Assembly (NCBI GenBank): GCA_026126345.1
Contig: JAHCJH010000003.1
Location: 1 to 55,172 of the forward strand
Direction of reading: 5' to 3'
Source: Phycisphaeraceae bacterium
Lineage (GTDB): Bacteria; Planctomycetota; Phycisphaerae; Phycisphaerales; UBA1924
DNA: 55,172 nt
Shown: positions 1-55,172 of the stretch, in pieces
Position numbering within the stretch: the stretch's first letter is position 1
Layout of the letters: every line of letters starts with the position of its first letter
The notes under the pieces: model-generated
What the model was told of the DNA's origin: nothing
What the model saw: only the letters and a program-made list of their open reading frames with translations
The model's database searches: none
Position numbers and translations under genes: made by a program

Positions 1-179
1 TGAACGACGGCGCGGGGAACCACGACTGTCTTGACACGAGGAAGATCAAGGACGGGGACTGCCCAGTGGTGCTCTGGGAACACGACCACCCCAAGGGCGA
101 GATGCAGCGCACCACGCGCGTCGCGCCCACCTTCACGGCGTGGCTCGCCCGCCAACTTGACGAACTGCCCGAACTCTGA
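1..179 (+). CDS. SMI1/KNR4 (SUKH) family protein, C-terminal fragment
   Basis: This is the last 58 codons of a gene that starts before the window; the frame is open from base 3 and stops with TGA at 177-179. The visible tail has the pattern N-D-G-A-G-N-x2-C-L-D-T-R, then G-D-C-P-V-V-L-W-E-H-D and a final TAWLARQL helix. That is how SUKH-superfamily (SMI1/KNR4) domains end. Many bacterial SUKH proteins are immunity proteins against contact-delivered or polymorphic toxins, but some have other roles, so immunity is only an inference here. The next gene begins 163 bases downstream on the same strand. Confidence 0.72.
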   Translation, partial: NDGAGNHDCLDTRKIKDGDCPVVLWEHDHPKGEMQRTTRVAPTFTAWLARQLDELPEL

Positions 180-342
180 ACCGGGCCGAGCTCCGGGGGC
201 GCCGTGCGTCCGGATCGTTCATCGCACCGTGCCGATGTACCATGTCCCAGCGGGCGTCATGGAACTTCAGTCGCGCCCCATCGCTTCGGCGAGCCCCACG
301 GCTGAACTGTGGTCGCGCGCCAAGACCGCCTGGAGTGTGACC

Positions 343-1089
343 ATGGAGGATCAAGGCAACTCCACCACGCTCCGTCCCGGCTATTTCTCCGCGTCGTCCA
401 CAGCGCGGTTTACTGGTTCGCCCAAGGGCGAGGACGGCCTGACCGGCATCGACGACGAAGCGGACTGGGATCTCAGCGGCATGTGCGGCGTGTGCGGCGC
501 CGGGGCCCGGCGCACCTCGCCGCTGCGGATCGCGGCTTCGGAACTGGGCCGTTGCTCCCTGGTCGCGAACATCTACGCTTTCGAGTACTTCCCACCCATC
601 AGCGAGCGGCTCGTCGAACGGATCGCGTCGCTGCTGCCCGGCCCGCTGCCGCTCGAGGAAATCGAGCAGATCGGCCGCGGCGTGCGGAAGGAGCGCTGGT
701 ACACCCTGAATCCCACGGTCGTGGTCCCGGAGGACGCGCTGCGGTTCGTCGCGCACACGGTGGACCGTTGCGCCGCGTGCGGCGCGCTCGATGCCTATCC
801 GATCGATGCGGACTGCCCGAACCCGGATCCCAATCGGGTGTACCCGACGTACCTGGACCCGGGCTGGTGGCACGCCAACTCGGCGCTCGCAGCGCTGAGC
901 CCGGACTGGATGGGTGAACTTATGCGGACCACCCGGATCCTCAGCGTTCGGTACCGCCAGATCTGGATCCGACACGATGTGGTGAAGGCGTTCATGTCGG
1001 TGCCGCGCCTGCGGATGACGTTCCTTCAGCATGTATGGCTGGCAGACGACCCCGAGAAGCCGGGCGATCCGTTCGCGTCAACGACCTGA
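343..1089 (+). CDS. Double-CxxCG zinc-knuckle protein, possible immunity protein
   Basis: A 248-residue soluble protein with two CxxCG knuckles, C48-G-V-C51-G and C143-A-A-C146-G, which could together hold one zinc ion. After the first knuckle come GAGARRTSPLRI and a region rich in LPL-x-E-I and Trp/Tyr. This recalls the Myxococcus-type double-CxxCG families (for example SitI6-like immunity proteins), but the match is from memory and weak. I start at ATG 343 because GGAG at 332-335 sits about 7 bases upstream; an in-frame ATG at 259 is possible. It follows a SUKH-type gene, and the pair could be immunity genes. Function is otherwise unknown. Confidence 0.6.
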   Translation: MEDQGNSTTLRPGYFSASSTARFTGSPKGEDGLTGIDDEADWDLSGMCGVCGAGARRTSPLRIAASELGRCSLVANIYAFEYFPPISERLVERIASLLPGPLPLEEIEQIGRGVRKERWYTLNPTVVVPEDALRFVAHTVDRCAACGALDAYPIDADCPNPDPNRVYPTYLDPGWWHANSALAALSPDWMGELMRTTRILSVRYRQIWIRHDVVKAFMSVPRLRMTFLQHVWLADDPEKPGDPFASTT

Positions 1090-1140
1090 CTCCGCGGCGG
1101 GGCGGGGCCGGAACGGCGGGTGCGACGCTATCCTCCGGCC

Positions 1141-2868
1141 ATGTCGCAGGCCCGGCACGCCACCAAGGAGTCGGTGAAGGAGACGCTGATCTCCATCATC
1201 ATCGCGTTCGTGCTGGCGTTCGTCTTCCGGTCGTTCGTGATCGAGGCATTCATCATCCCCACGGGCTCGATGGCGCCGACGCTGATGGGCGCGCACATGC
1301 GGTTCACCGATCGGCAGACGGGCAGCACGTGGGCGGTCGGCCCGCGCGATTTCGGCATGCCCGACGCCTCGGGCCAGGCCGAGCCGCTGGCCCTGCAGGG
1401 CGCGCCGATCACGGGGCGGGGCGGGGTGCCGATCGACCGGCCGATGATCGTGCACGAGCCGTACACGGGGGCGGAGCGGCGCGAGGCCAACGTGCCGCGC
1501 CGGGCGGGCGACAGGATCCTGGTGCTGAAGTTCCTGTACATGCTGCAGGATCCGGCGCCGTTCGACGTGGTGGTGTTCAAGAACCCCGGCACGCCGGCGG
1601 TGAACTACATCAAGCGGCTGATCGGCAGGCCGCTGGAGCAGGTGGCGCTGGTGGACGGCGACATCTTCGTGCGCGACGCGGCCCTGGGCGTGCCCGGCGG
1701 GCCGGTGGACGACCCGGCCGCGGTGTGGGAGCAGCCGGGCTGGACCATCCGCCGCAAGCCCGCGCGGGTGGAGCACGCGGTGTGGCAGCCGGTGTACGAC
1801 ACGTTCTATTCGCCGGCGGAGCCGGGCACCATGACCGACGGCTTCCGCCAGCCGTGGGTCGGCGCGGGCGCGGGGTGGACGATCGACGGCGCGGCGCGGA
1901 GCATCGGCTACGACGGGTCCAGCCCGTCGCGGCTGGAGTGGGACGCCGCCGCGCCGTGGATCCGCCAGACAACCGACCCGGCCAGCGGCGCGCTGCTGGA
2001 GCCGCAGCGCACGCGCGAGATCGGCGACCGTTACCCCTACAACGAGTCGACGCCCGGCGCTTCGATGCGGGCAACGTTCCCGGTCAGCGACGTGCGGCTG
2101 AGGGCCAACATCGAGCTGCGCCCGGGGGCCGACCCGGCCGGGGCACGCCTGGCGGGCGTGGTTGTGTCGCGGGGGCACGAGTTCGTCGGCGAGATCAGCG
2201 GGCAGACGGCGCGGGTGAAGATGCGCCCCGTGCCCACCGCTCGGACGCCCGAGCCGGCCTGGATCGTGCTGGCCGAGGCGCCGGTGGGGCGGCTGGCGGT
2301 CGGCGAGGCCAGGCGCTTTGAGTTCTGGCACGCCGACCAGCGCCTGAGCGTGTGGCTCGACGGTGCGCAGATCGTCAGCGGCCAGTACGACTGGTCCCCC
2401 GCCGAGCGCATCGCGTTCGCAACCGGCCGCCCGCTGCGCGAGGTGCTCAACGGCCCCACCGCCGCCCCGGCCAACCCCCTGGCCGACCCGTCCATCTACT
2501 CGCGCCCGGCGCTTCGGTTCGAGATCGCCGGCGGCCCGTGCACGCTCTACCGCGTGGGTCTGGACCGCGACCTGTACTACCAGCCGGCGGTCCGCGGCGG
2601 GCTGCCGGCCCGCGCCACACATCCGAGCACCACCATCACCCTGGGCGCGGGGCAGTACTTCGTCTGCGGCGACAACAGCCCCGCCAGCGAGGACGGCCGC
2701 CTGTGGCGCGACCCGGACCCGTGGGTGGCCGAGCAGATCGACGAAACCCCCGGCATCGTGCCCCGCAAGCTCATGCTCGGCAAGGCGTTCTTCGTCTACT
2801 TCCCCGCGCTGGCGGGCTCGAGCCCGATCCCGATGCCGGACTTCGGGCGGATGCGGTTCATCCAGTAG
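1141..2868 (+). CDS. lepB: Signal peptidase I with very large internal insertion
   Basis: Type I signal peptidase, the membrane serine protease that removes export signal peptides on the outer face of the membrane. A single N-terminal membrane segment (about residues 16-38) leads into the catalytic motif P-T-G-S43-M-A-P-T. The general base lies in N-Y-I-K158-R, and the last family box GDNSPASEDGR starts near residue 510. At 575 residues it is roughly twice the usual length. The extra 300 or so residues lie between the K158 box and the GDN box and look like a beta-rich domain (W-x-D-G-x-Q-I-V near the end suggests a LamG-like fold, uncertain). ATG 1141 is chosen because the membrane segment then sits right behind a short basic N-terminus. 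Confidence 0.9.
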   Translation: MSQARHATKESVKETLISIIIAFVLAFVFRSFVIEAFIIPTGSMAPTLMGAHMRFTDRQTGSTWAVGPRDFGMPDASGQAEPLALQGAPITGRGGVPIDRPMIVHEPYTGAERREANVPRRAGDRILVLKFLYMLQDPAPFDVVVFKNPGTPAVNYIKRLIGRPLEQVALVDGDIFVRDAALGVPGGPVDDPAAVWEQPGWTIRRKPARVEHAVWQPVYDTFYSPAEPGTMTDGFRQPWVGAGAGWTIDGAARSIGYDGSSPSRLEWDAAAPWIRQTTDPASGALLEPQRTREIGDRYPYNESTPGASMRATFPVSDVRLRANIELRPGADPAGARLAGVVVSRGHEFVGEISGQTARVKMRPVPTARTPEPAWIVLAEAPVGRLAVGEARRFEFWHADQRLSVWLDGAQIVSGQYDWSPAERIAFATGRPLREVLNGPTAAPANPLADPSIYSRPALRFEIAGGPCTLYRVGLDRDLYYQPAVRGGLPARATHPSTTITLGAGQYFVCGDNSPASEDGRLWRDPDPWVAEQIDETPGIVPRKLMLGKAFFVYFPALAGSSPIPMPDFGRMRFIQ

Positions 2869-2904
2869 CAGGCCGGGCGGTTCGGCGTCGCTCGCGGCGG
2901 GCCG

Positions 2905-5037
2905 TTATTCGTCGTCGCCCCGCAGCCGCGCCACGACGCTGAAATCCTCCAGGGTGGAGGTGTCCTGGGTGATCTTCTCGACGCCGGCGGCGACGTCGCG
3001 CAGCAGCCGGCGCATGATCTTGCCGCTGCGGGTCTTGGGCAGGCCGTCGGCGAAGCGCACCTGGTCGGGCTTGGCCAGGGCGCCGACCTCGCGTGCCACG
3101 TGGGCCGTCAGCTCCGCCCGCAGGTCGTCGCCCGGCTGGCGGCCGGGGTTGGCGGTGAACCAGGCGCTCTTGAGCGTGACGAACGCGCAGATGGCGTTGC
3201 CCTTGATCTCGTGGGGCACGCCCACCACGGCGGCCTCGGCGACCATCGGGTGGCTCACCAGCGCGCTCTCGACCTCCATGGTTCCCAGCAGGTGGCCGGA
3301 GACCTTGATCACGTCGTCGATGCGGCCCTGGATCCAGAAGTACCCGTCGGGGTCGCGCCGGGCGCCGTCGGCGGAGAAGTAGTACGGCCGGCCGGTGCGG
3401 GGGTCCTTGACGCGCGACCAGTAGTTGCTCACGAACCGCTCGCGGTTGCCGTACACCCCGCGGAGCATGCCCGGCCACGGCCGGCGGATGACGAACAGCC
3501 CGCCCTTGTTGGGCGGCAATTCGACGCCCTGCTCGTTGACGACAGCGGCGTCGATGCCAGGCAGGGGCAGCGTGCACGAACCGGGCTTGGTGGCGATGGC
3601 CCCCGGCAGCGGCGCGCACACGTGCCCGCCGGTCTCGGTCTGCCAGTACGTATCGACGACGGGGCAGCGGGCTTGGGCTGGGCGGCCGCCGCCGATGTGC
3701 GCGTGGTACCAGATCCACGCTTCGGGGTTGATCGGTTCGCCGACCGAGCCGAGCACCTTGAGCGAGGACAGGTCGTGGGCCGCGGGCAACTCGTGCCCCC
3801 ATTTCATGAAGGTGCGGATGGCGGTCGGCGCGGTGTAGAAGTGCGTGACGCAGTGTCGGGCGATGATGTCCCAGAAGCGGTCGTTGCGGGGGAAGTTGGG
3901 CGCGCCCTCGTAGAGCAGCGTGGGCACGCGGTTGGCCAGGATGCCGTAGAGCACGTAGGAGTGGCCGGTGACCCAGCCGATGTCGGCGGTGCACCAGAAG
4001 ATCTGGCCGGCGTCGGGCGCGAGGTTGAACGCGAGGCGCGCGGTGAACTGCGTCCAGGCCAGGTAGCCGGCGGTGGTGTGGAGGATGCCCTTGGGCTTGC
4101 CGGTCGAGCCGCTGGTGTACAGCAGGAAGAGCATGTCCTCGCTGTCCATCGACTCGCAGGGGCACGCGTCGCTGGCGGCGGGAACGGTGTCGTGCCACCA
4201 GTGCCAGGCGGTGCCGCCGGTGCGGTCGCCGGACCGGAAACGCTCGGCGGCGGGGGTGTGGCCGGTGCGCTGGAGGACCAGCACGTGGTTGACGACGTGG
4301 CCCGCGTTGGCAAGGGCGCCGACGGCCTCGCGCACGTTGCGCAGCAGCGGCACCACCTCGCCCCGGCGGTAGCCGCCGTCGGCGGTGATGATGACGCGGC
4401 TGCGGGCGTCGGTGGCGCGCTCGCTGATGGCGTGCGGGGCGAAGCCGCCGAAGATGACCGAGTGGGCGGCGCCGATGCGGGCGCAGGCCAGCATGGCGAC
4501 GGCCAGTTCCGGGACCATGGGCATGTAGATGGTGACGACGTCGCCCTTGTTCACGCCCAGGGCCCGCAGCGCGTTGGCCAGGCGCGACGTCTCGATCTGC
4601 AGCTCGCGATAGGTGAGCCTGCGGATGGGCGGGTCCTCGGCGTAGCGGCTACCGGGGGCGGGGTGGCCGGTGCGAGGGGCGACCGGCTCGCCCTCCCAGA
4701 TCAGCCCCACCTGGTCGCCGTGCCCCGATTGCACGTGCCGGTCGACGCAGTTGTAACAGGCGTTGAGCCGGCCGCCGACGAACCACTTGGCGTCGGGCGG
4801 CTCCCACTCCAGCACCCGGTCGAAGGGCCGGAACCACGAAAGCCGCCGGGCCTCCTCGGTCCAGAAGCTGTCGGGGTCGCGCAGGCTGCGCTCGTGAAGC
4901 GCGCGGTACGCCTGGAGCGAGTCCACGTGCCACCGGTCGATGCCCAGACTCGCCGCCGACGGCGGCTGGAAGACGCGGGTCTCCTGGAGAACCGAATCGA
5001 TGCTCTGGTCGGACGGCTGCGGGTGCGCGGCGCTCAT
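2905..5037 (-). CDS. acs: Acetyl-coenzyme A synthetase (AMP-forming)
   Basis: A cytoplasmic enzyme that activates acetate with ATP and CoA to acetyl-CoA through acetyl-AMP. The 710-residue protein has the ANL-superfamily P-loop YTSGSTGKPKG at residues 307-317, an early WFVGGRLNACYNCVDRH block, the DTYWQTETGGH motif and the C-terminal R-S-G-K-I-M-R-R motif. The Lys in that last motif is the adenylation lysine, which is controlled by reversible acetylation in many bacteria. AGGAGTGATCC lies just before ATG 5037, a strong ribosome binding site. It is a little longer than the usual 650 or so residues. It is transcribed away from dnaB, with no other acetate genes nearby. Confidence 0.95.
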   Translation of the reverse strand: MSAAHPQPSDQSIDSVLQETRVFQPPSAASLGIDRWHVDSLQAYRALHERSLRDPDSFWTEEARRLSWFRPFDRVLEWEPPDAKWFVGGRLNACYNCVDRHVQSGHGDQVGLIWEGEPVAPRTGHPAPGSRYAEDPPIRRLTYRELQIETSRLANALRALGVNKGDVVTIYMPMVPELAVAMLACARIGAAHSVIFGGFAPHAISERATDARSRVIITADGGYRRGEVVPLLRNVREAVGALANAGHVVNHVLVLQRTGHTPAAERFRSGDRTGGTAWHWWHDTVPAASDACPCESMDSEDMLFLLYTSGSTGKPKGILHTTAGYLAWTQFTARLAFNLAPDAGQIFWCTADIGWVTGHSYVLYGILANRVPTLLYEGAPNFPRNDRFWDIIARHCVTHFYTAPTAIRTFMKWGHELPAAHDLSSLKVLGSVGEPINPEAWIWYHAHIGGGRPAQARCPVVDTYWQTETGGHVCAPLPGAIATKPGSCTLPLPGIDAAVVNEQGVELPPNKGGLFVIRRPWPGMLRGVYGNRERFVSNYWSRVKDPRTGRPYYFSADGARRDPDGYFWIQGRIDDVIKVSGHLLGTMEVESALVSHPMVAEAAVVGVPHEIKGNAICAFVTLKSAWFTANPGRQPGDDLRAELTAHVAREVGALAKPDQVRFADGLPKTRSGKIMRRLLRDVAAGVEKITQDTSTLEDFSVVARLRGDDE

Positions 5038-5103
5038 GGATCACTCCTGAGCGATCAATGTACCCCATCCTCGCGTGCCGGGGAACGAACGGGTCGCGCC
5101 CCA

Positions 5104-6924
5104 TCAGAACGGCGCAGGGCCATCGTCGCCGGGCGTGAAGGGCGCGCCGCCGTCGGATTCGGGGTCGTCCACTTCGCCCAGGTCGCCCAGCGCCTCGGCA
5201 CGCTCCTCGGGCTCGTCGCGCTCCGGCCCGCCGCCGTCGCGGTGGTTGGCCACCGGCCCGGTCTGACGGCCCGCGTGCCAGCCCCCCACCGCCGCGGCAC
5301 TTCCCCCGCCAACGCCGCCGCCCGAACCCGCTCCGCCGAAGCCGCCGGCGTTGCGCGGCGGGTTGACCGGCAGTTCCGTCGGCGGGTCGTACGCGGGCGC
5401 CGGGGCGTAGCCGCCGTCGCCGCCGGGCGTGTGGTTGCGGAACCGCGTGGTGCCGCTGTCCCAGCTCAGACGGACGACGCCCGTGGGGCCGTTGCGCTGC
5501 TTGGCGATGATGATCTCGGCGACGCCCACCTTGTCGGGGTTCTGCGACTTCCAGTCTTCGTCCTGGACGTGGTAGTACTCCTCGCGGTGCAGCAGCATGA
5601 CGACGTCGGCGTCCTGCTCCAGCGAGCCGGACTCGCGCAGGTCGCTCAGGCGCGGTCGGTTGCCCTCGCGACCCTCCGGGCCGCGGTTGAGCTGCGACAG
5701 CGCGATGACCGGCACGTTCAATTCGCGGGCCAGGGCCTTGACGCCCCGGCTGATGGCCGAGACCTCGACCTGCCGGCTTTCGCGTGCGGCGCCGGGGGCG
5801 GTGAGCAGCTGCAGATAGTCGACCATGATGGCCCGGACCTTGTGCTGCGCCACCATGCGCCGGGCGCGGGCGCGCAGGCTCAGAACCGTCAGGCCGGGCG
5901 TGTCGTCGACGAAGATCGGCGCCTGGCCGAGCTGCTGGGCCGCGTCGAGCAGCACCTTGTACTCGTCGTTGGGGGCCCGCTTGCTCAGCCTGCCGGTGCG
6001 GATCTTGTGCCCCTCGATGCCGGACCACGAGGCGAGCAGACGCTGCGCCAGCGAGGCCTTGGACATTTCCAGGCTGAACAGGCCGACGGGCATGGGCTCG
6101 CGCACGCGGTGGCTCGACCCCGGCTCGCTGGAGCCCATGGCGATCTGCTCGCAGATGTTCAGGGCCAGAGCCGTCTTGCCCATGCTGGGGCGCGCCGCGA
6201 GGATCACCATTTCCCCCGACTGCAGGCCGCCGAGCATCTCGTCCATATCGACGAACCCGGTGGCCACCCCCTGGTGGACCAGCTTGCCCTCGTCGATGTC
6301 CATCAGCCGCTGGTATTCCTTCTCCAGCAGGTTGTTCAGCGGCTCGATCTCGCTGGTCTGCTCCTCCTGCGCGATCTCGAACACCCGGCTCTCGGCCTTG
6401 TCGATCACCGCTTTGACGTCCTCGCCCTCGGCGGGGCCGGCGTGGTAGGCGTCGTAGAGCACCTGGCCCGCGGCATCGATCAGGCGGCGCAGGCGGTGCT
6501 TGTCGGCCACGATCCGCGCGTAGTGCGGCGCGTTGATCGCGTTGGGCACGCTGTTGGCCAGCTGCTCGAGGTACCCGCCGCCGCCGACCGCTTCGATCAG
6601 CTTCTTGTCGCGCAGCGTGTCGAGCAGGATCTGAATGTCCACCGTCCCACGCCGGTCCACCGTGTGGATGATCGCGTCGTAGATCGCGCCGTGAGCCTCG
6701 GAGTAGAAACACTCCGAACCCTTGACGATCTGCATCACATCCATCGCCTGGCGCGGGTCGAGCATCAGCGACCCCAGCAGGCTCATCTCCGCCTCGAGCG
6801 AGAACGGCGGATCGCGGTCGAACAGCCGTCCAACCGGCCCCCGCTGTGGCGCACCGGCCCCGCGACCTCGTCCCGGCTGGGGCGCGTAGCGCTCGAAGTT
6901 CAAGGTGCCGGGCGCGGCCGTCAT
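5104..6924 (-). CDS. dnaB: Replicative DNA helicase DnaB
   Basis: The ring-shaped hexameric helicase that unwinds DNA at the replication fork. After a 35-residue Gly/Arg-rich leader comes the DnaB N-terminal domain (PPFSLEAEMSLLGSLML), then the RecA-like ATPase with Walker A A-R-P-S-M-G-K-T-A, the VDYLQLL Walker B and the QLNRGPE and RPRLSDLRESGSLEQDAD motifs. The last 110 residues form a Gly/Pro-rich, acidic low-complexity tail that ordinary DnaB lacks; it may be a disordered partner-binding tail. No intein is present. I start at ATG 6924 because upstream codons to 7245 are antisense to pdxH and have no DnaB similarity. Length is 606 residues. Confidence 0.93.
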   Translation of the reverse strand: MTAAPGTLNFERYAPQPGRGRGAGAPQRGPVGRLFDRDPPFSLEAEMSLLGSLMLDPRQAMDVMQIVKGSECFYSEAHGAIYDAIIHTVDRRGTVDIQILLDTLRDKKLIEAVGGGGYLEQLANSVPNAINAPHYARIVADKHRLRRLIDAAGQVLYDAYHAGPAEGEDVKAVIDKAESRVFEIAQEEQTSEIEPLNNLLEKEYQRLMDIDEGKLVHQGVATGFVDMDEMLGGLQSGEMVILAARPSMGKTALALNICEQIAMGSSEPGSSHRVREPMPVGLFSLEMSKASLAQRLLASWSGIEGHKIRTGRLSKRAPNDEYKVLLDAAQQLGQAPIFVDDTPGLTVLSLRARARRMVAQHKVRAIMVDYLQLLTAPGAARESRQVEVSAISRGVKALARELNVPVIALSQLNRGPEGREGNRPRLSDLRESGSLEQDADVVMLLHREEYYHVQDEDWKSQNPDKVGVAEIIIAKQRNGPTGVVRLSWDSGTTRFRNHTPGGDGGYAPAPAYDPPTELPVNPPRNAGGFGGAGSGGGVGGGSAAAVGGWHAGRQTGPVANHRDGGGPERDEPEERAEALGDLGEVDDPESDGGAPFTPGDDGPAPF

Positions 6925-7027
6925 CGCCCGGAGTCTACGGCCGCCGGGCGAGCCCCCGTCGCAAGCGACAGCCGGCCCACCCTTCGCCCAGAGCGCGCCC
7001 CGACCCCGGCGCGCTCTACCCTCGGGC

Positions 7028-7780
7028 ATGGTGGACCCGGCCCATCCTGACCCGCTTTCGGGGGCGTGCCGCTTCGCGGACCAGGAACTGCCCGACCCCT
7101 TGCCGGCCGAGCCCATCGGGCTGGTCCGCCGGTGGCTGGACGACGCCGCCCGTGGGAAGGTCCAGCCCAACCCCAACGCCATGACCTTGGCCACCGTTGG
7201 CCCCGACGGCAGACCCTCGGCCCGGATCGTCCTGTGCAGGACCATCCACCCGGACCTGGGGTGCTTCGTCTTCTACACCAATTACCGCGGGGCCAAAGGC
7301 CGAGCACTGGAGCATTCCGGGCGGGCGGCGCTGGTGTTTCACTGGGACGACCTGGACCGACAGGTGCGCATCGAGGGCCCCGTGACCCGTTCCCCCGCCT
7401 CGGAGAGCGATGGCTACTTCCGTTCCCGCCCGGTCATGAGCCGCGTCGCGGCGTGGGCCAGCGAACAGTCCGCCCCGATCGCCTCGCGGAGCGCGCTGCT
7501 GGAACAGAACGCGCGGGTCGAGGCGCGGTTTGGGATCGAGCGCGGCCCGGATGGTTCGCCCCGGCTGAAGTCCGGCGCACCGCTGGAATCCCTGGACGTG
7601 CCCCGCCCCGGGCACTGGGGCGGGTTCCGCGTGTGGGCGGAAACGGTCGAACTGTGGCTGGGGCACACCAACCGGCTGCACGACCGCGCCGTGTGGCGGC
7701 GCGACCTGTCGCCGGCGACGGTGGACGGCGAGCCCGGGTTTTCCGGCGGCCCCTGGCGGGCCGGGAGGCTGCAGCCATGA
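7028..7780 (+). CDS. pdxH: Pyridoxine/pyridoxamine 5'-phosphate oxidase
   Basis: FMN-dependent cytoplasmic oxidase that makes pyridoxal 5'-phosphate (active vitamin B6). Family marks: a PNAMTLATV-x-P-DGRPSARIVL strand pair near the N-terminus, FYTNYRGAKGRAL, the SRVAAWASEQS segment, and WGGFRV plus a basic RLHDR region near the C-terminus. The protein is 250 residues, slightly longer than the usual 210-230, with an insertion of about 15 residues before WGGFRV. ATG 7028 follows closely on the divergent dnaB start. Its stop overlaps the next start in an ATGA, so crcB is probably translationally coupled to it. Confidence 0.92.
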   Translation: MVDPAHPDPLSGACRFADQELPDPLPAEPIGLVRRWLDDAARGKVQPNPNAMTLATVGPDGRPSARIVLCRTIHPDLGCFVFYTNYRGAKGRALEHSGRAALVFHWDDLDRQVRIEGPVTRSPASESDGYFRSRPVMSRVAAWASEQSAPIASRSALLEQNARVEARFGIERGPDGSPRLKSGAPLESLDVPRPGHWGGFRVWAETVELWLGHTNRLHDRAVWRRDLSPATVDGEPGFSGGPWRAGRLQP

Positions 7781-8169
7781 ACCCGGGCGTGGGTTTCTTC
7801 CTCGTGTTCATGGGTGGCGGGCTGGGCTCGCTGGTGCGGCACATCATCAACCAGTCGATGATGCCCGAGGCCGGGCCGAAGTTCTTCCCGGTGCACACGC
7901 TCACGATCAACGTCGTCGGCTCGCTGGTGATCGGCGTGCTGGCGGGCATGGTCGGGGGCGTGGGCAACCTGCGCGACGAGCCGCGGCTGCTGCTGGTCGT
8001 CGGCGTGCTGGGCGGGTTCACCACGTACTCGGGCTTCGCGTACGAGTCGCTGATGCTCCTGCGCGACGGGCGCGTGCCGGCGGCGCTGGGGTACGTGGCG
8101 GTGACCGCCGTCGGCTGCCTGCTGGCGGTCTGGGCCGGGTGGGCGTTGGGATCGCTGGCGTCGAAGTGA
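7777..8169 (+). CDS. crcB: Fluoride channel CrcB/FluC
   Basis: A 130-residue four-helix membrane protein of the Fluc family, which forms a dual-topology dimeric channel that exports fluoride. Diagnostic blocks are GGGLGSLVRH in the first helix, the N-V-V-G-S-L motif in the second, and GGFTTYSGF in the third; the family consensus there is GGFTTFSTF, so two positions differ. Its ATG overlaps the pdxH stop by four bases. I see no fluoride riboswitch upstream, which fits expression as the second gene of a pdxH-crcB unit. Confidence 0.92.
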   Translation: MNPGVGFFLVFMGGGLGSLVRHIINQSMMPEAGPKFFPVHTLTINVVGSLVIGVLAGMVGGVGNLRDEPRLLLVVGVLGGFTTYSGFAYESLMLLRDGRVPAALGYVAVTAVGCLLAVWAGWALGSLASK

Positions 8170-8191
8170 ACGATCCGAAGGAATCGGCGCG

Positions 8192-8812
8192 ATGAACGAC
8201 GATGCGGCCGGCGCTGCGATGGTGCTGACGACCGAGCGGCTGATCCTGCGGCCCATCGGCCCCGGCGATCGTGCCGCGTGGATCGAAGCCGACCTCGAGA
8301 ACGCCGGGCACTGGGCTCCGTGGGCACCGGCGCTGCCCCCGGACCTGAGCCCGGATGAGCGATTCGAGCGCGCGCTGGAACGCACCCACGCCGGGCTGGC
8401 CCGGGGAGATTCCTACCGGTTCGCGGCGTTCGAGCGCTCCGCCGGCGGTGAGGCGTCGCCGCGGATCGCCGGCTTCTGCTCCCTGAACAACGTCGTGCGC
8501 GGCGTGTTTCTCAACGCCGATCTGGGGTACATGATCGCGCGCCGGCACGAAGGGCGCGGCCTGGCGTACGAACTGTGCGCCCGCGTGCTGGACTACGCCT
8601 TCGGGCCGGAACCGACGGGCCTGGGCCTGCACCGCGTGCAGGCGAACGTGATCCCGGGGAACGAGCGGTCGCTCCGGCTGGCGGCGCGCCTGGGGATGCG
8701 CCGCGAGGGGCTCGGGGTAGCGATGCTGAAGATCGCCGGCCGCTGGCAGGACCATGTCATGAACGCGATCCTGGCCGAGGAGTGGCACGCGCGACGCCCG
8801 CGGCCGCGCTAG
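8192..8812 (+). CDS. GNAT acetyltransferase, RimJ/RimL type
   Basis: A cytoplasmic Gcn5-related acetyl-CoA-dependent N-acetyltransferase of the ribosomal-protein (RimJ/RimL) subclass. The N-terminal TTERLILRPIGPGD opening is typical, followed by GYMIARRHEGRGLAYEL, which is the acetyl-CoA binding loop in the form R-x2-G-R-G, and VIPGNERSLRLAARLGMRREG, where the family has N-x2-S. At 206 residues it has normal length. The actual substrate cannot be told. It starts 22 bases after crcB and ends about 100 bases before the deoxyhypusine-synthase homologue. Confidence 0.87.
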   Translation: MNDDAAGAAMVLTTERLILRPIGPGDRAAWIEADLENAGHWAPWAPALPPDLSPDERFERALERTHAGLARGDSYRFAAFERSAGGEASPRIAGFCSLNNVVRGVFLNADLGYMIARRHEGRGLAYELCARVLDYAFGPEPTGLGLHRVQANVIPGNERSLRLAARLGMRREGLGVAMLKIAGRWQDHVMNAILAEEWHARRPRPR

Positions 8813-8915
8813 CATTGATCGCCGCCGCCACCCCCGGCGGTCACCGAATACCCACACCAGCCAGGGGGGCTTGGCTGAACAACGGAGGCCCGCGCCACGG
8901 CGCGGGAGTGTGCCC

Positions 8916-10049
8916 ATGCCCGGAAAGTGGACCAAGAAGGACCTGCTCAGCCGCCCCATCGAGCACGTGGACATCACGTCGTTCGACGCCCGCCCGGTCA
9001 TCGACGCGTACCGCTCGATGGCGTATTCCAGCCGCACGCTGGCCAACGCCGCCGACATCTACTCGATGATGCTCAAGGACAAGGACTGCGCCGTGGTCCT
9101 GACTCTGGCCGGTTCGCTGATCAGCGCGGGGCTGAAGAAGGCGATCGTGACGCTGCTGGAGAACAACATGGTGGACGCGATCGTGTCCACCGGCGCCAAC
9201 ATCGTGGACCAGGACTTCTTCGAGGGCCTGGGCTTCAAGCACTACATGGCCCCCGGCTCGCCCGAGGCCCCGCCGGTCGACGACATGACGCTGCGGAACA
9301 TGATGATCGACCGCATCTACGACACCTACATCGACGAGGACGACCTGCGCGCCTGCGACGCCAAGACCAAGGAGATCTTCGACGCCTTCGAGCCCGGCGC
9401 CTACAGCAGCCGCGAGTTCATCGAGGCCATGGGGGCCTACCTGGCCCGGCACCACGCCCGCAACGAGAGCATCGTCAAGACCGCCTTCCTCAAGCGCGTG
9501 CCCATCTTCGTGCCGGCCTTCAGCGACTGCTCGGCCGGCTTCGGCATCGTGCTGCAGCAGACCGAGGCCATCGAGCAGGGGCGCGGCCAGGTGGCCATCG
9601 ACTCGGGCAAGGACTTCCGCGAGCTGACCGACATCAAGCTCGCCTGCCGCGACACCGGCCTGCTGATGCTCGGAGGCGGCGTGCCCAAGAACTTCGCCCA
9701 GGACATCGTCGTGGCCGCCGAGCTGCTCAACGAGCGCAAGGGCGGCAAGGCGCGGGGCGACATCGGCATGCACAAGTACGCCGTGCAGATGACCGTCGCC
9801 GACTCGCGCGACGGCGCCCTGTCCGGCTCCACGCTCCGCGAGGCATGCTCGTGGGGCAAGGTCGACGTCGTGCACGAGCAGATGGTCTTCGGCGAGCTCA
9901 GCGCCCTGTTCCCGCTGCTGGCCAGCGACGCTTTCCACCGCAAGGCCTGGAAGGCCCGCAAGGGCTTCAAGTTCGCCGACCTCTACGAGAAGGGCGACGG
10001 GCTGCCCTCGTTCATGCAGAGCGGCCGCAAGGCCGCCGGCCGGCGCTGA
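8916..10049 (+). CDS. Deoxyhypusine synthase family protein
   Basis: A 377-residue homologue of eukaryotic deoxyhypusine synthase, the NAD- and spermidine-dependent aminobutyl transferase. The TLAGSLISAGLKKAI block near residues 68-82, IVSTGANIVDQDF, and L-R-E-A-C-S-W-G-K315 are conserved; the lysine in SWGK is where the enzyme carries its aminobutyl intermediate. Bacteria have no eIF5A, so bacterial members are thought to use small polyamines (homospermidine-synthase-like activity) or an unknown acceptor. ATG 8916 is preferred to ATG 8871 because homologues begin close to W-T-K-K-D-L-L. A hairpin terminator follows at 10111. Confidence 0.88.
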   Translation: MPGKWTKKDLLSRPIEHVDITSFDARPVIDAYRSMAYSSRTLANAADIYSMMLKDKDCAVVLTLAGSLISAGLKKAIVTLLENNMVDAIVSTGANIVDQDFFEGLGFKHYMAPGSPEAPPVDDMTLRNMMIDRIYDTYIDEDDLRACDAKTKEIFDAFEPGAYSSREFIEAMGAYLARHHARNESIVKTAFLKRVPIFVPAFSDCSAGFGIVLQQTEAIEQGRGQVAIDSGKDFRELTDIKLACRDTGLLMLGGGVPKNFAQDIVVAAELLNERKGGKARGDIGMHKYAVQMTVADSRDGALSGSTLREACSWGKVDVVHEQMVFGELSALFPLLASDAFHRKAWKARKGFKFADLYEKGDGLPSFMQSGRKAAGRR

Positions 10050-10110
10050 TCCGCCCAGGAGCTTGGCCACCACGGCGCTGGGCCGCGGCGAACTCGCGTT
10101 CCAATCTCAA

Positions 10111-10141
10111 CGGCCCGGGAGCACCCTCCCGGGCCGTTGTT
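10111..10141 (+). terminator. Rho-independent terminator after the deoxyhypusine synthase homologue
   Basis: A perfect 11-bp inverted repeat (CGGCCCGGGAG at 10111-10121, its complement at 10126-10136, 4-base loop) followed by TTGTT. It ends the unit upstream and insulates the DUF2314 gene that starts at 10207. Confidence 0.75.
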
Positions 10142-10206
10142 GCGTTCAGGCCGGGCCGTTGTCGCGCCCGGCCCGTCCGGTTATGTTGTCCGTGCGGGAG
10201 GTGCTC

Positions 10207-11169
10207 ATGGACGCGTGGTTGATCTGGGTGCTGGTGGGGGCGGGCGTGGTGCTGGCGGGGGCCGTGATTTGGCTGGTGCTGCGGTGGCGGGCGGGGCGGA
10301 GTTCCGGGCCGCTGTCGATCGTGCTGCTGCGGCGCACGGTCCCCCGCATCACCCCAGCCGATGTGCGGGGTATCGCGCGGCGTGCGCTGGGCGTCGAAGC
10401 GCAGGTATCGGAGATCCCCATGCCCGACGGGCAGGCGGTGGCGATGCCGATCCTGGGAGAGGGGGCGCCGCCCATCGCGATCATCTCCGCTGCACGCCGG
10501 TACATCGAAGACGACGAGGTCGAGACCGTCGCGCACGGCTGCGAGGACCCGCGCACCCGGTCGGCGGTGCGCGAGCACGTCGGGTGGGTGTCGGTCGACG
10601 CGGTGCTGCTGGACCGCATGCCTCCGCCGTCGGAACGGGCCCCGTACTACGCGCTGCTGGCCCGCGTCGCGCTGGAGTTCCTCGACGACGACGTGCTGAT
10701 GCTCTACCTGCCGGCCGACGGCTACTTCCTCGAGGCGGGCGAATCCGGCCGCGAGCGCCTGCGCTCCGGCCGGCTCATCGACCCGGACAACGACGGCAGC
10801 CTCAACGCGCCGGTCTATACCGTCCAGCCCGACGACGGGAAGGTCAACGCCGCGATCAAGAAGGCCCAGCAGCGCCTGCCCGAGCTTGTCAGCGCCTGGG
10901 AGCGGCGCGGGGCCGAGTGCCAGGCGATGGTCAAGGGGCGCTTCACCGGCAGCAACGGCGAGGTCGAGTACATGTGGCTCGTGCTCAAGGACATTACCGG
11001 CACGCACTTCGTCGGCGAGGTGGGCAACGAGCCGCTGCACCCCGGCGTCCCGGGGCGCGGTTCGACCGCTCGCGTCAAGAGCGACGACGTCGTGGACTGG
11101 GCCTACGCCGATGAACGGGGCGAGCCGCAGGGGCTGTTCGTCGAGAACGTGCTCCGCAATCGCCATTGA
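10207..11169 (+). CDS. Membrane-anchored DUF2314 protein
   Basis: A 320-residue protein of unknown function. One N-terminal membrane helix (about residues 3-25) is followed by a basic stop and a soluble region. The last 105 residues match DUF2314: A-x-CQAMVKGRF, VEYMWL, VGEVGNEP and a V-V-D-W-A-Y strand. DUF2314 is a small alpha/beta domain seen in YegJ-like proteins, with no known activity. GGGAGGTG at 10196-10203 sits just before ATG 10207, which decides this start over an in-frame ATG at 10183. It stands between a terminator and the first zinc-ribbon paralogue, 40 bases downstream. Confidence 0.8.
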   Translation: MDAWLIWVLVGAGVVLAGAVIWLVLRWRAGRSSGPLSIVLLRRTVPRITPADVRGIARRALGVEAQVSEIPMPDGQAVAMPILGEGAPPIAIISAARRYIEDDEVETVAHGCEDPRTRSAVREHVGWVSVDAVLLDRMPPPSERAPYYALLARVALEFLDDDVLMLYLPADGYFLEAGESGRERLRSGRLIDPDNDGSLNAPVYTVQPDDGKVNAAIKKAQQRLPELVSAWERRGAECQAMVKGRFTGSNGEVEYMWLVLKDITGTHFVGEVGNEPLHPGVPGRGSTARVKSDDVVDWAYADERGEPQGLFVENVLRNRH

Positions 11170-11209
11170 GCAGGCCGGCCCCGCCGCGCCCACCCGGTAC
11201 GCTGGGGGC

Positions 11210-11971
11210 ATGGCTGTGCGTCGGTGGATGGTGCTGTTGGCGGCCCTGGCGGCGCTGGGCGGGGCGACGACCGTCGCCGTCGCCTGGGGGCTGGCGCTCT
11301 GGCGCGCCGTGCCGATGTACCCGCGCACCCACGTCGGCACCTTCCTGGTCGACGGCCGGCCCTGGAACTTCGCCCAGGCGCGCGGCGCCGGCTTCATCGA
11401 CTCCTGGTGGATGGACCTCCGCGTCGACTTTCCCGGCGGCGACCCGGCCGAGCTCGTCGGCCGCGCACGGGCGGCGCAGGCCAAGGTTCGCGGCACGTCG
11501 GACGGGCGCATCGCCCTGGATGCGCCGCCGGCGTGGGGGCTGCTCCAGGGCGTGCCCGGGACGCTCACCACCGCCATCGGCAGCGACACCGCCTTCGGCT
11601 GGCCGTGGCCCTGTATGTGGCACCAGGTGCACGGCGCCGTGATCTTCAACCGGCTCAGCGCCGGCGAGCTGCGCTTCGGCTGGCTCGTCGACGGTTCGCC
11701 GGAGGTCCGCGGACGCGACTACCGCGCGATCCCCCTGCGGCCCATCTGGCCCGCACTGGTCGCCAACTCCGCGATATTCGCGGCCGTGTGGGCCGTGCTG
11801 CTGGTGACTCCCGGCGCCGTCCGACGGGCCGTCCGCCGGAGTCGCAACCGCTGCGCGGCGTGCGGCTATGACCGGCGCGGACTTATCGCCGCAACACCGT
11901 GCCCGGAGTGCGGTTTCCGGCAGGGAACTTCGACCATGCGCGACCCGAGGCCGTTGATGGGAGTCCGGTGA
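11210..11971 (+). CDS. Membrane protein with C-terminal zinc ribbon, paralogue 1
   Basis: A 253-residue protein of unknown function. It has an N-terminal membrane helix (about residues 7-28), a Trp/Pro-rich extracytoplasmic region, a second helix (IWPALVANSAIFAAVWAVLL), and a cytoplasmic zinc ribbon C-A-A-C-G-Y-D-R-R-G-L then T-P-C-P-E-C-G. This architecture with a YDRRGL/YDLRGL ribbon is common in Planctomycetes, especially Phycisphaerales; no function is known. It is the first of three related genes here; the next starts 7 bases after its stop. Confidence 0.78.
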   Translation: MAVRRWMVLLAALAALGGATTVAVAWGLALWRAVPMYPRTHVGTFLVDGRPWNFAQARGAGFIDSWWMDLRVDFPGGDPAELVGRARAAQAKVRGTSDGRIALDAPPAWGLLQGVPGTLTTAIGSDTAFGWPWPCMWHQVHGAVIFNRLSAGELRFGWLVDGSPEVRGRDYRAIPLRPIWPALVANSAIFAAVWAVLLVTPGAVRRAVRRSRNRCAACGYDRRGLIAATPCPECGFRQGTSTMRDPRPLMGVR

Positions 11972-11978
11972 GTCCGCC

Positions 11979-12797
11979 ATGGCCATGCGACGGTCGATCT
12001 CGATCGCAATCTGCTCGCTGGCGATGGGTGCCGCAACGGCGATGGTACTGGCGTGGTGGCTGGCATCGCGGGCGTACTGGTTCGAAGAGCAGAGCCCGTG
12101 GATCCGAGCGGCACCCGCGGGCTACCGGGCCGGGGCGGCGGCCGACTCGGGCCCTCTGGCCGGGGTCGAAGCCCACCCGTACCGCGCGCCCGGCGTCGTC
12201 GTCTCGGACGTCTTGATCTTCCCAGCGGAACGCGCCGACGAGTTCGCTCGCCGGCACGCTTCGTTCGAACGCGGAGACCTCAGACGCGGAAACGCAAGCC
12301 CAGATCCATCAGCCCACGCCGCGATATCGCCGCCCGAGGCTCCATGGTTCGTCCGGCGTCTGATCGCCCCTTGGGAGCACGGCGGACCGTGGGCCCTTCC
12401 GCCCATGCGGCCCTGGCAATCGGTGCGGATCGTGGTCGCGGGCTGGCCTTGGCCGGTGGCGTGGGCGTGGGTGTCCGACCGTCTGGCTCGCGATTCCGGC
12501 TGGCGCGACGGCGCGTACATCGTGACGTCCGGCCGCGGCTGGGTTCTGCCGCCGATGGCGGCGATTCAACCCAAGGTGATCCCTGCGCGGCCCATCTGGA
12601 CGGGCCTGCTGCCCGCCGCGGTGCTCTTCGCGCCCCCGTGGTTCGCGCTGATCAGCCTGCCGTGGTGGTTGCTCGCGTGGATCCGCGCCCGACGAAGAGG
12701 TCGCGGGCTCTGTGTGCGGTGCCGGTACGACCGGCGCGGCCTGGCCGACCAGGCCCCCTGCCCCGAGTGCGGTCGGCCGGCGGACGCCGGGGCGTGA
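11979..12797 (+). CDS. Membrane protein with C-terminal zinc ribbon, paralogue 2
   Basis: A 272-residue relative of the preceding protein with the same plan. It has an N-terminal membrane helix (AICSLAMGAATAMVLAWWLA), a Pro/Trp-rich exposed domain, PIWTGLLPAAVLF opening a second helix, and a ribbon C-V-R-C-R-Y-D-R-R-G-L then A-P-C-P-E-C-G. The PxRPIW sequence before the second helix is shared with paralogue 1 (LRPIW). Function unknown. It ends 47 bases before the stop of the convergent third copy. Confidence 0.78.
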   Translation: MAMRRSISIAICSLAMGAATAMVLAWWLASRAYWFEEQSPWIRAAPAGYRAGAAADSGPLAGVEAHPYRAPGVVVSDVLIFPAERADEFARRHASFERGDLRRGNASPDPSAHAAISPPEAPWFVRRLIAPWEHGGPWALPPMRPWQSVRIVVAGWPWPVAWAWVSDRLARDSGWRDGAYIVTSGRGWVLPPMAAIQPKVIPARPIWTGLLPAAVLFAPPWFALISLPWWLLAWIRARRRGRGLCVRCRYDRRGLADQAPCPECGRPADAGA

Positions 12798-12844
12798 CGC
12801 GGCGCTGGACGCTGAGGCGGCCGTCGTTGACGCCGCTTCGCCGA

Positions 12845-13672
12845 TCAGTTCGGTTGGGGCGCTCTGCCGCACTCCGGGCACGGGGCGTTCGGATACAACC
12901 CACGCCGGTCGTACCCGCAAGACCGGCAACACCCGCGGCGGGCGTGACGCGCCACGACCGCGCGCCGGGCCATCGCCGCGAAGGCCCCGATGAGCCCGGC
13001 CCATGCCGCCGCGAAGAGCACCGAGTTGCAGATCACGCCGCCCCACATCGGCGCCAGCGGGGCGTACATCCCCCACCGCGCGCCCGGTCGCAGGACCACC
13101 ACGCCCACGGGAATCTCCCGCAGGTGCAGCGCTGCCGAGCCGGGGCGCTCATCGATCTCCCAGACCCACCCGGTCGCGGCCCGAAACGGCCAGCCCGACG
13201 CGAGCGTGACGACGCGCGATACCCGCGGCGATCGATCGAGCCGATCGGGGTCCGTGCCCATGGGCTCCGCCAGGCCCGGGGGCGCCATCGGGCCCCACGG
13301 AACCACGACAAAGCCCGGCAAACCGTCGGGCGCTGTCGGAGCGACGGGCGCAGGTTCATCCCGACGCGCCGGGTTGTCAACGCTCCAGGATTCGAGCATC
13401 CAATGGCGCCAACCCCGGGCGAGTTCATACCCCCGCGGCTTCCCGCCCGGCAGCAAGACCGCCTCGCCCGTGCCGGCCTTGGACGGATCGATCCACCCCC
13501 GGCGCAGCGCGTGCCACGGAAGCCCGATCGCCAGCGCGAGGTTGGTGATGACGCCCAGCACCAGGCCGATGACGATCGGCCAGCGCCAGCGGCGCCATCG
13601 CGCCGGCGCACGGGCAGGCCGCGCACCGTCTTGGCCTCCCCGCTCGTGCGTGCTGACGGCTCCGGCGTGCAT
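12845..13672 (-). CDS. Membrane protein with C-terminal zinc ribbon, paralogue 3
   Basis: A 275-residue third copy, on the opposite strand. It has a basic N-terminus, a membrane helix (WPIVIGLVLGVITNLALAIG), an exposed region with WSVDNPARRDEP and VVTLASGWPFRA, a second helix near ICNSVLFAAAWAGLIGA, then C-R-S-C-G-Y-D-R-R-G-L and A-P-C-P-E-C-G. I start at ATG 13672, with AAAGG close upstream; the frame is open to 13750. The function is unknown. Together the three genes look like an old local duplication, one copy inverted. Confidence 0.76.
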   Translation of the reverse strand: MHAGAVSTHERGGQDGARPARAPARWRRWRWPIVIGLVLGVITNLALAIGLPWHALRRGWIDPSKAGTGEAVLLPGGKPRGYELARGWRHWMLESWSVDNPARRDEPAPVAPTAPDGLPGFVVVPWGPMAPPGLAEPMGTDPDRLDRSPRVSRVVTLASGWPFRAATGWVWEIDERPGSAALHLREIPVGVVVLRPGARWGMYAPLAPMWGGVICNSVLFAAAWAGLIGAFAAMARRAVVARHARRGCCRSCGYDRRGLYPNAPCPECGRAPQPN

Positions 13673-13795
13673 GACCTTTGGTGGCGACGGGAAGCAGAAC
13701 GTCAACGTCCCCGGCCGACCGATCCGGCCGGTGCCCATAGCCCATTCCAACCCCCTTCCCCACCGCGGCCCCCCGCCACCCCGCTCCCCGGCGGC

Positions 13796-14604
13796 TCAAT
13801 CCAAGGGTACGAACCGAACCGGGATCTGCGCCTCGGACCACTTGGCGCGGTTGGGCATCTCCGGCCCGTTGTAGTACAACGCCCGAGGCTCTCCGGCCCG
13901 GCGCCAGCGAGGATTCTCCGCCAGCCACCGGTCCAGTTCCTCCAGACCCTGGCGGATGCGCGACAGGGCGTACGGACCTTCGATGCCCACGGCCAGCACG
14001 GTGACCGGCGGCGCATCGATCACCTCGACACGCCGGTTGGTCTCGTCGGGCCCCGTCGGGCCGAGATCGGCCGTGCGGTACAGGAACGACATGGTCCACG
14101 AGGTGTCCGCGGCGGAGGGATCGGCGTAATCGACTTCGACCGGAGAGGTCATGGCGATGTCGCGCCGCTTGATGTGGTTGAACAGCGGGAAGAACGCGAT
14201 GTTCGTCGCCAGGTCGGGATTCTGCCGTCCGCCGACCTGAGCGCGCCGCACCACGGGGTATCGCTTGAGCTCGATCGCGCCCGGCGGCGTCGGCGCTGGG
14301 TAGCCCTCGGGAAGGGGCGTGGTAATCCGGCACGGACCGGCCGCCCAATCGTCGCCGCGCTGCTGTGCCACCGCATCGGGGTTTCCGCCGACACGCAGCA
14401 CCTGCCGGCCCTCCAGAGGGTCCGTCGGCGCCGCCGGTCCGGTCATCAGCGGGCGGGCGGACTCGGCCCCGGGCGATAGCGTTGTCGCGCTCGGCTCGAT
14501 CGGCGCGCGGCAGCCGCCCGCGACGGTCACCGCTCCAGCAAGCAGCGCGAACGTCGATGGGCGTATTGCCGCGCACGCGCGGCGGGACGGCCGGCGTGGC
14601 TCAT
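13796..14604 (-). CDS. SOUL heme-binding family lipoprotein, probable frame slip in signal peptide
   Basis: The C-terminal 190 residues are a SOUL domain, a fold that binds heme or tetrapyrroles: AIELKRYPVVRRAQV, FFPLFNHIKRRDIAMTSPVE and V-L-A-V-G-I-E-G-P-Y. Before it lies a lipoprotein signal (STFALLAGAVTVAGGC, lipobox Cys). In the sequence as given no start codon lies just before this signal in frame; the frame is open back to ATG 14749 but that gives an odd 50-residue extension. ATG 14604, with GGGGGAC about 7 bases upstream, lies one frame off, and a single added base would join it to give a normal 30-residue lipoprotein signal. I therefore place the start at 14604. Confidence 0.75.
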
Positions 14605-14874
14605 CGGTTTGTCCCCCACTCGCTCGAGTGCGCGGGGTGTGCGTCGGTGTGTCCCGATTCGGAGCCGCCGACGCCCCCACGAACAACCACCCGCTGAGGC
14701 CCGATCCCTGCGCACGCCGGACAAACACATCCGGTTTCATCGTACTCATGCTGGCGGTACGGTCCGCGGGTCGGATCGGTTGCGGGTCAGATCTCAATTC
14801 GCGCCCGGTTGAGCCGCCCGTGCGCAAGATTCACGCCGCGCCGCCGCGCTCCCGACGCTCGAAAGTCCGGGTCC

Positions 14875-14906
14875 GAAAACAACGGCCACGCCGGTAGGCG
14901 TGGCCG
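14875..14906 (-). terminator. Rho-independent terminator between the small membrane gene and the SOUL gene
   Basis: A perfect 10-bp inverted repeat (CGGCCACGCC at 14883-14892, its complement at 14897-14906, 4-base loop). Read on the minus strand it is followed by TTGTTTTC, a usable T tract. It would stop transcripts from the gene at 15356. The rest of 14750-15128 shows no gene or motif that I can support. Confidence 0.7.
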
Positions 14907-15128
14907 CTTCGCATGAAAGATGAGTCACTCGGATGCCCGAGTTGTCAGATGTCTGTGGGTGGCCCTGGCGATCCGAACGCCGACGCTCCGGGCGGGACGG
15001 GGGAAACACAGACGGACGATGATCGAGTTCAAACTCCCCGCGGCTGGAGCGTCACCGGGTCGCCGAGAGTCCTGATCGAGCTGTCGCGGCCGCTGTGTTT
15101 CCCCTGCCCCGCACGAGCCGTGCGTCGG

Positions 15129-15356
15129 TCACATCGAGTAGACGCGCTGGAGCGCCCGGCCCGTCTGCGGTTCGAAAGAAATTTCGCTCTCGTCCACGAT
15201 GATGGCATGGCGCTGCGCCTTGGGGGCGGGAATGCCCTCTTCGGCCGCCTTGAACGCCTGGTGGGCGTAGGTGAGGCAACCGACGGCCACCAGGGCGGTG
15301 ACGGCGGCGGCGGTGGTCAGCGTGGCGCGAACGATGGATGCGGTCTGCAGCTTCAT
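15129..15356 (-). CDS. Small single-pass membrane or exported protein
   Basis: A 75-residue protein I do not recognise. Residues 8-28 are hydrophobic and Ala/Thr-rich (ATLTTAAAVTALVAVGCL) behind a short charged N-terminus, so it is either an anchored protein or has a signal peptide; V-A-V-G-C could serve as a lipobox. The remaining 45 residues are soluble, with an acidic DESEISFEP stretch. AGGAGG lies 8 bases before ATG 15356, an unusually strong ribosome binding site for this window, so I am confident it is translated. A terminator lies about 220 bases downstream. Confidence 0.7.
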   Translation of the reverse strand: MKLQTASIVRATLTTAAAVTALVAVGCLTYAHQAFKAAEEGIPAPKAQRHAIIVDESEISFEPQTGRALQRVYSM

Positions 15357-15507
15357 GACAGGCCTCCTGCGAACCGGGGTTTCCGGCCGCGATGGTTGGT
15401 CTCTTGTGTCCGTGTGATTGGGAGTCGCGTCGGGTCCGTTTCACGATTCCAGTCACGTTCCCGCCGAGCACACACACAGATGCGCCCGCCGCGATCGCCT
15501 GTCATCG

Positions 15508-15532
15508 CAATCTCTATGATTGTGCGAGATTG
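15508..15532. promoter_or_regulatory. Inverted repeat with -10-like hexamer upstream of thiL
   Basis: A 7-bp inverted repeat, CAATCTC at 15508-15514 and GAGATTG at 15526-15532. TATGAT at 15515-15520, between the arms, is one base off the -10 consensus; no convincing -35 is seen. The 246 bases between the divergent genes at 15356 and 15603 hold nothing else clear, so this is the best control site for thiL. No TPP-riboswitch core was recognised. Confidence 0.3.
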
Positions 15533-15602
15533 AGGAGAAACCCCAGGGACGGCGGGCCATCGCCCGGCCGCCGCCCCGCACACGCGGAGCGGGCCGAAGC
15601 GC

Positions 15603-16532
15603 ATGCACGAAGACCAGTTATTGCGACGCATCGCCGATCGAACCCGCGCTCTGGCGGGGCGCGGGGGTGTCGAGATCGGGCCGGGCGATGATTGCGCGAT
15701 GCTCCGCGTCGGCGCCGGCGGGCAGTTGCTGGCCACCGTGGATCACCTGATCGAGTTCCGCCACTTCGAGCCGGGCACGCCCTTGGATCTGGTGGCACGC
15801 AAGGCGGTGGCCCGCAGCGTCAGCGATGTCGCGGCTATGGCCGGCACGCCGCGCTGGGCGCTGGCGACCGGGGCGATTCCCGCCGACTGGCCGCAGCAGC
15901 GCACTGAGGAACTATTCGACGCCATGCACCGGTGGGCCGAGGGCTTCGGCTGCCCGCTGGTCGGCGGCGACATCGCATCGCTGCCCACAGGGGCGCCGCT
16001 GGTGCTCACGGTGACGGTCCTGGGCGAGCCCCACCCGTCGCGCGGCCCGGTGCGCCGCGGCGGAGCCCGCCCGGGCCAGGGCGTCTACCTCACCGGCGCC
16101 GTCGGCGGAAGCCTGCACAGCGGACGCCACCTCACCTTCCAGCCCCGCGTGCCGGAGGCGCGCTGGCTCGCGGACGAACTCGGGGCTCGACTGGCCGCGA
16201 TGATCGACGTTTCCGACGGCCTGGGGCGCGACGCCGGGCGCCTCGCCCGGGCCGGCGGCGTTGCGATCGAGCTGAACGAGCGCGCGGTGCCACGGCACCC
16301 GGACGCCGGGCCGACCTTCCTGGCCGACGGCGAGGACTACGAGCTGCTGTTCGCCGCGGAAGGGCCGGTGCCCGATCTGTGCCCGGCAACGGGCACGCCG
16401 ATCACTCGGATCGGAACGGTCGCGGCGGGCTCCGGGTGCGTGGTGGTCGCGGCCGACGGACGGCGCCTGCCGGCGGACGAATTGGGCTGGGACCACGGCG
16501 GCGGCGGAATCGGGGCCAACAATCCGGAATGA
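15603..16532 (+). CDS. thiL: Thiamine-monophosphate kinase
   Basis: ATP-dependent cytoplasmic kinase that converts thiamine monophosphate to thiamine diphosphate, the last step of the pathway. The 309-residue protein carries the AIRS/PurM-fold signatures: GPGDDCAML near residue 25, TVDHLIEFRHF, KAVARSVSDVAAMA, VGGDIA, MIDVSDGLGRD and GEDYELLF. It has the usual length. No thiamine synthesis genes lie nearby. Its stop overlaps the start of tsaE in ATGA, so the two are probably coupled. Confidence 0.93.
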   Translation: MHEDQLLRRIADRTRALAGRGGVEIGPGDDCAMLRVGAGGQLLATVDHLIEFRHFEPGTPLDLVARKAVARSVSDVAAMAGTPRWALATGAIPADWPQQRTEELFDAMHRWAEGFGCPLVGGDIASLPTGAPLVLTVTVLGEPHPSRGPVRRGGARPGQGVYLTGAVGGSLHSGRHLTFQPRVPEARWLADELGARLAAMIDVSDGLGRDAGRLARAGGVAIELNERAVPRHPDAGPTFLADGEDYELLFAAEGPVPDLCPATGTPITRIGTVAAGSGCVVVAADGRRLPADELGWDHGGGGIGANNPE

Positions 16533-17215
16533 TGTCCGGTCCGGCGCGGCGCCGCGTGCAGATCGAAACCGACGGCCCGGAGTTCACGCAGGACCTGGGC
16601 CGGGCGCTCGGTCGTGCGCTGCGCGCCGGTGACTCGGTGCTGCTGGACGGGCCCCTGGGCGCGGGCAAGACCTGCCTGACCCGCGGCCTGGCCGAAGGGC
16701 TGGGGCTGGAGCCTCGGCAGGTGTCCAGCCCGACGTTCGTCATCGTGAACCGCTACGAGCAGCCGGGCCCGGGCGTGGCGCGCATCGACGCCACCCCGAT
16801 GAGCCACGTGGACGCCTACCGCTTGGGCGGGGCGGAGGACCTCGAGACGCTGGGGTGGGACCGCGTGGCGGACGGCTCGTCGGTGGTGGTGATCGAGTGG
16901 GCTTCGCGCCTGGCCGCCGCCGCACCCCAGGACCCCACGGCAACCGCCCGCGTGACGCTGGAGCCAACAGCTGACGACCGCCGCCGGCTGGTGATCGACG
17001 TGCCGGCGCACTGGCTGGATCGGCGCAACGCCGAGGCGTTGGCGCGCCTGATGGATGGGGAGCGCTGTCGCCTGTGCGGCCGCGCGTTGCCCGCGGGGGG
17101 CGGCCTGGGGCCGTTCTGCGGGGAGCGCTGCCGCGACGCCGATCTGGGCGGTTGGCTGACGGGGCGGTACGTGGTGCCGGGGCAGAGCGGGGGATCCGAT
17201 CCGGACGCACCGTAG
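16529..17215 (+). CDS. tsaE: TsaE tRNA t6A ATPase fused to a YacG-like zinc finger
   Basis: Residues 1-165 are TsaE, the P-loop ATPase that works with TsaB/TsaD to make threonylcarbamoyladenosine at position 37 of ANN-decoding tRNAs. The marks are GPLGAGKT at 41-48, SSPTFVIVNRYE, HVDAYRLGG and VVVIEWASR. Residues 177-218 are a second domain: C180-x2-C183-x13-C197-x3-C201, then D-A-D-L-G-G-W-L and Y-V-V-P-G. That is the layout of YacG, the small zinc protein that inhibits DNA gyrase in E. coli. The two reading frames are continuous without a stop, so this is a real fusion in the sequence. The downstream exbB-like gene starts 35 bases later. Confidence 0.88.
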   Translation: MMSGPARRRVQIETDGPEFTQDLGRALGRALRAGDSVLLDGPLGAGKTCLTRGLAEGLGLEPRQVSSPTFVIVNRYEQPGPGVARIDATPMSHVDAYRLGGAEDLETLGWDRVADGSSVVVIEWASRLAAAAPQDPTATARVTLEPTADDRRRLVIDVPAHWLDRRNAEALARLMDGERCRLCGRALPAGGGLGPFCGERCRDADLGGWLTGRYVVPGQSGGSDPDAP

Positions 17216-17250
17216 AGCCCCGGCGCGCGGCGCGGCGGTACACTGGCGGC

Positions 17251-17937
17251 ATGATGCGACTTGGCGTGTTGCTGGCGGCCGAGGGACCTGCGGGCGGTTC
17301 ATCGGGGGGCGTGAGCGTGCAGGACCTGTTCCTGCAGAGTTTCGACCTGTTCACGATCGCGCTGCTGGCGTGCAGCGTGCTGGGCGTGGCGGTGATCGTG
17401 CGCTGCGTGCTGGAGATTCGCCCGGGGCGAATCCTGCCCGCCGAGACCGAACGGACCGTTCGCGGTCTGATCCGCGAGGGCCGCTGGGACGAACTCTCGG
17501 GCTTCACGGCCCGCGACGGCGCCTTCATTTCCCGCGTGCTGCGGGCCGCGCTCACCGCCCCGGGGGGCGACAAAGCCTCGATGCGCGACGCGGCGGAACT
17601 GGCGGCCAGCGAGCAATGCGCCGGCCTGTTCCGGCGGATCGAACCGCTGCACGTCATCGGCACGCTCGGCCCGTTGCTGGGTCTGGCCGGCACGGTGTGG
17701 GGGATGGTGCTGGCCTTCAGCGCACTGGGTCAGGCCGGCGGCCAGGCCAGCCCCGTGGTGCTCTCGGCGGGCATCGCCAAGGCGCTGTTCCACACCCTGC
17801 TGGGTCTGGTGCTGGCGATCCCGGCGCTGGCGACGTTCGGCGTGTACCGGTCGGTGGTGGACCGGGTGTGCAACCGGGCCATGACCCTCTCGGGCGAGCT
17901 GCTGGACATGCTGCCCGAGCGGAAGAAGGCCGGCTGA
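17251..17937 (+). CDS. MotA/TolQ/ExbB proton channel family protein
   Basis: A 228-residue inner-membrane protein of the ExbB/TolQ type, which uses the proton gradient together with ExbD/TolR to energise outer-membrane processes. The first helix is near residues 28-50. The conserved block HVIGTLGPLLGLAGTVWGMV at residues 134-153 forms the second helix, followed by LVLAIPALATFGVYRSVV. It has usual length. The stop TGA shares its last A with the ATG of the first ExbD gene. What the complex drives here (TonB-like uptake, Tol-Pal-like division or gliding) cannot be told; no TonB or receptor gene is near. Confidence 0.9.
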   Translation: MMRLGVLLAAEGPAGGSSGGVSVQDLFLQSFDLFTIALLACSVLGVAVIVRCVLEIRPGRILPAETERTVRGLIREGRWDELSGFTARDGAFISRVLRAALTAPGGDKASMRDAAELAASEQCAGLFRRIEPLHVIGTLGPLLGLAGTVWGMVLAFSALGQAGGQASPVVLSAGIAKALFHTLLGLVLAIPALATFGVYRSVVDRVCNRAMTLSGELLDMLPERKKAG

Positions 17938-18395
17938 TGCGCCGGCGCGTGCTGAGCCAACCCGCGGGCACGCTCGAGGCCGTGAACGTCACGCCGATGA
18001 TCGACGTGGTGATGTGCCTGATCGTGTTCTTCCTGATCGTCGGCAAGCTCGCGGCCGACACGGGCGGAACGGTGCGACTGCCCGGTTCGGCCGCCGGGCT
18101 GGCGGCGACGCGCCCGCCGGCGCTGACGATCCTGGTCGGCCCGCCCGAGGGCGCCGAGCGCCCCACGCGCTGGGGTGGCGTGCCGGCGCGCGTTCTGGTG
18201 GACGGGCGGGCGGTGACCGATGAGGCGGCGCTGGAAACGCTGCTGCGCGAGCGCCTGGCCACGCTGGAACCGGGCGCGCCGGTCCAGGTGCGCGCCGACC
18301 GCGACATGCGCTACGAGGCCGTCGAGCCGGTGCTCCGGGCGTGCGGACGCGCGGGGCTGACGAACCTGCGCCTGGCGACGGAGCGCGTGCGATGA
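17937..18395 (+). CDS. ExbD/TolR family protein 1
   Basis: A 152-residue partner of the ExbB-like channel. A short cytoplasmic N-terminus is followed by VNVTPMIDVVMCLIVFFLIV; the Asp in the P-M-I-D motif is the proton-carrying residue of the family. The periplasmic part has ARVLVDGRAVTDEAALETLL and VQVRADRDMRYEAVEPVL, the usual ExbD fold. It overlaps its neighbours on both sides, by one base with exbB and four with the second ExbD gene. Confidence 0.9.
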   Translation: MRRRVLSQPAGTLEAVNVTPMIDVVMCLIVFFLIVGKLAADTGGTVRLPGSAAGLAATRPPALTILVGPPEGAERPTRWGGVPARVLVDGRAVTDEAALETLLRERLATLEPGAPVQVRADRDMRYEAVEPVLRACGRAGLTNLRLATERVR

Positions 18396-18907
18396 GCCCG
18401 GCGGGATCCTCAAGGCACGGGCTCCGCCGGCGCGACGCGGCGTTCACGCGGGCCGAGTCCTTCGGCCCCAACATGACGCCGATGGTCGACGTGGTGATGG
18501 TGATCCTCGTCTTCTTCATGGTCTCGGCCGCGTTTGTAGGGCCCGAGTGGTTCCTGCGCACGGTGCTGCCCGCGCCGGCCGGGGCGGGGCGCGCCGGCAC
18601 GCCCGACCCAACGGTGCGCCCGGTGCGGATCGACGTCACGCTGTCGGTTGTCGGCGGATCGACCGTCGCCACCGGGCAGGGGCTGACCGACGCGAGCCTG
18701 GAGCGCATGGCCGAGGCGCTGGCCGAGGCGGCGCGCCTGGCCGGCGATCAGGTCAAGCAAGCCGTGGAGGTCGTGCTGCGGCCGCAGGGCGCGGTGCCCT
18801 ACCGCGACATCATCCGCCTGCACGAAGCGGCCCAGCGCGCCGGGATCGAACGGATCACCGTCGCCGTGCGCCCTCGGTCCGACCCGGCCGAACCGCCGGG
18901 GAACTGA
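18392..18907 (+). CDS. ExbD/TolR family protein 2
   Basis: A 171-residue second ExbD-type protein with the same single helix and essential Asp (MTPMVDVVMVILVFFMVS). Its periplasmic domain is longer, with a Pro/Gly-rich linker after the helix, and ends AVEVVLRPQGAVPYRDIIRL. One ExbB with two different ExbD genes is a recurrent arrangement in Planctomycetes and other phyla. It ends 51 bases before the arsenic operon. Confidence 0.88.
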   Translation: MSPAGSSRHGLRRRDAAFTRAESFGPNMTPMVDVVMVILVFFMVSAAFVGPEWFLRTVLPAPAGAGRAGTPDPTVRPVRIDVTLSVVGGSTVATGQGLTDASLERMAEALAEAARLAGDQVKQAVEVVLRPQGAVPYRDIIRLHEAAQRAGIERITVAVRPRSDPAEPPGN

Positions 18908-18924
18908 ACAATCCACGAGCCCGC

Positions 18925-18952
18925 TTGCCCAAGCCCGCGGCCGGGCTATACT
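18925..18952 (+). promoter_or_regulatory. Sigma-70-type promoter of the arsenic operon
   Basis: TTGCCC at 18925-18930 (-35, four of six matches) and TATACT at 18947-18952 (-10, five of six), separated by 16 bases. Transcription would begin about 18958-18960, practically at the arsR ATG at 18959, so the message may be leaderless. Confidence 0.55.
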
Positions 18953-18975
18953 TGCATTATGGTGCAATCATGCAA
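18952..18975. promoter_or_regulatory. Candidate ArsR operator
   Basis: Two nested inverted repeats: TTGCAT at 18952-18957 with ATGCAA at 18970-18975 (12 bases between), and TTGCA at 18952-18956 with TGCAA at 18963-18967. They cover the end of the -10 element and the first arsR codons, so a bound repressor would block the polymerase. Assigning it to ArsR is inference. Confidence 0.5.
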
Positions 18976-19372
18976 ACGTCAAAGCGCCCGTCGGCCCCGC
19001 ACACCCAGGGCGGCTCTGTCGTGCCGCGGCCCGATCGACGGGCTGCTCGACGCGGGCCTGTTCAAAGCCCTGGGCGATGAGCGCCGCGTCGCGATCGTGG
19101 CTTGCCTGGCCAAGTGCGGGCGGGCCTGCACGGTGGGCGAAATCGCCGAGTGCTGCAACGTGGACCTATCGGTGGTGTCGCGCCACCTGGCCGTGTTGGC
19201 CGACGCCGGCGTGCTCGACAGCGACAGGCAGGGCCGGCAGGTGCTCTACCGGGTTCGATTCGAATCGCTTTCGACGCAGCTGCGGCGGCTGGCCGATGCG
19301 ATCGACGCCTGCCGGTGCGTCGGGCCGGGCGGCGGATGCGGCTGCGCTTCGAGCGGCGGGAACGCGGCATGA
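18959..19372 (+). CDS. arsR: ArsR/SmtB-family arsenic-responsive repressor
   Basis: A 137-residue winged-helix repressor that would leave its operator when arsenite binds. The core starts at GLFKALGDERRVAIVACLAK. The recognition region is IAECCNVDLSVVSRHLAVLA, with two adjacent Cys in place of the classical ELCVCDL box, and R-Q-G-R-Q-V-L-Y-R-V forms the wing. The C-terminus is Cys-rich (ACRCVG and CGCASS); these with the CC pair are candidate arsenite ligands. ATG 18959 is almost at the predicted transcription start. Its stop overlaps the arsC start in ATGA. Confidence 0.88.
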   Translation: MVQSCKRQSARRPRTPRAALSCRGPIDGLLDAGLFKALGDERRVAIVACLAKCGRACTVGEIAECCNVDLSVVSRHLAVLADAGVLDSDRQGRQVLYRVRFESLSTQLRRLADAIDACRCVGPGGGCGCASSGGNAA

Positions 19373-19854
19373 ACCCCGCAAGCACCCCGCCCCGCGTGCT
19401 GTTCCTGTGCACGGGAAACTCGTGCCGCAGCCAGATGGCCGAGGGGTTCGCCCGCGCCTTGCTGGGCGGCCGGATCGAGGCTCATTCGGCCGGCACCCAG
19501 CCGCAGGGGATGAACCCGCTGGCGGTCCGAGCCATGGCCGAGGCGGGGATCGACATCTCCGCCGGCGCCAGCAAGCGCCCGCATGACCTGGGCGGCGCGT
19601 GGGAAGCAGTGATCACCGTCTGCGGCCACGCCCGCGAAACGTGCCCTGTGCTGCCGGGCGCGGGCCGCGTGCTGCACGTTCCGTTCGACGACCCGCCGCG
19701 CCTGGCCCGGGCGGCCGGCGCGACCGACGCTGACGCGGCCATGCCGCACTATCGGCGCGTGCGCGACGAGATCCGGGCGTTCGTGCTGGCCATGCCGGCG
19801 CGCCTGAGCGCGATCGGCGTTGTGACACCGACAGACAACCACCACACGGAGTAA
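19369..19854 (+). CDS. arsC: Thioredoxin-coupled arsenate reductase (LMW phosphatase type)
   Basis: A 161-residue cytoplasmic enzyme that reduces arsenate to arsenite. The fold is that of low-molecular-weight tyrosine phosphatases: the P-loop C-T-G-N-S-C-R-S-Q near residue 14 holds the nucleophilic Cys, HSAGTQPQGMNP follows, and V-C-G-H-A-R-E-T-C-P supplies the two further Cys that relay the disulfide, as in S. aureus pI258-type ArsC. The late Asp motif is VPFDDP. It sits between the repressor and the methyltransferase, with no arsenite efflux gene (arsB or acr3) in the operon. Confidence 0.92.
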   Translation: MNPASTPPRVLFLCTGNSCRSQMAEGFARALLGGRIEAHSAGTQPQGMNPLAVRAMAEAGIDISAGASKRPHDLGGAWEAVITVCGHARETCPVLPGAGRVLHVPFDDPPRLARAAGATDADAAMPHYRRVRDEIRAFVLAMPARLSAIGVVTPTDNHHTE

Positions 19855-19856
19855 CC

Positions 19857-20849
19857 ATGAACCAGGCAACGAAATCAGTATCCACGCGGAGCAACGACCC
19901 CGGTTCCTGCGGCTGCGGACCGGCGTGCTGCGGCGGTGAGGCGAAGCGGAACGGGAACGCCGCGGCGCCCACCGCGACGGACGTCCACGAGCAGGTGCGC
20001 CGGGGGTACGGCGAGATCGCCCGTCGAGGCGGCTGGTCGGCGACCGGGAACGCGGCCGAGTCTTCGGTCGGGTGCTGCGGGCCGTCGAGCGCGGGCGCCG
20101 GCGGCTGCTGCGGACCGGCGACGCTGACGACCGAGCAGGTCGCGGCGGCCGTCGGCTACGGCGCGGGCGATCTGGCCGCGCTGCCCGAGGGCGCCAACCT
20201 CGGGCTGTCGTGCGGCAACCCGACGGCGCTGGCGGCGCTGCGGCCCGGCGAGATCGTGCTGGACCTGGGCTCGGGCGCCGGGCTCGACTGCTTCATCGCC
20301 GGGCCGAGGGTCGGCGCCGCGGGTCGGGTGATCGGCGTGGACATGACGCCGGACATGCTGGCCAAGGCCCGGCGCAACCTGGCCGGCTACCGGGAGCGCA
20401 GCGGGCTTGACAACGTCGAGTTCCGCCTCGGCGAGATCGAGTCGCTGCCGGTGGCCGACGCGAGCGTGGACGTGGTGATCTCCAACTGCGTGATCAACCT
20501 GTCCCCCGACAAGCCCCGTGTGTTCGGCGAGATCGCCCGCGTGCTGCGCCCCGGCGGGCGCGTGGCGGTCAGCGACCTGGCCCTGCTCCGGCCTCTGCCG
20601 GAGTCGATCCGCGCAGACGTTGAAGCGCTGGTCGGGTGCGTCGCCGGAGCCGCCCTGGTGGACGAACTGGCGTCGATGGCCCGCGTCGCCGGACTGACCG
20701 ACGTGCGCATCGAACCCAAGGCGGGGTATGTCCAGGCCATGACGGCGTGGCAGGACCCGCTCTACCGGCGCATCATCGAACGGCTGCCCGACGGGACCAC
20801 TCCGGCCGACTTCATCACCAGCGTGGACCTGTCGGCCCGAAAGGCCTGA
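19857..20849 (+). CDS. arsM: Arsenite S-adenosylmethionine methyltransferase
   Basis: Methylates arsenite to volatile or less retained species. Three conserved Cys of ArsM enzymes are visible: G-L-S-C-G-N-P, S-N-C-V-I-N-L and V-G-C-V-A-G. The SAM-binding motif is [11 protein letters not shown], with [13 protein letters not shown] next. The N-terminal 80 residues add three Cys clusters ([25 protein letters not shown]), which may collect As(III). The protein has 330 residues. GGAG precedes ATG 19857, two bases after arsC. The gene ends one base before the stop of the convergent regulator. Confidence 0.93.
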
Positions 20850-21296
20850 TCAGGGCCTCGCCGCAGCTTCCGGAGCCGCGGCGTAGATCACGAACCGGAC
20901 CGCCTGCGCCCGCAGCCCGCGCTGTCGGCACAGGCGGTCGCGCAGGGCGGCCAGTTCCGGCAGGTCCAGCCGTTCGACGGCGTGGGTATCGGTTCGGACG
21001 AGCAGGCCGTCGTCCCCATAGCCCCAGGCCAGCAGGTAGTGCGCCTGGTCCGCGTCGAGCAGCACCTGCTGGAGGATCCCCGCCTGCTGAAGCAGGCGGA
21101 TGGTCCGGTAGACCGTGGCCTTGCTGATGCGCTGCCCGCCGCCAGCGCGGAGTCGCTCCAGCAGCGCCTCGGCCCGGAACGGCTCGGCGAACCGAACCAC
21201 CTCGTCGAGGATGCGCGCCCGCTCGGGCGTGTACTTCAGGCCCTCGGCCTTGAGCGTGCGCCGAAAGACGGCGCACACCGGCTCGATGATCTTCAT
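20850..21296 (-). CDS. Fur-family regulator lacking most metal-site residues
   Basis: A 148-residue DNA-binding protein of the Fur superfamily. The winged helix is clear: L-K-Y-T-P-E-R-A-R-I-L-D, then RISKATVYRTIRLLQQAGIL as recognition helix. In the dimerisation domain the usual H-x-H-x2-C-x2-C-G box is replaced by YGDDGLLVRTDT, and the late His of the family is absent (VRFVIYAA). Only the H in Q-A-H-Y and an Asp/Glu remain, so normal Fe, Zn or Mn sensing is doubtful. ATG 21296 is the closest start; ATG 21344 adds 16 residues. It is tail-to-tail with arsM without a spacer. Confidence 0.84.
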   Translation of the reverse strand: MKIIEPVCAVFRRTLKAEGLKYTPERARILDEVVRFAEPFRAEALLERLRAGGGQRISKATVYRTIRLLQQAGILQQVLLDADQAHYLLAWGYGDDGLLVRTDTHAVERLDLPELAALRDRLCRQRGLRAQAVRFVIYAAAPEAAARP

Positions 21297-21349
21297 CGCC
21301 GGGCCGCCGTCGGCCGGGTTGTCTGACCGCGCAACCGCCGCCATGCCGT

Positions 21350-22021
21350 ATGCTACCCACCGCCAGAACCAACAGGCCCCACGCTGTGAGCGACCCTTCC
21401 GACACGCCGCGACCGCTGCCCCCTCTGACCGAGCGGCTGGGGCGGCACGGGGTGACGCTGGGGGTGATCGCCGGCGCGCCGCTGCTGGCGGTAGCCCTGG
21501 GCGCGGTGGGGCTGGACGACGGCGTCTCGGCGGTGCTCGGACCGGTGTCGGTGGCGCAGGTGCTGCTGTCGGGCGGGCTGCTGGCGGCGGTCTATTGGGC
21601 CGCCGGCGCGGGCCTGGCCTGGCCGCTGGCACGGTGGCTCGCGCCCGACTCGCCCGATCGGCCCTGGATTCAGGCGGGGCTCGGCGTCTGCCTGATGCCT
21701 TGGCTCAGCCACCTGCTCGGAGTGCTCGGCGCGTTCGCCGGAACGACGGGCCAGATCTTCGCCATCGCGGTCGTGGCCTTCGGCGCAGCGCTGCTGCTGG
21801 CGCAGGCATCCCGCGCGTTCGGCGCGCGGGCGACCGTGCCCCCGGCGGCCGGGGGGTGGCTGGCGGCCGTGCTGCCCATCGCCGTCGCGCTCACGGCCGC
21901 CTGCAACCCGCCGGGCATGCTTTACCGCAGCGAGGCCGGCGGCTTCGACGCCATGAGCTACCACCTTTTCTGTCTCCTTACCAGGAGTGGGCACGCTAGG
22001 GACGCATCTCTAGGCCGCTGA
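21350..22021 (+). pseudogene. Large polytopic membrane protein, N-terminal part, frame lost
   Basis: This frame encodes the first 205 or so residues of a polytopic membrane protein, with four or five hydrophobic segments (GVIAGAPLLAVALGAVGL, AQVLLSGGLLAAVYWAAGAG, LSHLLGVLGAFAG, IFAIAVVAFGAALLLA). It reaches C-N-P-P-G-M-L-Y-R-S and F-D-A-M-S-Y-H-L, then runs into nonsense and stops at 22021. The A-x-S-Y-H-L motif is typical of the first exposed loop of dolichol-mannosyltransferase-like (GT-C) membrane proteins, a tentative assignment. GTG 21386 is an alternative start. The continuation is the frame at 22584-23633. Confidence 0.6.
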
Positions 22022-22590
22022 ACACAATGTCCACTGCACCTGCCCAGCCACACCTCGAGGCAAAGCTGCGCTCACCCACTCCAAAAATGGTGAGATGCTC
22101 GGTGCAGGGCTGCTGCGCCGTTGGGATCGCAAAGATTGTTGGCCCTCAAGATTTTGGCGTGGGCCTGACCGCGCCTGCCAATCCCGTTGCACGTGCTCGC
22201 TTGGCGTCGGCATGCTGTGCTCCTGAAGCCGGCGAAAGCAAAGGTCGCGTGGCGACGCTGGGCGGGCTGAGCGGGCGGTCGTTCCACAACGTTCCCTAAT
22301 TCTGCCGTGGGCTGATCAGCGCGCCCTGCTGGCGTACAACGCAGGCGGCGGTAGCGCAGCTGCTAGGGCGGCGATGCTGGCGGTCGAGCAGCGACGCCCC
22401 CGAAGCTGCGCCGTGCCCAGCGGGTTGTTCGTCGCTGCCGCCATCGGTTTCAAGTCTTAGCAGCGCGTTCATGGCTCCAGCCCATGGTCAGACTGTTGTC
22501 AAAACCCGGCGTGCCGATGCGGGCGGGCGGTCGTCATCGCCGGACGCTGGCGACCGCGATGACGCCGGACGTCCCGCAACGCCGTGGTTG
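21965..22590 (+). other. Unreadable middle of the split membrane gene
   Basis: About 620 bases of lower apparent G+C with no usable frame. Scraps of a coding sequence survive in shifting frames: Y-Q-E-W-A-R then G-R-I-S around 21975-22015, L-L-A-Y-N near 22340, and F-V-A-A-A-I-G-F-K-S near 22430. These fit the expected middle of a GT-C-like protein. The edges are sharp on both sides. I see no terminal repeats or transposase, so it does not look like an insertion. Confidence 0.5.
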
Positions 22591-23633
22591 AAACCCGATC
22601 TTCCCCGCCGGCCGACTTGCTGGGCCGCTGCCTGGCTGCCGAGCAGGCGGCGCGCTTCAAGGCCGGGCACAGCGGCGCGGGCTCGTGGGGCGATCACGCC
22701 GCGCTGCTCGTGTCGCCCGCGGGCGATCCCTCGAGCGTGGACAACCAGCCCCGGGGCGTGCTGCACCGCCAGTGGGGCTTGATGTGGCCGGCGGCGCTGG
22801 CGCTGGCCGGGGCGAGCGTGGCCACCGCCGCGGGCCGGCGGTGGGCGCTGGCGGGCGTTGCCTCCCTGGTCGTCGCGGCGGTGTGGTGGATCGGCTGGTC
22901 GCACGCGCAATCGCGATTCCTGGTGCCCGTGGCGCCGGTGCTGGCGGGGCTCGTGGGCATGGGGGCCGCGGCGGCGTTGGCGGGCGCCTCGGCGCCGGGC
23001 GCGCTGGGTTTGGGCGGGGCACGGCGGCTGCTGTACGTTCTGGCGGCGTGCGTGCCGCTGGTGCAGTCGGCGATCGGGCTGGCGACGTGGCTGGAGCAGG
23101 CGGGGTGGCGGCCGAACCGGTCGCTGGTGTACGGTGCGGCGGCGTTCAGCGGCGAAGGACTCCGCGCCGACTTCCTGCGTGCGACGCCGACCGAGCAGCG
23201 CGCCATCGAGCAGCAACTCTCGCCGACGGCGTTCTGCAACCTGGCGATCCCGCCCAACGAGACGGTCTACCTGCTCGGCGATGCCGCGGTGATCTACTTC
23301 ACCGGCCGGATCGTGTACCACACGACCTGGGACGCGTCGCCCCTCGGCCGGGCGATCGCCGCATCGGGCGGGACGGGCTCCGCGCCCGAGGCCTGGACGC
23401 AGTGGCTCCGCCGGCGCGAGGGCGGCGGGCCCGGGGCCGACTGGGTGTTGATCAACGAGCGCGAGCTGCGCCGGTACTGGCAGAGCGGCTGGTACGACCC
23501 GCTGGTGACCCAGGAGAACGTGTTGCGGTGGATGCGATCGCTCGGCCGGCCGGATCGCGCCTGGCCCAACGCCGACGGCTCGGCGACCGTGTTGTTTCGC
23601 TTGCGCCCGGCGCGCAGCGGGGGCACCACGTGA
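22584..23633 (+). pseudogene. Large polytopic membrane protein, C-terminal part
   Basis: This frame holds the remaining 350 residues of the gene begun at 21350. From AEQAARFKAGHSG onward it reads cleanly: four hydrophobic segments (LMWPAALALAGASVATAA, ALAGVASLVVAAVWWIGW, VAPVLAGLVGMGAAAALAG, LLYVLAACVPLVQSAIGLA), a conserved S-H-A-Q-S-R-F-L-V-P motif and a soluble tail (LSPTAFCNLAIPPNETVYLL). The S-x-Q-x-R-F/Y-L-x-P pattern is typical near the end of bacterial GT-C membrane glycosyltransferases; substrate unknown. The GTG at 22584 is only the first start in this frame. It overlaps the next gene in GTGA. Confidence 0.6.
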
Positions 23634-24670
23634 GCGGCGCGGCGGACCAGGACGTGATGACGAACCCGACACGCCCGCGCGGTTGGGTGAGGCTGGCGGT
23701 GCAATCGCTCGGGTTCCTGGCGGGCCTGGGGCTTCTGGCCTGGTGCGGCTACAGCGTGTTCAGCCGGCCCGAGGCTAGGGAACAACTCTCGCGACTGACG
23801 GCCGCCTCGTGGCAGCAGGTGGCCGGGCTGCTGGCCCTGTCCGGGGCGACGATCGTCTTCGGCGGGCTCATGTTCTGGGCCGTGGTGCGCCCGGTGCGTC
23901 AGACCCGGGCCCTCGACCAGATCGCCGTCAACGGCGTGTGCACCGTGCTTGGGTACGTGCCGTTCAAGTTGAGCTTCATCTTCCGGGTCGTGTACCAGAA
24001 CCGGCGCGAGGGCATGCCGCTGCTTTTCATCGGCGGGTGGATGGCGGCGTGCGCCGCGGTGATCGCGGCGTGCCTGGCCCCGCCGGTGGCGATGAGCCTG
24101 CTGCTCAAGCGGGTCGATGCGCTGTGGTGGGCCGGGTCGCTCGGAGGCGTTGCCCTGGCCGGGGCCGCGCTGATCATCGGGGGCCGATGGGCCTCGGGTC
24201 CGGGCGGGCGGGCGTGGATCGATCGCGCGGCCGGGGCGATTCGCCTGGGCCGGCTGGCCCGCTCCGACGGGTTCGGTCGGCTGATGGAAGGCTGCGCCAT
24301 GCTGGCGGACTGGCGGGCCACGTTCGGCGGGCTGGTCCTGCGCGGGCTCGACGTCGCGGCCCAGGCCGCCCGATTCTGGCTGGGGGCCGGGATCATCGGC
24401 GTCGCCATCACGCCCGACCAGGCGATCCTCGCCGGGGCGACGTACTTCCTGCTGCAGGTGTTGGCGCCGACCGGGGTGGGCGGGGTGCGCGAGGCGGGAA
24501 CGGCGGGCGTGCTGGGCTTCCTGGGACAGGACATCATGGTCGTCGTGCTGGCGGTGTCCGCCGGAGAGGCCGTGATGAACCTGGTGTTCGGCGCCGCGGG
24601 GGCGGCTTGGCTGCGGGTGGACAGGCTGCTGAGCCGGCGCGGCACGGGCGACGCCCCCGCCGGGGCGTGA
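23630..24670 (+). CDS. UPF0104/LPG-synthase-like integral membrane protein
   Basis: A 346-residue polytopic membrane protein with about eight hydrophobic segments, similar in plan to the transmembrane domain of lysylphosphatidylglycerol synthases and the UPF0104 (YbhN) family. G-V-C-T-V-L-G-Y-V-P-F-K and L-A-P-T-G-V-G-G-V-R-E are where the family has its conserved P-x-K and P-G-G-x-G-x-x-E motifs. YbhN-like proteins often sit next to membrane glycosyltransferases, as here. The GTG start at 23630 overlaps the previous stop; ATG 23657 is an alternative. No soluble aminoacyl-transferase domain follows, so lysinylation of lipids is not implied. Confidence 0.75.
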   Translation: MSGAADQDVMTNPTRPRGWVRLAVQSLGFLAGLGLLAWCGYSVFSRPEAREQLSRLTAASWQQVAGLLALSGATIVFGGLMFWAVVRPVRQTRALDQIAVNGVCTVLGYVPFKLSFIFRVVYQNRREGMPLLFIGGWMAACAAVIAACLAPPVAMSLLLKRVDALWWAGSLGGVALAGAALIIGGRWASGPGGRAWIDRAAGAIRLGRLARSDGFGRLMEGCAMLADWRATFGGLVLRGLDVAAQAARFWLGAGIIGVAITPDQAILAGATYFLLQVLAPTGVGGVREAGTAGVLGFLGQDIMVVVLAVSAGEAVMNLVFGAAGAAWLRVDRLLSRRGTGDAPAGA

Positions 24671-24692
24671 GGCCGGCCCGTACCATCGGCCC

Positions 24693-26558
24693 ATGCGGCT
24701 GGCGCTGGCGCAGATCAACCCGACGGTCGGCGATCTCGATCACAACGCCGCGATCATCGCGCGGGCGATCAACGAGGCTCGCGAGCGCCGCTGCGATCTG
24801 GTCGTGTTCCCCGAGCTCTCGTTGTGCGGCTACCCGCCGAAGGACCTGCTGCTGCAGGAGGGGTTCATCCGCGCCGCCTCAAGGGCCGCCAAGTCGATCG
24901 GCGAGGGGCACACCCGGGGCATCACGGCGGTCTTCGGCGTGCCGCTGCCCTTGGGCGAAGAAGCGGGCGACCGGCGGATCGTCAACTCGCTGGTGGCCTA
25001 CCGCGACGGCAAGCTGGCGGCGTTCTACGACAAGCGCCTGCTGCCGACCTACGACGTCTTCGACGAGAGCCGCTACTTCACGCCCGGGACCAAGCCGGTG
25101 ATCTTCGATGCGCCGACCGAGCAGGGGCCGGTTCGCGTGGGGTTGTCGATCTGCGAGGACCTGTGGAAGGGCCAGGACGTCGGCCTGGCCGACCGCTACG
25201 CCGGCCAGCCCGACCCCGTCGCCCAGCTGCTCCAGCCGCCCGACGGCTCGCTGCCGGCGGAGCTGATCGTCAACCCGTCGGCCAGCCCGTTCGTGCTGGG
25301 CAAGGGGCGCCGCCACCGCGACATCCTCAAGCACCACGCGCAGCAGCACGGCGTGTTCGTCGCGGGCGTGAACCAGGTCGGCGGAAACGACGAACTGATC
25401 TTCGACGGGCACGCCGCCGTGTTCGACCCCGACGGCGACCTGGTCGCCGCCGCGCCCGGCTTCGTCGAGCACCTGCTGGTGGTGGACCTGCCCCGCGAAG
25501 AGAAGAAGGTGCACATCCCCGGGGCGGGGCTGGTGGCGCGGATCGTCGGCAAGGGACGCAAGAAGCCCGGCGCTCCCGGGGTCATCGTCGGCCCGCTGAG
25601 CACCGCGCTGCCCAATCTGCCCGACCCCCTGGCGCTGGCGGCCGACGAGGAGCTGGTGTACCGCGCCCTGGTGCTCGGCGTGCGCGACTACTGCCGCAAG
25701 ACCGGCTTCGCTTCGGTCGTGCTGGGTTTGTCGGGCGGGATCGACTCGGCCGTGACGGCGGTGCTGTGCGCCGCGGCGGTGGGCCCGCGCCGCACGCTGG
25801 GCGTGCTGATGCCCGGGCCGTACTCCAGCCCCGGCTCGGTGACCGACGCGCGGGCGCTGGCCGAGGCCCTGGGCAGCCCCTGGCACCAGGTGCCCATCGG
25901 CGGCGCGTACGACGCGCTGGCGGCGGCGCTGGCGCCGGCGTTCGCCGGGCGCGGGCCGGACGTGACGGAGGAGAATCTCCAGTCGCGCGTGCGGGGAACA
26001 ATCCTGATGGCCCTGTCCAACAAGTTCGGGCACCTGCTGGTGACCACCGGCAACAAGAGCGAACTGGCCGTGGGCTACTGCACCCTGTACGGAGACATGA
26101 ACGGCGGCCTGGCGGTGCTGAGCGATCTGGACAAGATGCTGGTGTACCGGCTGGCCGAGTGGATGAACGCCAACTGGGGCTCGCTGGGCATCGAGGGCCT
26201 TGCGGGGCCGCCCATCCCGCGGGCGAGCATCACCAAGCCACCCTCGGCGGAGCTGCGCGCCAACCAGACCGACCAGGACACGCTGCCGCCGTACCCCGTG
26301 CTCGACGCGATCATCGAGCGCTACGTGGAGCAGCGTCAGTCGCCGGCCACCATCGCCTCGGCCATGGCCGCCCAGGACGCCGAGGTGCGGGCCGACGCCG
26401 CGACGGTGGCGCGGATTGTGCGGATGATCGATGTCGCCGAGTACAAGCGCAAGCAGAGTCCGGTGGGGCTGAAGGTCACGTCGGTCGCCTTCGGCTCCGG
26501 GCGGCGCATGCCGATCGCGCAGGGCTACCGGCCGGAGCGGAACCTGACCGGTTCGTGA
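24693..26558 (+). CDS. nadE: Glutamine-dependent NAD+ synthetase
   Basis: Catalyses the last step of NAD+ synthesis, amidation of nicotinate adenine dinucleotide with glutamine nitrogen. Residues 1-270 are a nitrilase-type glutaminase with the Glu in V-F-P-E-L-S, the Lys in F-Y-D-K-R-L-L-P and the Cys in S-I-C-E-D-L-W. Residues 320-621 are the synthetase with the ATP-pyrophosphatase loop G-L-S-G-G-I-D-S-A-V, then TTGNKSELAVGYCTLYGDM. The 621 residues are in the normal range for the two-domain form, so ammonia can be drawn from glutamine. It stands alone between the membrane protein and the convergent nuo genes. Confidence 0.94.
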   Translation: MRLALAQINPTVGDLDHNAAIIARAINEARERRCDLVVFPELSLCGYPPKDLLLQEGFIRAASRAAKSIGEGHTRGITAVFGVPLPLGEEAGDRRIVNSLVAYRDGKLAAFYDKRLLPTYDVFDESRYFTPGTKPVIFDAPTEQGPVRVGLSICEDLWKGQDVGLADRYAGQPDPVAQLLQPPDGSLPAELIVNPSASPFVLGKGRRHRDILKHHAQQHGVFVAGVNQVGGNDELIFDGHAAVFDPDGDLVAAAPGFVEHLLVVDLPREEKKVHIPGAGLVARIVGKGRKKPGAPGVIVGPLSTALPNLPDPLALAADEELVYRALVLGVRDYCRKTGFASVVLGLSGGIDSAVTAVLCAAAVGPRRTLGVLMPGPYSSPGSVTDARALAEALGSPWHQVPIGGAYDALAAALAPAFAGRGPDVTEENLQSRVRGTILMALSNKFGHLLVTTGNKSELAVGYCTLYGDMNGGLAVLSDLDKMLVYRLAEWMNANWGSLGIEGLAGPPIPRASITKPPSAELRANQTDQDTLPPYPVLDAIIERYVEQRQSPATIASAMAAQDAEVRADAATVARIVRMIDVAEYKRKQSPVGLKVTSVAFGSGRRMPIAQGYRPERNLTGS

Positions 26559-26566
26559 TCGCGGAC

Positions 26567-28195
26567 TCAGCGGGCCGCCGGAGCGCCGGCGTCCACGCGG
26601 GCGGGCGGGGTCCCCTCGGCGGCCTTGAGCGGCTCGACGCGCTGATACCGGCCGCCCTGCATGGCCCACTGGTTCAGCGGCCACGCCGCCAGCAGCACGA
26701 TGCCCACCGCCGAGGCCAGCCCCGCAACGGCCCGGGCCGGGAACGGCGAGGAGCGGACGGTGTCGTTGGTCAGCTCCGGCGATTCGAGCAGCGCGACCGA
26801 AGCCAGCCGCAGGTAGTAGTACGCCGCGACCGCCGAGTTGAGCCCCAGCACGATGACCAGGCCGATCTCGTTGCTGGAGATCGCGCTGGTGAACAAGGGG
26901 AGCTTGGCCCAGAAGCCCAGCAGCGGCGGCAGGCCCAGCAGGCCGACGACCGAGAGCACCAGCGTCCAGCCCAGCAGCGGGCGGGTGGCGCACAGGCCCT
27001 TGAGGTCGTTGACGTCATCGGCCTCGTCGGCGGAGCCGTCGGCGCGCCGGCGCTCCAGGCTCGCCAGCACCGCGAACGCACCGAGGTTCATCACCCCGTA
27101 ACTGAGCAGGTAGAACAGCACGGCGGCGACGCCGTTGGAGGTGTACGGTGCGTTCGCCGGGCCCGGGCCGGCCACGACGCCCACGAGCATGTACCCCGAG
27201 TGGGCGATGGACGAATACGCCAGCATGCGCTTGGCCGAACTTTGCACCACCGCCAGCGCGTTGCCCACGCTCATCGTGAGGATCGCCACGATCAGCACGA
27301 TCTGGTGCAGCGGCTGCGGCAGGCTGCCCCCGGCGTCAACCGGGCTGGACCCCCACCACCCCGCGGCCCCCGCCAGGATGAGAATCGTGAAGAACCCCGC
27401 CGCCTTGGGGACGAACGCCAGGAAACCCGCGACCGCCGACGAGGCGCCCTGGTACACGTCGGGCGTGTAGAAGTGCATCGGCACCGCCGCGATCTTGAAG
27501 CACACGCCCAGGAATGACAGCACCAGGCCCGTCATCGCGACGGCGTTGATGCCCGGGCCCGCCGCCTGGGCCGCGAGGATCGAGGCGATCGACGGCTCGC
27601 CGGCGGGCGCGAACAGGCGCGTCGTGCCCGTGCCGCCGTACAGCAGCGTGAAGCCGTACAGGAACACCGCCGCCCCCAGCGCGCCCAGGAAGAAGTACTT
27701 GACCGCCGCCTCCATCGACCGGTTGCGGCCCGTGCTCACCGCCACCATGATGTACGTGGGCAGGCTGGTCAGTTCCAGGGCCAGGAACAGCCAGATCAGA
27801 TCGTCGGCCCCGGCGCACAGCATCGCGCCCGTGAGCGAGAACAGGAAGAACGCCCAGAATTCGGCCCGGTTGGCGCGGATGGGGTCGTATCCGGTGGCGC
27901 CGCGCGCGATGGCCGATTCGTACTCGCGGTCCGGCGTGCCCGCCAGCAGCAGCGCCAGCAGCACGCCCACCCCGGCCACCAGCGTCTTGCCGAACAACGG
28001 GAGCATCGGCAGCGGCCCGTGGGCCGCCGGCGTCGTGAACCACGCGACGATCCCGGCCACGATCAACGCCGCCCCGGCCAGCGGCGCGCACAGGCGGCGG
28101 ACCGCCGCCGTCGGCGACAGGCCAACGACCATGACGATGCACGCCGCCGCGAACAGGATGATCTCAGGCCACAGGGCGCCAATCTTCTCGATCAT
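26567..28195 (-). CDS. nuoN: NADH-quinone oxidoreductase subunit N
   Basis: Antiporter-like membrane-arm subunit of respiratory complex I, with about 14 hydrophobic segments in 542 residues. Marks of the family: LFLALELTSLPTYIMVA with the proton-channel Glu, AVKYFFLGALGAAVFLYG, FKIAAVPMHFYTPDVYQGA, and AVVQSSAKRMLAYSSIAHSG. A soluble loop with charged residues (LERRRADGSADEADDV) lies before the last helices. Its ATG overlaps the nuoM stop in ATGA; it is the last gene of a JKLMN unit. Confidence 0.95.
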   Translation of the reverse strand: MIEKIGALWPEIILFAAACIVMVVGLSPTAAVRRLCAPLAGAALIVAGIVAWFTTPAAHGPLPMLPLFGKTLVAGVGVLLALLLAGTPDREYESAIARGATGYDPIRANRAEFWAFFLFSLTGAMLCAGADDLIWLFLALELTSLPTYIMVAVSTGRNRSMEAAVKYFFLGALGAAVFLYGFTLLYGGTGTTRLFAPAGEPSIASILAAQAAGPGINAVAMTGLVLSFLGVCFKIAAVPMHFYTPDVYQGASSAVAGFLAFVPKAAGFFTILILAGAAGWWGSSPVDAGGSLPQPLHQIVLIVAILTMSVGNALAVVQSSAKRMLAYSSIAHSGYMLVGVVAGPGPANAPYTSNGVAAVLFYLLSYGVMNLGAFAVLASLERRRADGSADEADDVNDLKGLCATRPLLGWTLVLSVVGLLGLPPLLGFWAKLPLFTSAISSNEIGLVIVLGLNSAVAAYYYLRLASVALLESPELTNDTVRSSPFPARAVAGLASAVGIVLLAAWPLNQWAMQGGRYQRVEPLKAAEGTPPARVDAGAPAAR

Positions 28196-29910
28196 CGGGC
28201 GGCCTCCTGCGTGGCAAGGGCCGGGGCCGCGCCCGCGTCGCCCTCGGCGACGGGGCGGGTGGCGGGTCGCTGCGTCCGAGCGCCTTCAACGGCGGCGATG
28301 ACCTCCTTGACGCCGGGGTCGACCATCCGCATCAGCGGCTTGGGGTAGACGCCCAGCACCAGGCACAGCACCGCCAGCGGCGCCAGCACGCCGATCTCCC
28401 GCGCCGTCAGATCCGCCGGGAGGCGGGGCTCGGCGTCGTGGGCGCCGCCGGACGCGCTGTGATGCTCGTCGTGGTGCGGCTCGCGGAGCGGCCCGAACAC
28501 CACGTGCCCGAGCATGTAGAGCAGGTACATCGCGGCGATGATCATGCCGGTCCCGGCGATCGCCGCGACATAGGGACCGAGGTTTCCGCCCGTGCCGCCG
28601 ACGGTCAGCGGGTGGGAGCGCCACACGTCGCCGGCCTGGAACGCGCCGAGCAGGCACAGGAACTCGCTGACGAACCCGTTGAGCCCCGGCAGGCCGACCG
28701 AGGCCATGGTGAAGAACACCATGAACGTGGCCCAGATCGGCATGCGCGCCGCCAGCCCGCCGATCTCACGCATCGAGCGGGTGTGGTAGCGCTCGTAGAT
28801 CATGCCGATGCACAGGAACAGCGCCCCGGTCGAAAGGCCGTGGTTGATCATGTACAGCACCGAGCCCTGCACGCCCGCGTCGTTGAACGCGAACAGGCCC
28901 AGCACGCAGAAGCCCAGGTGCGCCACCGAGGAGTACGCCACCAGCTTCTTCACGTCGGTCTGCACCCAGCAGATCAGCCCCGCGCCCACGATGCCCAGCA
29001 GGCACAGCAGACCGATCGTCGGCGCCCAGGCCATCGCCCCCGCCGGGCACAGGCCGATCGCGATCTTCAGCAGCCCGTACGTCCCCAGCTTCAGCAGCAC
29101 GCCCGCCAGCACCACCGACCCCGCCGTCGGAGCCTCGGTGTGCGCCAGCGGCAGCCACGTGTGCACCGGCACCAGCGGCACCTTCACCGCGAACCCGCAC
29201 AGCAACGCCAGGAACACCCACCACTGCGTCTCGGCCGACATGAACCGGCTGGCCGCGGCCTGCAGGCTCGCCAGATCGAACGTCCACCGGCCCAGCACCA
29301 GGTCCGGCGAAGCCGCGACCAGAGCCTTGGCCACCGGGTCCGCCGCGTCCACGCGGTTGGCGTTGAACCACGCGGCGTACACGATGCCCGCCAGCGCGAT
29401 CACCGACCCGGTGAAGGTGTAGAGGAAGAACTTGACGGCGGCGGCCTTGCGGTTGGTGCTGCCGTAGAGACTGATGAGCACGAACATCGGCACGAGCGTG
29501 AACTCGAAGAAGACGTAGAACAGGATCATGTCGCGGGCCAGGAAGACGCCCGTCATGGCCGCCTGCAGCACCAGGAGCCAGCCGTAGTACGTTCGGACGC
29601 GCTGCGTCACGGCGGTGAACGAGCAGGCGACGCAGATCGGCCCCAGCAGCGCCGTCAGGGCCACCAGCGACATCGACAGGCCGTCGGTCCCGAGCTTGAA
29701 CACCAGGCCCAGTTCCGGCATCCACGGGGCGCTCACGGCCAGATCGCGCCCCGCGTCCGGGCCCGACCAGTCCCGGCCCAGCGTCAGGTACGCCGCCAGC
29801 GCCAGGGCGACGAGCGTGCCCAGTAGCGCCACCTGGCCGACGGACCGCTTGGGCGCCAGCGGCACCACAGCGGCGGTCAGGAGCGGGATGAGAATCAGGG
29901 CCAGGAGCAT
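28192..29910 (-). CDS. nuoM: NADH-quinone oxidoreductase subunit M
   Basis: Antiporter-like membrane-arm subunit of complex I, 572 residues. Diagnostic are YVFFEFTLVPMFVLISLYG with the key Glu, AVKFFLYTFTGSVIALAGI, KVPLVPVHTWLPLAHTEAPT and VKKLVAYSSVAHLGFCVLG. A His-rich stretch (EPHHDEHHSASGG) sits in a C-terminal loop. ATG 29910 starts a normal hydrophobic helix (LLALILIPLLTAAVV); the frame is open to 29934 but adds only eight polar residues. It is separated from nuoL by 48 bases. Confidence 0.95.
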   Translation of the reverse strand: MLLALILIPLLTAAVVPLAPKRSVGQVALLGTLVALALAAYLTLGRDWSGPDAGRDLAVSAPWMPELGLVFKLGTDGLSMSLVALTALLGPICVACSFTAVTQRVRTYYGWLLVLQAAMTGVFLARDMILFYVFFEFTLVPMFVLISLYGSTNRKAAAVKFFLYTFTGSVIALAGIVYAAWFNANRVDAADPVAKALVAASPDLVLGRWTFDLASLQAAASRFMSAETQWWVFLALLCGFAVKVPLVPVHTWLPLAHTEAPTAGSVVLAGVLLKLGTYGLLKIAIGLCPAGAMAWAPTIGLLCLLGIVGAGLICWVQTDVKKLVAYSSVAHLGFCVLGLFAFNDAGVQGSVLYMINHGLSTGALFLCIGMIYERYHTRSMREIGGLAARMPIWATFMVFFTMASVGLPGLNGFVSEFLCLLGAFQAGDVWRSHPLTVGGTGGNLGPYVAAIAGTGMIIAAMYLLYMLGHVVFGPLREPHHDEHHSASGGAHDAEPRLPADLTAREIGVLAPLAVLCLVLGVYPKPLMRMVDPGVKEVIAAVEGARTQRPATRPVAEGDAGAAPALATQEAAR

Positions 29911-29958
29911 GTCGATCCGTTCAGAAACCCGCAAAGAAGCGGGATGGTTCGCCTCACC

Positions 29959-32166
<2,208 letters not shown>

Positions 32167-32170
32167 GGCA

Positions 32171-32533
32171 TCAGCCCTTGAGCTCGCGCCACGCGGCGCC
32201 GTCCAGGGTTTCTTTCCTTCTGAACAGCAGCACGACCAGCGCCAGGGCCATCGCCGCCTCGGCCGCCGCGACCGTCAGCACGAAGATCACAAACGTCTGG
32301 CCCGTGTGGTTCATGTGGAACCGGCTGAAGGCGATCAGGGCGATGCCCGCGGCCTGGAACATCAGCTCCGTGCACAGGAACATGATGATCAGGTTCCGGC
32401 GCACCATGAACCCCACCAGCCCCAGCACGAACATGACCGCCGACACCACCAGGTAGTGCGCCAGCGTCACCCCGCCCATGTCGGCGGGGATCGGCCCCTG
32501 GGCCAGCAGCGTTACGAGCGTGCCGCCGATCAC
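32171..32533 (-). CDS. nuoK: NADH-quinone oxidoreductase subunit K
   Basis: A three-helix membrane subunit of complex I, with conserved glutamates for proton transfer: MFLCTELMFQAAGIALIAFS and TVAAAEAAMALALVVLLFRR. Its 120 residues include an N-terminal extension of about 20 over the usual 100. The start is GTG 32533, overlapping the nuoJ stop in GTGA; ATG 32479 (M-G-G-V-T-L) would give the classical short form and is a reasonable alternative. Confidence 0.93.
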   Translation of the reverse strand: MIGGTLVTLLAQGPIPADMGGVTLAHYLVVSAVMFVLGLVGFMVRRNLIIMFLCTELMFQAAGIALIAFSRFHMNHTGQTFVIFVLTVAAAEAAMALALVVLLFRRKETLDGAAWRELKG

Positions 32534-33519
32534 CGGGTCACCCCCGCGACGTCGGGCTCGTCCAGCCTCGCGTGCCGCTGCGCCTGGGCCTTGGCCGCCT
32601 CATCCAACTCCACTTTCTTCCGCGCCAGCACCACCGCCCCGAGCATCGCCATCAGCAGGATCACGCCGGCGATCTCGATCGCGCCGGGGTGGCCGTCGAT
32701 CAGGCTGAACGCAACCCCCTCCGTGTTGCTCAGCCGCAGGTCCGCCGGCCATTGGGCCTGCGGGATCAGCCGCGTCGAGGCGCCCAGGCCGTTCTTGTCG
32801 GCGACGTACAGGGTGCCGTTGCCGTCACGCCGCGGCGTGATGCCCCAGCGCCGCTCCTTCTCGATGTGGATGACGCCCTCGTCGCCCTTGATCAGGCCGG
32901 CCGCCCTCAGGCTGTCGTTCACCTTCTGGGGCATCACCGCCAGGCGCGTGTCGCCCGGCATCAGCCGCGGATCGGCCTTGAGCCCCGTCGAGCCCCCGAC
33001 CAGCAACGTGGTCAACGCCGCCAGCACGATGAACCCGGCCCCCGCCGCCAGCACCGGCTCGCGCGCCACCCGGTCGTACTCGTTCAGGGCCTCGACCTGG
33101 TCGGCGGTCGGCCCCTCGGTGGCCAGCATGATCACGAACAGGTACGTGATGAGAATCGCCCCGGCGTAGACGATGATCAACGCAAACGCCAGGAACTCGG
33201 CCGACAGAATGAGGTAGAGCCCGCAGGCGGCCAGGATGGTCAGGATGAAGTAGAGCGCCGAATAGATCGGCCGCGGGTGCGAGATCACCCGCAGCGAGGC
33301 CAGCAGCGCGATGAGTGAAAAGATGTAGAAATGAAAGTTCGGAACCTGATCGGGTGCCGCGAAACCCAGCCCCAGCACCAGCGCGCCGAACGCCCCCGCC
33401 AGAAGGATGGCCCCGAAGACCGCCGGGGTCAGCCGTTCACGCGGCAACGCCACCAGCACGCCCAACGCGCCGATGGCACACGCCCCGTAGAGCAGAACCG
33501 GACTGATCAGGTGCTCCAA
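32530..33519 (-). CDS. nuoJ: NADH-quinone oxidoreductase subunit J with soluble insertion
   Basis: Five-helix membrane subunit of complex I; YFILTILAACGLYLILSAEF and ALIIVYAGAILITYLFVIML are the classical helices 2-3. I start at TTG 33519 because AGGAAAGG lies 5 bases upstream; the frame stays open to 33654 but that stretch has no NuoJ similarity. Between helices 4 and 5 there is a polar insert of about 100 residues (from KADPRLMPGDTR to EGVAFSLIDGHPG) that standard NuoJ lacks. At 329 residues it is much longer than the usual 170-200. It opens the nuoJKLMN unit; nuoA-I must lie elsewhere. Confidence 0.92.
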   Translation of the reverse strand: MEHLISPVLLYGACAIGALGVLVALPRERLTPAVFGAILLAGAFGALVLGLGFAAPDQVPNFHFYIFSLIALLASLRVISHPRPIYSALYFILTILAACGLYLILSAEFLAFALIIVYAGAILITYLFVIMLATEGPTADQVEALNEYDRVAREPVLAAGAGFIVLAALTTLLVGGSTGLKADPRLMPGDTRLAVMPQKVNDSLRAAGLIKGDEGVIHIEKERRWGITPRRDGNGTLYVADKNGLGASTRLIPQAQWPADLRLSNTEGVAFSLIDGHPGAIEIAGVILLMAMLGAVVLARKKVELDEAAKAQAQRHARLDEPDVAGVTR

Positions 33520-33691
33520 GGCGGCCTTTCCTGTCGGCGGGCGCGTTCCGGCTTCGACCGGCACCGTGCCCGAACCCAGCAAGGGCGAGAGGATAGAGGC
33601 AGGACCCCCCGTGTTCAACAAACCCCGCCCTTCCCGGCCGCGGACGCGAAACATGTCGGTTGGCCGATCCCGTCAGATACGATGGGGCCGA

Positions 33692-34447
33692 ATGACCTCG
33701 GTGCCCCGTCCGGCCATCTTGACGCTTCCGGCCCCGACGGCGCTCCAGCGCGCCCTGCCCAACTGGCTCACCGCCAGCCGCGTCGTGCTGGCGGGTGTGT
33801 TTTTCGCCGTGCTCACCCTCTGGCGGTTCGAGGATTCCGCCGCCGCCCGGTCCCAGGTGGACTGGATGCTGCTCGGCGCGGCGGCGTTGTTCGGCATCGC
33901 CGTGGCGACCGATGCGCTGGACGGATACCTGGCCCGACGGTGGAAGGTCGAGTCGATGTTCGGGCGGATCATGGACCCGTTCGCCGACAAGATCCTGGTG
34001 CTGGGGGCACTGGTGTTCCTGGCCGGACCGGACTTCTGGTGGCGGTTTCCCGACGGCCACCCGGCCCGCGTGAGCGGGCACGGTATCCAGATCTCGGGGG
34101 TTTACCCGTGGATGGCGGTGCTGATGGTCGGACGCGAGCTGCTCGTTACGAGCATCCGGGCGGTACTCGAAGGCCAGGGCGTGAAGTTCTCCAGCGACTG
34201 GTGGGGCAAGTGGAAGATGATCCTGCAGTCGGCGGCGATCCCGGCGATTCTGATCATCATCGCGGCCGCGCCCGTTCGGCCCGACGCCGCCGGCGCCTTC
34301 TGGAAGGGCGACCCCGGCAGGGTCGTCGTGGACCTGATCGTCTGGACCACCCTGGCCGTGACGGTGCTGTCGGGCGTGCCGTATGTGGCGCGGTGCCTGC
34401 ACGTGCTGGCCCAGCGCCGGGAGCGGTCAAGCCATGACGCGGGGTGA
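33692..34447 (+). CDS. pgsA: CDP-diacylglycerol-glycerol-3-phosphate phosphatidyltransferase
   Basis: An integral membrane enzyme that makes phosphatidylglycerol phosphate. The CDP-alcohol phosphotransferase signature is complete: D-A-L-D-G-Y-L-A-R then G-R-I-M-D-P-F-A-D-K. ALPNWLTASRVVLAG near the N-terminus is also typical (P-N-x-L-T-x-x-R). With 251 residues it is somewhat longer than usual owing to an extra loop (FWWRFPDGHPARVSG). ATG 33692 is favoured; upstream codons overlap the divergent nuoJ leader. Its last 14 bases overlap the nucleotidyltransferase start. The next enzyme of the pathway, pgpA, lies at 39237, beyond the RiPP-like locus. Confidence 0.9.
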   Translation: MTSVPRPAILTLPAPTALQRALPNWLTASRVVLAGVFFAVLTLWRFEDSAAARSQVDWMLLGAAALFGIAVATDALDGYLARRWKVESMFGRIMDPFADKILVLGALVFLAGPDFWWRFPDGHPARVSGHGIQISGVYPWMAVLMVGRELLVTSIRAVLEGQGVKFSSDWWGKWKMILQSAAIPAILIIIAAAPVRPDAAGAFWKGDPGRVVVDLIVWTTLAVTVLSGVPYVARCLHVLAQRRERSSHDAG

Positions 34448-35441
34448 CGAACGCCTCATCGCCCTGCTGGCCGACCCGGCGGGCCCTCGCCCCGGCGTGC
34501 CGCGCGACCCGCCCGCCGACGAAGACCTGGCGTCCCTTTGGCCGCAGGCCGAGATGCACGGCGTGCTGCCGGCGTTCTTGGCAAACGCCCGCGCGGCCTG
34601 GCCCGGCATGCCCAGCGGCCCGGCGCTGGAGACGGCCCGCCGGCGGCTGGCCGAGCGCGGCGCAATGACCCTGTTCCTGACCGCCGAGAGCCGGCGCGTG
34701 ACGGGCCTGCTCAACCGTGCGGGCGTGCCCGCCATGGTCATCAAGGGCGCCGAGTTCGCCGGCCGCCTGTACGCGTCGCCGGCGCAGCGCACGTTCGGCG
34801 ACATGGATGTCCTCGTGCGCGTCGCCGACGAATCCCGCGCCGTCGAGGTGCTCACCGCCGACGCCTACCGCGAGCGAACCGACGACCTGAAGTACGAGGA
34901 CGGCTACGGCCAGCGTGCCTTCGCCCACCAGAAGGTCCCGGGAACCGAGGTTGAACTGCACACCAACCTCGTAAACTCCCCCACCATCCGTGCCGGCGTT
35001 TCGGCGGCGTTCGACGACATCCCCGCCGAGCCGGCCCCTGGCGGGGCCGTGCGCCCCACGCCGGCGGGCCTGCTGCTCATCGCCTGCATCCACGGCGCCA
35101 CCAGCCACGGCTTCGACAAGCTCCAGCACCTGTGCGACGTGGCGCTGGCCGCCCGGGGCGCCGCGGGGCCGATCGACACCGATGCGCTCCGTACGGCCAT
35201 CGAGCGCACGGGCGCTTCGATGTGCGTCGGCTGGGGCCTCGATCTGGCGGGTCGGACGCTCGGGTGCGGCGCCTGCCACGCGCTGCGCGATTCGCTCCGG
35301 CTCAACTGGCCTCAAACCGTGTCGCGCTGGCTGATGACGCCCGACCTGGTGTCCCGGGCGCAAGGTCCGCGCCGCGCGAGCGGATCATGGCGGCGGCAAG
35401 CGCTGCGTCAGCTCCTGAAGCGTCGCCGAAGCGCGAGCTGA
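34434..35441 (+). CDS. Nucleotidyltransferase family protein of the RiPP-like locus
   Basis: A 335-residue protein of the uncharacterised nucleotidyltransferase family often found beside lasso-peptide and HPr-kinase-like genes (PadeN in the paeninodin cluster belongs to this type). The helical N-terminus leads to VPAMVIKGAEFAGRLY and then R-T-F-G-D123-M-D125-V-L-V, the metal-binding Asp pair, followed by V-E-L-H-T. The reaction here is unknown; transfer of a nucleotide or phosphate to a peptide is inferred from the neighbours. It overlaps pgsA by 14 bases and runs convergently into the B2-like gene, overlapping it by 140 bases. Confidence 0.8.
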   Translation: MTRGDERLIALLADPAGPRPGVPRDPPADEDLASLWPQAEMHGVLPAFLANARAAWPGMPSGPALETARRRLAERGAMTLFLTAESRRVTGLLNRAGVPAMVIKGAEFAGRLYASPAQRTFGDMDVLVRVADESRAVEVLTADAYRERTDDLKYEDGYGQRAFAHQKVPGTEVELHTNLVNSPTIRAGVSAAFDDIPAEPAPGGAVRPTPAGLLLIACIHGATSHGFDKLQHLCDVALAARGAAGPIDTDALRTAIERTGASMCVGWGLDLAGRTLGCGACHALRDSLRLNWPQTVSRWLMTPDLVSRAQGPRRASGSWRRQALRQLLKRRRSAS

Positions 35442-35886
35442 ACCAGTAGATCTCGCGGAGCCGGCCCTGCCCCAGCGACTCGGGCGGGTTCACCGGCCGC
35501 CCATCGAGGCTGACCCAGGCGTGCCCGTGCAGCCGCTCGCCGGGTGATCGCGGCTCGTCAACGCCCAGGTGCAGGCGCAGATCGCCGCCGGCCGGGTCGA
35601 GGAACCGGAATAGCACCAGCGACCGCAGGTAGCACGTGTCTCGGGCTCGCAGCCCCGGAAGCCGCAGCCAGCGCCGGGTCAGCCGGTTCACGCGGGCCAC
35701 ATCAACCGTGCGCCCCGGCTGGAGCGTCAACCGCTGCAGGAACGCCGGCAGCGCCGTGCGTGCCAGCCGCGCCGGGGCTCGCACCACGAAGTGCCCCACG
35801 GCCGCCCACATCGGCAGCCCGGCCCCGGCCAGCAGACGCGGCGGCGGGGCCTTGACCAACGGGCTGGCCGGCGGCCGGACCGTCAC
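35302..35886 (-). CDS. Lasso-peptide B2-like cysteine protease (transglutaminase-core fold)
   Basis: A 194-residue protein matching the lasso B2 leader peptidases. The Cys of the triad is in D-T-C85-Y-L-R-S-L, the His in H-G-H122-A-W-V, the Asp in S-L-D128-G-R. The spacing and the C-x-x-R/S-L and HAWV contexts are as in microcin J25-type B2 proteins, which cut the leader from a precursor. The N-terminal 65 residues are hydrophobic and basic. The start is GTG 35886, coupled to the upstream glycosyltransferase by GTGA. About 45 C-terminal codons lie opposite the nucleotidyltransferase gene, so the true end deserves doubt, but no earlier stop exists. Confidence 0.82.
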   Translation of the reverse strand: MTVRPPASPLVKAPPPRLLAGAGLPMWAAVGHFVVRAPARLARTALPAFLQRLTLQPGRTVDVARVNRLTRRWLRLPGLRARDTCYLRSLVLFRFLDPAGGDLRLHLGVDEPRSPGERLHGHAWVSLDGRPVNPPESLGQGRLREIYWFSSRFGDASGADAALAAAMIRSRGADLAPGTPGRASSASATRFEAS

Positions 35887-36761
35887 GCCCTGCCCCCGTC
35901 CGCGAAGTACGCCTGCACGAAGCCGACGCGCTGAGCCAACTGCTTCACCAGCAGTCCCCGACGCACGAGTCCATCATCGCCCGAACGGGGCGTCGCGGCT
36001 CGCCACGCCTGCGCGAGCGTGCGCCCCCACGCCGCCAACTCCTGCCCGGCCGACCACGGCCACGTCGCCGGGTGGCGCCTGAGGAACTGGCCCTGCCCCC
36101 GCCCGTAGTTCACCTGCTGCCGCCACAGGTCGCGCCAGGTGGCGCGGTGCCGGTGCATCACCACGGCCCGCGGCGCCAGGGCGATCTCGCCGCCGAACCG
36201 GGCGACCAGCCGCTGGTGGAGTTCGCAGGTCTCGTACCACCGCATCGAAGGATCGAACCCGCCCACCGCCAGCAGGTCCTCGCGCCGGTACGCCAGGTTG
36301 CACGAAGGGGCCCACGGCGCCACGCCGTGCCGCACGTACTTCTCGGCGTCGAGCGCCCCGATCAGGTCCATGAACCGCGCCGCGGGCGTGACCGAATCAA
36401 GCCCCACCGTGCGACCGGCCACCGCCAGCGTGCCGCGCCCAGCCCCTTCGGCGTTCGCCAGCAGCTCCGCCAGCCACCGGCGCGACGGCACGCAGTCGGC
36501 ATCGGTGAACGCGATCCAGGCTCCCCGGGCCGCGCGGGTCCCCGCGTTGCGCGCCGCCCCGCAGCCGCGGTTCACCGCCACGCGCAGGACCGTCGCCCCC
36601 GCCGCACGCGCCGCCTCGTCGGTGCCGTCGGTGGAACCGTCGGACACCACGATGCACTCGCGCTGATCCGCCGGAACACCCGCCTGCCGCACCACCGCGC
36701 CGACCGCCTCGGCCACCGTGCCGACCGCGTTGTACGCCGGGATGATGACCGACACGCGCAT
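35883..36761 (-). CDS. Family 2 glycosyltransferase A
   Basis: A 292-residue GT-A fold enzyme that transfers a sugar from a nucleotide donor. V-S-V-I-I-P-A-Y-N begins the nucleotide-binding half, V-V-S-D-G-S-T-D-G-T-D the loop, and F-T-D-A-D-C-V-P the metal-binding Asp motif. GGFDPSMRWYETCELHQRL is the acceptor-side region where the family carries an E-D pair; here it reads Y-E-T-C-E-L. A basic amphipathic C-terminus (HRATWRDLWRQQVNYGRGQG) may touch the membrane. ATG 36761 shares its A with the upstream stop. Sugar and acceptor are unknown; in this operon a peptide or lipid acceptor are both possible. Confidence 0.85.
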   Translation of the reverse strand: MRVSVIIPAYNAVGTVAEAVGAVVRQAGVPADQRECIVVSDGSTDGTDEAARAAGATVLRVAVNRGCGAARNAGTRAARGAWIAFTDADCVPSRRWLAELLANAEGAGRGTLAVAGRTVGLDSVTPAARFMDLIGALDAEKYVRHGVAPWAPSCNLAYRREDLLAVGGFDPSMRWYETCELHQRLVARFGGEIALAPRAVVMHRHRATWRDLWRQQVNYGRGQGQFLRRHPATWPWSAGQELAAWGRTLAQAWRAATPRSGDDGLVRRGLLVKQLAQRVGFVQAYFADGGRA

Positions 36762-37666
36762 CACCCGCCCCCGGGCCCTTCGCCCGATGCAAGCCTCATG
36801 AAGAACGCGCCCCAGAAATGCACGTTCCAGCCCCGGTAGTACCGCTCGAACTCCGCACGCTCGGCAGACACCAGGCCCAGCGCCCGCCCCGCCGTCGCCA
36901 GCGGAGCCGCGGCGTAGAGACACCCGATCCCGCCGCTCACCCACAGCGTGTGCCACAACCGCCACCGCACCACGTCGGGGTGCTTCAGGTGCAGCTGCGC
37001 AAGGCCCGTGCCGTACCAGCGGGCCTGCCGCCAGAGCGCGGCGTCGTCGGACCGGTGCTTGTGAAACAGGCTCGCGCCCTGCGCCCAGACGATTCCAACG
37101 CCGCGCCGCCGCAGCCGGATGCACAGGTCGATGTCCTCTCCGCTGCCCATCCACGGGTCCCACCCGCCGGCGTCCCGAAGATCATCGACCCGAACGGCGA
37201 GGTTCATCCCGGTGGCGTAGGGGTGCACGGGGTGGTCAACGCTCACCGCACGGGCGTACTGGCCGTTCGCCTCGGCGAACCGCTCGGCCGGCGAGGCCGC
37301 GGGCCAGCCGAGGATCGGGCCCGTCGCGACGGCGCGCCCCGCCCGCTCGATCTCCTGCACCAGCGCGCCCAGCCACCGGCGGCTGGGCACCGTGTCGCTG
37401 TCGGTGTGGGCGATGATGCGTCCACGGGCCACGGCGAGCCCCGCGTTGCGCGCCGCCGACGGCCCGCGCACAGGCGCGTGCACCACCCGCGCCCCGCCCG
37501 CACGGGCAATCTCCGCCGTCCGATCGGTCGAGCCGTTGTCGGCGACGACGATCTCAAACCCCCCCGGCACCCCCACCTGGGCGCGCAGCGCCGCCAGCGT
37601 GTCGCCGATCGTCCGCTCGGCATTGAGCGCCGGGATCACCACGCTGACCAGCGGCGCACCCGTCAC
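36761..37666 (-). CDS. Family 2 glycosyltransferase B
   Basis: A 301-residue paralogue of the next gene with the same fold: L-V-S-V-V-I-P-A-L-N, V-A-D-N-G-S-T-D-R-T and H-T-D-S-D-T-V-P-S-R-R-W. The acceptor motif G-S-G-E-D-I-D-L-C-I-R-L is intact, unlike in glycosyltransferase A. One hydrophobic stretch near the C-terminus (WVSGGIGCLYAAAPLATAG) could anchor it to the membrane. GTG 37666 overlaps the stop of the HPr-kinase-like gene in GTGA. That two related enzymes follow each other suggests two successive sugar transfers. Confidence 0.86.
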   Translation of the reverse strand: MTGAPLVSVVIPALNAERTIGDTLAALRAQVGVPGGFEIVVADNGSTDRTAEIARAGGARVVHAPVRGPSAARNAGLAVARGRIIAHTDSDTVPSRRWLGALVQEIERAGRAVATGPILGWPAASPAERFAEANGQYARAVSVDHPVHPYATGMNLAVRVDDLRDAGGWDPWMGSGEDIDLCIRLRRRGVGIVWAQGASLFHKHRSDDAALWRQARWYGTGLAQLHLKHPDVVRWRLWHTLWVSGGIGCLYAAAPLATAGRALGLVSAERAEFERYYRGWNVHFWGAFFMRLASGEGPGGG

Positions 37667-38736
37667 GCTCGATCCTCCGAAAGTTCGGCCATCAGCGCAT
37701 CGCTGAATCGATCGACCCCCGCGCTGTCGCCGAACGCGTCCGGGCCAACCGAAAGGTCCAGGCCCCGCGCCGCGGCGCCCATGGCGCCGATCGTCGCGAC
37801 CAGCGGTCTGGCCGCCGCTGCCTCTCCGGGGATCGCGACCTGCCGACCCAGCACGTCGATGCGCTGCGCCAATTCCAGCGGCGCCCAGCGCAGGCCGGCG
37901 CCCTCGGCCTCACGCCGCACGCGGACCACGAGGCAGACCACGGCGCTGGTCACGAGGCGGCCGGGCCACACTCCCTCGAGATCGACGTGCCGCTTGTCCG
38001 TCCAGGGCGAGTACGTCGGAAACCTGCGGATGTCCCCGGCTTCCGCCAGCCAGCGCGACGCCGCGGGATCCAGGTGCATCCGCCTGGCCACGGCGCGCGC
38101 CTCCACGCCGCCGGGCGCTCGCCGGGCCAGCAGTTTGTCGTCGCCCAGCGTGCGCCAGCCGCGCCGCAACAGGCTGAACGTCAGCGTGGTCTTGCCCGAG
38201 CCGGACGGGGCACACAGCACCGCGCACCGATCCAGCCGCGGGTGAACGACGGTCGCGCCGTGCACCGGCGTCCAGCCCGCCAGGGCCCAGGCCCGAGCCG
38301 AGAGCAGGGTCAATTGCTGCTCGGCCTCCTCGATCACGTCGGGCCGATCCCGCCAGGGCGGCACCGCCAGCGACGCGGCCTGCGCCGGCTCGTCGATCCG
38401 CAGCATCGTGCCGCGCCGACCGCGGCTCTCGACGATCCCCGGCGCGGCGCGCCGGACGTCCAGGTGCACCGTCGTCAAGAACCCGCCGGTCGGCGCGACG
38501 ACCTCGCCGCGCTCGCGCTTGACGCAGCCAACGTCGAGCGTCCAGCACCTCGGTTCGCCGGGCCCGGCCCGCCACGGCGCGTCGTACTGGTTGCTGTGCC
38601 GCGCCAGTGCGCGGGCCAGCGCCGGGTCGCTCCAGTGCGCCCGCAGCGCCGCCGGACCCCACGCGTGGACGGTGCGATCCGCCGCCCCCAACGCCGCCCC
38701 CGTGATCGCAGGTGCCTCGAACGCGGACATGGTCAT
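37663..38736 (-). CDS. HPr kinase-like protein of the RiPP-like locus
   Basis: A 357-residue protein whose C-terminal half resembles the HPr kinase/phosphorylase P-loop domain: V-H-G-A-T-V-V, then the Walker A A-P-S-G-S-G-K-T-T at residues 176-184, then L-G-D-D-K at 197-201. Homologues in lasso-peptide clusters (PadeK type) phosphorylate a Ser of the precursor, so a peptide-kinase role is the best guess. The 150-residue N-terminal half (TLDVGCVKRERG, PGIVESRGRRGTMLRID) is typical of these cluster kinases and not of true HprK. ATG 38736 overlaps the PqqD-like stop in ATGA. There is no HPr gene nearby. Confidence 0.8.
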   Translation of the reverse strand: MTMSAFEAPAITGAALGAADRTVHAWGPAALRAHWSDPALARALARHSNQYDAPWRAGPGEPRCWTLDVGCVKRERGEVVAPTGGFLTTVHLDVRRAAPGIVESRGRRGTMLRIDEPAQAASLAVPPWRDRPDVIEEAEQQLTLLSARAWALAGWTPVHGATVVHPRLDRCAVLCAPSGSGKTTLTFSLLRRGWRTLGDDKLLARRAPGGVEARAVARRMHLDPAASRWLAEAGDIRRFPTYSPWTDKRHVDLEGVWPGRLVTSAVVCLVVRVRREAEGAGLRWAPLELAQRIDVLGRQVAIPGEAAAARPLVATIGAMGAAARGLDLSVGPDAFGDSAGVDRFSDALMAELSEDRA

Positions 38737-39149
38737 TCAGCCATCGGGATGCCGGGATCGAACGCGCTGACCATGATCCGCTGCAGCGGCTCCTGGTGCC
38801 GGGTCAGCGACGGGGCCGACCACGCGGCGCCCTCCAGAATCGCCGCGGGCTCGCCCGCCGGCTGCCCCGGCCCTTCGAGCGGCTCCACCAGATCGTCGGC
38901 GACGAGGTGCCGGATCACCGCGTCGATCGCATCCGAATCCGCCTCACGCGCGCCCAGCGCGGCGCACGCACGGCGCGCTTCATACGCCGTGGCGCCGGCT
39001 TCAAACTGCTGGACCACCGCCCAGGCCGACGCGTTGGCCGAGTAGAAGTACTTGCTGCGCAGGTCGAGCAGCACCGCGCCGTCGTGCAGCACCGTCGAGA
39101 CCACGTCGGGCCGGAGAATCAGCCTGCCGGCGGGCAAATCGGTGGACAT
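38733..39149 (-). CDS. PqqD-like peptide-binding protein with precursor-like tail
   Basis: Residues 8-92 are a PqqD-type winged-helix domain (RiPP recognition element, as in lasso B1 proteins), which binds leader peptides: L-R-P-D-V-V-S-T-V, LLDLRSKYFYSANASAWAVV, DAVIRHLVADDLVEPLEG. A linker follows, then a tail of about 30 residues that starts A-A-W110-S-A-P113-S-L115 and ends F-D-P-G-I-P-M-A-E. W/Y-x-x-P-x-L is the pattern by which lasso leaders are recognised by B1 proteins, so the tail may be a ligand or the modified peptide itself. AGAGGG lies 8 bases before ATG 39149. It is the first gene of the coupled minus-strand operon. Confidence 0.8.
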   Translation of the reverse strand: MSTDLPAGRLILRPDVVSTVLHDGAVLLDLRSKYFYSANASAWAVVQQFEAGATAYEARRACAALGAREADSDAIDAVIRHLVADDLVEPLEGPGQPAGEPAAILEGAAWSAPSLTRHQEPLQRIMVSAFDPGIPMAE

Positions 39150-39236
39150 GAGCGAACCCTCTGAGAGCCCCGGGGAGATCGGCGGACCGCACGATGCTAC
39201 CACTCCGCACGCCGCCGCGGCGGGTACGCTCCGGGC

Positions 39237-39735
39237 ATGCCGATCGCCCTGTGGCCCATCACGACGTTCGGCCTCGGCCTGCTGCGACCATGCCCGGCAC
39301 CTGGGGCTCCTTGCCGCCGGCCGGACCGGGTCTCGCTGCTGGCTGCTGGGCAAGGGCCCGGCTTCCGATCCGGCGCTGTGGTACGGGCTGCTGGCGGTCA
39401 CCGCCCTGGCGTTCAGCGCCGCGTGCCTGGCGCTGGGCAACCTGGCCGAGCGCCACTTCCGCCGCAAGGACCCCGGCCAGGTCGTCGCCGACGAAACCGC
39501 CGGCATGGCCCTGACGCTGCTCTGCCTGCCGCACGCCTGCACCGCAACGACCACCCGCGCCGTGGTGTGGATCGGCGCGGCGTTCATACTCTTCCGGCTG
39601 GCGGACATCATCAAGCCGCCCCCCGCGCACCGCCTGCAATCCCTGCACGCGGGCGCGGGCATCCTGGTCGATGACTTGCTCGCCGGCCTGTACGCCGGCG
39701 TGCTCACCGGGGCGGCCGGCTGGCTGTTGCTCTGA
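39237..39735 (+). pseudogene. pgpA: Phosphatidylglycerophosphatase A with two frame slips
   Basis: PgpA removes the phosphate from phosphatidylglycerol phosphate, the step after PgsA. The sequence is spread over three frames. ATG 39237 begins A-L-W-P-I-T-T-F-G-L-G-L-L-R-P; near 39289 the frame moves to P-G-T-W-G-S-L-P-P-A; between about 39325 and 39350 it moves again to W-Y-G-L-L-A-V-T-A-L, followed by Q-V-V-A-D-E-T-A-G-M and LQSLHAGAGILVDDLLAG. Each shift corresponds to one missing base. The conserved parts are otherwise intact, including the acidic V-V-x-D-E and D-D residues, so either the gene died recently or two bases were lost in the consensus. Confidence 0.8.
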
Positions 39736-39754
39736 ATCCGGGGAGGATCGAACC

Positions 39755-40105
39755 ATGCCCTGCCTCGTCGGCGCCGTCGCGTTCTTCTTCCCCAGGTTCG
39801 CGCTCTTCCTGGTGTTCCTGTTCAGCAACTACCTCGGGCGCGCGTTCGAGACCAACTTCTGGCCCTTCATGGGCTTCCTGTTCATGCCCTGCACCACGCT
39901 CGCCTACGCCGGCGCGATGAACGAGAACCACAGGCAGCTCAACGGCCTCTGGCTGGTGGTGTTCATCCTGGCGATCCTCATCGACCTGGGCTTCTTCAGC
40001 GCGCAGGGCTACAGCGGCAGCCGCGGCCTCCGCGGCCGATTCGTTCGCGTCGATACCGGCGGCGACGGCGGCGGCCGCAAACGCGTCCGCAACGACGCCG
40101 AATAG
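39755..40105 (+). CDS. Small membrane protein
   Basis: A 116-residue protein with two or three membrane segments (AVAFFFPRFALFLVFLFSNY, WPFMGFLFMPCTTLAYA, LVVFILAILIDLGFF) and a basic, Gly-rich C-terminal tail that should be cytoplasmic. GGGGAGG lies about 9 bases before ATG 39755. It follows pgpA by 19 bases, so it may be co-transcribed. The family looks like small planctomycete and proteobacterial inner-membrane proteins without known role; I cannot name it. Confidence 0.7.
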   Translation: MPCLVGAVAFFFPRFALFLVFLFSNYLGRAFETNFWPFMGFLFMPCTTLAYAGAMNENHRQLNGLWLVVFILAILIDLGFFSAQGYSGSRGLRGRFVRVDTGGDGGGRKRVRNDAE

Positions 40106-40111
40106 GGCGCC

Positions 40112-41782
40112 TCACACCTTGCGGTCGAGAAGCCGGTACCCGATCGCCTCGCTCACGTGATCGGGCCCGACGTGTTCGCTGCCGGCCAGATCCGCCACCG
40201 TGCGGGCGATGCGCCGGATCTTGTCGTACGCCCGCGCCGAAAGCCCCAACTCGCTCATGGCGCGCCCGAGCAGCTCCCGCGTCGGCTCGTCCATCGCCGC
40301 CACCTTGTCCAGCTGCTTGCCGCTCAGGCGCGCGTTCGGCACGCCCGCGCCCTGCCGGGCGATCTGCGCCGCCCGCGCCCGCTCCGCCTGCGCCCGCATG
40401 TCGGCCGTGCTCGTTCCCCGGGGCGCCGCGGCGAGCTGCTTGAACGGCACCGCCGGTGCCTCGACGTGGATGTCGATGCGGTCGATCAGCGGGCCGCTCA
40501 GGCGCGACAGGTACCGCTCCATCTCCCGCCGCCCGAACTCGTCCTGCGCGAAGTCCCCCTTGGGCGTCGGGTTCATGGCCGCCACGAGCATGAAATTCGC
40601 CGGAAACCGCACCGCCGAGTGCGCCCGCGCGATCGTCACGACGTGATCCTCCAGCGGCTGGCGCAACGTCTCGAGCACCACCCGCGGGAACTCCGGCAAC
40701 TCGTCCAGGAACATCACCCCCCGGTGCGCCAGGCTGATCTCGCCCGGCCGCGGGATCATTCCGCCCCCGATGATCGCCGGGGCGCTGGCCGTGTGGTGCG
40801 GCGTGCGAACCGGTCGCGTGGTGACCAGTCCCGAGCCCGCCGGCAGCATCCCGGCCGCGGAGTAGATCCGCGTGATCTCCACCGCCTCGTCGGCCGTCAG
40901 CGCCGGCAGCACCCCCGGCAACGCCTTGGCCATCATGCTCTTGCCCGTCCCCGCCGGACCGAGCATCAGCAGGTTGTGCCCCCCCGCCGCCGCCACCACA
41001 ATCGCCCGCTTGACCGCCTCCTGCCCGCGCACCTCGGCGAAGTCGATCTCCGCCGTCGCCGTCCGCAGCAGCGATTCCACGTCCACCGTCGGCAGTGGGC
41101 TCGGCTCCACCGCCCCAGTCAGGTACCCCACCACTTCCGCCAGCGTCGCCGCCCCGATCGCCTCCACCCCGGGCACCACCGCCGCCTCCGGCGCGTTGTC
41201 GCGCGGCACCACCACGCCGCGCAGGCCCAGGCTCTTGGCCAGCGCCGCCATCGCGATCACACCCTTGACCGGGCGCAATCGCCCGTCGAGCGCCAGTTCG
41301 CCCGCGAACAGGTAATCGCCGATGCTCAGCGGCTCGAACCGCGGCGCATCGAAGGTCGGAACCTCGTCCTCATCGGCGCCCGCGCCGCCGCTCGAGACCG
41401 CCGCCGACTCAGCCTTGGCGCGCCCGGGTCCGGCCGCGGCGCCCGCGCGGGCCCGCGCCGTTGCCGGCACCACCGGTCGCGGGCCCGAGCGGATCACGCC
41501 CTGGCTGATCAGCAACCCCAGCGCGATCGCCAGGTCGAACGCCGGCCCTTCCTTGCGCACGTCCGCCGGCGCCAGGCTCACCAGCACGCGCCCGTACGGA
41601 AACGGGTACGACGAGTTCTCCAGCGCCGAGCGCACCCGCTCGAGCGACTCCTTCACCGCGGCGTCCGGCAGCCCCACCACCAACTGCGTGTGCTTCTCCT
41701 GCGTGCCGTCGTGATCGATCTCCACCTCGCAGAGGTGGGCGTCGATGCCCTGCATGAGAAATGAGCCGATGCGGGCGAGCAT
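40112..41782 (-). CDS. YifB/ComM-family Mg-chelatase-like AAA+ ATPase
   Basis: A 556-residue cytoplasmic AAA+ protein. The N-terminal Lon-protease-like domain begins I-D-A-H-L-C-E-V-E and has VVGLPDAAVKESLERVRSAL and FDLAIALGLL. The ATPase core has L-G-P-A-G-T-G-K-S-M-M and VMFLDELPEF, then LRQPLEDHVVTIARA. ComM, a close relative, is a helicase that extends branch migration during natural transformation; whether this protein does so is inference. An Ala/Gly-rich insert of about 50 residues (ARARAGAAAGPGRAKAES) splits the Lon-like domain. ATG 41782 is chosen because homologues begin M-L-A-R-x-x-S. Confidence 0.92.
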   Translation of the reverse strand: MLARIGSFLMQGIDAHLCEVEIDHDGTQEKHTQLVVGLPDAAVKESLERVRSALENSSYPFPYGRVLVSLAPADVRKEGPAFDLAIALGLLISQGVIRSGPRPVVPATARARAGAAAGPGRAKAESAAVSSGGAGADEDEVPTFDAPRFEPLSIGDYLFAGELALDGRLRPVKGVIAMAALAKSLGLRGVVVPRDNAPEAAVVPGVEAIGAATLAEVVGYLTGAVEPSPLPTVDVESLLRTATAEIDFAEVRGQEAVKRAIVVAAAGGHNLLMLGPAGTGKSMMAKALPGVLPALTADEAVEITRIYSAAGMLPAGSGLVTTRPVRTPHHTASAPAIIGGGMIPRPGEISLAHRGVMFLDELPEFPRVVLETLRQPLEDHVVTIARAHSAVRFPANFMLVAAMNPTPKGDFAQDEFGRREMERYLSRLSGPLIDRIDIHVEAPAVPFKQLAAAPRGTSTADMRAQAERARAAQIARQGAGVPNARLSGKQLDKVAAMDEPTRELLGRAMSELGLSARAYDKIRRIARTVADLAGSEHVGPDHVSEAIGYRLLDRKV

Positions 41783-41834
41783 GCCCGGAGCATACCGAAC
41801 AAAGCACGATCTGCAAGGGCCGGCCCTAGGAACC

Positions 41835-43375
41835 TCAGTGCCCCGAATCCGCTGCCCCTCTCGGGGCGTGCTCCCGGAGCAGACGCACCCCAAGGCGATG
41901 GCCAAGGGCCAGGATCGTGAGCGTGGGGTTGGACGTGCCCACGCGCGGGAACACCGCGGCGCTCAACGCGTGCACGTTGGGCACGCCCGCCAGGCGCAGG
42001 TCCGCGTCCACAGGGCTGTCCGGAGATGTTCCCATGCGCAGGCCGCCGGAACTGTGCAGCGTGTCGACCGAGTGCTTGCGCAGGTGGTCCAGGAATCCAC
42101 GGGGGTCCTTCGCGGGGTCAGGGATCAACACCTCCGCCTCGAAGTCCGCCTCGGCCTTGAGCCGTTCGAGCACCTCGTGGCAGATCGGAATCAGCGCGGC
42201 CGAGAGCTCCGCGTCGAGGTCCGACACGTCCCACGACACGGCGCACCCCTGGCCCTCGGCCCGGATCGTCCACTTCGACAGGGGGTACTGCTCGATGTCG
42301 AGCGTCGCCAGAATGCGCGTGCCGCGGTCGATGAACAGCCGGCGCCTCACGTACCGGCAGAAGCCCAGTCGCGGCAGCCCGATCAACAGCGCGCCCAATT
42401 CCCGGAACGAAGGCAGGCGCGCCCCCCGAAGCGTGCGCTGCTGAACTGCGTTCAGCACGTCGCGGACCGGCCGCAGGATCGACGACGTGGACGTATCGAA
42501 CGCAAGGTGCAAGAACGCTCCCGGCCACTGCTTGCCGCGCAGCTCGATGTCGAAATGCTCGCCGAACATCAGCCCGTGCTCGAAGCGGTAGCCGAACCGC
42601 CGCGAGAACCGCCCCTGCGACTTCGGCCTGAGCAGCGCCACGGGAAACGACACGTGATCGTGAAAGTACTCGCCGCGCCCGGGTGCGCCGGCGGATCCGC
42701 ACGCCGCGAACACGCGCTCGGCCAGCAGGTTCGTGTTGACGATGCCCGCCGCGATGACGAAGTTCCGCGCCGCGATGCGCGCCCCGCCGGCGTCCGCAGT
42801 GTCGATCTCGACGGCCTCGATCCCCCCCGCGCCGGCGGGAACGAACGCGCGGATCGCCGCGTTGCACGTCCCGTTCGCCCTGCCGGCGATCGTCGGGCCA
42901 GACTCCTCCGCGAGTTCTTGCTGCGGAACGGCAGGATCGTGGGCCGCCGTCGCACGTGCAGACCCGGCCGGTCGATGAACACCGACTCGGCACAGTGGCG
43001 GCTCGCGTCGATCCCGAACAGCGCCTCCACCGCGGCGTAGTGCGGCTCCAGCTCCGCGTACCCGACCGGCCAGCGCGTGTCCGGCCGACCCTCGATGGCC
43101 TCGAAGTCCGGCGGGCTCAGCCGGATCAGCCCGCCGCCCCACGTGTTCGTCGCGCCGCCGAAGGCCGTCACGCGCCCCTCGTTCACGCCCACGTGCTCCT
43201 TGAGCACGCTCCGGACCCGGAACGGCTCCTTCCGATCGCGGAAGTGCGCCGGCCCGGCCTCGATCAGGCAGATGCGCATCGACGGCTCGCGTGAGAGCTG
43301 CTCGGCGAGCACCAGCCCGGCGGCCCCGGCCCCGATGATGCACACGTCGTACCGCTCGCTGGCGCCGGCGCTCAT
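41835..43375 (-). pseudogene. GMC-family FAD oxidoreductase with one frame slip
   Basis: An FAD-dependent oxidoreductase of the glucose-methanol-choline type. The N-terminal FAD-binding loop V-C-I-I-G-A-G-A-A-G-L and A-F-G-G-A-T-N-T-W-G-G-G are in the frame starting at ATG 43375. Near 42915 it leaves this frame after P-F-R-S-K-N and continues one frame off at L-A-E-E-S-G-P-T-I-A-G-R. The C-terminal half has the closing GMC motif: SSGGLRMGT, HALSAAVFPRVGTSNPTLTI. Adding one base near 42915 gives a normal 510-520 residue enzyme. The start overlaps the aldo/keto reductase stop in ATGA, so they form a pair. Substrate unknown, possibly a sugar or polyol. Confidence 0.8.
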
Positions 43376-44181
43376 GTTCCCGCTCCAACTCGGCCGCATT
43401 CCCGCACGCAGCGCCCCATGCGGGCGATCTCCTCCGGCTGGTTGGACGCGAGAATCGCCGTCGCGCCCGGCAGCGCGCCGGCGAACGCCTCGATCAGCCG
43501 GCGCGTCTCAATCCGGCCGGGCCCCATCGACCGCGACAGATGCTTCACCAGGTTGTACACGAAGACCTTCCGCCCCCGGAACCACGCCGCCGGAAGCCGG
43601 CACACCTCGTCCGTCATCGAGAGCATCCGCACCGAGTCCGCCGGAACGTGCCCGAGCCGCTCGGCCTCGAGCATCGTCTCCGATACACCCGATACGCCGA
43701 ACGCGCCGATCGAGCCCGCGTCCTTCAACCGGCGCAGCTCGTCCCACGTCGGGCCCAGCGCCTCGTACGCCCCGACCGTCGGCGGCTCGTGGATCAGCAG
43801 GTAGTCCACGCGCTCAATCCCCAGCCTTCGGAGCGAGCCCTCCAGGCTGCGGCGCAGCACCGCCGGCGCGTAGTCGCGCCGGTCGTACCGCGCGCCCAAC
43901 GGCAGCCGCGTGACCCGCTCCACCGTGCGGCAGGCCAGGTACACCGGCGTCGGCAGCCGCCCGATCGCCCGGTACGGAATGCCGAACTTCGTCGTGATTG
44001 TCACGCCCCCCGAACGCCCGCGCAGCGCTCGGCCGAGTTCGATCTCCGCCAGGCCGTCGCCGTACACCGGCGCAACGTCGAAGTGCGTGAACCCCGCGTC
44101 GAGCGCGCTCCGGATGATCCGCGCTCGATCGGAACGCCGGAACACGTGGTGCAGCCTGCCGAGCCCGAATCCCGCGTCCAT
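43372..44181 (-). CDS. Aldo/keto reductase family protein
   Basis: A 269-residue TIM-barrel NADPH-dependent reductase. F-D-V-A-P-V-Y-G-D-G provides the catalytic Asp and Tyr, I-T-T-K-F-G the Lys and Y-L-L-I-H-E-P the His, so the tetrad is complete. VGAYEALGPTWDELRRLKDA and G-A-F-G-V-S-G follow as usual. The substrate is unknown. ATG 44181 is the first sensible start, as the frame upstream to 44433 reads through intergenic DNA. It is the first gene of a two-gene operon with the GMC oxidoreductase, a pairing seen in sugar or natural-product oxidation loci. Confidence 0.87.
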   Translation of the reverse strand: MDAGFGLGRLHHVFRRSDRARIIRSALDAGFTHFDVAPVYGDGLAEIELGRALRGRSGGVTITTKFGIPYRAIGRLPTPVYLACRTVERVTRLPLGARYDRRDYAPAVLRRSLEGSLRRLGIERVDYLLIHEPPTVGAYEALGPTWDELRRLKDAGSIGAFGVSGVSETMLEAERLGHVPADSVRMLSMTDEVCRLPAAWFRGRKVFVYNLVKHLSRSMGPGRIETRRLIEAFAGALPGATAILASNQPEEIARMGRCVRECGRVGAGT

Positions 44182-44398
44182 GCAGCGCTCCGAGGACCAC
44201 CCGCCCGCGCCGCCCGGGCCGACCGATCCCGATCCCCCGAGCCGGCGCGAGTGTAGGACCCACCCCCGCGAACTCCCGCGGCCGATGGTCAAGCAACACG
44301 TCCCGAGGACCGATATCGGCGGTACGGACGCGGTGCGCCAGCGGAATCCGGCGACCCGTGTCCCCGAAGCGCACCACACCCCTCGGGTAGAATTCCCC

Positions 44399-45289
44399 AT
44401 GGCGACCACAGCGGAACGCAAACCGAAGCTCAACGACTACCTCTCGCTGTGGATTCTCAAGGCGGCCAAAATGCGCCGCACGCAGCTCGCATCCACCGAG
44501 ACCGAAAACTACGACAAGTTCTACGAGGACTTCTTCGTCAAGAAGGACGAAGAGCTCAGCTACAACGACCCGCGCATGGCCCGCCGCCGCCAGACGATCC
44601 TCGAGTGCCTCGAACGCCGCGTCCCTGCGGGCTCGTCGATTCTCGACGCCGGGTGCGGGCTCGGCGAGGTGCTCGCCGACATCCCCGACCGGTACAAGCT
44701 CTTCGGGTTCGACTACGCCAGGTCGAACGTCGAGTTCACCAAGCGCCGCCTCGGCGCCCGCGCCGACGTGCGCCAGGGATCCATCTACGAGATCCCCTTC
44801 CCCGACAACTCCATGGACGCCGCCCTGTGCCTCGAAGTCCTCGAGCACATCGAGGACGACGCCCGGGGCGTCCGAGACATCGCCCGCGTGCTCAAGCCCG
44901 GCGGCATCCTCATCGTCGCCGTGCCCTACACGTTCTACTGGGCCGACTACAAGCGCCTCATGGGGCACTTCCGCCACTACACCCGCCAGTCGCTCTCGAC
45001 GATGCTCGAGCAGAACGGTCTCAAGCCCGTCGAGATCCTCCCCAACTTCCCCAACTGGCACCAGACCTACACGCGCCGGTACGTCGCGCTGCGCGCCCGG
45101 GTCCTCACGGTGGGCAAGGCCTTCGGCGGCGGGTCGGTCTTCAGTTTCAAGTGGCCCTGGCATTCGCAGCGCGCCATCGACCGGCTTGAAGCCAAGCTCC
45201 GGCCCCTGCAGGAAGCCGACGCCAAACTCTCCTACGCCGATCTGGACACCAGCACGTTCATCGTCGCGCAGAAGCCCGCGTCGAACTGA
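44399..45289 (+). CDS. Class I SAM-dependent methyltransferase
   Basis: A 296-residue methyltransferase of the Methyltransf_11 type. The SAM-binding loop is S-I-L-D-A-G-C-G-L-G-E, then LFGFDYARSNVEF (motif II Asp), and MDAALCLEVLEHIEDDARGV with V-L-K-P-G-G-I-L. A long, Lys- and acid-rich N-terminus (ETENYDKFYEDFFVKKDEEL) and a C-terminal part with W-P-W-H-S-Q suggest a lipid or cell-envelope substrate, as in methyltransferases of polysaccharide loci; this is a guess. ATG 44399 is the only good start. The 217 bases between it and the divergent reductase hold no motif I can name. Confidence 0.85.
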   Translation: MATTAERKPKLNDYLSLWILKAAKMRRTQLASTETENYDKFYEDFFVKKDEELSYNDPRMARRRQTILECLERRVPAGSSILDAGCGLGEVLADIPDRYKLFGFDYARSNVEFTKRRLGARADVRQGSIYEIPFPDNSMDAALCLEVLEHIEDDARGVRDIARVLKPGGILIVAVPYTFYWADYKRLMGHFRHYTRQSLSTMLEQNGLKPVEILPNFPNWHQTYTRRYVALRARVLTVGKAFGGGSVFSFKWPWHSQRAIDRLEAKLRPLQEADAKLSYADLDTSTFIVAQKPASN

Positions 45290-45345
45290 ACGCGCACCCA
45301 CCACCGCGCTCTCCCAGCCGCCGCACCCTACCGTGCGCTCCGGCC

Positions 45346-46839
45346 ATGGCCGCGCCGCACCCCAACGCGCACCTCGTCCACGCCGCCGACGCCGCCCGTC
45401 TGGCCTTCGCCCGCCCGCTGCCCCGCGGCGCCATCCCCGCCGCCCTCGACACCCTCGCCGAAGCGCTCGAATCCCAGCGCGCATCGCTCATCACCCTCGC
45501 CGCAGGTGAATCCGCCCTCGCCGCCGACGAACTCGCCCCCGAGTTCGCCCGCATGACCGGCACGCTCCGCCTCTTCGCGGCCGTCGCCCGCAACGGATCC
45601 TGGGCCCGCCCCGCCATCGACACCGCCGCGCCCCTGTCCATCGGCCCCGGACACGACTGCCGCTCCATGCTCATGCCCCTCGGCCCCGTCGCCGTCTTCG
45701 GGGCCAGCAATTTCCCGCTGGCCTACGGCGTCTGCGGCGGCGACACCGCCAGCGCCCTGGCCGCCGGCTGCCCCGTCATCGTCAAGGAACACCCGGCACA
45801 CCCGCGCACCGGCCGCGCCCTGGCCGCCCTCGCCCGCGCCGCGCTCGACGGCTGCGGCCTCGAAGGTTTCTTCCACTACCTCCACCACGAAGACCCGCTC
45901 GACCACGCCACCGCCCGCGCGCTCGTCGCCCACCCCGCCGTGGCCGCGGCGGGGTTCACCGGCTCCCGCGTCGGGGGCCTGGCGCTCGAGGCCGTCGCCC
46001 GCGCCCGGCCCACGCCCATCCCCGTCTTCGCCGAAATGGGCAGCGCCAACCCGGTCATCATCACCCCCGCCGCCGCCACGGATCGCGCCGACGACGTCGC
46101 CAGGACCCTCGCCGATGCCATCCTGCTCCGGCACGGCCAGCAGTGCACCTGCCCCGGCATCATCCTCCTCCACGGCACGCTCGACGCCGGACGCGGGCTC
46201 ATCGAGGCGCTCGCCCGCCGCATCGGCACGGCCGGCGCGCGTCGCATGCTCGCGCCCTGGATCGCCGACGCGTTCCTCCGCCGCATCCAGGACTGCCGAA
46301 GCGCGGGCGCCAACGTCCTCGCCGGCGGCGCCCCGGCGCCGGAAGGTCACGCCGCGCCGGTGCTTCTCTCGACCGACGTGGAAACCTTCCGCGCGTCTCC
46401 CACGCTGCACGATGAGTGCTTCGGCCCATCGGCGCTCGTGGTGAACCTGCCCGGGTTCGATTCGCTCGCCGCGTCGCCGCTGCCGCCGTCGCTCACCTGC
46501 ACCGTCATCACCGCGGGACCGAGCGATCCCGATGCGCCGCCAGCCGTGGCCCGCGCGGCCGCCTCCGCCGGCCGAGTGATCATCGACGGTGTGCCCACCG
46601 GCGTTCGCGTTTGCGAGTCGATGGTCCACGGCGGGCCCTTTCCGGCCACCAACACCCCGCACACCACCGCCGTCGGCCCCCGCGCCATCGAGCGATGGTG
46701 CCGCCCCGTCACCTGGCAGCACAGCCCCGACCACCTGCTGCCGCCGGCGATTCAGAACGCCAACCCCCTGGGTCTGATCCGCACGGTCAATGGCCGCCTC
46801 ACATCCGACCCCGTTGGCGACCCCGCCAGCGGCCTCTGA
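45346..46839 (+). CDS. Aldehyde dehydrogenase, alpha-ketoglutarate-semialdehyde type
   Basis: A 497-residue NAD(P)-dependent aldehyde dehydrogenase. F-G-A-S-N-F-P-L-A-Y is the cofactor-binding start, A-G-F-T-G-S-R the Rossmann loop, V-F-A-E-M-G-S-A-N-P the general-base Glu, and R-H-G-Q-Q-C-T-C-P-G the nucleophilic Cys. The SNFPLA and EMGSxNP forms are those of 2,5-dioxovalerate (alpha-ketoglutarate semialdehyde) dehydrogenases, which finish the oxidative breakdown of pentoses, hexarates or hydroxyproline. No other gene of such a pathway is in view, so the substrate is inferred from the subfamily only. The C-terminal H-S-P-D-H-L-L-P is also typical. Confidence 0.88.
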   Translation: MAAPHPNAHLVHAADAARLAFARPLPRGAIPAALDTLAEALESQRASLITLAAGESALAADELAPEFARMTGTLRLFAAVARNGSWARPAIDTAAPLSIGPGHDCRSMLMPLGPVAVFGASNFPLAYGVCGGDTASALAAGCPVIVKEHPAHPRTGRALAALARAALDGCGLEGFFHYLHHEDPLDHATARALVAHPAVAAAGFTGSRVGGLALEAVARARPTPIPVFAEMGSANPVIITPAAATDRADDVARTLADAILLRHGQQCTCPGIILLHGTLDAGRGLIEALARRIGTAGARRMLAPWIADAFLRRIQDCRSAGANVLAGGAPAPEGHAAPVLLSTDVETFRASPTLHDECFGPSALVVNLPGFDSLAASPLPPSLTCTVITAGPSDPDAPPAVARAAASAGRVIIDGVPTGVRVCESMVHGGPFPATNTPHTTAVGPRAIERWCRPVTWQHSPDHLLPPAIQNANPLGLIRTVNGRLTSDPVGDPASGL

Positions 46840-47025
46840 TGCCTCAGTTGGGGGAGCGCCCGCCCAACGCCCCGCGCGATTCCTGCGCTCAGTCCACCGC
46901 CTGTCCACCGTGCAGTTCTAGCGGATTCCCTAGGCCTCCGGGGCCTTGACAACCATGCCCGGTTTGGCAAACTCACGGTCGAAGGATGTGTCGTGCCGCG
47001 CGGCCCTTTTGTGAAGGAGAGAGCC

Positions 47026-48456
47026 ATGCGCGCGTTCACGATTCGTTGTGCTGTCCTGTTGAGTCTCGCTGGCACCGCGTCAGGCCTGTCGGCCCAGACG
47101 TGTGCGCCCCACTTTGAGCCCGTCGGCTCCGGCTTGCCCGGCCCGGTGCTCTCGCTCACCGTCGGTGACCTCGGCTCCGGCCAGGCGCTGTTTGTCGGCG
47201 GGCAGTTCGGCCCGGCCGGCGTGCTCGCGGCGTTCGACGGTTCAGCCTGGTCGGCCCTGCCCGCCGGGCTGGGCGGCAACGCCGGTGATCGCGTCACCGC
47301 ACTGGCCGTGCTCGACGGCGAACTGCTGGCCGGCGGCTTCTTCGCGCTCAACGGCGGCGCCAGCGCTCACGCCATCGCCCGCCTCGACGGCGCCCAGTGG
47401 ACCAGCCTCACCGGCGACAGCAGCGGCTTCGCCGAGGTGCGCCGCCTGCTCGTCCACGACGGCACGCTCCTGGCCTGCGGCCAGTTCAGCGCCATCCTGG
47501 GCACCAGCGTCCACAAGATCGCGTCCTACAACGGCCAGACCTGGCTCTCGTTGCCCGGCGGCGGCACCACCACCGGCACCGCCATCAACGCCATGGCCTA
47601 TTTCGATCCCGACGGCGACGGCCCCGCACCCGCTGAGTTGATCGTCGCCGGTGAGTTCACGCAGATCGGCGCCCCAGCCCCCACCGCCGCGAACTTCATC
47701 GCCCGTTGGGACGGCGCCGCCTGGCACGCCCTGGGAACCGGACTCAACGGCCCGGTCAACGCCCTGGCCGTCTACGACGAAGACGGGCCCGGCGGCGCTC
47801 CGGCCCGCCTGTTCGTCGCCGGCAACTTCACCACCGCCGGCGGCGCCACCGCCACGCGCATCGCGCGCTGGGACGGAGCCAACTGGTCCCAGGTCGGCAT
47901 CGGCTACTTCCAGGGCCTGGCCGGCGGCACTCGCGGCGCCCTCGACCTGGCCGTCTACGACGAAGACGGCCCCGGCCCCGACCGCCCCGTCCTCTACGTC
48001 GGCGGGGACTTCACCTACGCCGGCGGCCTGCAGCCGGCCCGCGGCGTCGCCCGCTGGAGCGGCCTCGCCTGGAACTACATCGGCCCCGTCAGCGCTCCCG
48101 GCGTTTCCGGCGGCTACGTCACCAGCCTCATGCCGATGAACGATGCGCTCTACATCGGCGGCACGTTCACCTCCGCCGGCGGCCAGCCCGCCGCCAACAT
48201 CGCCCGCTACCGCACCTGCCACCACTGCCTGGCCGACGTCGCCACCGCCGGATCCGGCCTGGCCTCGCCCGACGGCTTCATCACCGGAGACGACTTCGAC
48301 CTGTTCATCCAGGCCTTCTTCACCGGCCAGCGCGACGGCTTCGGCCGGCTCGTCGCCGATGTCGCCACCGCCGGAGGCGCCGAGCCCTACTCCGACGGCT
48401 TCCTCACCGGCGAGGACTTCGACCTGTTCATCATGAGCTTCTTCACCGGCTGCTGA
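47026..48456 (+). CDS. Secreted beta-propeller-like protein with two dockerin-like repeats
   Basis: A 476-residue exported protein. Signal peptide at about 1-24 ([18 protein letters not shown]). Then six or seven repeats of about 45 residues of the form L-x-V-x-D, G-G-x-F-T-x-A-G-G, I-A-R-W-D-G-x-x-W, which suggest a propeller or galactose-oxidase-like scaffold. The C-terminus carries two calcium-loop-like repeats, [15 protein letters not shown] and [14 protein letters not shown], each preceded by ADVATAG and followed by FFTG. Such dockerin- or EF-hand-like ends are common in surface proteins of Phycisphaerales. AAGGAGAG lies just before ATG 47026. A strong terminator follows. Confidence 0.85.
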
Positions 48457-48485
48457 TCAGCCGCCGGAACGGACGCGCATGTCTC

Positions 48486-48524
48486 GCCCCGCGCCGGGCC
48501 CGCCCCGGCGCGGGGCCTTTCTTT
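48486..48524 (+). terminator. Strong rho-independent terminator
   Basis: A perfect 12-bp inverted repeat (GCCCCGCGCCGG at 48486-48497, its complement at 48505-48516, 7-base loop) followed by CTTTCTTT. It closes the secreted-protein gene and lies 60 bases before dut. Confidence 0.88.
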
Positions 48525-48583
48525 CCGGGCGATACACTCGCTCAGACCACATTCCGAGACGCCCAATCTCTCCGAGACCATTC

Positions 48584-49078
48584 ATGGCCGAGCAACTCGA
48601 AGCCGCCCTCGCCGCGACCGCCGCGGGCCACGCCGTGCCCGTGAAGATCAAGCGGCTCAGCGACCGCGCCACGCTCCCGCGCTACCAGACCGACCTGGCC
48701 GCGGGCATGGACCTGCACGCCTGCCTGCCCGACAGCCGCCCGATCGTGCTGGATCCCGGCCAGATCGCGCTCATCCCCCTGGGCTTCGCCATGGCGCTCC
48801 CGCCCGGCTACGAAGCGCAGATCCGACCGCGCTCCGGCCTGGCCACAAAGTTCGGCGTCACCGTCCCCAACGCGCCGGGCACCGTCGACGCCGACTACCG
48901 CGGCGAGATGATGGTCGCCCTCATCAACCTCGGCCCCCGGCCCTACACCGTCGAACATGGCGCCCGCATCGCCCAGATGATCGTCGCCCCCGTCGCCCGC
49001 GCCGAGGTCGAGCTCGTCGATGAGCTCGACAGCACCCGCCGCGGCAGCGGCGGCTTCGGCAGCACGGGCGGGCACTGA
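48584..49078 (+). CDS. dut: Deoxyuridine 5'-triphosphate nucleotidohydrolase
   Basis: Trimeric dUTPase that hydrolyses dUTP to dUMP and keeps uracil out of DNA. The five family motifs are present: [35 protein letters not shown] and the C-terminal [10 protein letters not shown] lid. There are 164 residues, with about 20 extra at the N-terminus ([18 protein letters not shown]). ATG 48584 is used because it is the first start after the terminator. The palindrome TGATCGCGATCA overlaps its stop. Confidence 0.95.
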
Positions 49079-49153
49079 TCGCGATCACGCCCCGCCCGGC
49101 CTCACGAAGACCCGAACCGCGTACCCTTCCACCGCAGGCGGAGGTGATGCGTC

Positions 49154-49381
49154 ATGACGCCCAATCGCAAGTCGCTGGAAGAGATCTACCGCAACGGGCT
49201 CGGCCTGCTGGCCATCCCCGACGATGAGGGCGGCGTCATGCCTTCGGCGCCGGCAGTTCCGCGGTCCAGCGCCCCGCCGCCGGCCTCGAGCCAGCCGGCG
49301 CCGACGGCAACCCCGAAGCCCGAAGCGCCCGCGAACCAGCCCCCGGCGAAAAAACGCCGTCCCCGCAAGCGCGCGAACTGA
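49154..49381 (+). CDS. Small basic protein with disordered tail
   Basis: A 75-residue protein I do not recognise. Residues 6-28 could form a short helix and turn (SLEEIYRNGLGLLAIPDDEG); the rest is Ala/Pro/Ser-rich and ends in a strongly basic cluster (KKRRPRKRAN), suggesting contact with nucleic acid. GGAGGTG lies 8 bases before ATG 49154, one of the best ribosome binding sites in the window, which is why I take it as real. It follows dut by 75 bases and is convergent with the S1 protein gene. Confidence 0.6.
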   Translation: MTPNRKSLEEIYRNGLGLLAIPDDEGGVMPSAPAVPRSSAPPPASSQPAPTATPKPEAPANQPPAKKRRPRKRAN

Positions 49382-49454
49382 TCTCAACCGGCGATCACGC
49401 GCGGATCACCGACGCTCAGGCCGGCGCCGCGCGGGCACGACGCGCCGCGCCCCT

Positions 49455-51137
49455 TCACTGCCCGATCTTCAGATCGCCCAGGCCGCCGCCCAGGAACTCG
49501 AAGCCCTTGCCGAAGCCGCCGGTCAGCTCCTTGCCGCGGAACTTCTCCCGCTTGCGGCGCAGCTCGGGCGTCTCCTTCTGGATCTCCGCCAGGCGGGCCG
49601 CCATCATGGCGTCCTTTTCGGCCTTCTTCTCGGCGAAGCGCGCCTCGCGGCTGCCCGGCGCGGGCGCCTCGACCGGCAAAAGCGCCTTGATCGACAGGCT
49701 GATCTTGCGGGTCCCCGCGTCGATCTTCAGCACCTTGGCCTGCACCACCTGATCGACCTTCAGCACGTCCTCGGGCTTGTTGATGCGCCGGCGGCTGATC
49801 TCGCTGATGTGCACCAGGCCGTCCACGCCCGGGGCCAACTCGACGAACGCGCCGAATTCCGTCAGCCGCACCACCCGCCCGGCCACTTCGGCCCCCTCGC
49901 GCACGTCGTTGGTGATCGTCGCGAACGGATCCGCCATGAGCTGCTTCGTGCCCAGGCTGATCTTGTTGTTCTCCAGATCGACCTTGAGCACCTGCACCTT
50001 GACCGCCTGGCCCTCCTGCACGTGCTTGGCGATGTTCTTCTCGCCCGGCAGCACGCGGTCGTAGGAAATGTCGCTCATGTGCAGCAGGCCGTCGAGCCCG
50101 CCCAGGTCCACGAACGCGCCGAACGGCATGATCTTCCGCACCACGCCGTCGAGCACCTGCCCCTCGGCCAGCGTCTTCTTGAGCTCTTCGCCCTTGCGCT
50201 TGCGCTCCTCACGCAGCACGTCCTTGCGCGACAGCACGATGTTGCCCAGCCCGCGCCGGTCGATCTGCACCACCGTGCACGGGAACTTCTCGCCGACGAA
50301 CACCGACAGGTCCGCCACGCGGTCCAGGCTCACCTGCCCCGCGGGCATGAACGCGCGGTGCCCGGCCACCTCCAGCTCCAGCCCGCCCTTGTTCACGCCC
50401 GTCACCCGCGCCTCGACCACCTGCCCCACTTCCAGCAGCTCCCACTCGGCCTTCACCACCGCCCCCGGGCGCGAGCAGATGAACAGGTTCTCGGCCGTCT
50501 CGAACCGATCGACCACCACCTCCAGATCCGAGCCCACCGCCGGCAGCTCGTCATCCTTGAACTGGATGCGCTGCAGCACACCCAGTTCCTTCGGCCCGAA
50601 CTCCAGGAAGATGTCCTGCGGGCCCACGCTCACCACCGTGCCCGTCCGCCGCTCGCGACCGGCCTCCACCAGCCGCGGCCCGCGGATGTGCGCGTGCGCC
50701 GGACCGCCCATCGGCGTCACCGCCCGACGGTTCTTGCCCTTGGAAGCGCCGCCGGTCTCTTCGGCCGCCGTCGCTTCCATCATCGCCTCGATCTCGGCGT
50801 TCAGCTCCGCGTCGAACCCGGTGCCGCCGGACTTCTGCTCGTCGTTGATGTCGCGCAGCGTGCTCCGTGTGTCGGGCACCTTCTCGCCCGACAGGTTCGG
50901 GCCCTTGCGCTCGCGCGGGCCCCGCCCGCCAAAGCCGCCGGGCCGGCCCGGCCGCCCGCCGTCCGTTCCCTCGGACCCCACCACCTCGGCACGCCGGATC
51001 GGCGGCAGACCCTTCATCGGGTCGCGCTGCGGCGATGCCGCGCCCGCCGTCGCCCCTTCTCCGCCCGTCGCCTGCGGCACCCCTTCGGGCTGGCTGGAAG
51101 ATTCAGGCGAGGGATTCGGCGTCGTGGTCGGGTCCAT
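49455..51137 (-). CDS. Ribosomal protein S1-like protein with four S1 domains
   Basis: An RNA-binding protein of 560 residues. The N-terminal 150 or so residues are low-complexity (Gly/Pro-rich, with FGGRGPRERKG) and then acidic. Four S1 (OB-fold) domains follow, about residues 163-225, 230-310, 315-395 and 400-475; the last two are most canonical (VRKIMPFGAFVDLGGLDGLL, VVRLTEFGAFVELAPGVDGL). A basic coiled tail (EARFAEKKAEKDAMMAARLA) and GGFGKGFEFLGGGLGDL end it. It could be the S1 that helps initiation on leader-poor messages, or another RNA-binding factor. ATG 51137 is used; an in-frame TTG at 51155 is also possible. Confidence 0.85.
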   Translation of the reverse strand: MDPTTTPNPSPESSSQPEGVPQATGGEGATAGAASPQRDPMKGLPPIRRAEVVGSEGTDGGRPGRPGGFGGRGPRERKGPNLSGEKVPDTRSTLRDINDEQKSGGTGFDAELNAEIEAMMEATAAEETGGASKGKNRRAVTPMGGPAHAHIRGPRLVEAGRERRTGTVVSVGPQDIFLEFGPKELGVLQRIQFKDDELPAVGSDLEVVVDRFETAENLFICSRPGAVVKAEWELLEVGQVVEARVTGVNKGGLELEVAGHRAFMPAGQVSLDRVADLSVFVGEKFPCTVVQIDRRGLGNIVLSRKDVLREERKRKGEELKKTLAEGQVLDGVVRKIMPFGAFVDLGGLDGLLHMSDISYDRVLPGEKNIAKHVQEGQAVKVQVLKVDLENNKISLGTKQLMADPFATITNDVREGAEVAGRVVRLTEFGAFVELAPGVDGLVHISEISRRRINKPEDVLKVDQVVQAKVLKIDAGTRKISLSIKALLPVEAPAPGSREARFAEKKAEKDAMMAARLAEIQKETPELRRKREKFRGKELTGGFGKGFEFLGGGLGDLKIGQ

Positions 51138-51316
51138 GGGGTGCTCGGGGTACAAGTCGTTTCCCGCGCAAGGCCGGACGCGAGCAACCGCGCCAAGCCC
51201 GGTCGAAAGTCAACCCGCCGCACCGCGGCGTACCGGGAACCGCAAGTCTAGACGCGCCGGCACATTCGCCCACCCCGACACCTGCCGAACACCCAAGCCG
51301 TCCAACCCCTGCGTCG

Positions 51317-51913
51317 TCAGCCGTCGATCTTCGCCGCCTGCAAGCGGGCCCAATGGCGCCAATGCTCTGTGGTCCCCTGCACCGCGATGATGCCCAGCGC
51401 CCGCCGCGTGGCTGCGTCCGGCCGACCGGCGCGAATCTGGATGGCCGCGAGCCCCTGAAGCGCCGGCACGTGTTCCGGCGCAACATCCAGCGCCGACCGG
51501 TAGCACGCCAGCGCCTCGTCGCTCTGCCCGGCCCGTTCCAGCGTGAGCGCGAGATTCACCCTCGGGTCAGGGTTGCCGGGCATCAGCTTGCGCGCCCACT
51601 CGAAACGCTGAGCGGCCTCGTACAAGCGCGGGTCAGGCCCGCGCAGGAGCAGCACGCCCAGGTTGTTGTGCGCCGGACCGTGGAACGCGTCCGCGTCAAT
51701 CGCCCGACGCAGCAGCCGCTCGGCGGCGGCCGGATCCCGATCCACCTCCTCCATGGCCAGGTCCGTCAGGCGCTGCGCCTCCGCGCTGTTCCGCACCATC
51801 GCCGCACCAGAACCCAGTGCTTCACCGCTCGACTCGCACCCGCCGGTCAGCGGCATGACGCAAGCGGCCAACACGCCTGCCACGCAGACAACGGACCACT
51901 GTATCGGCTTCAT
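51317..51913 (-). CDS. TPR lipoprotein of the secretion/pilus operon
   Basis: A 198-residue protein with a lipoprotein signal peptide ending in the lipobox L-T-G-G-C. Residues 40-190 consist of about four tetratricopeptide repeats, for example FHGPAHNNLGVLLLRGPDPR and PDPRVNLALTLERAGQSDEA. TPR lipoproteins of this kind (PilF/TadD-like) help assemble the secretin or pilus at the outer membrane. Its ATG overlaps the upstream GspM-like stop in ATGA, so it belongs to the operon. The 179 bases between it and the S1-protein start hold nothing clear. Confidence 0.8.
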   Translation of the reverse strand: MKPIQWSVVCVAGVLAACVMPLTGGCESSGEALGSGAAMVRNSAEAQRLTDLAMEEVDRDPAAAERLLRRAIDADAFHGPAHNNLGVLLLRGPDPRLYEAAQRFEWARKLMPGNPDPRVNLALTLERAGQSDEALACYRSALDVAPEHVPALQGLAAIQIRAGRPDAATRRALGIIAVQGTTEHWRHWARLQAAKIDG

Positions 51914-52464
51914 CGTGGCCGAACTCCTTGGTTCAGGGTTCCATCCGCGCCGCCGTCGAGATACACCGCTTCGACAGTCATCCGCAGCGAGAACCGAGCT
52001 TCGGGTTCGCGTTCCGAGCCCGTGTGCCGAAGCTCGAGGCTCACGATCGTCCAGGGTGCCGCGAGCGACCTCCATCGATCGAGCAACGCACCCGAGTCGG
52101 TGACGCGCAGACCATCGAACGACAGCCGCGCCCGTTGCACGCGTGCAGACCCCGTCCGGCCCGGCGCGGGGGCCTCGGCCTCGGGCACGATCTCGCGAAG
52201 CGCCGACTCCGGGAGCCCGGCGTCACGGAGCACCCGATTGGCCAGGCCGACCAGGTCGTCCTTTGGCCGGCCTCCATGGACTGCCCGGGGTCGCCGCCCA
52301 CGAAGCTCGGCCGCCCGGACTTCGAGCCGCCGCAGTTCCTCCAGTTCGCCCTGTCTTTCCTCCACGAGCGCCGAGGACGCCCCGAGCCTTCCGACCCCGA
52401 CCACGGCGCTGGTCAGAAGCGCCGCGACGGCCGCACCACACGCCAGGACGCCGGGCCCGTTCAC
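51910..52464 (-). CDS. GspM/PilO-like assembly platform protein
   Basis: A 184-residue bitopic protein: one N-terminal helix (GPGVLACGAAVAALLTSAVVGVG), a short coiled segment with many Glu and Arg (VEERQGELEELRRLEVRAAE), and a small alpha/beta periplasmic domain that ends WTIVSLELRHTGSE and MTVEAVYLD. This is the plan of GspM and PilO, inner-membrane platform proteins. The assignment rests on plan and operon position more than sequence. The start is GTG 52464, coupled to the upstream stop by GTGA. Confidence 0.6.
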   Translation of the reverse strand: MNGPGVLACGAAVAALLTSAVVGVGRLGASSALVEERQGELEELRRLEVRAAELRGRRPRAVHGGRPKDDLVGLANRVLRDAGLPESALREIVPEAEAPAPGRTGSARVQRARLSFDGLRVTDSGALLDRWRSLAAPWTIVSLELRHTGSEREPEARFSLRMTVEAVYLDGGADGTLNQGVRPR

Positions 52465-53333
52465 GGCGCCCCCCCGTCGGCAACGCTCGACGCGGACCTC
52501 AGCCACCGCAGACTCAACCGGGTCTGCCCGCCGACCGAATTGGCCTGAGGCTGCACCATCGTCCAACCCGATACGTCCCGCAACGCCGCGACCAGAGCCT
52601 CAACATCCGATGATCCTGCCGCCAGCGCGTTCACGGCGATCGCCGCCGGGCCGACGGTGATGAGCTCGACTCGTACCGCAGTCCCGCTCGGCCAACTCGC
52701 CAGCAGCGTCGCGAGCGCAACACCGGCGTCCCGATCCCCTGCGAACTCCGGCCGAGCCGCCGTCACACGCTCCAGCCGCGACACTTCGGCACGAAGTTCC
52801 GAAACCGAACGCCCGCCAGCCGCCGCCGCGACGTCCGCTTGAATCCGCTCGTCACGCGCCAATCGCCGCTCGACGCCGAGCCACACCAGGCCGGCGGCGA
52901 CCGCCCCCGTCGCCGCGATCACGACGCGCCATGCTCGCCGCGACGCCCTGCGTGCCGGAGCTTCCAACGGGCCGATCAGAAGATTGAACTCCTCGGGACA
53001 GACTCCAGGGGCCGCCTCCGCCACGAACCCCGGGATCTCGTCCGGATACAGCTCCAGCACGCCGCGACGCAGCGCCTCGACCGCCACGGAGCGATCACAG
53101 CAGCAGGCGACCACCCGTCGGTCGTCGATCGCTACGAACGCGCCGGCCAGAGCGTCCGTGCCCATCGGCACCCAGTCGGCAAGCATCAACTCCAGCACCG
53201 GTGAACGCGAAGCGACCAGCCTGCCGGCGACGCGCCCGACCGAGCACCCTGCCGGGACTTCCAGCACGGCCCAGTACAAATTCGAACGCGGCAGTGAGCA
53301 GATCGTCGCCGCCGCGACTGCCGAGTCGTTCAT
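52461..53333 (-). CDS. GspL/PilN-like inner-membrane protein
   Basis: A 290-residue protein. Residues 1-130 look like a shortened cytoplasmic actin-fold domain (V-A-I-D-D-R-R-V-V near the middle). A membrane helix follows at about 136-153 (WRVVIAATGAVAAGLVWLGV), then a coiled coil (GRSVSELRAEVSRLERV) and a small ferredoxin-like domain with VALATLLASWPSGTAVRVEL. PilN and the C-terminal half of GspL share this plan. It should link the ATPase to the platform. ATG 53333 overlaps the upstream stop in ATGA. Confidence 0.65.
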   Translation of the reverse strand: MNDSAVAAATICSLPRSNLYWAVLEVPAGCSVGRVAGRLVASRSPVLELMLADWVPMGTDALAGAFVAIDDRRVVACCCDRSVAVEALRRGVLELYPDEIPGFVAEAAPGVCPEEFNLLIGPLEAPARRASRRAWRVVIAATGAVAAGLVWLGVERRLARDERIQADVAAAAGGRSVSELRAEVSRLERVTAARPEFAGDRDAGVALATLLASWPSGTAVRVELITVGPAAIAVNALAAGSSDVEALVAALRDVSGWTMVQPQANSVGGQTRLSLRWLRSASSVADGGAP

Positions 53334-53851
53334 GGCCCCGCTCCCGCTCGTAGCTCGCCCCAGCGACGAAGCGGAACAGTGCGCTCCGACTCGTGCTCGG
53401 CACGAATCCCAATGCCCTGCGGTCCGATCTGTGTCACGCTGCGCGGGCCGATCCGGTCACCGACGCGCGCCAACGTCACCCGATCGGTGTCCGGGTCGTA
53501 GATCGCCGCCAGCCAGCGGTTCGGACCGTCGCTGGTGATGCCCAGCAGCTGAATCCTCAGTGGCGGCGGGGGCGGCGGGGGTTGTGACTCGGCGGCGGTG
53601 CGGGCCGGGCGCGGCCAAAGATCGGCGCCGAAGCCACGAAGCTCAAGCGGGGCAGACCTCGGCTCGCTCACGACCACGCTCACCGATTGATCCGGAATCG
53701 GCTCGACCGGCGGCGCCTCCAACGGTCGCAGCGCCCACCACCCGGCCACGCCGAGGAACACGCCGCAGCCTGCGACCGCGGCCCGCGAGACATCCGCTCG
53801 CCGACGAGCCCGGAGCCGCGACGCAGCGGCGATCCGATCGGGCGCGGGCAT
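53330..53851 (-). CDS. GspC/PilP-like periplasmic linker protein
   Basis: A 173-residue protein with a basic cytoplasmic end, one membrane helix (AAVAGCGVFLGVAGWWALR) and a Pro-rich linker (SQPPPPPPPLR). It ends in a small beta-domain with L-R-I-Q-L-L-G-I-T, WLAAIYDPDTDRVTLARVGD and IGPQGIGIRAEHESERTVPL. That is the layout of the HR domain of GspC and of PilP, which contact the secretin. ATG 53851 follows the GspE stop as TGATG; GTG 53854 would overlap it. No secretin gene is in the window. Confidence 0.68.
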   Translation of the reverse strand: MPAPDRIAAASRLRARRRADVSRAAVAGCGVFLGVAGWWALRPLEAPPVEPIPDQSVSVVVSEPRSAPLELRGFGADLWPRPARTAAESQPPPPPPPLRIQLLGITSDGPNRWLAAIYDPDTDRVTLARVGDRIGPRSVTQIGPQGIGIRAEHESERTVPLRRWGELRAGAGP

Positions 53852-55172
53852 CACGCTTCACCCCCGTCGCACACCCGCGCGATCTCCCGGGCCGTCGTCC
53901 AGCCCGCCTCGACCAGCGAGCGACCGTGCTCGGCAAGCGTCCGCAGACCCGTCGCGGCGGCAGCGGCCCGCAGATCAGCCTCCGCCGATCCCGCCGAAAT
54001 GAGCGCCCGAAGGCCCGCATCCAGGCAGAGAAGTTCGAACAGCCCCGTCCGGCCGCGGAACCCTGTCGCAAGGCACCCGGCGCACCCGCGACCTTCGCAC
54101 GGCGCGTGCACGCGGCGCACCAGCCGCTGCGCCAGGACAGCCGAGAGACACGACGCGATCAGAAATCGTTCCGCTCCAAGGTCGGCCAGGCGCGTCACGG
54201 CGCCAACCGAGTCCGACGTGTGCAGGGTCGAGAGAACCAGGTGCCCCGTCAGGCTCGCCTGCAGCGCGATCCGCGCGGTGTCCTGATCGCGAATCTCGCC
54301 GACCATGATGACATCGGGATCCTGCCGGAGCATGTGCCGCAACCCCGATGCAAACGTCAGTCCCTTTCTCGGATCCACCTGCGTCTGGCTGATCGGCAGC
54401 GGCCCCCCGTCCGCACGCACGCCCAGCGCGGACAGGTCATACTCCACCGGGTCCTCGATGGTCAGAACGTTGAGCCCGATCGCGTCCGGCCGACCGACGA
54501 TCCAGCGCAACGCCGCGTACAACGTGGTCGTCTTGCCGGAACCGGTTGGCCCAGTCACCAGGACCATTCCGGAGGTTCGGCCACATCGATCTTGAAATGG
54601 TCCCAGCACTTCCGGTGGCATGCCCACCGCTTCGAGCGTCGTGAGCGAACGGTCACGATCCGTGTCCAGCAACCGAAGCACCAGCCGCTCGCCGTACGAC
54701 GTCGGTATGCTGCTCACTCGAACATCGATCGACCGACCGACAGCGCCAACCGTTCGGCCGATCGTCACCGTCGCCCTGCCGTCTTGAGGGGAGCGCCGCT
54801 CAGCGACGTCCATGCTCGCGAGCACCTTGACTCGGCTGATCATCGGCCCCGCCAGCCGCATCGGGAGTTCGCGCACGGTCGTGAGAACCCCGTCAAGCCG
54901 ATAGCGCACCAGGGTGCGGTCCGCCACCGGGTGGACGTGCACGTCGCTCGCCCTGCGGCCGATGGCATCGAAGATGATCGCGTCCACCAGACGCGACACA
55001 GGGCCCTTGCCGTCCGTCGCCAGCAGCTCGCTCTCCTCAGCCCGGAGCGCGCCGACCAGGCTTGCCTCCACATCCGGCATCGCCGGTCCCGTCTCGTCTC
55101 CCGCGACGGGCGCGCCGACAGCCTCGGCGCCCCCGGCGAGCGGCGCGTACGCCGCGTCGATCTCCCGCGCCA
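53851..55172 (-). CDS. GspE/PilB-type secretion ATPase (start beyond the window)
   Basis: The hexameric traffic ATPase that powers type II secretion or pilus extension. The frame stays open through the right edge; 440 residues are visible. N2 domain: RASDVHVHPVADRTLVRYRL; Walker A G-P-T-G-S-G-K-T-T-T; Asp box VLTIEDPVEY; Walker B DPDVIMVGEIRDQDTA; His box ALQASLTGHLVLSTLHTSD. The zinc region is shortened to C-E-G-R-G-C-A-G-C-L-A-T-G-F, with three Cys instead of the usual four. It leads a run of coupled genes (C-like, L-like, M-like, TPR), so the set is one operon. Type II and type IV systems cannot be told apart from this part alone. Confidence 0.9.
   Translation of the reverse strand, partial: AREIDAAYAPLAGGAEAVGAPVAGDETGPAMPDVEASLVGALRAEESELLATDGKGPVSRLVDAIIFDAIGRRASDVHVHPVADRTLVRYRLDGVLTTVRELPMRLAGPMISRVKVLASMDVAERRSPQDGRATVTIGRTVGAVGRSIDVRVSSIPTSYGERLVLRLLDTDRDRSLTTLEAVGMPPEVLGPFQDRCGRTSGMVLVTGPTGSGKTTTLYAALRWIVGRPDAIGLNVLTIEDPVEYDLSALGVRADGGPLPISQTQVDPRKGLTFASGLRHMLRQDPDVIMVGEIRDQDTARIALQASLTGHLVLSTLHTSDSVGAVTRLADLGAERFLIASCLSAVLAQRLVRRVHAPCEGRGCAGCLATGFRGRTGLFELLCLDAGLRALISAGSAEADLRAAAAATGLRTLAEHGRSLVEAGWTTAREIARVCDGGEA

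Follow-up and report, generated by a model that had tools for sequence, protein, structure and literature searches.

A RiPP-like operon of a Phycisphaeraceae bacterium whose precursor is probably fused to its PqqD-like protein

A minus-strand operon in the window (the whole 55,172-nucleotide stretch that was analysed) encodes a PqqD-like RRE protein, an HprK-like kinase, two family-2 glycosyltransferases (GT2a and GT2b) and a B2-type cysteine protease, and the precursor that seemed to be missing is probably carried by the PqqD-like protein as its C-terminal tail. On balance, the locus is read here as a non-lasso RiPP-like pathway similar to that of the linear (poly)phosphorylated peptides (LPPs), which are cyclase-less phosphorylated RiPPs (Popov et al. 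2026, PMC13381572), with the precursor fused to the RRE C-terminus, glycosyltransferases in the pathway, and B2 as the leader peptidase. The operon and its converging neighbour comprise:

38733..39149, minus strand: PqqD-like RRE protein, 138 aa, with a C-terminal precursor-like tail (lasso_PqqD_Strm, AlphaFold2/Foldseek, phmmer)
38775..38822, minus strand: leader-like part of the tail, W110-I125, WSAPSLTRHQEPLQRI (LPP motif, tail PWM, predicted strand)
38736..38774, minus strand: core-like part of the tail, M126-E138, MVSAFDPGIPMAE, with Ser128 as candidate phosphosite (position of LppA Ser3)
37663..38736, minus strand: HprK-like kinase, 357 aa, P-loop APSGSGKTT (partial HprK_rel_A match; aligned H, K, D, D)
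36761..37666, minus strand: family-2 glycosyltransferase GT2a, 301 aa, DSD motif (PF00535, 98 bits)
35883..36761, minus strand: family-2 glycosyltransferase GT2b, 292 aa, DAD motif (PF00535, 99 bits)
35302..35886, minus strand: B2-type putative leader peptidase (Transglut_core3), 194 aa (NF033537, Transglut_core3, aligned Cys and His)
34434..35441, plus strand: NTP_transf_5 protein, 335 aa, converging on the operon (PF14907)

The five genes overlap successively by 4, 4, 1 and 4 bp, which confirms the arrangement given in the preliminary description. The converging NTP_transf_5 gene runs 140 bp into the 3' part of the B2 gene, and 14 bp of it are shared with a pgsA-like gene for CDP-alcohol phosphatidyltransferase lying upstream. 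The operon's neighbours in the window are mostly housekeeping genes (NADH dehydrogenase, pgsA, pgpA, comM). The genome is a draft that is 86.5% complete, and the operon is internal to its 55-kb contig.

Structure prediction supports a PqqD/RRE fold for the PqqD-like protein. The AlphaFold2 model has a mean pLDDT of 88, and its best solved fold matches (Foldseek) are TbiB1 and another lasso B1, both RREs crystallised with leader peptide. Sequence profiles are sub-threshold (lasso_PqqD_Strm, E=1.4e-7 and 31.6 bits, cut-off 70; Pfam PqqD, 13.8 bits, cut-off 23.4), and the proposed relation to RiPP recognition is borne out at the level of the fold. The protein sits on a long branch in a PqqD tree, and a phmmer search of the collected loci gave seven significant matches, every one a PqqD with a tail.

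The tail partly resembles an LPP leader. Residues 110-128 (WSAPSLTRHQEPLQRIMVS) fit the LPP leader motif YxxPxVLxHQxIxFETxxS, ungapped, at six of 11 positions (W1, P4, L6, H9, Q10 and S19), with W allowed for Y and L/I for V as in the published [Y/W]xxPx[L/V/I/F/A], a leniency picked after the tail was seen. With such a match, the tail is the only one among 88,725 six-frame 19-mers of the window, and 158 of 200000 shuffles are as good. Ser128 aligns with the phosphorylated Ser3 of LppA. In the AlphaFold2 model, the tail also forms a strand docked on the RRE of the same protein (strand 115-118; residues 111-120 with a pLDDT of about 94), and the model of a canonical tail-bearing relative has the same docking. 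The preliminary description had noted the lack of a free precursor, and no ORF for a separate precursor bearing the leader motif was found; the sole nearby motif-bearing ORF is the 3' end of the PqqD-like gene. The precursor seems to be fused rather than simply absent. The core (VSAFDPGIPMAE or MVSAFDPGIPMAE) has no Asp or Glu at position 7-9 on inspection of the sequence, and therefore a lasso ring is not expected.

At least 66 loci, in at least 14 named phyla, encode a PqqD bearing a tail that is more conserved than that of the window (...DPIH[DE]V..GWP). Their commonest gene order is PqqD-HprK-GT2-GT2-NTP, and two genomes from the same family as the window (L080, L087) have it as well. Among the 66 loci listed, each surveyed over 8 kb and some incomplete, HprK is the next gene in 42, a same-strand GT2 is present in 53 and an NTP gene in 38. 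The window has PqqD-HprK-GT2-GT2 with the NTP gene nearby, on the opposite strand. Conservation of the neighbourhood, which had been proposed as a check, is therefore found for PqqD-HprK-GT2-GT2(-NTP), but the B2 gene lies outside the widely conserved order. The leader part of the window tail fits a PWM built from the 66 tail-bearing PqqDs listed (17 of 20000 shuffles are as good), while the whole tail scores weakly against the full tail profile (2.9 bits, with 16 of 2000 shuffles as high). The DPIH[DE]V..GWP block is absent from the window tail, only DP and GxP aligning with it in MAFFT; given this and the weak profile match, the window tail is a divergent case. The fused-tail layout is described in neither the profile libraries nor the literature searched, and searching the text of the literature for the DPIH tail turned up no paper.

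The HprK-like protein gives a partial match to HprK_rel_A (6.5e-7, 28.7 bits, below the cut-off of 200), but its catalytic H, K, D and D align with those of lasso tailoring-type kinases, and these residues support a kinase. It forms a long branch in the kinase tree, where grouping with the tail/lasso side is not rejected (AU p=0.40), and a search for close relatives among 121 relatives and 397 class members returned distant ones only. The NTP_transf_5 protein (113 bits, PF14907 cut-off 31.2) and both glycosyltransferases belong to the families proposed for them. So does the B2 protein, which passes NCBIfam lasso_biosyn_B2 (NF033537; 34.4 bits, cut-off 33) and Transglut_core3 (41.4 bits, cut-off 26), and whose Cys and His align with those of B2s from lasso loci. 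It is the one NF033537 match in the host genome. A solved-structure sequence search with the B2 and HprK-like proteins gave nothing useful.

The tail may be the substrate of these enzymes. The RRE would bind its own tail via W110xxPxL, and the segment beyond I125 would thereby be presented to the HprK-like kinase for phosphorylation at Ser128. In LPPs, LppK phosphorylates Ser3 without a cyclase (PMC13381572), and BsfK offers a precedent with Ser3 and leader Ile(-2). Sugars or nucleotidyl-sugars may then be attached at or near the phosphate by the NTP_transf_5 protein and both GT2s; a precedent is PsmN, an NTP-type protein that adds hexoses to phosphoserine. B2 could finally cut near I125/M126 to release a phospho-glycopeptide of 12-13 residues. 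The acceptor residue, sugar chemistry, cleavage and role of the product are all inferred in this scheme. For B2 to cleave a fused tail would be without precedent, since B2 is near-absent from fused-tail loci (1/66 among the matches listed), and a fused tail and B2 together are seen only at the window locus. It is possible, though we hold this more tentatively than the pathway itself, that RRE, leader and core in a single chain, phosphorylated and glycosylated in cis, form a widespread and undescribed architecture, of which the window is a variant that gained B2 for release.

Several known systems share parts of this set. Like the LPPs, the window has an RRE (not strictly discrete, given its tail), an HprK-like kinase and an NTP transferase without a macrolactam cyclase, and its tail, a partial match to the leader motif, has [Y/W]xxP followed by HQ and Ser at equal spacing. 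LPP precursors, however, are separate (35-200 aa), and LPPs are reported from Bacillota, whereas the window is planctomycete and has two GT2s in the operon. LPPs also use an SpI-like signal peptidase and an MsbA-like exporter, while the window protease is B2-type; neither of the former was seen among the operon genes and neighbours on inspection. The HPr-rel-A system (TIGR04352/TIGR04353), which several genomes from the window's order carry (L070), has the triad of PqqD, HprK-like and NTP_transf_5 proteins, but its PqqDs that were examined are tail-less and it lacks GT2 and B2. Membership in it was rejected, the window kinase falling far below the cut-off given above and PqqD_rel_X (TIGR04353) giving no match; the positive control L070 scores 361 and 67.7 bits with the two models. 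The SynChlorMet cassette (ScmC/ScmD, radical SAM ScmE/F) also combines PqqD and HprK-like proteins in a RiPP-like setting, but the window operon has no radical SAM gene, and anammox-type planctomycete loci (L098) are nearer to it. The mycofactocin MftF model (TIGR03965) is the best NCBIfam match for GT2a and GT2b, but at 143.5 and 150.3 bits both are under its cut-off of 280 and were not assigned to it, and the operon lacks an MftC-type radical SAM.

The tail may instead be a docking or autoinhibitory segment that fills the RRE groove until it is displaced by a separate precursor or a protein partner encoded elsewhere, with the enzymes modifying that other target, for instance a cell-envelope glycan or protein. 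This appears unlikely, though it is the likeliest of the rival readings. The core of the 66 relatives listed (0.78 bits entropy) is far more conserved than usual RiPP cores, leader peptidases are rare at fused-tail loci, and neighbouring genes include group-1 glycosyltransferases and sugar-modifying enzymes. Conserved cores are known too from cofactor-type RiPPs such as PQQ and mycofactocin, however, and in the window the core is diverged, with a Ser exactly where LPPs are phosphorylated, and a gene for a leader peptidase is present. A repurposed polysaccharide or envelope module, in which the kinase, NTP protein and GT2s build a phosphoglycan with PqqD and B2 as helpers, is improbable. Related loci often lie within polysaccharide regions (L069, L110, L111), and LPPs are found in capsule loci as well (PMC13381572), but the window neighbours are mostly housekeeping and an RRE with a leader-like tail points to a peptide substrate. 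An envelope role as such, the other option in the preliminary description, gained no support either way.

The preliminary description saw the hallmark of paeninodin-type lasso clusters in this gene set. The set is indeed present, matching the RRE (B1), B2, H-K-D-D kinase and NTP_transf_5-type protein of the phosphorylated lasso peptides paeninodin, Bsf and pseudomycoidin, but RRE, HprK and NTP without a cyclase form a broader theme, and the window differs in lacking a cyclase, a free precursor and a core ring acceptor and in adding two GT2s. That the locus is such a cluster, with the cyclase lost or with cyclase and precursor in the 13% that the draft genome lacks, is likewise improbable, even though the same order of bacteria holds a complete lasso locus (G084, L069). 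As claimed earlier, the 55-kb contig, to which the locus is internal, showed no cyclase of the Asn-synthase type, and inspection of the gene calls by eye revealed no exporter close to the operon. The genome has two full Asn_synthase matches, both on other contigs and starting MCG(V/I)AGI, one amid housekeeping genes, the other within a polysaccharide locus; these are AsnB-like and without lasso-type neighbours, and a lasso cluster with a remote cyclase was rejected. Cyclase-less B2 sets also recur in Planctomycetota. The modified, non-lasso peptide that had been suggested is partly supported and is the best-supported reading, cyclase-less relatives now being known in the LPPs (PMC13381572).

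A fused tail would explain how a cluster of RRE, kinase and protease can have no precursor gene. It also predicts that genome-mining tools seeking a separate short ORF overlook a large cross-phylum group. In a 2025 survey, 21% of PF05402-matching proteins were longer than a discrete RRE and had no other annotation, and conserved PqqD tails could make up part of these. The system offers a direct test of the role of NTP_transf_5 proteins and companion GT2s. At one locus (G115), a single ORF fuses GT2 and HprK, tying the kinase to sugar transfer.

The PqqD-like operon consists of five overlapping minus-strand genes and a converging nucleotidyltransferase (NTP) gene, and its coordinates and overlaps agree exactly with the preliminary description:

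38733-39149, minus strand, PqqD-like protein; recognisable, below every family cut-off
37663-38736, minus strand, HprK-like kinase; recognisable, below every family cut-off, with catalytic H, K, D, D aligned
36761-37666, minus strand, GT2a; clear GT2 profile match
35883-36761, minus strand, GT2b; clear GT2 profile match
35302-35886, minus strand, B2-like protease; curated cut-off passed, Cys/His aligned
34434-35441, plus strand, NTP_transf_5 protein; curated cut-off passed

The NTP and B2 genes share 140 bp at their 3' ends, and the aligned kinase and B2 residues have their counterparts in proteins from lasso loci. Housekeeping genes flank the operon, and the window forms one 55-kb contig in the draft assembly of a planctomycete (3.0 Mb, 86.5% complete). 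As proposed earlier, a macrocyclase is missing, with none in the 55-kb contig; Asn_synthase has two full-length matches in the genome, both outside this contig and next to housekeeping or polysaccharide genes.

A small-ORF scan around the operon for a lasso-type leader motif gave a single match, and it lies within the operon: the 3' end of the PqqD-like gene. The protein is laid out as a leader-recognition domain (RRE), a variable linker and then WSAPSLTRHQEPLQRIMVSAFDPGIPMAE. Popov et al. (2026, PMC13381572) report the cyclase-free biosynthesis of linear polyphosphorylated peptides (LPPs) by an RRE, an HprK-like kinase, an NTP transferase and a leader peptidase; the leader motif is YxxPxVLxHQxIxFETxxS, the peptide is cleaved after T(-1), and Ser3 is phosphorylated. 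The window tail matches this motif without gaps at W1, P4, L6, H9, Q10 and S19. Its score was equalled in 158 of 200,000 tail shuffles and by no other 19-mer among the window's 88,725 in six frames, with substitutions that follow the published [Y/W]xxPx[L/V/I/F/A] but were fixed after the tail had been seen. In this alignment the Ser at motif position 19, Ser128, is the equivalent of LppA Ser3. Ile125 falls at position -2 by lasso-leader counting, as does the leader Ile of the Bsf system, whose kinase likewise phosphorylates Ser3 (PMC10368454).

AlphaFold2, with 62 relatives, predicts a confident RRE (mean pLDDT 88) and a tail in which residues 111-120 (pLDDT 94) include a strand at 115-118; the tail also has a helix predicted with low confidence and a loose end. 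The model of a canonical relative behaves in the same way. Among solved structures, TbiB1 and a second lasso B1 match best (E 1.5e-3 and higher, probability 1.00); both were crystallised with their leader peptides.

Similar tails, ending in a conserved DPIH..GWP block, occur in at least 66 loci from at least 14 named phyla (pattern scan of genome contigs, plus a Crinalium plasmid). In the window's own family, two genomes have PqqD, HprK, GT2, GT2 and NTP genes in that order on one strand, with PqqD tails ending DPIHEV.EAGWP, and this is the commonest order among the 66 tail loci listed. HprK is immediately the next gene in 42 of these 66, and a same-strand GT2 is found in 53, NTP in 38, B2 in one and Asn synthase in one. 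By column entropy, the linker is the most variable part (3.5 bits), ahead of the RRE (2.5), the leader-like part (2.0) and the DPIH..GWP block (0.8, a value that partly reflects the search pattern that found these loci); the tail is therefore under strong selection. None of the NCBIfam and Pfam models spans it, and a literature text search found no paper with it. The Crinalium plasmid PqqD has the same tail and adjoins NTP and HPr kinase genes; its locus (L113, 5896-15342) also encodes an FkbM methyltransferase, glycosyltransferases and a second NTP protein. In another locus (L073, 8589-10502), a single 637-aa open frame matches GT2 at its N terminus and HprK, a GT2-kinase fusion, and is followed by a tail-bearing PqqD.

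The window tail retains the leader positions of this family (17 of 20,000 shuffles were as good) and lacks the DPIH block, of which MAFFT aligns only DP and GxP. Among the collected loci, phmmer finds seven significant matches to the window PqqD, every one a tail-bearing PqqD. In trees, the window PqqD and kinase both sit on long branches without settled placement.

The most likely reading is that the tail itself is the substrate. The RRE would bind it in cis, the kinase would phosphorylate Ser128, the NTP protein and GT2s would elaborate the phosphorylated tail, and B2 would release the product. What we observe is the anatomy alone; each chemical step is an inference. There is a precedent in pseudomycoidin, where PsmN, an annotated nucleotidyltransferase, adds hexoses to phosphoserine (PMC9266682). 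The chief alternative casts the tail as a docking or autoinhibitory segment. We file the system as LPP-like rather than as an LPP, because the separate precursor, SpI peptidase and exporter of LPPs were sought near the operon and not found.

B2 matches occur in 31 of 392 genomes of the phylum. True lasso loci with a cyclase occur in the phylum (L069, L096, L109 and L112); L069 (7549-12962, same order as the window) is a complete paeninodin-like set of B2, PqqD, cyclase, precursor (10631-10798), HprK and NTP inside a polysaccharide locus. Three loci from low-GC planctomycetes, presumably of anammox type (L098, L102, L106), have HprK, radical SAM, PqqD, B2 and NTP together, with no cyclase in the fetched regions. 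A free precursor with a repeated FxEPKLT motif and an FVP/FTP end was recognised in two of the three, L098 and L106. L110 and L111, in polysaccharide export loci, encode PqqD, B2, HprK and NTP with two tandem lasso-like precursors each, every one with a Ser end, and no cyclase; L240 has PqqD, B2, HprK and NTP. The coordinates are:

L098, 5902-6093 and 6111-10826, anammox-type set
L106, 4478-9713, anammox-type set
L110, 8443-9211, tandem lasso-like precursor locus
L111, 7989-8524, tandem lasso-like precursor locus

The partner of the RRE-kinase-NTP(-B2) toolkit thus varies: lasso loci have a cyclase, the anammox type a radical SAM and the window type GT2s. Only the window, among the loci examined, combines a fused tail with B2. 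In a Bacillota bin (L147, 1497-6779), a tail-bearing PqqD cassette adjoins a second set of PqqD, B2, HprK and NTP; this B2 belongs with its own PqqD and not with the neighbouring tail cassette, and the paired sets resemble the LPP/lasso pairs of Popov et al.

Elsewhere in the window's genome, G000:C68 (L079, 3392-10022) carries a second HprK-like and NTP_transf_5 pair without PqqD, accompanied by a phosphotransferase-like protein, a Rieske oxygenase and a glycosyltransferase. The genome's only PqqD match above the Pfam cut-off (G000:C243:38343-38537; L088, 8233-10398) is inside a 721-aa protein that also resembles a membrane-fusion/exporter component. At 41835-43399 of the window, a GMC-type oxidoreductase lies in two frames with a breakpoint at about 42.6-42.9 kb, and is either an assembly frameshift or a decayed gene.
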